DNA of 36,504 nucleotides, from NCBI GenBank assembly GCA_027493295.1, contig JAPVWS010000049.1, forward strand, positions 1-36,504, in the 5' to 3' direction. Both the position numbers and the translations under genes were made by a program. This DNA is from Candidatus Versatilivorator vitaminiformans (lineage in GTDB: Bacteria; Acidobacteriota; Terriglobia; Versatilivoradales; Versatilivoraceae). Position 1 is the stretch's first letter, and each line of letters starts with the position of its first letter. Positions 1 to 36,504 of this stretch are shown piece after piece. The notes under the pieces are model-generated. The model saw only the letters and a list, made by a program, of their open reading frames with translations. It had not been told where the DNA came from and made no database searches.

Positions 1-3
1 GGA

Positions 4-40
4 GGGCAAAGGGGGACAGGGGTCGGGACACCCTTTGCCC
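4..40. repeat. Short inverted repeat at the window edge
   Basis: A perfect 10-bp inverted repeat (GGGCAAAGGG at 4-13 and its complement at 31-40) flanks a G-rich loop. It could be the end of a REP-like or insertion element that continues to the left. Nothing else supports an assignment. Confidence 0.35.
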
Positions 41-161
41 CCCTTGCGGGGAGGTCGCTCTCACCACAGTGATCCCTTGCGGGAAGGCGGCCGAGCCGAT
101 CAGGAAGCCGACGCCGGCACATCGACCACAGGCGGTGTGCTTTAGCGTACGAGACGCCGAC

Positions 162-300
162 TCATTCGGCAACAACCAGAACGCGGTGCAGGTCGAAACA
201 GGTGCCGTCACGCAACATTGCACAGGCGACGATCATCAGCCGGTCGGGCACCGAACGTTGACCGCGGATATCACCGTGCATTCCCACGTTTCGGTACGGA
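162..300 (-). pseudogene. Possible C-terminal remnant of an IS110-like transposase
   Basis: The minus strand here reads ...DRLMIVACAMLRDGTCFD... and then about a dozen more residues to a stop. The LxIxNAMLRDGT-like pattern resembles the extreme C-terminus of IS110/IS1111-family transposases, but no catalytic part is present and the open frame upstream runs antisense to the antitoxin at 369-611. If real, it is a small fragment of a decayed insertion sequence. Nothing else convincing was seen in positions 41-368. The assignment rests on one short motif. Confidence 0.25.
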
Positions 301-368
301 CGCGAAGCAAACGACCTTGATTGCAACGCAATCGCCGTATAGGCTTGTCTCAAACAGGGGGTGCGACA

Positions 369-611
369 ATGGCCAGCATCACTATCCGTTATCTCGACGA
401 CGACGTAAAGACCCGGCTCCGTGTTCGCGCATCCGCCAACGGCCGTTCGATGGAAGAGGAGGCGCGGGTCATCCTGCGCGAGGCGGTCGGCCGGGAACCC
501 GAACCTGAAAACCTGGCCCGTTTCATCCACGAATGCTTCGCACCCTACGGCGGTGTTGAGTTGGAACTACCGCCCCGGGAACCGATGCGCGATCCTCCCG
601 ACTTCAGTTGA
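369..611 (+). CDS. FitA-type ribbon-helix-helix antitoxin
   Basis: An 80-residue protein starting MASITIRYLDDDVKTRLRVR, with the short beta strand followed by two helices of a ribbon-helix-helix DNA-binding domain and the SMEEEARVILREAV block typical of FitA/StbC-like antitoxins. The C-terminal half would wrap the toxin. The ATG at 369 is preferred over an upstream in-frame start at 321 because the family begins at MASITIR and a G-rich Shine-Dalgarno sequence (AGGGGG) lies just before it. The stop is 9 nt before the PIN toxin, so the two are surely cotranscribed; the pair normally binds its own promoter as a complex. A close paralogue lies at 12013-12264. Confidence 0.9.
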   Translation: MASITIRYLDDDVKTRLRVRASANGRSMEEEARVILREAVGREPEPENLARFIHECFAPYGGVELELPPREPMRDPPDFS

Positions 612-620
612 GGCTCATGG

Positions 621-1043
621 ATGTTCATTCTCGATACCAATGTAGTGTCCGAGTTGATGCGCCCGGCACCCGAACCCGCGATCGCCTCATGGGTCGCAGA
701 ACGTGCGACATCGAGCCTGTTTCTGACTGCGGTGACCGAGGCTGAGTTGCGCTTCGGACTTGCGGTCATGTCGCCGGGCAAGCGCCGGGACGGACTTGCA
801 ACGGGCCTTGAACGGATGCTGAAAACGGGTTTTGCAAACCGCGTCCTGCCGTTCGACAGCGGTGCGGCGCGCCCCTATGCCGAGATTGCCGCGACACGGC
901 GCCGGAGTGGCCGGCCGGTCGCGCACGCCGATTGCCAGATCGCGGCGATTGCCCAGGCCCGCGGCATGGCGGTTGCGACGCGCAACGTTCGGGACTTCGA
1001 GGATATGGGGATCGAAATATCTAACCCATGGGACGGCGCTTGA
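621..1043 (+). CDS. FitB/VapC-type PIN-domain toxin ribonuclease
   Basis: A 140-residue PIN-domain protein, the usual length for VapC/FitB toxins, which are Mg2+-dependent RNases held inactive by the antitoxin. The expected acidic residues are visible: D5 in LDTNVVSEL, E40/E42 in TEAELRFG, D104 in HADCQIAAIA, and D125 after the TRN motif near the C-terminus. It follows the antitoxin at 369-611 by 9 nt. All catalytic positions are intact, so it is probably functional. The cellular RNA target cannot be read from the sequence. The first codons and the upstream junction are nearly identical in DNA to the truncated toxin remnant at 11989-12003. Confidence 0.93.
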   Translation: MFILDTNVVSELMRPAPEPAIASWVAERATSSLFLTAVTEAELRFGLAVMSPGKRRDGLATGLERMLKTGFANRVLPFDSGAARPYAEIAATRRRSGRPVAHADCQIAAIAQARGMAVATRNVRDFEDMGIEISNPWDGA

Positions 1044-1190
1044 GAGGAACTAACGGGCCGAAAAATAGGCGGACTCATCAAGACGAATCTAGCAATGCAT
1101 AGGAGCATCGTCCTGCGCAGTTCTTTTGTCCCATTGGATTGACAGGCTCCATGCCTTGCAAGACATCGCTCACTAAGGGGACGTGCCAGA

Positions 1191-4100
1191 ATGAGGCAAG
1201 TTGTCATCGAGAACCCGATCATCAACTCACCATTCAACGAGCCGACCTGCCATTTCAGGTTTAGCAACGAGGGAATCACCGACGAGATCGTCGACGGACG
1301 GCGAACCAGTTCGTATTTCATACCCATCGCTAAGTCAAGGAAGAAGGGGTCCAAACAGCTACAGTTCGACACGGAATGGACGCAGGACCGAATCGAAGAA
1401 AACAAGCTCGTCAACGAGATCCGTCGCCGCGTCGCGCTATGGCGCAAGGGCGGCTACATTGGCGTAACGCGGACGACCGCACGTTTGATTGCCTATTGGA
1501 CCGATCCCAACCGCGAGAAGAAGCTATTCTTCTGCCAGACCGAAGCCCTTGAAACCGCCATCTACATTTCTGAAGTGGCCAAGAAATACGGCGATGCATG
1601 GATAGAGAACGCCCTACGCCAGGGAAACGACACATCGAACCCCGGCCTACCACGCACGGCGTTCAAGATGGCAACCGGCTCAGGCAAGACCGTCGTCATG
1701 GCCATGCTCATCGCGTGGCAGACTCTCAACAAGCGGGCCAACCCACAGGATGCCCGCTTTTCCGACACGTTTCTGATCGTGACGCCCGGTATCACCATCC
1801 GTGACAGGCTGCGCGTTTTGTTGCCCAATGCCCCGGACAATTACTACCGCCAGCGTGACATTTTACCGTCCCAACTGCAGGACCAGATCGGACAAGCCAA
1901 GATCACAATCACCAACTTCCACGCGTTCCAACTGCGCGAGAAGGTCTCCGCCGGAAAGATCACGAAGTCGATACTTGCCGATGGGCAGTCAAGTCCATTT
2001 ACCGAGACTCCCCACCAGATGGTACGACGTGTGTGCCGCCAATTGCGAAACAAGAGGAACATCGTCGTCCTCAACGATGAAGCCCATCATTGCTACCGCC
2101 GCAAACCCGACGCTGAGGATGAAAAACTTACTGGGGATGATCGCATTGAAGCCAAGCAACGCGACCAAGAGGCTCGCGTCTGGATTTCCGGCTTGGAGGC
2201 TGTGAAGGCCAAGATCGGAATTAAGGCCATCTACGATCTTTCGGCCACACCGTTTTTTCTGCGTGGTTCTGGCTATCCTGAAGGCACACTTTTCCCATGG
2301 GTCGTGTCGGACTTTTCGCTGATTGACGCCATTGAGGCTGGCATCGTCAAAGTGCCCCGCGTACCCGTGGCTGATGACTCGATGACAGGTACCCAGCCCA
2401 CCTACCGCGACCTGTGGCAACGCATCCGCGAGGATCTTCCCAAAAAGGGCCGCAAAACCGAAAAGGCGGCAGGCGCCCCGAAACTTCCTATCGAATTGCA
2501 AGGCGCGTTGCTCAGTCTCTACGGTAACTACAAGAAATATTACGGCCGGTGGGAGAAGAACAATGAAGCGCAGGCACGCGGTATCACGCCGCCGGTGTTT
2601 ATCGTCGTTTGTAATAACACCAATGTCTCCAAGTTGGTCTTCGACTATATTGCCGGCTGGGAAAAGCAGATCGGTGAAGAGACCATCGTCCAGGCCGGGC
2701 AACTGCCCATCTTCCGCAACGACGATGGCAATGGTGCCTGGCGACACCGCCCGAATACGGTTCTGGTCGACAGCCAGCAGCTCGAATCGGGCGAATCGAT
2801 GAGCAACGAATTCAAGAAGATTGCTGCCCGAGAAATTGAAGAATTCAAAGCTGAATACCGAGCACGTTTTCCCGGACGCGATGCGGAAAATCTGACTGAC
2901 GAAGATTTGCTCCGTGAGGTCATGAACACTGTGGGGAAGCCCGGTAAGCTTGGCGAACACGTGAAGTGTGTGGTTAGCGTCTCCATGCTTACTGAGGGCT
3001 GGGATGCTAACACCGTCACCCATGTCCTGGGCGTGCGTGCCTTCGGCACGCAATTGCTATGCGAGCAGGTTGTCGGTAGAGGCCTCCGTCGGATGAGTTA
3101 TGCCTTAAATGCGGAGGGACATTTCAGCCCTGAATATGCCGAAGTCTATGGGGTGCCGTTTTCTTTCATCCCGTGCAGCGGCGCAACCTCCGATCCCATT
3201 CCCGGCCCGCTTCCCACTCGTGTCCGCGCCCTGGAAAGTCGTGGCAATTGCGAGATCGTGTTTCCCCGTTTGCTTGGTTACCGCTACGATGTCGTCGGCG
3301 AACAGCTCACCGCAACATTCACCGACAATTCCAGACTCACGCTTTCCACTGCCGATATTCCCACCACGACTGAAAACGCTCCCATTGTCGGCGAATCCAG
3401 CATCCACACCCTAGATGATCTCAAGTGCCGTCGGCCCAACGAAGTCGCCTTCCATCTCGCCACGCTCACCCTGGAAAAATACTTCCGCGACAGCGACGGC
3501 AACGACAAGCCTTGGCTCTTTCCACAACTGCTCGCCCTTGCCAAACGCTGGCTCCATGAATGCGTCGCGCTTAAGGACAACACTTTCCCGCAACTGCTGC
3601 TGCTTACGGAGTTTGCACACGACGCAACAGACCTTATTTACAAGTCCATCATCCACTCAACCGACGCTACTGCTGCGCTTAAGCCCATCCTCCGCCCTTA
3701 TGACACCACCGGCTCTACCCGTTACGTAGATTTCGATACAACACGGCCAGTCTTCGCGACCCGCGACGACAAGTGCCACATATCCCACGTCGTCGCCGAT
3801 ACCGATTCGTGGGAACAGAAGATGGCCGCAGTCCTAGAAGACATGTCCGAGGTGGTCCGCTATGTTAAGAATCACAACCTCGGCTTCACTATCCCCTACA
3901 CGCTGAACGGTGAGGAGAAGAACTACATCCCCGACTTCATCGCCTGCATTGACGACGGTCGCGGACCGGATGATCTATTAAACTTGATCGTCGAAGTGAC
4001 AGGAGAAAAGAAGAAGGACAAAACAGCCAAGGTCGCCACAGCGCGCGCACTATGGATCCCGGCAATTAACAATCACGGCGGTTTCGGTCGCTGGGCGTTC

Positions 4101-4196
4101 GTCGAGGTCACCGACCCTTGGGACGCACAGAATCTCATCCGGGGCAGTCTGAATGAGCTATCCGTAGACCCCAAAAAGGAAGTCGTTCATGGCTAA
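1191..4196 (+). CDS. Type III-like restriction enzyme subunit (DEAD/DEAH helicase plus C-terminal nuclease, BPTD_3080-like)
   Basis: A 1001-residue superfamily 2 helicase fused to a nuclease, the restriction half of a type III-like system. Visible motifs in order: Walker A ATGSGKT (161-167), DEAH in VVLNDEAHHC (about 296), motif III-like DLSATPFF (about 350), and motif VI EQVVGRGLRR (about 625). Near residue 913 begins a PD-(D/E)xK-like site (YIPDFIACID...LIVEVTGEKKK), in which the lysine of ExK reads threonine. The ATG at 1191 has an AAGGGGA ribosome site about 10 nt upstream. The gene overlaps the methyltransferase start by 8 nt, so the two are one operon and probably translationally coupled. 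Architecture and partner point to the family I know as BPTD_3080 restriction endonucleases; the recognition sequence cannot be predicted. Confidence 0.92.
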   Translation: MRQVVIENPIINSPFNEPTCHFRFSNEGITDEIVDGRRTSSYFIPIAKSRKKGSKQLQFDTEWTQDRIEENKLVNEIRRRVALWRKGGYIGVTRTTARLIAYWTDPNREKKLFFCQTEALETAIYISEVAKKYGDAWIENALRQGNDTSNPGLPRTAFKMATGSGKTVVMAMLIAWQTLNKRANPQDARFSDTFLIVTPGITIRDRLRVLLPNAPDNYYRQRDILPSQLQDQIGQAKITITNFHAFQLREKVSAGKITKSILADGQSSPFTETPHQMVRRVCRQLRNKRNIVVLNDEAHHCYRRKPDAEDEKLTGDDRIEAKQRDQEARVWISGLEAVKAKIGIKAIYDLSATPFFLRGSGYPEGTLFPWVVSDFSLIDAIEAGIVKVPRVPVADDSMTGTQPTYRDLWQRIREDLPKKGRKTEKAAGAPKLPIELQGALLSLYGNYKKYYGRWEKNNEAQARGITPPVFIVVCNNTNVSKLVFDYIAGWEKQIGEETIVQAGQLPIFRNDDGNGAWRHRPNTVLVDSQQLESGESMSNEFKKIAAREIEEFKAEYRARFPGRDAENLTDEDLLREVMNTVGKPGKLGEHVKCVVSVSMLTEGWDANTVTHVLGVRAFGTQLLCEQVVGRGLRRMSYALNAEGHFSPEYAEVYGVPFSFIPCSGATSDPIPGPLPTRVRALESRGNCEIVFPRLLGYRYDVVGEQLTATFTDNSRLTLSTADIPTTTENAPIVGESSIHTLDDLKCRRPNEVAFHLATLTLEKYFRDSDGNDKPWLFPQLLALAKRWLHECVALKDNTFPQLLLLTEFAHDATDLIYKSIIHSTDATAALKPILRPYDTTGSTRYVDFDTTRPVFATRDDKCHISHVVADTDSWEQKMAAVLEDMSEVVRYVKNHNLGFTIPYTLNGEEKNYIPDFIACIDDGRGPDDLLNLIVEVTGEKKKDKTAKVATARALWIPAINNHGGFGRWAFVEVTDPWDAQNLIRGSLNELSVDPKKEVVHG

Positions 4197-6807
4197 GAAG
4201 AAGGCCCGAACAAAAGTTGAATCTATTCGCCACAAGGATAAGCGTGCCAACATTCCTACGGAGGAGTTGCGTGACTTTGTCGTCGATGGAGAACTGGCAC
4301 CGAAGACGATGCTCTACCCGCGCGATCCCTCTCTCGATCCGCAACTGGTCTGGAAAGGCAAGGACGAGCAGGACCGCGAAGACTTGGCTGTTCCCGTGGT
4401 GCCTATCTACATTCAGGAAAAGATTCACCCGCAGGCCATTATTGAGGCGCTGCCACGTATTGATCATACCGTCGACGACCAGCCGAACCTCTTCGCCGAC
4501 TTCAACGGTCTTGAAGATGACTTCGAGAAGAAAGTCGACTTCTACAGCCAAATGGACGATCGGCAGAAGCCTTGGTCCAATCGGCTCGTCCTGGGCGATT
4601 CGCTGCTCGTAATGACTTCACTGGCTGAGAAAGAGGGACTCAAGGGCAAGGTGCAGACCATCTACCTCGACCCGCCCTATGGCATTAAGTTTGGCTCTAA
4701 CTGGCAGGTGAGCACCCGCAAGCGCGACGTGAAAGACGGCAAGGCACAGGATGCCACCCGCCAGCCAGAACAGGTGCGTGCCTTCCGCGATACCTGGAAG
4801 CTGGGCATTCACTCCTATCTTTCCTATCTGCGTGACCGACTGGTTGTGGCCCGCGATTTACTCACCGAGACAGGCAGCGCCTTTGTGCAGATCGGTGATG
4901 AGAACGTGCATCTGGTGCGGAACATACTGGATGAAGTGTTTGGGAGTGAGAATTTCGTGGTGAGCTTCATTGTAAAAAAGAAGGGCAGCACGACGCCCAC
5001 CGATCCCGTAAATGATTACTTGCTCTGGGCGTGCAAGAATCGTGAATCAGTGAAGGTCCGCCTTACCTACGAACGTAGAAAACGGCCGGGAGATGGATCG
5101 AAGTTCACTACATTGATGCTCCCAGATGGAACACGGCGCCCTACATCGGCACTGTCAGACGAAGAGGTCGAAGCTCTATGTAAATCTGGTGCGCGGTTTG
5201 CACGTGTGGACTGGCCGCTCGTTAGCCAAGATCCCTCTGAGCGAAGTCGTGATTTTAATTGGGAAGGCGAGTCATATCCGTGTGCAGTTGGCCGACATTG
5301 GACTTACGATCCAGACGAGCAAATGCAACGATTGGCGATGGCAAACCGATTGAACCTTGGAACGAAACGTGTTTCGGGAATCGTTTATTGGAATGATTGG
5401 CCCTATGAAGTCCGGTCAAACTTATGGGACGACACTGGGGCACAGCAAGGACTGGTGTATGTCGTGCAGACGCCAACGAAAGTCATCGAGCGCTGCCTAC
5501 TGATGACCACCGACCCCGGCGACTTAGTGCTTGATCCAACCTGCGGCAGCGGTACGACGGCCTACGTGGCTGAGCATTGGGGCCGGCGCTGGATCACGTG
5601 CGACACCAGCCGAGTCGCGCTGGCGCTTGCCCGCACACGATTAATGGCAGCGAGATATCCGTACTACCTATTAGCAGACTCCTCCGAAGGCATCAAAAAG
5701 GAGGCCGCCCTGACCGGCAAGGTTCCGCCCGAATTCGAGACCCACGACGACATCCGCAAAGGCTTTGTCTACCAACGTGTGCCACACGTCACGTTGAAAT
5801 CAATCGCTAACAATCTGGACATCAGGGAGGGAATGTCGCACGTGCAGATCGATGCTGCCATCGCCCGCCATGCCGACACGGAGACGCTCTACGACCAACC
5901 TTACGAGACTAAGAAGCGGGTGCGGGTATGCGGGCCTTTCTCGGTGGAAAGTCTCTCACCGCACCGTGTGCTCTCCGCGGCCGACGACAATCAGGATGGA
6001 GCGGTCAGTGAGCAAGAGGGTCACAATCAGCAGGATTTTGCCACCATGATCCTGGATAACCTGAAAAAGGCAGGAGTGCAGAACACCCGCAAGAGCGAAC
6101 GGCTTAGATTCGACCGCCTCGATCCGTATGCCGGAGCATGGTTGCACGCAGTGGGTGAATATACCGACGCTATGAGTAAGACTCAACGTGTCGCAGTCTC
6201 CATTGGTCCAGAACACGGCACGGTCGGTCCTCACCAAGTAAAGGAAGCTGCCAAGGAAGCGGTGCAGGGCATGGGTTTTGACATGCTTGTTGTCTGCGGC
6301 TTCGCCTTCGATCCACATGTAGCGGAAGAGGTGAAACGCTACGGCAACCTGACCGTGCTTCCCGCCAAGATGAACCCTGACTTGGTAATGGGCGACGAAC
6401 TACTCAAGAAGACTGGTACCGGCAACCTCTTCATGATCTTCGGCGAGCCGGACGTTGAGATTAGAAGGCGGAAGAACGGGGAGATTATTGTTGAGATCCA
6501 TGGAGTGGACGTGTACGACCCAACCACCGGTCAGATCCGCAGCGCCTCCACCTACGACATCGCTTGCTGGTTCATCGATACCGATTACAACGGGGAGAGC
6601 TTCTTCGTGCGCCACGCCTACTTCACAGGAGGCGAAGAGCCATATAACAAACTCAAACGGACTCTACGGGCGGAGATCGACGAGGCCGCATGGAGCAGTT
6701 TGTACAGCACGGTAAGCCGGCCGTTCGACAAACCGGAAACAGGTAAGTTCGCCGTTAAGGTCATCAACCATTACGGTGACGAGGTGCTGAAGGTGTTTGA
6801 AATATAA
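4189..6807 (+). CDS. Site-specific DNA methyltransferase, type III Mod-like, beta class
   Basis: An 872-residue amino-methyltransferase that would protect host DNA and supply specificity for the neighbouring helicase-nuclease. The catalytic DPPY motif (LDPPYGIKFGSNW, near residue 161) comes before the SAM-binding motif (LDPTCGSGTTAYVAEHWGRR, from about 447), the order of beta-class N6-adenine or N4-cytosine enzymes such as type III Mod. The segment between them (roughly 250-420) is the expected target-recognition region and is visibly more AT-rich than its flanks. The C-terminal part (about 500-872) is long and probably serves subunit contacts. The start ATG lies inside the end of the upstream gene, overlapping by 8 nt. 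Confidence 0.93.
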   Translation: MAKKKARTKVESIRHKDKRANIPTEELRDFVVDGELAPKTMLYPRDPSLDPQLVWKGKDEQDREDLAVPVVPIYIQEKIHPQAIIEALPRIDHTVDDQPNLFADFNGLEDDFEKKVDFYSQMDDRQKPWSNRLVLGDSLLVMTSLAEKEGLKGKVQTIYLDPPYGIKFGSNWQVSTRKRDVKDGKAQDATRQPEQVRAFRDTWKLGIHSYLSYLRDRLVVARDLLTETGSAFVQIGDENVHLVRNILDEVFGSENFVVSFIVKKKGSTTPTDPVNDYLLWACKNRESVKVRLTYERRKRPGDGSKFTTLMLPDGTRRPTSALSDEEVEALCKSGARFARVDWPLVSQDPSERSRDFNWEGESYPCAVGRHWTYDPDEQMQRLAMANRLNLGTKRVSGIVYWNDWPYEVRSNLWDDTGAQQGLVYVVQTPTKVIERCLLMTTDPGDLVLDPTCGSGTTAYVAEHWGRRWITCDTSRVALALARTRLMAARYPYYLLADSSEGIKKEAALTGKVPPEFETHDDIRKGFVYQRVPHVTLKSIANNLDIREGMSHVQIDAAIARHADTETLYDQPYETKKRVRVCGPFSVESLSPHRVLSAADDNQDGAVSEQEGHNQQDFATMILDNLKKAGVQNTRKSERLRFDRLDPYAGAWLHAVGEYTDAMSKTQRVAVSIGPEHGTVGPHQVKEAAKEAVQGMGFDMLVVCGFAFDPHVAEEVKRYGNLTVLPAKMNPDLVMGDELLKKTGTGNLFMIFGEPDVEIRRRKNGEIIVEIHGVDVYDPTTGQIRSASTYDIACWFIDTDYNGESFFVRHAYFTGGEEPYNKLKRTLRAEIDEAAWSSLYSTVSRPFDKPETGKFAVKVINHYGDEVLKVFEI

Positions 6808-7096
6808 TGAGATTGCAGCCCCAAATCAGGTAGGAAATCAGGCTAATGGAGACACTCCTGCGTGGATAGAGTCATTCTAGACAGGGGCGATGGAAACCGC
6901 GCATTCGTTAGCGCGTTGCGGTGACCAAAACTACACGGGTGAAGACGAGACGCCTACGAGAGCGAACTGGAAAAATTGGTGCGGGTTCTTTAGCAGTAGA
7001 CCTACGCCAGAAAGCCGGTCAGAGTCCGAATGTCTTCGACCGTCCAATGGGTTCGTGTTCAACAAGAGAACGACGATTCAGGAAACACGGTTTCTT

Positions 7097-7360
7097 TTAC
7101 CAGACGAAATTTACAACCGTCACACCAACGTTGAACAGGGTCAGCACAGTGACGCAGACGGTCAGCCACAATATACGATTGGTGAGCTTTTCTACGCTAG
7201 CGGCAATGCGGGCTTGGCGTCGATGTCTGATCTCCTCGAGGTAATACTCAATTCCAACCGCCGTCATGCTAACCGACTGGTTATATGCAGAAATGAGTTG
7301 CTCATCGGATATGCTAGCCAACTCAGCCCAGGTGTACGGGCGAAACATGTGTCCCTCCAA
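7097..7360 (-). CDS. Small membrane protein of unknown function
   Basis: An 87-residue protein with a soluble, charged N-terminal part (YTWAELASISDEQLISAYNQ, then GIEYYLEEIRHRRQAR) and one strong hydrophobic segment at the C-terminus (about residues 63-85). I recognise the layout from small orphan proteins often found in defence islands, with an ISDEQLI..YN...GI.YYLEE body and a terminal membrane anchor, but know no function for them. It lies between the restriction-modification operon and the integrase and faces the opposite way from the operon. Overlapping plus-strand frames have no recognisable features. A later start at residue 5 (MFRPYTW) is also possible. Confidence 0.65.
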   Translation of the reverse strand: MEGHMFRPYTWAELASISDEQLISAYNQSVSMTAVGIEYYLEEIRHRRQARIAASVEKLTNRILWLTVCVTVLTLFNVGVTVVNFVW

Positions 7361-7747
7361 GTTTGATCAAGCATTCCACCGGCGATTCACGTTTCCCCGG
7401 TGTCGCGCAATCGTCACGCTGACTGATAATGCTGGAACCTTCTGGGTCTTAAGTTAGTTGTTTTCACGTGAACCTAAACGGGATCGGCCTTCTGGCTTCC
7501 GATCAGGCGCATTCACCGAGGTATCTCAAACACATATTCTCACCTCAACCTCATCCTAGGCGAAGACGGAATGAGCGGTCAATCGAACCTACTAAACTTT
7601 GGATCACCCATTCGTGAAACGCCGGTCTGAAGGAGCCGTGACCTCTTCACATTAGACCCATCCGACAGGAATGAGAGGGTGCAAGAGTTTCGACACTACT
7701 GGCACGAAACGCAGAGGGCTGCGGAAACCGGAGCGTGTCGAAATAGT
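7361..7747. other. Intergenic stretch without a recognisable gene
   Basis: About 390 nt between the small membrane gene and the integrase stop codon. No frame has family-like features. The only structure seen is a 6-bp stem with an 11-nt loop (7482-7487 with 7499-7504) without a T tract. It may hold the promoter of the small membrane gene, but no clear -35/-10 pair stands out. Confidence 0.5.
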
Positions 7748-8977
7748 TCAACTTCGGCCCGACAACGTTAGGGCTTCGACGACCTTTTCCGTGGACCTTA
7801 ATCGCTCCAAATAGTCGGCCCAGGCCTGCATCATTTTGCGACGTTTGGCGAACAAATCGCCGCGACGGTAGGCCGCTTCCACCTTGTTCTCGATCACATG
7901 GGCCAAGGCCATTTCCGCTACTTCCCGAGGGAAGGTGGACACCTCCCCGGACCAGTCCCGGAAGGTGGAACGGAACCCATGGGGCACGTAGTCTCCACGG
8001 GAACTGTTGACGCCGTAGCCCATGCCGCGCATCAGTTGCAGCAAGGCCATGTTCGACAGAGGTCTTCCGTTGCGGGAGCCTGGGAACACATAGGGACAGC
8101 CTTCGATGTGGGGCAGGGTTTCCAGCACTTCCCTGGCAGAATCCGACAGGGGCACTCGGTGTTCCCGGCGGGCCTTCATCCGCGAGGCCGGAACAGTCCA
8201 TACGCCGGCCGGCAGGTCGATTTCCCTCCACTCCGCATGCAAAACTTCCACGGTGCGGGTGGCGGTGAGGATCAGAAATTTCAGCGCCAGCGCCGACACA
8301 CTCCCATTGCGAGACAGCTCATCAAAGAAAGCAGGAACCTCGGAATAGGGCATGGCAGGGTGGTGAGCGACTTGCTTCACCCGTGAGGGCCTAGGGAGCA
8401 GCTTGTCCAAATGCCCGCGCCAGCGGGCCGGGTTCAGGGGATCGCGGTACTGATGGGCCGCCGCGAAATCCATTATGTTCTCGATGCGACCCTGTACCCG
8501 CTTGGCTGTCTCCGTCTTGGTAGCCCACATCGGTGAGAGGATCTGGAGGATGTCCTCAGTCGTGATAGCATTCACTGTTTTTTTGCCGATGACAGGGCGT
8601 GCGTAAGTCTTGAGCGTACTGACCCATTGCCGTGCGTGTTTAGTATTCTGCCAACCGTGCCGATGGCCCCGGATGTAGTGGGCAGCGCAGGAGGTAAACA
8701 CGGGAATCCTTTTTGCTTCCATCCGGCGCACCTCGATGGGATCAACCCCCTTCGCCACCAGTCTGCGGCACTTGAGGGCAGAAGTTCGGGCGTCGGCCAG
8801 CCCAACACTCGGATAGCTGCCAAGCCCCATTTCCCGGCGTTTGGCGTGGAGGGTAAAGCGCAAGACCCATTTCTTTGCGCCCGACTTCGACACCACCAGG
8901 CGGAGCCCGTAGCCGTCTTCGTATTTGCCCAGACCGGCTGTTGCCACCTTGCGCACTGAGAGTTTATGAATTGCCAT
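7748..8977 (-). CDS. Tyrosine-type site-specific integrase (DUF4102 plus phage integrase domain)
   Basis: A 409-residue integrase of the prophage/genomic-island type. The N-terminal DUF4102 arm-binding domain is visible (DGYGLRLVVSKSGAKKWVLR, then GLGSYPSVGLADAR), followed by a core-binding domain (about 95-200) and the catalytic domain. All catalytic residues appear present: R241 (LTATRTVEVLHAEW), K268, H333 and R336 (HGFRSTFRDW), H360 (LAHVIENKVEAAY) and the nucleophile Y370. The start ATG has a strong AAGGAG ribosome site. The gene points away from the candidate attachment site at 9142-9153, the usual arrangement for island integrases. It appears intact, so the island may still be excisable. 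Confidence 0.95.
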   Translation of the reverse strand: MAIHKLSVRKVATAGLGKYEDGYGLRLVVSKSGAKKWVLRFTLHAKRREMGLGSYPSVGLADARTSALKCRRLVAKGVDPIEVRRMEAKRIPVFTSCAAHYIRGHRHGWQNTKHARQWVSTLKTYARPVIGKKTVNAITTEDILQILSPMWATKTETAKRVQGRIENIMDFAAAHQYRDPLNPARWRGHLDKLLPRPSRVKQVAHHPAMPYSEVPAFFDELSRNGSVSALALKFLILTATRTVEVLHAEWREIDLPAGVWTVPASRMKARREHRVPLSDSAREVLETLPHIEGCPYVFPGSRNGRPLSNMALLQLMRGMGYGVNSSRGDYVPHGFRSTFRDWSGEVSTFPREVAEMALAHVIENKVEAAYRRGDLFAKRRKMMQAWADYLERLRSTEKVVEALTLSGRS

Positions 8978-9009
8978 TCCGTCTCCTTGTTAAGCGAAAA
9001 TGTGGAAAT

Positions 9010-9030
9010 AGTCCCCCACTCAGTCCCCCA
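9010..9030. repeat. Direct repeat upstream of the integrase
   Basis: The 9-mer AGTCCCCCA occurs twice, at 9010-9018 and 9022-9030, between the integrase start and its candidate promoter. Such short direct repeats before integrase genes can be arm-type binding sites for the integrase or autoregulatory sites; here that is inference. Confidence 0.45.
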
Positions 9031-9040
9031 ACAGGATTGG

Positions 9041-9070
9041 ATTGTAGCAGAAACCTCTAGACAGTTTAAA
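9041..9070 (-). promoter_or_regulatory. Candidate sigma-70 promoter of the integrase
   Basis: On the minus strand TTTAAA (9070-9065) and TACAAT (9046-9041) are separated by 18 nt in an AT-rich stretch unlike the surrounding sequence. The predicted start would give a leader of roughly 55 nt carrying the repeated AGTCCCCCA sites. Confidence 0.4.
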
Positions 9071-9132
9071 ATATTAAAGCACTGATAATATTAATGTTTA
9101 AGGATTTTATGGTATGCTGCTAGAGACAATAT

Positions 9133-9153
9133 TGGCGGACGCCCTCTCCGCCA
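9133..9153. other. Candidate attachment site: tRNA-Ser 3'-end-like sequence in a hairpin
   Basis: CCCTCTCCGCCA at 9142-9153 matches the last 12 nt of many bacterial tRNA-Ser genes, with the CCA end pointing right. It is part of a 7-bp hairpin (TGGCGGA 9133-9139 with TCCGCCA 9147-9153). It lies 156 nt upstream of the integrase start. An integrated island would leave such a short copy at one end and the whole tRNA at the other. The second copy is not in this window, so the site is a hypothesis. Confidence 0.35.
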
Positions 9154-9487
9154 GCAATGATATATAAGTCTATATAACAGGATTATTTTATCTCGTCCCC
9201 AAATGGGTTCGATCCCGCCTGTAGTGCCCCACCCGCAACGCCGTTAACATTATTACCTCCCCTGTCGGGTTGTCTGGAATCCAGCATTCTGAGCTGGAAC
9301 GCTATTCTGTCAGACATTACTGCCCCGAGAGGAATGACCGTACCACCCGGTCTGTCAGCCACAGGGAAACGGGCTCGTGGAAGGATTCCTGAGGACACTG
9401 CTCAAGGAGCACATTCACGTCGAGAGTCCAGTGAAGATCCAATGAACCGTGGAAGTGGCTTTTCCCCTGAAACAGGTCATGGAGTTC
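9154..9487. other. Stretch without a recognisable gene; contains a tRNA T-arm-like motif
   Basis: No convincing gene was found. GGGTTCGATCCC around 9207-9218 looks like a tRNA T-arm core, but the stem does not extend to five pairs and no cloverleaf can be drawn around it. Short frames on the minus strand (9183-9398 and 9317-9520) carry no recognisable domain. Confidence 0.4.
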
Positions 9488-9736
9488 TAGCCCGCATTTC
9501 TCACCAGTGGGCATGATCATGGCGCAGGAATTTTCCTTTCAGCGCGTGCTCCCGACCGAATAGCGTAGCGGTTTCTACGGTCGAGGGAGCATGTGCGCGC
9601 TGAAGGGAAAAGGACAATCCAGGGCATGCCCAGCGCCGTCTGTGATGCGCAAGCCTTTGACATTGAGCCAATCAAGGTGCTGAAGATAATCTACTTCTTG
9701 TAATGCCTCCAGCGGCCTGGTGAGAAATGCGGGCTA
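9488..9736. mobile_element. 249-bp MITE-like element with perfect 20-bp inverted ends
   Basis: The ends are perfect inverted repeats: TAGCCCGCATTTCTCACCAG at 9488-9507 and its reverse complement at 9717-9736. Inside is a second, larger imperfect palindrome (9531-9558 with 9578-9611) with its own small central hairpin (CGTAG 9564-9568 with CTACG 9575-9579). No transposase frame is present, so this looks like a non-autonomous element or a relic of an insertion sequence whose middle was lost. The parent family was not identified with confidence. Confidence 0.6.
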
Positions 9737-9937
9737 ACCCGGGTTCACAACTCCAAGTGCCGTAGTTCCTCTCACAACCACTGGTCCAAGAACTCGGTCC
9801 GGTCAGGAACTCTCTCAGCTGACTCTCAAGTGTTTGTGATTGATCCAGGGTCCCAATGGAAATGGGTTGAAATCTCCAGGCGAGTTGCCAAAGATGTCAC
9901 GATCACTGTCCCAGGTAAAACCCGAAAGGAGGCGATC

Positions 9938-11656
9938 ATGCGATTCTGGCTGACTTGGACCTTGATCGCAGCCTTGGCGATTGTCAGTTGTCATTCAACC
10001 AACGACTATGCCGTGTTGATTCGTGGCGGTACGGTTTACGACGGGTCGGGAAACGCGCCGATTGTAACCGACATTGCCATCACAGGAGACACGATCGCTG
10101 CTATGGGCAATCTCGGGGAGGCCACTGCCGATCAGGTGATCGATGCTACGGACCTGGCTGTTGCGCCCGGATTCATCAACATGCTGAGCTGGGCCACTGA
10201 ATCCCTCATCATCGACGGTCGCAGCCAGGGAGATCTCCAGCAAGGCGTCACCCTCGAAGTATTCGGGGAGGGGAAGTCACTTGGGCCAATGAACGAGGCC
10301 ATGAAGCAGACATGGCGTGACCGTTTCTCCAGATATGTTGGGTCTGACGAGGAAGTATCCAGGCTGCTGGACAGTGACCAGGTCCCATGGACCACGTTGG
10401 GTGAGTACTTGGAGTTTCTGGAGGCAAAGGGAGTTTCCACGAATATCGCCTCGTTCGTGGGGGCTACATCGGTCCGTATTCATGAACTCGGCTACGAGGA
10501 CCGCCGGCCTTCTCCGAAGGAACTCAAGCGCATGATCGCGCTGGTCACCGAAGCCATGGAAGACGGCGCTTTGGGCCTTGGTTCTTCGCTCATCTACGCT
10601 CCGGCCTTCTATGCCGAGACTGACGAGTTGATCGCGCTCTCCGCCGAGGCGGCCAAGTTTGGAGGCATGTACATTTCTCATTTGAGAAGCGAGGGAGATC
10701 GCCTGATTGAGGCGCTCGATGAACTGCTTACGATTGCCGCGGAGGCCAACATTGCGGCCGAGATCTACCACCTCAAGATGAGCGGCGAGGAGAACTGGTC
10801 AAAGATCAAAGACGTGGTAGAGCGCATCGAAGCGGCCCAGGCAAAGGGCCTCCGCATCACGGCCAACATGTATACCTACACGGCCGGAGCCACCGGCTTG
10901 AACGCCGCGATGCCACCGTGGGTTCAGGAAGGCGGGTACGCGGCGTGGAGAGAACGGTTACAGGATTCGGAAACCCGCAACCGGGTGGAGCGCGAGATGC
11001 TGGGGCGATCCGACGATTGGGAGAACCTCTTGAGTGCGGCCGGCTCCGAAGGAACCCTTCTGACCAGGTTTTTGAATCCCGACCTGAAGAAATACAACGG
11101 GTGGACTCTCGCCGAGGTCGCCGCCGAGCGAGGGACATCCCCACAGCAAGCGGCTATAGATCTCGTGATCGAAGACGGCAGCCGCGTTGGGGTCGTGTAC
11201 TTCCTGATGTCCGAAGAAAACGTGAAGCGCCTCATTGCCTTGCCCTGGGTCTCTTTCGGATCGGACGGAGCGTCCATGTCGCCGGAACCACCATTCAACC
11301 GCTTCGGCACGCACCCGCGCGCCTACGGAAACTTCGCCCGACTTCTTGGGAAATACGTTCGTGAGGAGAATGTGATTGCTTTAGAAGAAGCGATCCGGCG
11401 ACTCACGACTCTCCCAGCCGGGAACCTCGGGATCGAGAGGCGTGGAAGCCTCACACCCGGTTTTTTTGCGGACATCGTCGTCTTCAACCCCGAGGGGATT
11501 GTGGACCATGCCACTTATGATGACCCACATCGGTTTTCGTCCGGCGTGATCCACGTTCTCGTCAACGGCCAGCCGGTCATCAAGGAGGGTGAGCACACCG
11601 GCGCAACTCCGGGCCGGGTGGTGCGGGGGCCAGGGTGGACGGGCGGCGACCTGTAG
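9938..11656 (+). CDS. Lipoprotein amidohydrolase, D-aminoacylase-like, with altered metal site
   Basis: A 572-residue amidohydrolase-superfamily protein related to N-acyl-D-amino-acid deacylases. The N-terminus (MRFWLTWTLIAALAIVSC) is a lipoprotein signal with C18 as the lipidated residue, so it should sit on the outside of a membrane. ATG 9938 is chosen over an upstream in-frame start because it begins the signal peptide and follows AAAGGAGG. The composite domain starts at VLIRGGTVYDGSGNAP. The usual PGFIDxHxH strand reads PGFINMLSW, so the HxH zinc ligands are absent, and the Cys of the family's GNCG reads Glu (VFGEG). Two later histidines (ISHLRSEG, IYHLKMSG) and the catalytic Asp (FGSDGA) remain. 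The substrate is uncertain; it may be an N-acyl-D-amino acid or peptide. Confidence 0.88.
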   Translation: MRFWLTWTLIAALAIVSCHSTNDYAVLIRGGTVYDGSGNAPIVTDIAITGDTIAAMGNLGEATADQVIDATDLAVAPGFINMLSWATESLIIDGRSQGDLQQGVTLEVFGEGKSLGPMNEAMKQTWRDRFSRYVGSDEEVSRLLDSDQVPWTTLGEYLEFLEAKGVSTNIASFVGATSVRIHELGYEDRRPSPKELKRMIALVTEAMEDGALGLGSSLIYAPAFYAETDELIALSAEAAKFGGMYISHLRSEGDRLIEALDELLTIAAEANIAAEIYHLKMSGEENWSKIKDVVERIEAAQAKGLRITANMYTYTAGATGLNAAMPPWVQEGGYAAWRERLQDSETRNRVEREMLGRSDDWENLLSAAGSEGTLLTRFLNPDLKKYNGWTLAEVAAERGTSPQQAAIDLVIEDGSRVGVVYFLMSEENVKRLIALPWVSFGSDGASMSPEPPFNRFGTHPRAYGNFARLLGKYVREENVIALEEAIRRLTTLPAGNLGIERRGSLTPGFFADIVVFNPEGIVDHATYDDPHRFSSGVIHVLVNGQPVIKEGEHTGATPGRVVRGPGWTGGDL

Positions 11657-11717
11657 CCCAGCTACGCACCTGCCCTGACGTTGCGCCGAATCCACGGTCA
11701 ACTCGGAAGGGGAAAAA

Positions 11718-11976
11718 GGGGACGTTGTTGAATTACTGGAATAACTCTCCCAGTTTCTTATTCCTGGCCGGCCGAAACGGCGAAGCAGATGCCTTCCCGA
11801 GCGCTTCGGCACAGTCGCAGGTACATCCAGGCGATTCGTCCTCAAAACGCGCCCGAATCATTGCACCAAGCAGTTGCCCCAACGGTATCCTGGAATTTTC
11901 CTCCGTTATTTGCTTCCTCTCCAGGTGTCGACAGAATCGTCAGACCGAGTAATTCCACTAATTCAACAACGTCCCC
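11718..11976. mobile_element. 259-bp REP/MITE-like element with 30-bp inverted ends
   Basis: The left end (11718-11747, beginning GGGGACGTTGTTGAATTA) and the right end (11947-11976) are inverted repeats matching at 28 of 30 positions. The interior has no full gene; its minus-strand reading is open but unrecognised. GGGGACGTTGTTGAATTA-type ends resemble sequences I associate with REP-type (Y1 transposase) elements, but that link is from memory and unproven here. The right end lies where the second toxin gene loses its similarity to the intact one, so the element probably inserted into, or recombined with, that toxin. Confidence 0.6.
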
Positions 11977-11988
11977 GATTGACTTCAT

Positions 11989-12003
11989 ATCGAGAATGAA
12001 CAT
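11989..12003 (-). pseudogene. Remnant of a FitB-type toxin: first five codons only
   Basis: Nine nt after the stop of the antitoxin at 12013-12264 an ATG starts MFILD, identical to the first five residues of the intact toxin at 621-1043. The flanking DNA (from the antitoxin's PPDFS stop through ATGTTCATTCTCGATA) is nearly identical at both loci. After codon five similarity stops, and the inverted-repeat element begins within about 12 nt. The rest of the toxin, including three of four catalytic acidic residues, is gone. Confidence 0.75.
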
Positions 12004-12012
12004 CCGCGAGCC

Positions 12013-12264
12013 TCAACTGAAGTCGGGTGGATCCCGCATCGGTTCATGCGGTGGCAGTTCCAGTTCCACACCGCCGTAGGGCTTAAAAAGTTCGTGTATC
12101 GTCGTCGCCAGCCCTTTGGACGGGGGCATTTCCTGGCCGACCGCCTCGCGCAGGATGACTCGCGCCTCCTCTTCCATGGAACGGCCGTTACCGGCGGCAC
12201 GTAAGCGTAGCCGGGTCTTCAGATCGTCGTCGAGATTGCGGATCGTGATGCTCGCCACTTTCAC
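12013..12264 (-). CDS. Orphan FitA-type ribbon-helix-helix antitoxin
   Basis: An 83-residue antitoxin closely related to the one at 369-611: VASITIRNLDDDLKTRLRLR, the identical SMEEEARVILREAVG core, and the shared C-terminal end EPMRDPPDFS. The middle (EMPPSKGLATTIHELFKPYGG) has diverged. It should still dimerise and bind DNA. Its own toxin is destroyed (11989-12003), so it is an orphan. It might neutralise the paralogous toxin at 621-1043 or regulate that promoter, which would explain its intact reading frame; this is inference. It diverges from nothing upstream: the next gene, the ZIP transporter, ends 59 nt away on the same strand. Confidence 0.88.
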   Translation of the reverse strand: MKVASITIRNLDDDLKTRLRLRAAGNGRSMEEEARVILREAVGQEMPPSKGLATTIHELFKPYGGVELELPPHEPMRDPPDFS

Positions 12265-12323
12265 ACCTCTAACACTTGACTGGGGTTATCCATGCCGTGG
12301 CGCTCTATCTCATTGGGAGACGG

Positions 12324-13166
12324 CTACACCCAGATTCCCAGGATCGCCATTCCGGCCAGGCCGACGAATACCAAAACGAATTTGAGGAAGCGGTCGGTGT
12401 CCTGTACCGGCATGGGCACGTCGTCTTTCCCGATCAGTGTGCTGCGAATGAAGTGCGCGACGCGGTCGTCGATCCTGGACATTTCCGCATTGATGACATC
12501 CAGAATGGCTACATAGATGAAGGTTCCCGCCGCCAGGGCGTTGAAACTCCCTTCGATCAGCTCTGCGGCCTGACCCTCGAGAAGGTTGGAAGCCACTGTC
12601 CCGAACAGGATTCCCAACGGAGTCATCGCGACGAAAATGGTCAGCACCGTCCAGAGGCGCCTCCGATCGGCGCCGGAAGCGCGGACGCTGACCATCAGGG
12701 CGAAGGCAGCCGAACCCTTGTGGAACAGGATGCCCAGCATAACCAGCACCGATGTGGCGACCTCGGCCTCGAGACCCAGGGCGGCGCCGGCGATGATGGA
12801 GTGGATGGAGAGAACTACAAGTAGAACCAGGGGATAAATCGGCTGACGGGTTTCCTTTTCCTCACCCGGCCGCGCGTAGCCCTCAAACAGAACACGGTCT
12901 ATGAGCAGCAGCAGGCCGACCCCCACTGCCGCCAGCAGTGGCGCAACGGGATACTCGAATGTCCCCTCAAAGGCCTCTCCCGCCTCGGGCAGCAGGTGGA
13001 TGAACCCCGCACCGAGGAAGATGCCGCCGGCCAGGGAGTTGCCTAGCGACAGGAATCTGCGGCTTCCGTGTTGACGTGCTGCCAACAGTGGAATGATTCC
13101 TCCCGCGATACCGACGGCAAGGATCGATAGAGCCGCAACGATTTTGATGGTGAGCAATGAGGTCAT
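12324..13166 (-). CDS. ZIP-family divalent metal transporter
   Basis: A 280-residue inner-membrane protein with about eight hydrophobic segments, the length and layout of ZIP zinc/iron permeases. Metal-site motifs are visible: H57 in GAGFIHLLPEAGEAF (end of the second helix), H122 in IHSIIAGAALG (fourth helix; the usual HSxxEG has Ala for Glu) and H149 in GILFHKGSAAFAL (fifth helix). The acidic loop between helices 3 and 4 is short and not His-rich, so the metal (Zn2+, Mn2+ or Fe2+) cannot be told. No metal regulator lies nearby, and the 3' neighbour on this strand is the orphan antitoxin. The Glu-to-Ala change may lower or shift metal selectivity. Confidence 0.93.
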   Translation of the reverse strand: MTSLLTIKIVAALSILAVGIAGGIIPLLAARQHGSRRFLSLGNSLAGGIFLGAGFIHLLPEAGEAFEGTFEYPVAPLLAAVGVGLLLLIDRVLFEGYARPGEEKETRQPIYPLVLLVVLSIHSIIAGAALGLEAEVATSVLVMLGILFHKGSAAFALMVSVRASGADRRRLWTVLTIFVAMTPLGILFGTVASNLLEGQAAELIEGSFNALAAGTFIYVAILDVINAEMSRIDDRVAHFIRSTLIGKDDVPMPVQDTDRFLKFVLVFVGLAGMAILGIWV

Positions 13167-13396
13167 GATCGCTATCGTCCCCCTGTCCCAATGAATGCCC
13201 TCCAGAATGTCTCAAAGCCGGTTCAAGGGCGCAAGACAATTCTTGTTGAGCGCGGGACCGGGCGCCTCACAACAGGCTGGCAGCATTGGTGATGGGTGGT
13301 CTTCCGGAAGAGTCGGTAGTTCCGAGCGAGTCCGTCATTTCCGCCCCGAACACGGTCCTTGGAGTTGAACTTCCTTTGGGGAGTGGTTACTCGTGG

Positions 13397-13795
13397 TCAG
13401 GTTGGCTCGTCCTGGTCCGGGGCCGTCAACTGCTTCAGGAAAGATCGACCCTTGGCCTTCAGCTTCTTCTCCAGACGTTCGGTGCAGTCGCAGTCGGTGC
13501 AGGCCCAGGGCTCTTCGCCGTTCATGTCCCGGCAGCGGTTGCGGTCATGGGCGTCCTGCACCCTCTCCAGGTCGAAATACTCCTCCCAGTAGGGGCGTTC
13601 TTCCTGCAGGGGAGTCGGACAGAAGCAGACCTCGACCCAGCGGACCCGACCGTCAGCCGTCCTGCGCGCCTCTTCCATGTTTCGAAGATACTCGCCTCCG
13701 GCTACCGATCCGCGTCCCAGGGACTTGTCCTCGATGGCCTCAAGCAGGGGACGCTTTCGGTTCGACTTGAGTAGAGCAGTGACGAGGTATCTCAT
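13397..13795 (-). CDS. Conserved Cys-rich protein of unknown function
   Basis: A 132-residue soluble protein with no signal peptide. It starts MRYLVTALLK and contains LGRGSVAGGEYLRNMEEAR, VRWVEVCFCPTPLQEERPYW and WACTDCDCTERLEKKL. The two Cys clusters (CFC, and CRD followed by CTDCDC) could bind zinc or an iron-sulfur cluster. The N-terminal MRYLVTALLK strand resembles a ferredoxin-like alpha/beta fold, but I cannot name the family with certainty, although I have the impression that it is conserved in several phyla. It stands alone between the ZIP transporter and the methyltransferase-like gene, so context gives no function. The overlapping plus-strand frames are shadows. Confidence 0.75.
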   Translation of the reverse strand: MRYLVTALLKSNRKRPLLEAIEDKSLGRGSVAGGEYLRNMEEARRTADGRVRWVEVCFCPTPLQEERPYWEEYFDLERVQDAHDRNRCRDMNGEEPWACTDCDCTERLEKKLKAKGRSFLKQLTAPDQDEPT

Positions 13796-14029
13796 GGACG
13801 GATTACTTCGCTCCGTTCAGACAAGCTTCTTGAGGCGCTTTTCTGCCAAGTTTCAGGCTTCAAGACCGATTAACCCAATATTACGGAGTTTTGCGGAATT
13901 GGCAACACTCGCGGGAACGATGGCGGGAGTAGAGTGGGCGCCGGGTGGAAGGGTTGGCAGGCGCTGGTGGGTGAGGATTGGCAATCCGTTGCCGAGGTGA
14001 TTTCCGAGGTCATCTTTCCGGATCGCATG

Positions 14030-14710
14030 TTATCTCCCTAGCCGCATCATCTTGTTCCCACCCCTCTGGAACTCGTAGGAAACCGTTTCGATGCAGGCCC
14101 TAAACCCTTTTGACTTGAAGTACTCAATCACTCCCTGAACGTGAGGCGAGGGTGTACCGCCAACCTGCAGGAGGGGGAAGACACGTGCCTCTGAGGCTAC
14201 CCTAAGCATTTCTTGCAGAGCGCTGCAATGAAAGGTCAGATCGAACTGGGCGCTGTAAAGAAATAGAAAATGCGAGGATAACGCCAGTTCGTAGCTGCCG
14301 TCGCTAAAGGGCAAATAGGGCAGTGATGCATCCCGATATCGTCCTTCGATCTTACCTGTGGGAAAGTCGGAAAGGAACCTGCGCATAGCCAACATTCGTC
14401 TTCGCCCCAGTTCCTGAATGGACGGCACATGGGTCCAGACAAAATCCTGCTGATTATCACGCGCCTGCTTCATGACGACGTCGAAAGTTTCCTGCACCCG
14501 TCGCTGGATGGCTGCAGCGGAATACGAATACAGCGGATCGACGGAGACGACGGCACGGTCCAGGGCCGACATCTCCGCGTTGAAACTGGCCGGTCCGTCG
14601 CCACAGCCCAGGATTCGGCCGCCGAGATCACCTTCCGAGAGGTCGAACATCGCTCGATATTCGGCCAAGGTGCGCCCCCAGGGAATCACTCTGTCGATGG
14701 AGAAAGGCAT
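14030..14710 (-). CDS. SAM-dependent methyltransferase-like protein
   Basis: A class I methyltransferase-fold protein of 226 residues from the ATG at 14710; a TTG eight codons upstream is a less likely start. Motif I reads GGRILGCGDGPASFNAEM, followed by an acidic strand end (VVSVDPLYSYS), and a motif near DGSYELALSSHFLFLYS resembles motif IV/post-I of class I enzymes. The C-terminal end (FEFQRGGNKMMRLGR-like) would complete the sheet. I cannot tell the substrate, and no neighbouring gene suggests a pathway. It could also be a non-methylating SAM-binding relative. The stop lies 20 nt before the end of the overlapping shadow frames. Confidence 0.75.
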   Translation of the reverse strand: MPFSIDRVIPWGRTLAEYRAMFDLSEGDLGGRILGCGDGPASFNAEMSALDRAVVSVDPLYSYSAAAIQRRVQETFDVVMKQARDNQQDFVWTHVPSIQELGRRRMLAMRRFLSDFPTGKIEGRYRDASLPYLPFSDGSYELALSSHFLFLYSAQFDLTFHCSALQEMLRVASEARVFPLLQVGGTPSPHVQGVIEYFKSKGFRACIETVSYEFQRGGNKMMRLGR

Positions 14711-14753
14711 GTCATGCCCCAGATCCGTTCTCAATGGACGCAGTGGGTAAAGT

Positions 14754-15050
14754 TCAAGCCTGTCTTACCGTTTTCCCCTGCGTTAGCAGGTCTCTCAACG
14801 TCTCGTAGACATCACGTCTCGGTCCGATGAAAACCACCGTTACCCCACGGGAATCGGGTCGGTAGATGATCCGGTGCCGTGCGACCGGGAGAAACCACAG
14901 GCCGGCAAGTTCGGCCACCGGAGGTTTCCCCTGAAACGGATGGTCTCGAGGATCATCCAAGGCGGTGCGGATTGCTTTCTTGGCGGTTGGATGAAGGTCC
15001 GCAAGACCTCTTGTGTGGATTGGGAAGCAGAAACCGAGGAAAGTCTTAAT
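14754..15050 (-). CDS. RelE/ParE-type toxin, start codon uncertain
   Basis: The minus strand encodes a RelE/ParE-like toxin: ADLHPTAKKAIRTALDDP, then PVAELAGLWFLPVARHRIIY and VFIGPRRDVYETLRDLL. These match the helical N-terminus and beta-sheet core of the family. The frame is open upstream to the end of the antitoxin, but it holds no ATG, GTG or TTG before a TTG at 14960, which would remove the first helices. The only plausible early start is ATT at 15050-15048, overlapping the antitoxin TAA. Either a rare ATT start is used or a former ATG has mutated and the toxin is silent. Toxins of this group are ribosome-dependent mRNA endonucleases (RelE) or gyrase inhibitors (ParE); which one is unclear. 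Confidence 0.7.
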   Translation of the reverse strand: MKTFLGFCFPIHTRGLADLHPTAKKAIRTALDDPRDHPFQGKPPVAELAGLWFLPVARHRIIYRPDSRGVTVVFIGPRRDVYETLRDLLTQGKTVRQA

Positions 15051-15312
15051 CCCCGAAAGCCTCTTCCACGCTCACAACCCGTCCGGCGGTGACCTCGTCC
15101 AGACCCCTTTGGATTCCATGAACCATCGCCGGATCGGAAAGAATGTCGATCGTCTCGCACAGGCCTGCGAAATCACGGTAGGGGAGCAAAACCGCCTTGG
15201 GCGCACCATTCTTGGTGATGACCACCTTGGCGTGCCGCTCTTCAATGCGGCGGAGTACGTTAAGGAGTTGCGACTTCGCCGTCGATACGGGGATATGCTC
15301 GTCAAAAGGCAT
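15046..15312 (-). CDS. Phd/YefM-type antitoxin
   Basis: An 88-residue antitoxin starting MPFDEHIPVSTAKSQLLNVL. The SxAKxxLLxxLxxIEE pattern, then KVVITKNGAPKAVLLPYRDF, is the Phd/YefM DNA-binding and dimerisation domain. The tail (ETIDILSDPAMVHGIQRGLDEV) is the toxin-binding part common in RelB/YefM-like partners. The internal ATG at 15312 is chosen over a start 12 codons upstream because it fits the family N-terminus. The stop TAA overlaps the probable toxin start by one or two bases, as usual for such pairs. The complex would repress its own promoter, probably in 15313-15400. Confidence 0.9.
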   Translation of the reverse strand: MPFDEHIPVSTAKSQLLNVLRRIEERHAKVVITKNGAPKAVLLPYRDFAGLCETIDILSDPAMVHGIQRGLDEVTAGRVVSVEEAFGD

Positions 15313-15626
15313 GGCAAAAATAATGGCTGGAATTCTGACTCTTGTCAACGCGGCCCGATCGAGGATATTCCTCGCTGTTGGGCCCTTGCTGCTGCAGGAG
15401 TTCCTGCGCCCTGCGGACGCGTAGACGTGTCATCACACCCTCCATTGACCCATCTTCTCCCTTGTCGCTATAGTGGACAGCCCGCGTGAGAGGAGGGGAG
15501 GAGCCTTTCCATCACTCTTCTCCGTCGCAATTCGGCTTGCCGTCAGGATAATCGTTCCGGCCAAGTCCTGCCGCAGCCGTGACGGATGCCCGCTCGAAAC
15601 ACTCCGACCCGGAAGAATTGACAGCC
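15313..15626. promoter_or_regulatory. Divergent intergenic region with a promoter for the peptidase gene
   Basis: The region separates the leftward toxin-antitoxin pair from the rightward peptidase. It holds TTGACC at 15445-15450 and TATAGT at 15469-15474, an 18-nt spacing, reading rightward. No open frame in the region looks coding. The antitoxin promoter should also lie in its left part but is not obvious. Confidence 0.5.
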
Positions 15627-16844
15627 ATGGCCTCGCCCGACGAAGAACGACTGAACCAGCTTCGCGAGTCCCTGGACGACACGGGACTGGACGCCCTGCT
15701 GTTGCTCTATCCGGACGACATCCTGATGGCCACCGGCATGCTGCCGGCGAGCACCCACGTGGCCGTCCTGGTGGACCGGGACGGACGGGTCAGTCTGCTG
15801 ACCCCCTGGTGGCGGGAATCCTTCGTGGCCGAGGAGAGCTGGGCCGATCGCATCGACTGCTTCGACTGGTGCAAGCGGGGCTGCCAGGTGGACCCCGACC
15901 AGGCTGTCATCGAGTGGCTTCGGACTCAGAGGTCAGGGCAGGGAATCGAAAGGGTCGGGGTCCATCTTGCGGTGCACCATTACGGTCCCAACAAGATGCC
16001 CTCGGAGTGTTTGACCTATGACACGATCAGGGCAGAGCTGCCTTTGATATTCCCCGTGGTTGAGGACGCCGGTGACCGCATCAATCAGCTCAAGTCGGTC
16101 AAGACCTCCAGGGAGGTCGGCAAGCTCAAGTTGGCTCACCAGGTGGTGCGAGCGGGAGCGCAGGCCTTCTACCAGTTGGCGCAGGCAGGCATTCGGGAAA
16201 CCGATCTGGCCACCGAGGTCCACTGCGCCGTCCTCAGGAAGGCGGCCTCCCTGGGAATCGACTATGTCTTTTGCGAGATGCCGCAGATTACCTCAGGTCC
16301 TGAGCGCACCGGGATAGCCGATACGCTTTCCAACCATCCCACCGCAAGGAGGCTGCAGCCGGGCGATCCGGTGCTGTTGGAGTTGGGCGCCCACGCCGAG
16401 GGGTACTGGGCAGACATTACTCGAGCCACGGTGGTCGGCGAACCGACCGAGTTGCTGCGGAGGCTGCACCAGGCCGTCCTGGACGCCCAAACAGCGGCAA
16501 TCGCGCGCTATGTCCCGGGAGAGAGCACGGGGGAACAACTCTGCGAGGCTTCCTGGCAAGCCATGCGAGAGGCCGGCTTCGAGCAGGGGATCACCCATTT
16601 TCTGGGCCATGGCCTGGGTTTTGCCTACCACGAGGACCGCCCCACCCTGGGTCCGGGCGAACAGCGACCGGTATTGCCCGGGCAGGTGACCTCGATCGAG
16701 CCCGGCCTTTACTGGCGGGAAGGCGGCCGTCCGGTAGCCGGCATCCGGGTTGAGGAAAACGTGGTATGGGGTTCCCGAGCCGGAGAAGTCGAGATCCTGT
16801 CCGACTATTACCGCGGGCTGGATCGTCAGGGCGGGGATTTTTGA
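15627..16844 (+). CDS. M24-family metallopeptidase (Xaa-Pro peptidase-like)
   Basis: A 405-residue pita-bread protein. The N-terminal creatinase-type domain (about 1-130) is followed by the peptidase domain. Metal-binding residues are recognisable: E252 and D263 in LLELGAHAEGYWADITRA, the His in FLGHGLG, and glutamates in TSIEPGLY and IRVEENVVW. In most aminopeptidase P and prolidase enzymes the first ligand is Asp; here it is Glu. ATG 15627 is preferred over the in-frame GTG at 15579 because the domain starts soon after it. It probably removes N-terminal residues before proline, but M24 members also include creatinase and ectoine hydrolases, so the substrate is open. No partner genes lie nearby. 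Confidence 0.9.
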   Translation: MASPDEERLNQLRESLDDTGLDALLLLYPDDILMATGMLPASTHVAVLVDRDGRVSLLTPWWRESFVAEESWADRIDCFDWCKRGCQVDPDQAVIEWLRTQRSGQGIERVGVHLAVHHYGPNKMPSECLTYDTIRAELPLIFPVVEDAGDRINQLKSVKTSREVGKLKLAHQVVRAGAQAFYQLAQAGIRETDLATEVHCAVLRKAASLGIDYVFCEMPQITSGPERTGIADTLSNHPTARRLQPGDPVLLELGAHAEGYWADITRATVVGEPTELLRRLHQAVLDAQTAAIARYVPGESTGEQLCEASWQAMREAGFEQGITHFLGHGLGFAYHEDRPTLGPGEQRPVLPGQVTSIEPGLYWREGGRPVAGIRVEENVVWGSRAGEVEILSDYYRGLDRQGGDF

Positions 16845-16928
16845 AGCCCGGACGCCCGACTGGTCTCGAGTCCCCGAAGTGCCCGCGAAAATGGTTGGGC
16901 CGGCATTGGAATCCGCGGGAAATTGGCG

Positions 16929-16957
16929 TTAACGGCGAAATGGCTGCCGTGTATAAT
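16929..16957 (+). promoter_or_regulatory. Sigma-70-like promoter of acs
   Basis: TTAACG (16929-16934) and a consensus TATAAT (16952-16957) are 17 nt apart, 42 nt before the acs start. The implied leader is about 35 nt and includes AGGGGG just before the ATG. It is the best promoter-like sequence seen in the window. Confidence 0.65.
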
Positions 16958-16999
16958 AGCGCCCCTGTTGGAACGGTCGTGTAACCATGAGGGGGTCTG

Positions 17000-18955
17000 A
17001 TGAATCGCTCCGATCAACCCATTGAAGCCTTGCTGGACGAAGAGCGCCTCTTTCCGCCTCCGGACGAGTGCTCCCGAAACGCCAATATGGCCGATCCGGA
17101 TATCTACCAGCGGGCGGCCAAGGACCCCGAGGCCTACTGGGCCCAAGCTGCCGAAAGCCTGGAGTGGATGCGCAAGTGGGATCGGGTTCTGGACTGGAAG
17201 CCGCCTATTGCTCAATGGTTTGTGGGAGGTAAGCTAAACGTATCCGTCAATTGTCTGGACCGGCATGTTCGGGGCTGGAGGCGCAACAAGGCCGCCTTCA
17301 TTTGGGAGGGAGAGCCCGGCGAGGAGCGGGTCTTGACCTTTGCCGACCTCCACCGTGAGGTCAACCGGTTCGCCAATGCCATGAAGCGGCTGGGTGTGCA
17401 AAAAGGCGACCGGGTCACCATCTACATGCCCATGATCCCGGAATTGCCCATCGCCCTGCTGGCTTGTGCTCGAATCGGCGCCCCCCACAGCGTGGTCTTC
17501 GGCGGGTTCAGCGCCGAGTCCCTGCGAGACCGGATCAACGACGCTCAGTCCAAGCTGGTGATCACTGCCGACGGGAGCTACCGGCGCGGTCAGATCGTTC
17601 CCCTCAAGCGAAACGTGGACGCGGCCCTCAAGGACTGCCCCTGTGTCGAGAAGGTAGTCATGGTTCGAAGGATCGGGGATGCGGCTCCGGTGGCGGTAGA
17701 CGAGACCCGGGACGTCTGGTGGCACCGCGTCGTGGAAAATGTCCCGGCCTACTGCGAGCCCGAGCCCATGGACTCGGAGGACCCGCTGTTCATTCTCTAC
17801 ACCTCGGGGACCACGGCCAAGCCCAAGGGTATTCTGCACACCACCGCCGGCTACATCCTGGGGGCGTCCCTGACTCACAAGTGGGTGTTCGACGCCAAGG
17901 AAGAGGACGTCTACTGGTGCTCGGCCGACATCGGCTGGGTTACCGGGCACAGTTATATCGTCTACGGGCCCCTGGCCAACGGAACCACCGGGGTTCTCTA
18001 CGAGGGTTCCCCCGACTGGCCCGACAAGGACCGCTGGTGGGCCATGGTGGCCAAGTATGGCGTGAATGTCTTCTATACGGCTCCCACGGCCATCCGGGCG
18101 GTCATGAAGTGGGGCGAGTCCTATCCGGCAAAGCACGACCTGTCCACCCTGCGCCTGTTGGGGACGGTGGGCGAGCCCATCAACCCCGAGGCCTGGATGT
18201 GGTATCACGAGAAGATCGGGCAGGGGCGCTGCCCCATCGTGGACACCTGGTGGCAGACCGAAACCGGCTCCATCATGATTTCACCTCTGCCCGGGCTCAC
18301 CACCACCAAGCCGGGTTCGGCCACCTTCCCGCTTCCGGGCATCCATGCCGACGTGGTGGACGAGGCCGGCAACAGCGTGCCCCTGGGGGGAGGCGGCTAC
18401 CTGGTGCTCAAGTCTCCCTGGCCCTCCATGGCCCGCACCATCTACGGAGACCCGAAGAGGTATGAAGAGACCTATTGGCAGCGCTTCGGCAAGAACGTCT
18501 ATTTTGCCGGGGACGGCTGCAAGCGGGACGAGGAAGGCTACTTCTGGCTGTTGGGCCGCGTGGATGATGTCATGAACATCTCGGGGCACCGGTTGAGCAC
18601 CATGGAAGTGGAGAGTGCCCTGGTGGACCATCAGGAGGTGGCCGAGGCGGCCGTAATCGGCAAGAAGGACGATATCAAGGGAGAGGCCATTGCCGCTTTC
18701 GTCACCTTGAAGGAAGGGGCCGAGGGGAATGCCGGCAAGGTGGACGAGTTGAAGAAGCACGTGGTCCAGAAAATCGGACCCATTGCCCGGCCGCAGAGCG
18801 TGTACTTTACGGCCGAGCTGCCCAAGACCCGAAGCGGCAAGATCATGCGGCGGTTGCTGCGAGATATCGCCGAGGGGCGGGCCCTGGGGGATACCACCAC
18901 CCTGGCCGACGCCACCGTGGTGGCCAAGCTGAAGAGCCAGTACGAGGAAGGTTAG
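17000..18955 (+). CDS. acs: Acetyl-CoA synthetase
   Basis: A 651-residue AMP-forming acetate-CoA ligase, full length for Acs, which activates acetate to acetyl-CoA through acetyl-AMP in the cytoplasm. The characteristic motifs are present: [15 protein letters not shown] (about 267-281, phosphate-binding A3, with Ala where Gly is usual), [10 protein letters not shown] (adenylate core), [13 protein letters not shown] (hinge) and [11 protein letters not shown] with K614, the catalytic lysine that is regulated by reversible acetylation in many bacteria. A strong promoter and AGGGGG ribosome site precede ATG 17000. tpx follows on the same strand after 109 nt. It is probably a single-gene unit or a leaderless pair with tpx. 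Confidence 0.97.
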
Positions 18956-19064
18956 CTGCAACCGGTCCCTGCCGGACGCCCGGTCGCAGGATTGTGTCCG
19001 GCGGGCCTGAAGAGTTGAAATTTCAAGACGAAAAAACGCTATCGATCCAAGGAGGAAAGAACAC

Positions 19065-19583
19065 ATGGCGCAGGAACGAGCTGGAGCCACGACATTTCTG
19101 GGGAATCCATTGACGCTGATCGGTCCGGAGTTGAAGGCGGGAGACCCCGCCCCCGATTTCACCTTGACCTCCAACGACCTCAAACCTGTCCGGCTGTCCG
19201 ATTCCGCCGGCAAGGTGCGCCTCATCAGCGTGGTCCCCTCGCTGGATACGCCGGTATGCGACCAGCAGAGCCGGAGATTCAACCAGGAGGCCTCCGGTCT
19301 GGGTGACGGGGTGGTGGTCCTGACGGTTTCCGCCGATCTGCCTTTTGCTCAAAAGCGCTGGTGCGGGGCGGCCGAGGCGGATCAAGTCCAAACGCTCTCC
19401 GATCACCAGGAGATGTCTTTTGGAGCCAGTTACGGCACACTGGTCAAGGAGCTTCGGCTGAACAGCCGGGCCATTTTCGTGGTGGATGCCGCCGGCAGCC
19501 TCCGCCACGTGGAGTATGTCAAGGAAATCGCCTCCCATCCCGACTATGACGCGGCGCTGGCTGCTGCCAGGGACGCCGTTTAG
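19065..19583 (+). CDS. tpx: Thiol peroxidase (Tpx, atypical 2-Cys peroxiredoxin)
   Basis: A 172-residue peroxiredoxin that reduces H2O2 and organic hydroperoxides with thioredoxin as electron donor. The active-site motif PSLDTPVCDQQ contains the peroxidatic C65, and C100 in KRWCGAAEAD is the resolving cysteine that forms the intramolecular disulfide. The start ATG follows a strong AAGGAGG site. Length and N-terminal LxGxxLxxG-like beta hairpin (FLGNPLTLIGPELKAG) match the Tpx family. It lies between acs and gltX, both unrelated in function. Confidence 0.96.
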   Translation: MAQERAGATTFLGNPLTLIGPELKAGDPAPDFTLTSNDLKPVRLSDSAGKVRLISVVPSLDTPVCDQQSRRFNQEASGLGDGVVVLTVSADLPFAQKRWCGAAEADQVQTLSDHQEMSFGASYGTLVKELRLNSRAIFVVDAAGSLRHVEYVKEIASHPDYDAALAAARDAV

Positions 19584-19768
19584 GCAAGTCTGGGATCGGA
19601 ATGCCGAATTCCTTCGATTTCGGCAGATTCCGGCCATCTGTCCGGACCGCCGGCGGGGGGCGTTAATCAGCGACCGCCCGCCCGGGCGGACGAATTCCAG
19701 CCATCCTGCCCAACCTCTTTCCTGAATTTGCACACAGTGTTTTCCAGCCATTCAAGGAGGGTCCTGGC

Positions 19769-21223
19769 GTGCCGGGTGTGAGAGTACGCTTTGCGCCTTC
19801 CCCCACCGGATCCCTGCACGTGGGTGGGGCGCGTACCGCGCTGTTCAACTGGCTGTTTGCCCGAGGTCAGGGCGGTCGCTTCATCCTCCGAATCGAAGAC
19901 ACCGACCGGGAGCGCTCCAGCCCGGAGATGATGGAAGACATTCTGGGAGCTCTCCAGTGGCTGGGCCTGGACTGGGATGAGGGCCCCTTCCTGCAGTCGG
20001 AACGACTGGAACGCTACCGCCAGGCGGCGGATCGGCTCTTGAGCGCGAACAAGGCCTACCGCTGTTTTTGTTCGACAGCCGAGTTGGCGGCCAAGCGCCA
20101 GGCGGCGTCCGCCTCGGGAAAGCCTTGGAAGTATGACGGCACCTGTCTCGGGTTGCCGCCGGACCGGTCAAGGGAGAAGCACGCCCGTGGTCTGCCCAGC
20201 GTGGTGCGTTTCAAGGGAACCCGTGACGGCGAGGTTGTATTCGAGGACCGGATCTTCGGGCGGATTGCCCATCGGACGGAGCAGATCGAGGACTTCGTGC
20301 TGGTTCGGTCCGACGGCATGCCCACCTACCACCTGGGCGTGGTGCTGGACGATCTGGACATGAAGATCAGTCACGTCATCCGCGGCGCCGACCATATTTC
20401 GAACACCCCCAAGCAAATCCTCCTCTACCAGGCCCTGGAGCGGCCCGTCCCCGTCTTTGCGCACCTTCCGCTGATTCTGGGTCCGGACCGGACCAGGCTC
20501 AGCAAGCGGCACGGGGCCACGGCGGTGACCACATACAGGGACCAAGGCTACCTGCCGACCCCGTTCTGCAACTTTCTGGCGCTGCTGGGCTGGTCGCCGA
20601 AAACCGAGGTGGAAACTCTGTCCACCGATGAGTTGATCCACCAGTTCTCACTGAGGGGTGTGAACAAGAGCAACGCCGTCTTCGACCTGGAAAAGCTGTC
20701 CTGGTTCAACAGCCGGTATCTGCGGAATGCCCCTGCCGCGAGGCTTCTTCCGCTGATCAGGGCCGAGCTGGAAAGGGAGGGGATTTGGAAAGAGGAGCTC
20801 GGTTCCTCCAGCAGGGCCTGGATGATGACGGTGGTTGATCTGCTCAAGCAGCGCGTCCGCATGGTTTCAGACTTCGCCAGCCAGGGCAGAGCCTTCTTCA
20901 CCGATGACTTCGAGATCGAAGACAAGGCCCGCCGCAAATTCCTCAAGAGTGACGCCCTGCAGGTTCTGATGCCCGAGCTGGCCGCGCGGCTCGGGTCCCT
21001 GCCGGCTTTCGGACTGGAGGAGACGGAATCGGCCCTTCGCGCCTTTGCCGCCGAAAAGGAGGTCAAGGCCGGTCTGCTCATCAACGCGGCCCGAGCGCTG
21101 CTGACCGGCAAGGCGGTAGCCCCGGGAATCTTCGAGGTCATGGTAGCTCTCGGGCAAAAACGGACCGTGACCCGCCTTTCGGACACGTCCTGGATGGAGG
21201 ATGAACCGCGGGCTGGGGAATAG
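19769..21223 (+). CDS. gltX: Glutamyl-tRNA synthetase
   Basis: A 484-residue class I aminoacyl-tRNA synthetase that charges tRNA-Glu (and possibly tRNA-Gln, since no GlnRS or GatCAB is visible here). The HIGH-type signature is FAPSPTGSLHVGGARTALFN (about 8-27), the KMSKS-type loop is TRLSKRHGAT (about 242-251), and the C-terminal helical anticodon-binding domain runs to the end. It begins with GTG at 19769, eight nt after AAGGAGG. The next gene starts 9 nt after the stop, so the two are likely cotranscribed. Confidence 0.97.
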   Translation: MPGVRVRFAPSPTGSLHVGGARTALFNWLFARGQGGRFILRIEDTDRERSSPEMMEDILGALQWLGLDWDEGPFLQSERLERYRQAADRLLSANKAYRCFCSTAELAAKRQAASASGKPWKYDGTCLGLPPDRSREKHARGLPSVVRFKGTRDGEVVFEDRIFGRIAHRTEQIEDFVLVRSDGMPTYHLGVVLDDLDMKISHVIRGADHISNTPKQILLYQALERPVPVFAHLPLILGPDRTRLSKRHGATAVTTYRDQGYLPTPFCNFLALLGWSPKTEVETLSTDELIHQFSLRGVNKSNAVFDLEKLSWFNSRYLRNAPAARLLPLIRAELEREGIWKEELGSSSRAWMMTVVDLLKQRVRMVSDFASQGRAFFTDDFEIEDKARRKFLKSDALQVLMPELAARLGSLPAFGLEETESALRAFAAEKEVKAGLLINAARALLTGKAVAPGIFEVMVALGQKRTVTRLSDTSWMEDEPRAGE

Positions 21224-21232
21224 GAGGAATTT

Positions 21233-22450
21233 ATGGTTCGCCTGAAGCTCTCCGCCATGATGTTTCTGCAGTATTTCATCTGGGGGGCCTGGTACGTCAC
21301 CCTGGTCACCTATCTGAGCCAGACCCTTCGCTTCAGCGACAGCCAGATCGGCTGGGCCTATGCCACCACGGCCATCGCGGCCATGATCTCTCCGTTTTTC
21401 ATGGGGCTGGTGGCCGACCGATACTTTGCTTCCGAGAAGGTGCTTGCGGGACTGCACCTGGTGGGCGGGTTCCTGCTGTATTGGGTATCCGGCCTGGACT
21501 ACTTCAGCCACCTCTTCCCGGTGCTGTTGATCTACACCCTGTTCTACATGCCGACCCTGGCACTCACCAACTCCCTGTCTTTTCACCACATGGAGAGCCC
21601 GGAACGGGAATTCCCAAGGGTGAGAGTGCTGGGGACCATCGGGTGGATCGCCGCCGGGTTGCTGGTGGGCCGATTGCACCTGGAGGCCACCGCCGTGCCC
21701 CTGCAAATTGCGGCCGGGGCCTCGGTGCTTATGGGTCTCTACTGCCTGCTGCTTCCGCACACGCCTCCAAGGGGTGGCGGCCAGCCCTTCAGCCTCAGGG
21801 GCCTGCTCGGCCTGGATGCCCTGAGCCTGATGAGGGAGCGCTCCTTTGCCATCTTCGTAGCCGGATCGTTTCTGCTCTGCATTCCACTGCAGTTTTACTA
21901 CACCTTCACCAACTTGTTCCTCAACGAGATCGGCGTCAGCCAGGCCGCCAGCAAAATGACCCTGGGGCAGGGATCTGAAATTCTCTTCATGCTGGCCATG
22001 CCCTTCTTCCTGACCCGGGTGGGACTCAAGGGGACGCTGCTGATCGGCATGGCTGCCTGGGTGGCCCGCTATCTGCTGTTTTCCTGGGGCGACGGCAGCG
22101 AGCACCTGTGGATGTTGTTGGGAGGGATTCTCCTGCACGGCATCTGCTACGATTTCTTTTTCGTTGCCGGCCAGGTCTACGTGGACCGCAAGGCCCCCAT
22201 CCGGGTGCGGGCCGCGGCCCAGGGATTCATCGCCCTGGTCACCCTGGGCCTGGGCATGTTCGTGGGCGCCAGGGTGTCTGGGCTGGTGGTGCAGCATTAC
22301 AGTTATCTTGATGGGGCTGGTGCCGTGCAGCATCATTGGGGTGAGGTCTGGCTGGTGCCCGCGGTGGCGGCAGCGGTGGTGCTGGTGCTGTTTGCGTTCT
22401 TCTTTCGGCCCGGGAGGGTGGAGGCGAATGAAGCGTCCGGGTCGGGTTAG
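21233..22450 (+). CDS. Nucleoside:H+ symporter-family (NupG-like) MFS permease
   Basis: A 405-residue protein with about twelve membrane helices, beginning [20 protein letters not shown]. The [14 protein letters not shown] start, the [31 protein letters not shown] loop and the [17 protein letters not shown] helix are typical of the Nuc_H_symport family (NupG, XapB), which imports nucleosides with protons. The start has an AGGAGG site 9 nt after the gltX stop, so it is probably in one operon with gltX. Specificity is not visible. It could also carry another small ligand, since this family is broadly annotated. Confidence 0.88.
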
Positions 22451-22468
22451 TCCGTCGCCCGCGACGGA
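22451..22468 (+). terminator. Stem-loop directly after the permease gene
   Basis: TCCGTCGC (22451-22458) and GCGACGGA (22461-22468) form a perfect 8-bp GC-rich stem immediately after the stop codon. There is no T tract, so it may stabilise the 3' end of the mRNA or be a weak terminator. It is the only such structure seen at this gene boundary. Confidence 0.35.
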
Positions 22469-22529
22469 ATAGAGGCATGGGCCGACTGTTTCCCGCCTGA
22501 GCCGGTACCGGCGCCTATTAGTTCCTTTC

Positions 22530-22739
22530 ATGGAAACAGCCCTCAATATCCTGCTGGCTGTTCTGATCTTGGGCGGAAGCGCCTTCCTGACCCAGTGGTT
22601 CACGCACACCATGTACATCCGCTGCCGGAGCTGCGGGACCCTGAATGCCCGGCGGAGAACTCATTGCAGGGGGTGTTCCAGTCCGTTGGAAGAAAACTCC
22701 CGGGGAACGGGTCGCAGAGAAGGTCAGGGTCCTGGTTAG
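22530..22739 (+). CDS. Small membrane-anchored zinc-ribbon protein
   Basis: A 69-residue protein with one N-terminal membrane helix (NILLAVLILGGSAFLTQWF) followed by CRSCGTLNARRRTHCRGC, two CxxC pairs spaced as in a treble-clef or zinc ribbon, then a basic, disordered tail. No Shine-Dalgarno sequence is obvious before the ATG. The motif and membrane segment make it likely to be a real gene. It lies 96 nt upstream of an ABC transporter cluster on the same strand, but no function is known to me. A DNA/RNA-binding, assembly or regulatory role is possible. Confidence 0.6.
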   Translation: METALNILLAVLILGGSAFLTQWFTHTMYIRCRSCGTLNARRRTHCRGCSSPLEENSRGTGRREGQGPG

Positions 22740-22755
22740 GGATGCCGAGGGCGCT

Positions 22756-22819
22756 TTGACCGGGCCGGCCAGAGTTGTGCTAATCTGAAAAATGGCGGGA
22801 GGCGCTGCTTTCCTCCCGC
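22756..22819 (+). promoter_or_regulatory. Candidate promoter and leader hairpin of the ABC cluster
   Basis: TTGACC (22756-22761) and TGCTAATCT (22778-22786, an extended -10 form, 19-nt spacing to TAATCT) lie in the gap before the first permease. Downstream, GCGGGAGG (22795-22802) and CCTCCCGC (22812-22819) form an 8-bp stem with a 9-nt loop just before the GTG start. Such a hairpin could occlude or shape the ribosome site. Promoter and hairpin are visible; function is inferred. Confidence 0.4.
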
Positions 22820-22835
22820 GGAAACGAGGCTCTCC

Positions 22836-23993
22836 GTGTTCCGGGATACTCTGGGCCTGGCTTTGAAAAATGCTCTGCGCAACCGGCGTCGAACGCTGCT
22901 GACGGTTGCGAGCATCAGCATTTCCCTGTTTCTGCTGGGAGTACTCCTTTCGGTCTATCAGGCCTTCTACCATCAGGAAGGTCCTCCCGAGCAGGCCCTG
23001 CGGTTGGTGACCCGAAATCGGGTCTCTCTGACCTTCTCCCTTCCCGAATACTATGAACAGCAGATCCGCAAGGTACCGGGCGTGCGCGAACTGGTGCCCA
23101 CCTCCTGGTTCGGAGGGGTCTATATCGACAATCGACCCGAGAACTTCTTCCCTCGGTTCGCCACCGATCCGGAAAGGATCTTCGAGGTCTACAAGGAGTT
23201 CACGGTGCCTCCCGAACAGCTCCAGGTCTTCCAGTCGGAGCGCACGGCCGCGGCTGTCGGCAAGACTCTGGCCGAGCGACTCAGCTTCAAGCTGGGCCAG
23301 CGGGTCACCATCAAGGGGGACATCTACCCGATGGACCTGGAATTGACCATTCGGGCCATCTTTGAAAGCGATGTCGAAAACCAGGACTTCGCGATGTATT
23401 TTCACCGGAAATACCTGGAAGAGGGACTGCCGCAGTCCCGGCGCGGGATGGTAGGAACTTTTGGCATCCTGGCCGATTCCGCCGAGGCGGTGCCCCGCAT
23501 CGCAAAGCAAATCGACGATCTCTATCGGAACTCGGAGCGCCAAACCAAGACCGAAACCGAGCGGGCCTTCCAGTTGAGCTTCGTTTCCATGCTGGGCAAC
23601 GTCAAGGTGTTCCTGCTCAGCATCTGCGGTGCCCTGGTGTTCACCATTCTGCTGGTGGCCGCCAACACCATGGGTATGTCGGTGCGGGAGCGGATCACCG
23701 AAATCGGGGTGCTCAGGACGCTGGGATTCACCTCCGGCAGGGTCCTGAGCATGATCGTGGCCGAGGCCGTCCTGATATCCCTGGCAGGGGGCCTGTTGGG
23801 TTGCGGTCTGGCCTGGGGGGCATCGGGGTTTTTGCGACAGTCCCAGCTCATGCTTTCCGGGCTGTCCTTTTCGCCACCGGTGTTCCTGATCAGTCTGTCC
23901 ATTGCCCTGGCCATCGGTATCCTGAGTTCCCTGGTCCCGGCCCTGGGAGCGACCCGTCTGCCCATCACTTCGGCCCTTCGCCATACTGGGTGA
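22836..23993 (+). CDS. ABC transporter permease, FtsX/MacB type (first)
   Basis: A 385-residue permease with the MacB layout: one helix near the N-terminus (about 18-42, LLTVASISISLFLLGVLLSVYQ), a large extracytoplasmic domain (about 45-255), and three C-terminal helices with FtsX signature features (SVRERITEIGVLRTLGFTSGRVLSMIVAEAVLISLAGGLLG). It starts with GTG at 22836. With the second permease, the HlyD-type adaptor and the ATPase it forms a complete export set. The substrate is not evident; related systems move lipoproteins, peptides, glycolipids or antibiotics. Confidence 0.9.
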   Translation: MFRDTLGLALKNALRNRRRTLLTVASISISLFLLGVLLSVYQAFYHQEGPPEQALRLVTRNRVSLTFSLPEYYEQQIRKVPGVRELVPTSWFGGVYIDNRPENFFPRFATDPERIFEVYKEFTVPPEQLQVFQSERTAAAVGKTLAERLSFKLGQRVTIKGDIYPMDLELTIRAIFESDVENQDFAMYFHRKYLEEGLPQSRRGMVGTFGILADSAEAVPRIAKQIDDLYRNSERQTKTETERAFQLSFVSMLGNVKVFLLSICGALVFTILLVAANTMGMSVRERITEIGVLRTLGFTSGRVLSMIVAEAVLISLAGGLLGCGLAWGASGFLRQSQLMLSGLSFSPPVFLISLSIALAIGILSSLVPALGATRLPITSALRHTG

Positions 23994-24147
23994 CAGCCTT
24001 CTGTGCTCAAGGAGCAGCCGGACAGTGGGGGAAAATCGAGTGTGTCCGAAACCGATTGAAGCGTTTTGTTCGGAGCCCCTGTGGCCGGACAGTGTTCCTA
24101 ACCTCGGCCTGGATAGTTGAGGCGGTGGGAAAGCCCTGAGTCACGAT

Positions 24148-25311
24148 ATGCCCTTGCCTCTCTCCTACAACTTGAAGAACCTGACGGTCCGCAAGACCAC
24201 CACGGTCATGACGGCCTTGGGGATAGGCCTCACGGTGGCAGTTCTACTGGGGATCCTGGCCCTGGTCGGAGGCCTGGAAAAGTCTCTCCAGGCCACTGGG
24301 CATCCGCTCCACCTTCTGGTAATGAGGAAGAACTCCCTCTCGGAGCTGGTCAGCCAGGTCACCCGCGAGGCTGTTTCGAGTATTCGCAATAAGCCGGGGA
24401 TTCAGCAGTTGGAGGGGGAGCCCATGGTTTCCCCCGAAATAGTGACCGTCATCAATTTGCCGCGCCACAACAGTCCCGAGGGGGCCAACGTGAACATCCG
24501 CGGTCTCTCCCCGATGGGCATCCGAATGCGTTCCAACCTGAAGTTGATGGAGGGCCGCTGGTTCCAGCCGGGTCAACGGGAAGTGGTGGTGGGCAAATCG
24601 ATCTCCAGGCGGTACGTCAACGCCGGCGTGGGGGACCGGCTGCGCTTCGGCCGCGGCGACTGGAGCGTGGTCGGTGTTCTTGACGCCGGCAGCACTGCCT
24701 TCGACAGCGAGATCTGGGTGGGTCTCAATCAACTGGCCACCGATTCCAATCGCATGGAAGTCCTTTCCTCGGTCCTGGTGCGTGCCTCCGACCCGGTGAG
24801 CCTGCAGGCGCTCCAGAACGCCCTGGCCGACGATCAACGGCTCTACCTGGAAGGCAAGAGGGAAGTGGACTACTACCAGGAGCAGACCGCCTCGGCCGAG
24901 CCGGTGAAGTTCCTGGGCATCTTCGTGGCCGTCATCATGGCCGTGGGAAGCTGCTTTGCCGCCATGAACACCATGTATGCCGCCGTGGCCCGCCGCTCGA
25001 GGGAGATCGGCACCCTGCGGGTGCTGGGTTTTTCGGGTGGCAGCATCCTGCTTGCCTTCGTGATCGAGTCGCTGCTGCTTTCCCTGCTGGGCGGGTTGAT
25101 CGGGGTGCTGCTGGTGCTGCCGCTGCATGGACTGGAGTCCGGTATCGGCAACAATCTTACCTTCAGCGAGACCGGTTTCGATTTTCGGCTCTCCCCGGCC
25201 ATCGTGGCCCTGGGTGTCGGATTCGCCTCGATCATGGGGCTGCTGGGCGGACTCTTGCCGGCACGAGGGGCTGCCAGGGAAAGCATTCTCAGTGCACTGC
25301 GGGAGTTGTAG
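24148..25311 (+). CDS. ABC transporter permease, FtsX/MacB type (second)
   Basis: A 387-residue permease with the same topology as the preceding gene: an N-terminal helix (TTTVMTALGIGLTVAVLLGILALVGGL), an extracytoplasmic domain and C-terminal helices with ARRSREIGTLRVLGFSGGSILLAFVIESLLLSLLGGLIG. It differs clearly from the first permease in sequence, so the two likely form a heterodimer in the membrane. The gap to the first permease is 154 nt. The stop codon is 4 nt before the GTG of the adaptor gene, so these two are tightly coupled. Confidence 0.92.
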   Translation: MPLPLSYNLKNLTVRKTTTVMTALGIGLTVAVLLGILALVGGLEKSLQATGHPLHLLVMRKNSLSELVSQVTREAVSSIRNKPGIQQLEGEPMVSPEIVTVINLPRHNSPEGANVNIRGLSPMGIRMRSNLKLMEGRWFQPGQREVVVGKSISRRYVNAGVGDRLRFGRGDWSVVGVLDAGSTAFDSEIWVGLNQLATDSNRMEVLSSVLVRASDPVSLQALQNALADDQRLYLEGKREVDYYQEQTASAEPVKFLGIFVAVIMAVGSCFAAMNTMYAAVARRSREIGTLRVLGFSGGSILLAFVIESLLLSLLGGLIGVLLVLPLHGLESGIGNNLTFSETGFDFRLSPAIVALGVGFASIMGLLGGLLPARGAARESILSALREL

Positions 25312-25314
25312 CCG

Positions 25315-26694
25315 GTGGTTGAATCGGGGAAAAATCTGGAGCAGGAACTTGACAGCCTGAGAATCCACAAGAGCCACAGGCGGTCCTCGAAGGGACCCTC
25401 ACGCTGGACATCCCGCTGGATCCTTGCCGGTATCGTGCTGCTGGTGGCCGTGAGCGCGGCTGTCACCGCCGCCCGCTTCGCCAGGCAGGAGATCGAAGTG
25501 GAGGTCTTCCGGGTGGTTGCGGGCGGTGAGCCCGGGTCTCAGGGCCCCACAGTGGTCCTGAACGCCTCCGGGTATATCGTGGCCCATCGCAAGATCCAGT
25601 TGACGGCCAAGGTGGTGGGAAAAGTCGCCTGGATCGGCGTCGAAAAGGGAGACTTGGTGGAGAAGGGACAGGTTCTGGTCAGGCTGGAGGACGCCGAGTA
25701 TCGGGCACAGGCCCAGCAGGCCGAGGGGCAACTGGCCAGCCTGCTGGCCCAATTGAGCGAGCTGGAGGCCGGTTCCCGTCCCGAAGAGATCGCTCGGGCC
25801 AATGCCAACCTGGCCCGCGCCCAGGCCGATCTGAGGAACGCCAGGATCAACCTGGATCGCGTTCGGAAGCTCTTCGAGGAAGAAGTTCTGCCCAGGCAGG
25901 ACCTGGACAACGCCCAGTCCCGCTTCGAGGCGGAGGCGGCCCGGGTGGAATCCCTGGCCAAGGAAGCCGACCTGGTGCGACTGGGGCCGCGGGAGGAACA
26001 GATCGAGGCGATGAAGGGACGGGTCAAGCAGGCCCGGGGCGCGCTGGCGCTTCGCCGCACCTTTCTGGACTCCACGGTGATTCGGGCTCCCATCACCGGA
26101 ACCATACTGGAAAAGGCGGTGGAGACTGGAGAATTCGTCACCACCAGCTTTGTGGGTGAGCGCGGGGCCAAGGGCTACGTGGTCACCCTGGCCGATCTGA
26201 ACGATCTTCAAGTGGAACTGGACATCAGCCAGGACGACTTCTCCAGGCTCTCCATGAAGCAAGAGGCCACCATCAGGACCGATGCCTTTCCGGACCGCTC
26301 CTACGGGGGCTATATTGCCGAGATCGCACCCGAGGCCAACCGGCAGAAGGCAACCGTGCAGGTCAAGGTCCAGGTGGCCGATCCCGACTCCTTCCTGAGA
26401 CCGGAGATGAATGCCCAGGTCGCCTTCCTGGCTCCCGACGAGCCACCCAACGGAGATCGGGCTCCCTCGGGTTCGCGGATTACCGTCCCCAGCGCGTCTG
26501 TGCGCGACCGGGAGGGCCGCAAGACGGTACTGGTGGTTCTGCAGGGCCGGGCCAGGGAACGCCCCGTCCGGATTGGAGATCTCACTGCCGAGGGCGTGGT
26601 GGTCACCGAGGGTCTGATCGGGGGGGAAGATGTGGTAGTGAATCCTCCCGGCAATCTTGCGGACGGGGACAGGGTTCGGACGGCAGGGAATTAG
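25315..26694 (+). CDS. HlyD/MacA-type periplasmic adaptor of an ABC exporter
   Basis: A 459-residue membrane-fusion protein. One membrane anchor (about 38-58, [21 protein letters not shown]) is followed by a split lipoyl-like domain ([44 protein letters not shown] and the later [20 protein letters not shown]), an alpha-helical hairpin between them (about 125-235, rich in Ala, Glu and Arg), and a beta-barrel domain. The start GTG is 3 nt after the second permease stop. It bridges the inner-membrane permease pair to an outer-membrane channel; no TolC-type gene lies in this window. Confidence 0.93.
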
Positions 26695-26735
26695 CGAGGC
26701 TATGCGTCAGGCCGACAGGCAGGAAAAAGAGATAT

Positions 26736-26766
26736 CCACGAAGCGACACGAAGAAAGACGAAGGGC
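26736..26766. repeat. CACGAA-type degenerate repeat, left of the ATPase gene
   Basis: The stretch consists of three CACGAA/GACGAA-like units (CCACGAAGCGACACGAAG...AGACGAAGG). A similar tract lies at 27633-27665, so the ATPase gene is flanked on both sides. I know such CACGAA-rich tracts as dispersed sequences in several environmental phyla, but their role is unknown. Confidence 0.45.
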
Positions 26767-26824
26767 CACTAAGGGGTTGGAGAAGGGTCGGGAAGGGGCC
26801 GCACAAGGTCGGAAAGGGGAATGC

Positions 26825-27526
26825 ATGGTCAACGATCTGGTGGTGGAGGCCACTGATCTGCACAAGGAGTTCCAGCGGGACGCCTTTCAGGTCATCGCCT
26901 TGCAGGATGTTCAACTGACGATCCAAAGAGGGGAATTTGTGGCATTCATGGGACCGTCGGGGTCGGGCAAGTCCACCCTGCTCTATCTCATTGCCGCCAT
27001 CGACCGCCCCACCCGGGGCCGCGTCGAGGTCCTGGGCCGGGACATCCTCCAACTCAAGGAGCGGGCCGTAGCGGACTGGAGAAACGAGAACATCGGTTTC
27101 ATCTTTCAGACCTTCAATCTCATTCCCGTCCTGACCGCCCGGGAAAACGTGGAGCTTCCCCTGCTGCTGACCCACCTCAGCCGTCAGGAGCGGGCCGAGC
27201 ACGCCGCTACCGCTTTAGGGCTGGTTGGATTGTCGGACCGAATGGATCACTATCCCCGCCAGCTTTCTGGCGGCCAGGAGCAACGGGTGGCCATCGCCCG
27301 AGCCATTGTGAGCGATCCCTCCATCATCCTCGCCGATGAGCCCACCGGAGACCTGGACGCCCAGTCGGCCCAGGAGATCCTCACCATTCTTTCCAGGTTG
27401 AACCGCGACCACGGGAAAACCATCCTGATGGTGACCCACGATCCCCATGCGGCTCGCCACGCCAGCAAGATCCGCTACCTGGAAAAGGGACAATTGCTGC
27501 CGGAAGGATCGCCCCAACCCGAATAG
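26825..27526 (+). CDS. ABC transporter ATPase, LolD/MacB type
   Basis: A 233-residue nucleotide-binding subunit. Walker A is GPSGSGKST (43-51), the Q-loop [14 protein letters not shown], the signature [14 protein letters not shown] (with Glu after Gln), Walker B with catalytic Glu [12 protein letters not shown], and the switch His in MVTHDPHA. The ATG at 26825 starts [16 protein letters not shown], which matches the family; the in-frame extension back to 26657 is made of the CACGAA-type repeat and is rejected. A GGGGA site precedes the ATG. It powers the exporter formed with the two permeases and the adaptor upstream. Confidence 0.94.
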
Positions 27527-27632
27527 CGTCGTCTCCGGATGGGTTTGGGTGAGATGGGCGATCCAGGCAAGTCGTGCCCCCGTCTTGCCGGGCAGATCAT
27601 TCGGGGAAGAAACTGCCGATCGTTTTTAAGGA

Positions 27633-27665
27633 CGAACCACGAATGAACACGAATAGACACAAATA
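27633..27665. repeat. CACGAA-type degenerate repeat, right of the ATPase gene
   Basis: The tract reads as successive CCACGAA, ACACGAA and GACACAAA units, like the tract at 26736-26766. Both lie in non-coding sequence on either side of the ATPase gene. Confidence 0.45.
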
Positions 27666-27709
27666 CCGATGGACCCTCCTATGCTGTGACGACGGTATGG
27701 GATGAAGCC

Positions 27710-27916
27710 ACCCGGGAGCGCGGGCGTCCCGCCCGCATACGTCTTGGCACAGCCTTAGCTAATTCCTCCACCCGGCTCGACCGGAAACGGCGCCGGGACT
27801 CTGCTTCGGTCGCGTCAGGGCGGTTCCCGCCGGAAGGCGGCCGGGTGCCCAATCGCAGGGAAACTGAGCGAAACGTAACCGGAGTGCATGCGGGCGGGAC
27901 GCCCGCGCTCCCGGGT
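27710..27916. mobile_element. 207-bp REP/MITE-like element with perfect 29-bp inverted ends
   Basis: The ends (27710-27738, ACCCGGGAGCGCGGGCGTCC..., and 27888-27916) are perfect inverted repeats of 29 bp. The interior has no recognisable gene; the long open frames across it are low-complexity and repeat-derived. Sequences of this GAGCGCGGGCGTCCCGCC type are familiar to me as high-copy dispersed repeats in some environmental genomes. It sits between the ABC cluster and the trmJ-like gene, probably without coding role. The rest of 27527-28052 holds no gene. Confidence 0.65.
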
Positions 27917-28052
27917 GGGCCTCCTCCGATTACTCTTGCTCCTCGAGGCGGGCGCGCCGGATTGCCGGGCCGCGGCCCTGCCGATGTAACAGAGCCGTCG
28001 AGCATTTTGATTGTGTAACAAACTGCCGGTGAGAAACTCCGGCGAGCCGCTC

Positions 28053-28817
28053 ATGCCTGACCTTGGCCGCATTGCCATTGTGCTGGTGGAGACCAGTTCT
28101 CCGGGAAACCTGGGTTCGGTGGCCCGTGTCATGAAAAACATGGGGCTGGATCGACTCGTCCTGGTGGACTGCAAGGCCGATCTGAGCGAGGAAGCCCGGC
28201 AGCGGGCCCGAGGAGCCGACGACCTGCTGGAGACGGCCGTCCGGACCAATGAGCTGGGCTCGGCCTTGAAGCCCTTTCACCTCAGTGTGGCGACTGGCTC
28301 CCGGCCTGCGAGATGGTTCGATCGATCCCTGCATCCCCGGGAGATGGCAGCCGAGCTGCAGGCGCTGGCCCCCGGCCACGAGGTTGCCATCCTATTCGGG
28401 CCCGAACGCACCGGACTCACCAATGAACACCTGCAGTACTGCCACTGGCAGGTGAGGATTCCCACCGTTTCCGGATTCCCCTCTCTCAACCTGGCCCATG
28501 CGGTGGCCATCGTGGCCTACGAGCTTTCCCAGGGCCTTTCGGTGCCCCCGTCCAAAGGGGCTCGGGGTCTGGCGGAGCTGGGTCAAATGCAGGCCTTCTC
28601 TCAAGATCTGGAGGGATGCCTGAAGGAAATCCAGTTCCTGAAGAATCAGAACCCCCGGGAAATCATGATGACCTTGCGTCAATTGCTGGCTAGGGCTTCG
28701 CCCGACGATCGCGACATCCGTATTCTGCGGGGAATCCTGAGGCAGTGGAAGTGGTACGCGCGGAGCAGGAGGATCCAAGAAGGAAATCGAAGGGGCGCTG
28801 AGTACACTGGTTCATAA
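28053..28817 (+). CDS. trmJ: SPOUT-family tRNA (cytidine/uridine-2'-O-)-methyltransferase, TrmJ-like
   Basis: A 254-residue RNA methyltransferase. The N-terminal SPOUT motif 1 is VLVETSSPGNLGSVARVMKNMGL; motif 2 is ILFGPERTGLTNEHL; motif 3 is PSLNLAHAVAIVAYEL, which together form the knotted SAM site. TrmJ methylates position 32 in the anticodon loop of several tRNAs. The C-terminal extension (about 170-254) is long and helical, as in TrmJ/LasT. The start at ATG 28053 (MPDLGRIAIVLVE) fits the family; the start 14 codons upstream does not. It is flanked by repeats, with no operon partners. Confidence 0.88.
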   Translation: MPDLGRIAIVLVETSSPGNLGSVARVMKNMGLDRLVLVDCKADLSEEARQRARGADDLLETAVRTNELGSALKPFHLSVATGSRPARWFDRSLHPREMAAELQALAPGHEVAILFGPERTGLTNEHLQYCHWQVRIPTVSGFPSLNLAHAVAIVAYELSQGLSVPPSKGARGLAELGQMQAFSQDLEGCLKEIQFLKNQNPREIMMTLRQLLARASPDDRDIRILRGILRQWKWYARSRRIQEGNRRGAEYTGS

Positions 28818-29424
28818 GTATTGCTACGTATTTTCGGCGGCCGTGTTGAGTGGGAGTGAGGCGATTGGGGCGTTGTTGGATGGGTATTGTTTTTTGGAAG
28901 GGTGCTTCCTATTCGCCGCATACGCGGCTAGGTTGGCGCAGAACCCAAACGACCCCGGGTTGCCACCCGGGGCTACCCTGGGCCGCAGCTACGCAGCTCT
29001 ATAAGGATGGCCCGCAGTAAGCGTTTGCTTGCCTACCCACTCCAACCGCAGCATTCGCAGCTCTCCCCAAACCCACAACGCTGCAGGGGGAAACGTGCTT
29101 TTCGATTTAGAATGTGCCCCGGGCAAGAGCCCGGGGGAGCCATCGGGAAAACGTCACATAGGGGAGTTGAGCCGCGAACGCGGCGGCAGCAAACGCCGGT
29201 GAACCAAACTCAAATGCAAGCCCGTTACTCATCTGTAAATGCGCTGCATGAGCCGACTTCCTTGACAGCCGCGAATGCGGCGACAGCACGTGGCCGTGGG
29301 CGTCAGCCTGTGGAAAACGACGGTTTTACTTTGCTCCGGGAACTGAATATACTCTGCTTCCGCCAGGGCCGTGTGAAGCCCGGCTGGCAGCCTGGAATGA
29401 CTGGAATTGACGCGGGGAGAGACG
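28818..29424. repeat. Gene-free region packed with short hairpin repeats
   Basis: No coding region was seen. At least five perfect hairpins occur: GCCGC-ATAC-GCGGC (28915-28928), CCCCGGGT with ACCCGGGG (28953-28972), CCCCGGGC with GCCCGGGG (29117-29136), GCCGC-GAAC-GCGGC (29171-29184) and GCCGC-GAAT-GCGGC (29268-29281). The last two share a longer AGCCGCGAAYGCGGCGRCAGC context. They resemble dispersed palindromic units of environmental genomes. The long frame across 29007-29540 is composed of these repeats and is not a gene. Confidence 0.6.
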
Positions 29425-30597
29425 ATGAGACTAGCCAAACGGGTCGGGCGCCTTTCGCCCTCGCCGACCATGGCGGTGTCGGAAGAGGCCAACCGCCTGC
29501 GCTCCGAAGGTCGAAGCGTGGTGGACTTCAGCATCGGTGAGCCGGACTTCAACACGCCCGACAACATCAAGGGCGTAGGACACCGGGCCATCGACGACAA
29601 CTTCACCCGCTACACCTCGGCGCCGGGCATCAAGGACCTCAGGGAAGCCGTGGTGGAGAAATACCGCCGCCAGTATGGGGTCGACTACTCCGTCCCCGAG
29701 GTGGTGATCTCCTGCGGCGCCAAGCACACCTTATTCAACCTGGCCTTCGCCCTGTTCGAAGAAGGCGACGAGGTGCTGCTGCCCGTTCCCTACTGGGTGA
29801 CTTTTCCCGAGCAGTTCAAGATGGTTGGAGCCGTACCGGTGGAGGTCATGACCCGGGAAGAGGATGATTTTGTCCTCAAGGCATCGGCCCTGGAAGCCAA
29901 GGTGACCTCGCGCACCCGAGCCATGGTGGTCAACACGCCCAACAATCCTACCGGAGCCGTCATTCCGGCCGATGAGATGGACCGGATCGTGGACCTGGCC
30001 CTGGACCGGGATCTGATGATCATCTTCGACGAATGCTATGAATTTTTCGTCTTCGACGGGAACCGGCACACCTCGCTGGCTCAATACGCCGACCGCGCCA
30101 AGCATGTTTCCTTGCTGGTCAACACCGCTTCCAAGACTTACGCGATGACCGGATGGCGCATCGGCTACCTGGTGGCTCCCCGGGAAGTCGCCAGAAGCGT
30201 CAGCAACGTCCAGAGCCACAGCGCCAATCCGGCCTCGGTTTCCCAGAAAGCAGCCCTGGAGTCCATCCTCGGCAACCAGGACTCGGTGTCACAGATGATT
30301 GCGGAGTACGAGCGCAGGCGGCGCTACGTGGTGGGGCGGCTCAACGGGATGCCCGGCCTGAGTTGCGCCAACCCCGGGGGTGCCTTCTATGCCTTCCCCA
30401 ACATTTCCAGCTATTTCGGGAGCGAGGTGCGGGACTCGGTGGAATTTTCCACCTGGCTGCTGCGTCAATCCGGGGTAGCCGTGGTTCCGGGCTCAGCTTT
30501 CGGCATGGAAGGTCACGTGCGCATCTCCTTTGCAACCAGCATGGAGAACCTGGTGACCGGGATGGACCGGATGGAGCGGGCTCTGGACAGGATGTAA
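29425..30597 (+). CDS. Aspartate aminotransferase (class I/II, PLP-dependent)
   Basis: A 390-residue fold-type I aminotransferase. Visible elements: RRVGRLSPSPTMAV-like N-terminus, ISCGAKHTLFNLAFALF (phosphate region), VVNTPNNPTGAVI, the cofactor-binding Asp in IIFDECYEFFVF, the PLP lysine K237 in NTASKTYAMTGWRIGYL, and the substrate-carboxylate Arg in VRISFATSMENL. The sequence fits the Igamma-type aspartate transaminases that interconvert aspartate and oxaloacetate, and some of these also act on prephenate. The ATG at 29425 follows GGGGAGAG; the ORF start at 29407 lacks support. It ends 2 nt before the stop of the convergent lactate permease. Confidence 0.93.
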   Translation: MRLAKRVGRLSPSPTMAVSEEANRLRSEGRSVVDFSIGEPDFNTPDNIKGVGHRAIDDNFTRYTSAPGIKDLREAVVEKYRRQYGVDYSVPEVVISCGAKHTLFNLAFALFEEGDEVLLPVPYWVTFPEQFKMVGAVPVEVMTREEDDFVLKASALEAKVTSRTRAMVVNTPNNPTGAVIPADEMDRIVDLALDRDLMIIFDECYEFFVFDGNRHTSLAQYADRAKHVSLLVNTASKTYAMTGWRIGYLVAPREVARSVSNVQSHSANPASVSQKAALESILGNQDSVSQMIAEYERRRRYVVGRLNGMPGLSCANPGGAFYAFPNISSYFGSEVRDSVEFSTWLLRQSGVAVVPGSAFGMEGHVRISFATSMENLVTGMDRMERALDRM

Positions 30598-30599
30598 AC

Positions 30600-32369
30600 C
30601 TACCGGGCGCGCTGCCTGCCGGCGGCGATCAGCCACACGACGGCTCCCGCAATCAACAGGACGATGAACGTTCCCGGATTTATCCAGCCTTGCCGGGAAT
30701 GCCACACGATCGCATAACCCAAAGCGCCCGCCAACAGGGCATAGGTGGTGAAGGGAAGCAGGGTCAGGCGAATGATGGCGCCTTCCTTGCCGACCAGCCC
30801 CGCCACTGCCGAAGCCGCCACCACGTTGTGAACGCAGATCATGTTTCCGGCGGCTCCGCCCACCGCTTGCAGGGCCACCATCCAGACCGGATCCGCCCCG
30901 ATTCGCTGCCCGACACCAAACTGGAACAGGGAGAACATCATGTTGCTGACGGTGTTGCTGCCGGCGACGAACGCCCCCAGGCCTCCGATGAAGGGGGCGA
31001 AAATTGGCCAGGCGGTCTGGGCCAGGGCGGCCACGCCGGCGGCCAGCACGATCGGCATCTTGTCGTAGCCCGCCGCTCCTCCGTCCGAGTTGATGAATAC
31101 CTGCACCATGGGGACGGTGAAGATGAGGGCAACCGAGGCAGCCGCCGTGGTCCCGGCCGATTGAAAACACACCGCCCGGAATCGGGATAAACTCAACCGG
31201 TGGGCCCAGCAGGTCAAGACTGAAACCAGCAGGAATATGGTTCCGGGCAGATAGAGGGGCTGCACGCGGGCCGAGATCCCGGTGTCCAGGATGTGCGGGA
31301 AGGAAATGGTCCAGGCCCGAATCCATTCCTGAAAAGGAAGAAATCCCAGCCGGGTGAGTACCAGCAGCAGGCCTACCAGGAGATAGGGTGTCCAGGCTCT
31401 CAACAGTCCCATTGGGCGAGCTGGAGGCTCCTCTTTCAGACCAACCGATCCGGTCCAGTGGCCAGGCCAGTGTTCCGGAGCATCGAAATCCCATCGATCC
31501 TCGGACCGCGGCATGAAAATGCCTCTCTTGGCGGCAAAGATCACCAGAGCCAGTCCGATGAGCCCCCCGAACAGCGATGGGAACTCGGGACCCAGAAACC
31601 TGGCCACCAGCAGATAGGGCAGGGTCATGGCAAAGGCCGCCATCAGGGCAAAGGGCCATACCCGCAATCCCTCCGCCCAGGATCCGTTCTTGCCGAAGAA
31701 GCGGGTCATCAGCGCCACCACGAACAGCGGAACCAGGGTCCCGGCAGCGGTGTGCAGCAGCGCCACCCGGAATCCGATTTCGGAGAGGAATCCGTTCCAA
31801 TCGGCGAATCCGGCCTGCAGGGCAAAGGCCTGGATGGAGGCATCGGCGGCGAGCCCGCTGTTGACCCCGATCAGGATGGGTGTCCCCACGGCTCCGAAGG
31901 ACACCGGTGTGCTCTGAATGATCATTCCGGCCATGACCGCACCCATGGCCGGGAAACCCAGCCCCACCAGCAGAGGGACGGCGATGGCCGCCGGTGTCCC
32001 GAAGCCGGCCGCCCCTTCGATGAAGGTGCCGAACAACCAGGCGATGATCACCACCTGAATCCTCCGATCGGGAGTCACATGGGTGAACCCGCTTCGGATG
32101 GCCTGAATGGCGCCGCTTTGCCGCAGAGTGTTGAGCAGCAGGATGGCTCCAAAGATGATGTAGAGCAGGGTGGCGGCAACCACCAGGCCATTGATGGAGG
32201 CCGCGGCCACCTGTCGTGTCGGTACTTGCCACACCAACAGGCCGAGCGCGGCGGTTACCAGGTAGGCGATCGGCATGGCCCGCCTGGCGGGCCAACGCAG
32301 CAGCACCAGCAGCAGGGCTACCGCGACGATGGGGAGAGTGGCCAGCAGAGAGAGCGTGAAGGGTTGCAA
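30600..32369 (-). CDS. lctP: L-lactate permease (LctP/LldP family)
   Basis: A 589-residue membrane transporter with about fourteen helices. Family features include FGTFIEGAAGFGTPAAIAVPLLVGLGF, the STPVSFGAVGTPILIGVNSGL region, and GGLGAFVAGSNTVSNMMFSLFQFG near the C-terminus. It imports L-lactate, and often glycolate, with protons. I choose a TTG at 32369 because it begins right after the small gene at 32386-32538, has AGGTG at a good distance, and gives the usual short N-terminus (QPFTLSLLATLPIVAVALLL). An ATG at 32450 lies inside the small gene and lacks a ribosome site. No lactate dehydrogenase is adjacent. Confidence 0.93.
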   Translation of the reverse strand: MQPFTLSLLATLPIVAVALLLVLLRWPARRAMPIAYLVTAALGLLVWQVPTRQVAAASINGLVVAATLLYIIFGAILLLNTLRQSGAIQAIRSGFTHVTPDRRIQVVIIAWLFGTFIEGAAGFGTPAAIAVPLLVGLGFPAMGAVMAGMIIQSTPVSFGAVGTPILIGVNSGLAADASIQAFALQAGFADWNGFLSEIGFRVALLHTAAGTLVPLFVVALMTRFFGKNGSWAEGLRVWPFALMAAFAMTLPYLLVARFLGPEFPSLFGGLIGLALVIFAAKRGIFMPRSEDRWDFDAPEHWPGHWTGSVGLKEEPPARPMGLLRAWTPYLLVGLLLVLTRLGFLPFQEWIRAWTISFPHILDTGISARVQPLYLPGTIFLLVSVLTCWAHRLSLSRFRAVCFQSAGTTAAASVALIFTVPMVQVFINSDGGAAGYDKMPIVLAAGVAALAQTAWPIFAPFIGGLGAFVAGSNTVSNMMFSLFQFGVGQRIGADPVWMVALQAVGGAAGNMICVHNVVAASAVAGLVGKEGAIIRLTLLPFTTYALLAGALGYAIVWHSRQGWINPGTFIVLLIAGAVVWLIAAGRQRAR

Positions 32370-32385
32370 GGAAGCACCTGCGCAA

Positions 32386-32538
32386 TCAGTTGGTTTTCTT
32401 GGGCCTTGGGTCGTTACGGTCCCACCATTTATGCCGGCGCCATGCTGCAATGAATTCCATAATTATGTGAAGTATGAACTCGTAGCAATTGACAACGATG
32501 TACACCACCGCTTTCAGAATGGGACTCCAGAATTCCAT
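32386..32538 (-). CDS. 50-residue membrane-associated protein upstream of lactate permease
   Basis: A short gene outside the usual size cut-off. Its ATG at 32538 has GGGAGA five nt upstream, and it ends 16 nt before the lactate permease start. The protein begins MEFWSPILKAVVYIVVNCYE, continues with a second hydrophobic stretch (FILHIIMEFIAAW), and ends in a strongly basic tail (RRHKWWDRNDPRPKKTN), a layout of one long or two short membrane-inserted helices with a cytoplasmic positive end. It is not similar to any family I can name. Good ribosome site, clean spacing and gene order suggest it is translated with the permease and may assist or regulate it. Confidence 0.65.
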   Translation of the reverse strand: MEFWSPILKAVVYIVVNCYEFILHIIMEFIAAWRRHKWWDRNDPRPKKTN

Positions 32539-32724
32539 GCGATTCTCCCATCGCAATCTTGCCGCGGACACACCCGGACACCGCCGAGTTTTTTGAAGGC
32601 AGGCGATGGCTTGGTGTAACATGGGCAGCATCCATGGGCCGGAACCGGGGCTGCCCCTTGCAGGCAATCGAGGACCCCCGAAGCAGTTTCCGGACCCAAT
32701 CCATATCCAAGCGAGGACGCGTCA

Positions 32725-33726
32725 ATGGCGAAAGTTTATCACGATGAAGATGCAGATCTGGCTCACCTGAAGGAAAAGAAAATTGCCATTATCGGCTACG
32801 GCAGTCAGGGACATGCCCATGCCTTGAATCTCAGAGACAGCGGACTGGAGGTGGTGGTCGGACTCTATGAGGGGAGCCGCTCCTGGGCCAAGGCCGAGGG
32901 CGAAGGGCTCCAGGTGGCCACGGTGGATGAGGCTTCGGCCCAATCCCAGGTGATCATGATCCTGGTTCCCGATCAGACGCAACGGGCGGTGTTCGAAGCC
33001 TCCATCAAGCCGCATATGTCGGCAGGAAAGACCCTGATGTTCAGCCACGGATTCAACATTCATTTCAGTCAGGTCGTGCCGCCGCCGGAGGTGGATGTCT
33101 CCATGATCGCTCCCAAGGGCCCCGGACACATGGTCCGCCAGGTCTACCAGGGGGGAGCAGGCGTTCCCGCTCTGGTTGCCATCGAGCAGGATGCTTCCGG
33201 CCATGCCCTCGACGTGGCGCTCGCCTACGCCAAGGGAATCGGCGCCGCTCGGGCAGGGGTGATTGAGACCACCTTCAAGGAGGAGACCGAGACCGACCTT
33301 TTCGGTGAGCAAGCCGTACTCTGCGGCGGGACTTCCGCCCTGGTCAAGGCCGGCTTCGAGACGCTCATCAAAGCCGGATACCAACCGGAAGTAGCTTATT
33401 TTGAATGTCTTCACGAGATGAAGTTAATCGTGGACCTCATGTATCAAGGCGGCTTGTCCTACATGCGCTATTCCATCAGCGACACGGCCGAGTACGGTGA
33501 CTACACCCGGGGGCCTCAGATCGTCAACCAGGCCGTGCGGGATGCCATGGACGACATCCTGGAAAATGTCTGCAACGGCAATTTCGCTCGGGAATTCATC
33601 CTCGAGAACCAGTCCGGGCGGGCTTCCATGAACGCCAATCGGCGCCGGGAGGCCGAACACCCCATCGAGCAGGTGGGCAAGGGACTGAGGGACATGATGA
33701 GCTGGATGAACAAGACGGAAAGCTAG
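32725..33726 (+). CDS. ilvC: Ketol-acid reductoisomerase
   Basis: A 333-residue class I enzyme of valine and isoleucine synthesis; it isomerises and reduces acetolactate or acetohydroxybutyrate with NADPH and Mg2+. The nucleotide-binding loop is [19 protein letters not shown] (about 22-40), followed by [12 protein letters not shown], the metal-site ETDLFGEQ (about 189) and [16 protein letters not shown] (about 226). Length and lack of the extra domain mark it as class I. It starts 43 nt before the next gene's region and leads an apparent ilvC-TIGR00300-leuA operon. Confidence 0.97.
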
Positions 33727-33769
33727 TCAGTGGCCCGCCAAAGGGCTCCAACCGCACCGGTGACCATCC

Positions 33770-35011
33770 ATGGTTCAGTTCCAGGAAGAAATTGAGATCG
33801 AAGGCCACCTGATCGATTCGGGAATACTCAAGTACGCCTTCGACAAGATCGTCGAAATGGAGGGCCAGTTCGAAGTCCTGCGCTTCGAGATCGGAAGGAA
33901 CAACCAGGAAACCTCCCGGGCCTGGCTCATGGTGAAGGCCCGGAGCCAACAGCAGTTGCAGGACATCCTGGCTGCCCTGGAGGATTTCGGGGCCATCATC
34001 GATCGGGAGGATTGCCGTCTGGTCCCGGCTGAACAGGACGGCATCCTGCCCCGCGAGTTCTATTCCACCACCAACTTCGACACCTTCATCAAGGTCCGGG
34101 GGGAATGGCAGCCGGTCGTCAACCAGAAGATGGATGCCGTCATCGTCTGGACGGGTGAACAGGCCATCACCAAGAAGATCAGCGGGGTGAAGGCGGGAGA
34201 CCGGATTGTCGTCGGACGCCAGGGGATTCGAGTCAAGCCACAGGAACGGAGCCGCGAGTACTCGGTGTTCGACTTCATGTCGAACGACGCCAGCGCCGAA
34301 ATTAACAAGGGAATACTGATTTCCCAGATTGCCAGGGAGATCGACGCGGCCAAGAGGGCGGGAGACCGGATCGCTATTGTCCCGGGCCCGGCGGTGATCC
34401 ATTCAGGGGCGGACGGCTACCTGACGGAGGTGATCCGGATGGGCTACGTGGACGTGGTGCTCACCGGCAACGCCTTCGCCGCTCACGATATCGAAAAGGC
34501 CTTTCTGAACACCTCGCTCGGAATTCACCAGGAGAGCGGCAAGGCCGTGGACGGAGGACATCGCAACCACATTTGGGCCATCAACGAGATCAATCGGGCA
34601 GGAGGCATTGAGAGCGCGGTCGAGAAGGGAGTGCTGACCGCGGGCTTGATGTACGAGTGCGTCAAGCGGGGCATTCGTACGGTCCTGGCGGGGTCCATTC
34701 GGGACGACGGTCCCCTGGTGGACGTGGTAACCGACTGCGTGGAGGCGCAGCGGGAGTACATCGATGCCCTGGATGGGGTGGCGGTGGTGTTGATGCTGGC
34801 CTCGACGCTGCACAGCATCGCCGTGGGCAATGTTCTGAAGAGCAGCGTCAAGACCGTGTGCGTTGACATCAATGAAGCCACTCCCCTAAAACTGGGCAAT
34901 CGGGGAAGCAAGCAGGCCATCGGAATTGTGACCGATGTTTCCTTTTTCTTGAATGTTCTGGCTGCTGAGCTCAAACTATGTGGTAACGGGTCTAGTCAGG
35001 TCAAGACCTGA
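33770..35011 (+). CDS. LOR/SDH-type (TIGR00300) protein, ornithine cyclodeaminase-like
   Basis: A 413-residue protein. The N-terminal segment (about 1-100, [22 protein letters not shown]) matches the LOR/SDH bifunctional-enzyme conserved domain, and the body contains the Rossmann-like stretch [39 protein letters not shown] and a C-terminal [28 protein letters not shown]. This family (TIGR00300) includes archaeal ornithine cyclodeaminase and the C-terminal part of cyanobacterial arginine dihydrolase/AgrE, which make proline from ornithine with NAD. It lies 43 nt after ilvC and 62 nt before leuA, so it is likely cotranscribed with branched-chain amino acid genes; why is unclear. The reaction is inferred from the family. 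Confidence 0.85.
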
Positions 35012-35073
35012 ACCCTTTGAGCGGAGCTCGCGCCTTGCGGCTTCGGCAGGTGAGCAGGACCGGGGGGAAACCG

Positions 35074-36504
35074 ATGGAAGACACCATTCATATCTTCGAC
35101 ACGACCTTGAGGGACGGGGAGCAGTCTCCCGGTTGCAGCATGAACCTGGAGGAGAAGCTGAAGCTGGCTCACCAGTTGGAAGCCCTCCGGGTGGATGTTA
35201 TGGAAGCCGGGTTTCCCATCGCCTCCGACGGCGATTTCGAGTCGGTGCGCCAGGTCGCCAGGGAAATCCGATCGGTGACGGTGGCAGGACTGGCCCGGGC
35301 CATGGAAAAGGACATCCGCCGCTGCTGGGAGGCCCTGGACATCGCCGCCAAGCCGCGAATCCACACCTTCATCGCCACCTCGGACATCCATCTGAAGTTC
35401 AAGCTCAAACGTTCCCGGGATCAAGTCCTGGAGGACACGGTCAATGCGGTCCGGTTGGCCCGTTCCCTTTGTGACGAGGTGGAGTTCTCCGCCGAGGACG
35501 CAGGGCGCAGCGACCTGGACTATCTCTGCCAGGTCGTGGAGGCGGCAATCTCGGAAGGCGCGACCATCATCAACATCCCCGATACGGTGGGATATTGCGT
35601 GCCGGAGGAGTTCGGACGGATCTTCAGTGTCCTGCGCGCAAAGGTGCCCAATATCGACCGGGCGGGCTTGAGTTGCCATTGCCACAACGACCTGGGGTTG
35701 GCGGTGGCCAACTCGCTGGCCGCCATTCGGGCCGGAGCCCGGCAGGTGGAGTGCACCATCAACGGGATCGGCGAAAGGGCCGGCAACGCCTCCCTGGAAG
35801 AGATCGTGATGGCGCTGCGGGTACGGCGCGAGTACCTGGGTTTCAGCACCGGAATTCAGGCGGAGCAGATTTACAAGACCAGCCACCTGCTTTCCAATCT
35901 GACGGGAATGATGGTCCAGGCCAACAAGGCGGTAGTGGGCAAGAACGCCTTTGCCCACGAAGCCGGAATCCATCAGGATGGAGTGCTCAAGCAGGCCTTG
36001 ACCTACGAGATCATGACACCGCAGTCGGTGGGGGTTCCCACCAGCAACCTGGTGCTGGGCAAGCATTCGGGGCGCCATGCGCTTTCCAAGCGCTACATGG
36101 ACCTGGGCTACACCCTGGACAAGAAGGAACTGGACCGATCCTACATGCTCTTCACCAAGCTGGCGGACAAGAAGAAAAACATCTATGACGAGGATTTGCT
36201 GGCCATCATTCACGACGGCATCCGAATGATTCCCGAGCGCTACCACCTGAAGTACGTCCATGCCACGGGCGGCAATCAGGTGCTGGCTTCGGCAACGGTG
36301 AGGCTGAGCAAGGACAACGAGTTCTGCGTGGACACCGCCCTGGGCTGCGGTCCCATCGAGGCTACCTACAGGGCCATCGATCAGATCACCGGAGTGCCCG
36401 GAAGGCTGTTGGACTATTCCGTGCGTTCGGTCAGCAGCGGCAAGGACGCCGTGGGCGAAGTCTTCGTTCACGTGCATTTCGAAGGCAATCACTTCACCGG
36501 CAAG
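35074..36504 (+). CDS. leuA: 2-isopropylmalate synthase (partial at window end)
   Basis: The first 477 residues of leuA, the first committed enzyme of leucine synthesis, condensing acetyl-CoA with 2-oxoisovalerate. The start ATG at 35074 follows GGGGGG. Motifs: [17 protein letters not shown] (catalytic, with the metal Asp), [16 protein letters not shown] (metal His), and [18 protein letters not shown]. The C-terminal regulatory domain for leucine feedback begins at about residue 390 ([16 protein letters not shown], then [13 protein letters not shown]) and continues past the window edge. No stop codon is present. The gene is in line with ilvC and the TIGR00300 gene. Confidence 0.96.

Follow-up and report, generated by a model that had tools for sequence, protein, structure and literature searches.

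A 50-codon frame beside a lactate permease gene in Acidobacteriota: a candidate membrane peptide broken or absent in sister species that keep the permease

The spacer between the divergent genes lctP and ilvC of Candidatus Versatilivorator vitaminiformans contains a frame of 50 codons that has homologues in sister species, is broken or absent in four of the seven genomes of the genus, and stands beside a lactate permease gene that all seven keep. The window analysed here is the whole stretch of 36,504 nucleotides at the start of contig JAPVWS010000049.1; its genome is referred to as G000 and the six other genomes of the genus as G001-G006. We read the frame, tentatively and with close to even confidence, as a small gene confined to the genus, or what is left of such a gene, encoding a predicted single-helix membrane peptide; the gene would be in decay, dispensable and unconnected with lactate uptake. 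Almost as probable is a frame that stands open by chance in a neutrally evolving spacer. The sequence-only reading of this DNA had proposed a hidden small gene acting with the permease. Of this, the small gene is possible, and is weakly indicated by the frames in G002, G003 and (truncated) G001, by the ribosome-site and start signals, by in-phase indels and by a probable second copy elsewhere, but the role with the permease did not stand.

The frame runs from 32538 to 32386 on the minus strand, within a spacer of 355 nt, and translates to MEFWSPILKAVVYIVVNCYEFILHIIMEFIAAWRRHKWWDRNDPRPKKTN followed by a stop. Several features described from the letters alone were confirmed, namely the 50-residue frame itself, the GGGAGA 5 bases before its ATG, the gap of 16 nt between the end of its stop codon and the TTG start of the permease, and an abundance of basic residues in the C-terminal part of the peptide, which carries a net charge of +3 as a whole. 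GGGAGA falls within those 25-column windows that vary least in the segment (171 windows, four genomes). The hydrophobic character was also borne out, but as one helix and not as several segments: AlphaFold2, run on the single sequence, predicts a helix at residues 6-42 (mean pLDDT 87.6), and with a best 19-residue hydropathy of 1.75 the G000 peptide is predicted to have one transmembrane helix. The same measure gives 2.42 for G002 and 2.32 for G001 up to its stop, but 1.14 for G003, whose version lacks the hydrophobicity that the other three of the four keep. The coordinates of the frame and its surroundings are collected in Table 1.

Table 1. Features at the ilvC-lctP spacer of the window and at the second locus in sister genomes
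Feature	Coordinates	Strand	Remarks
LctP-family lactate permease gene (lctP)	30600..32369	-	start TTG 32369; Pfam PF02652 E 1.2e-106; TIGR00795 E 1.9e-103
50-codon frame, predicted single-helix membrane peptide	32386..32538	-	ATG 32538, stop end 32386; homologous frames in G002, G003, G001
GGGAGA, Shine-Dalgarno-like	32544..32549	-	5 nt 5' of frame ATG
Probable ilvC promoter, TTGAAG-N18-TAACAT	32593..32622	+	by eye; hexamers and spacing identical in G008 (another genus)
Divergent gene, presumably ilvC (ketol-acid reductoisomerase)	32725..33726	+	adjoins lctP in 7/7 genus genomes and in G008
Second-locus ORF	L158:1456-1590 (G005); L159:1498-1632 (G001); L163 about 825-980 (G002)		

The length of the frame alone is unremarkable, whereas the combination of its features is unusual, though picked after being seen. 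When the 355-nt spacer was shuffled 5000 times with its dinucleotides preserved, 66% of the shuffles contained an ORF of 50 residues or more on the same strand and 46% one that begins with ATG. Requiring an SD-like motif as well leaves 9%, and a hydropathy at least that of the real peptide, a criterion set post hoc, leaves 0.2%. The peptide has no match among solved structures up to E 1, and no match or known toxin family in Pfam and NCBIfam (the latter searched with the G000 peptide only). The G002 version gives weak Pfam matches to unrelated families only, all below the cut-offs, and no PHROGs match reaches the cut-off, the best (E 0.008) being a family of unknown function.

The permease was matched in all seven genomes of the genus, one such permease in each, with 93-96% identity to that of G000 in five of them; in G002 it is a 140-residue fragment at a contig end, 99% identical. 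Over the 21 pairs, lctP has dN of 0.003-0.042 and dS of 0.18-0.43, the pairs with G002 resting on 140 codons. An ATG start at 32450, which would put the beginning of the permease inside the frame, had been claimed. The codon there is TTG, the first codon of the longest permease frame, and we reject this start because no ATG is found at it and because the upstream permease frame is closed by a stop in G003 and G001. In four genomes, conservation shifts at TTG 32369, where 8 of the 18 columns ending in the start codon are variable compared with 9 of the 59 from there on.

The fate of the small frame is uneven across the genus. It is intact in G000 (50 residues) and in G002 and G003 (46 residues each). 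In G001 a stop follows codon 32, in G004 the start and 5' half are deleted, and in G005 and G006 the whole segment is deleted, with a junction common to both, so that the spacer measures 148 nt. An acidobacterial MAG of the genus (L030), the best-matching named record for the permease (94% identical), has a spacer equal to that of G006 letter for letter and was not counted again. An unrooted tree of lctP and ilvC gives (G000,G003),(G004,G002)98,((G005,G006)98,G001)100, and frames with SD and ATG occur in G000, G002, G003 and G001. Since the frame is thus found in every one of the three clades, the ancestor of the genus probably had it already, and parsimony would then suggest three independent inactivations in seven species. 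Rooting with G008, a genome of another genus of the same family, is unstable, the root falling beside G003 in one tree and beside G004 in the other.

Nothing in the rates and simulations demonstrates selection on the protein, as follows from the dN/dS values, the divergence scan and the neutral runs. The four frames differ by 0.26-0.36 of their nucleotides in the six pairs, with NG86 dN/dS of 0.71-1.68, and the variable columns at the three codon positions number 29, 22 and 22 of 47, with no excess at the third; neither measure reveals purifying selection on the frame. When neutral drift was simulated from G000, the frames of at least two of the three relatives stayed open in 13% of the runs (11-13% over all simulations), and the observed amino-acid similarity score was reached in 21%. 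These figures are what would be expected of a chance open frame in a neutral intergenic spacer, from which nothing is made and whose likeness between species is the common descent of the spacer. We hold such a frame to be a serious possibility, if short of an even one. The value of dN/dS near 1, the openness that neutral simulation can explain (P 0.11-0.13), the ease with which shuffled spacers yield 50-residue ORFs and the loss or breakage in four species all speak for it.

Other observations hint at a gene and fit a chance frame less well. The two indels within the frame, of 9 nt and 3 nt, are in phase. Hydropathy alone was reached in 2.5% of neutral runs from G000 and in 18% of those from G002, while openness and hydropathy jointly were reached in 0.8% (P 0.008) and 3.9% (P 0.039), respectively, with thresholds chosen post hoc. 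The block of SD and start is less variable than the interior of the frame (7 of 25 columns versus 60 of 101, Fisher P 0.007), but no such difference is seen against the spacer beside it (12 of 30 columns variable, P 0.40). Against the gene also stand the absence of hydrophobicity in G003 and the state of the second copy described below. The divergence scan, made in overlapping 141-nt windows along the window sequence with at least 110 bases aligned, is equivocal. Against G003, the segment 32441-32581 is the most diverged alignable stretch (0.338, with a 99th percentile of 0.199 over 944 windows), which plain neutrality would not predict; against G001, and in favour of a chance frame, its best overlapping 141-nt window diverges by 0.357, like other most diverged stretches, the maximum being 0.376 at 23981-24121 (1088 windows). 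The scan favours conserved places, in that certain other stretches could not be aligned and drop out of it. The tree of 32441-32581 pairs G003 with G001, unlike the species tree, and it is possible that allele exchange or a locally high rate underlies both this discordance and the divergence from G003.

Were the frame a decaying gene, it would be one of about 46-50 residues that the ancestor of the genus already had and that is now being lost, and its link with ilvC and lctP would be one of position only. If it is translated, initiation would be at ATG 32538, and residues 6-42 would insert into the inner membrane as a helix, with the charged tail on the cytoplasmic side. Such a peptide would have an activity that the cell can do without and that is unconnected with lactate uptake, like that of an orphan or type-I-toxin-like membrane peptide.

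A possible relative of the peptide lies elsewhere in the genus. We built a profile from the four frames and searched 200 genomes of the class at E<=0.01. It matched its own locus, intact, truncated or as a remnant, in five genomes, and only one other place, a hydrophobic ORF of 44-45 residues in G005 (E 1.5e-4) with a counterpart in G001 (E 4.4e-4). None of the 4994 pattern-preserving (hydrophobic/polar) shuffles that could be scored, out of 5000 made, reached the profile score of this ORF. Compared with single peptides, its shuffle P is 0.0002 for G002, 0.002 for G003 and 0.004 for G001, while against the G000 peptide by itself the resemblance is weak (P 0.045). G005 and G001 show 4 differences over the 138 sites of the ORF, of which two are silent, compared with 36 in 399 flanking columns (P 0.022), although part of those columns belongs to a neighbouring ORF. 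It is intact in these two genomes, frameshifted in G002, where the flanks are different, and was not found in the four genomes G000, G003, G004 and G006. From one hydrophobic helix and three genomes, it is probably a second copy of the peptide ORF, and its conserved frame argues against chance at the first locus. Some other matches, to the DNA or to the profile, that G002 and G004 gave (L169/L170, L164/L165) were set aside as pieces of larger, by eye unrelated-looking frames.

In G005 and G001 the second ORF is followed by what we take to be a GIY-YIG-like ORF and is preceded by a presumably YdeI-like ORF in the former and a presumably integrase-like ORF in the latter. A hydrophobic ORF of 17 codons also precedes it in both. 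The sole permease match of each of these genomes is elsewhere, and because the second copies lie apart from the permease, the second locus would favour a small family unconnected with lactate uptake. Members at the two loci would share a hydrophobic helix that has a glutamate within it and is followed by aromatic residues and a charged tail. It is possible, though less likely than not, that they form a genus-restricted family new to description, of predicted single-helix membrane peptides of 44-50 residues at two or more loci (beside lctP and upstream of the GIY-YIG-like ORF), each coming and going between sister species as a selfish or toxin-like element does. If true, the family would add one case, from acidobacteria that have been little studied, to those of tiny membrane peptides with fast turnover.

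AcrZ, KdpF and CydX, examples of the small accessory proteins with a single helix that belong to transporters and oxidases, have the size and the one hydrophobic helix in common with the peptide. These proteins are kept together with their partners, unlike the situation here, where four of seven genomes keep lctP with no intact peptide frame. The peptide resembles type I toxins (such as Ldr/Fst and Hok) in being short and hydrophobic, in its aromatic and charged C-terminus, in its intergenic position, in being often broken and in its possible second copy; the G000 version is a small hydrophobic peptide of the kind expected of such toxins. It differs from them in matching no family at the cut-offs of Pfam, NCBIfam (G000 peptide) and PHROGs. 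Fast change alone does not exclude function, since CydX is also reported to tolerate wide sequence change (PMC6005532). The ordinary class of the frame is that of orphan, lineage-restricted small membrane ORFs, from which it shows no clear difference, being genus-restricted in our searches, fast-evolving and present or absent among sister species. There is little or nothing out of the ordinary in it: a small frame that the species can lose, set in the spacer of two divergent genes, and perhaps a decaying genus-specific membrane peptide gene.

That the act of translating the frame, and not its product, tunes permease synthesis through coupling or opening of the ribosome site is improbable. The SD, start and stop codon are conserved in four genomes around a variable interior, and the stop lies close to the permease start, as a translated leader would have it. 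On the other side, lctP is kept where the frame is absent (G005 and G006) or lacks its start (G004), and SD and start vary no less than the spacer beside them. The leader folds no better than its shuffles (z +1.55; 192 of 200 fold at least as well), and a scan found no terminator. An RNA element was rejected likewise, there being no Rfam family at gathering score and no unusual fold; two families matched with E values of 1 or less, a CRISPR repeat (27.1 bits, cut-off 35) and a snoRNA (17.5, cut-off 60).

Least probable is the accessory subunit or regulator of the permease that the sequence-only reading had suggested. Position, orientation and a single predicted helix with a charged tail speak for it; comparison of the genomes makes a subunit unlikely, and we reject it because lctP is kept in genomes with the frame broken or gone (seven of seven against three intact). 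In our searches no such frame turned up beside LctP outside the genus. The finding that the sequence-only reading had itself named as telling against its proposal, the lack of a conserved frame close to lactate permeases of relatives, holds outside the genus within the reach of these searches, and for the most part inside it. Sister species can in this way test a convincing-looking small gene beside a transporter, where position and hydrophobicity suggest a subunit and the pattern of loss contradicts it.

The search beyond the genus, for homologues next to LctP genes, covered several samples. G008 has the only close permease outside the genus among 12 genomes of the family (72% identical); its two genes are divergent with 341 nt between them, and this spacer holds no such ORF. 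Neither the peptide search (101 genomes, its own included) nor the profiles (200 genomes of the class each) turned up a homologue next to LctP in any other genus. Peptide matches there had E values from 0.005 to 1, with no lctP match within about 1.5 kb on each side, and the profile had none at E 0.01 in a sample that may omit some genomes matched by the peptide. No such ORF was seen by eye upstream of 80 LctP loci of named genomes (79 outside the genus, L030 inside), although 46 of the 80, a few with short upstream sequence, have a same-strand ORF of 30-130 residues ending near the permease. A literature search found no small membrane protein upstream of a lactate permease; another led to work on human microproteins, and one on LldP with a small protein, operon or small subunit returned general papers.

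All seven genomes of the genus have ilvC and lctP side by side and divergent. A consensus promoter scan reported no promoter on either strand, the probable ilvC promoter at 32593-32622 included, and its silence does not speak against an antisense RNA of the kind that controls type I toxins. This candidate adjoins the segment deleted in G005 and G006 (L113, L114). The same deletion also takes a ribosome-site-like CAGGTGC before the TTG of lctP, and in these two genomes the permease gene begins beside the presumed promoter of ilvC.
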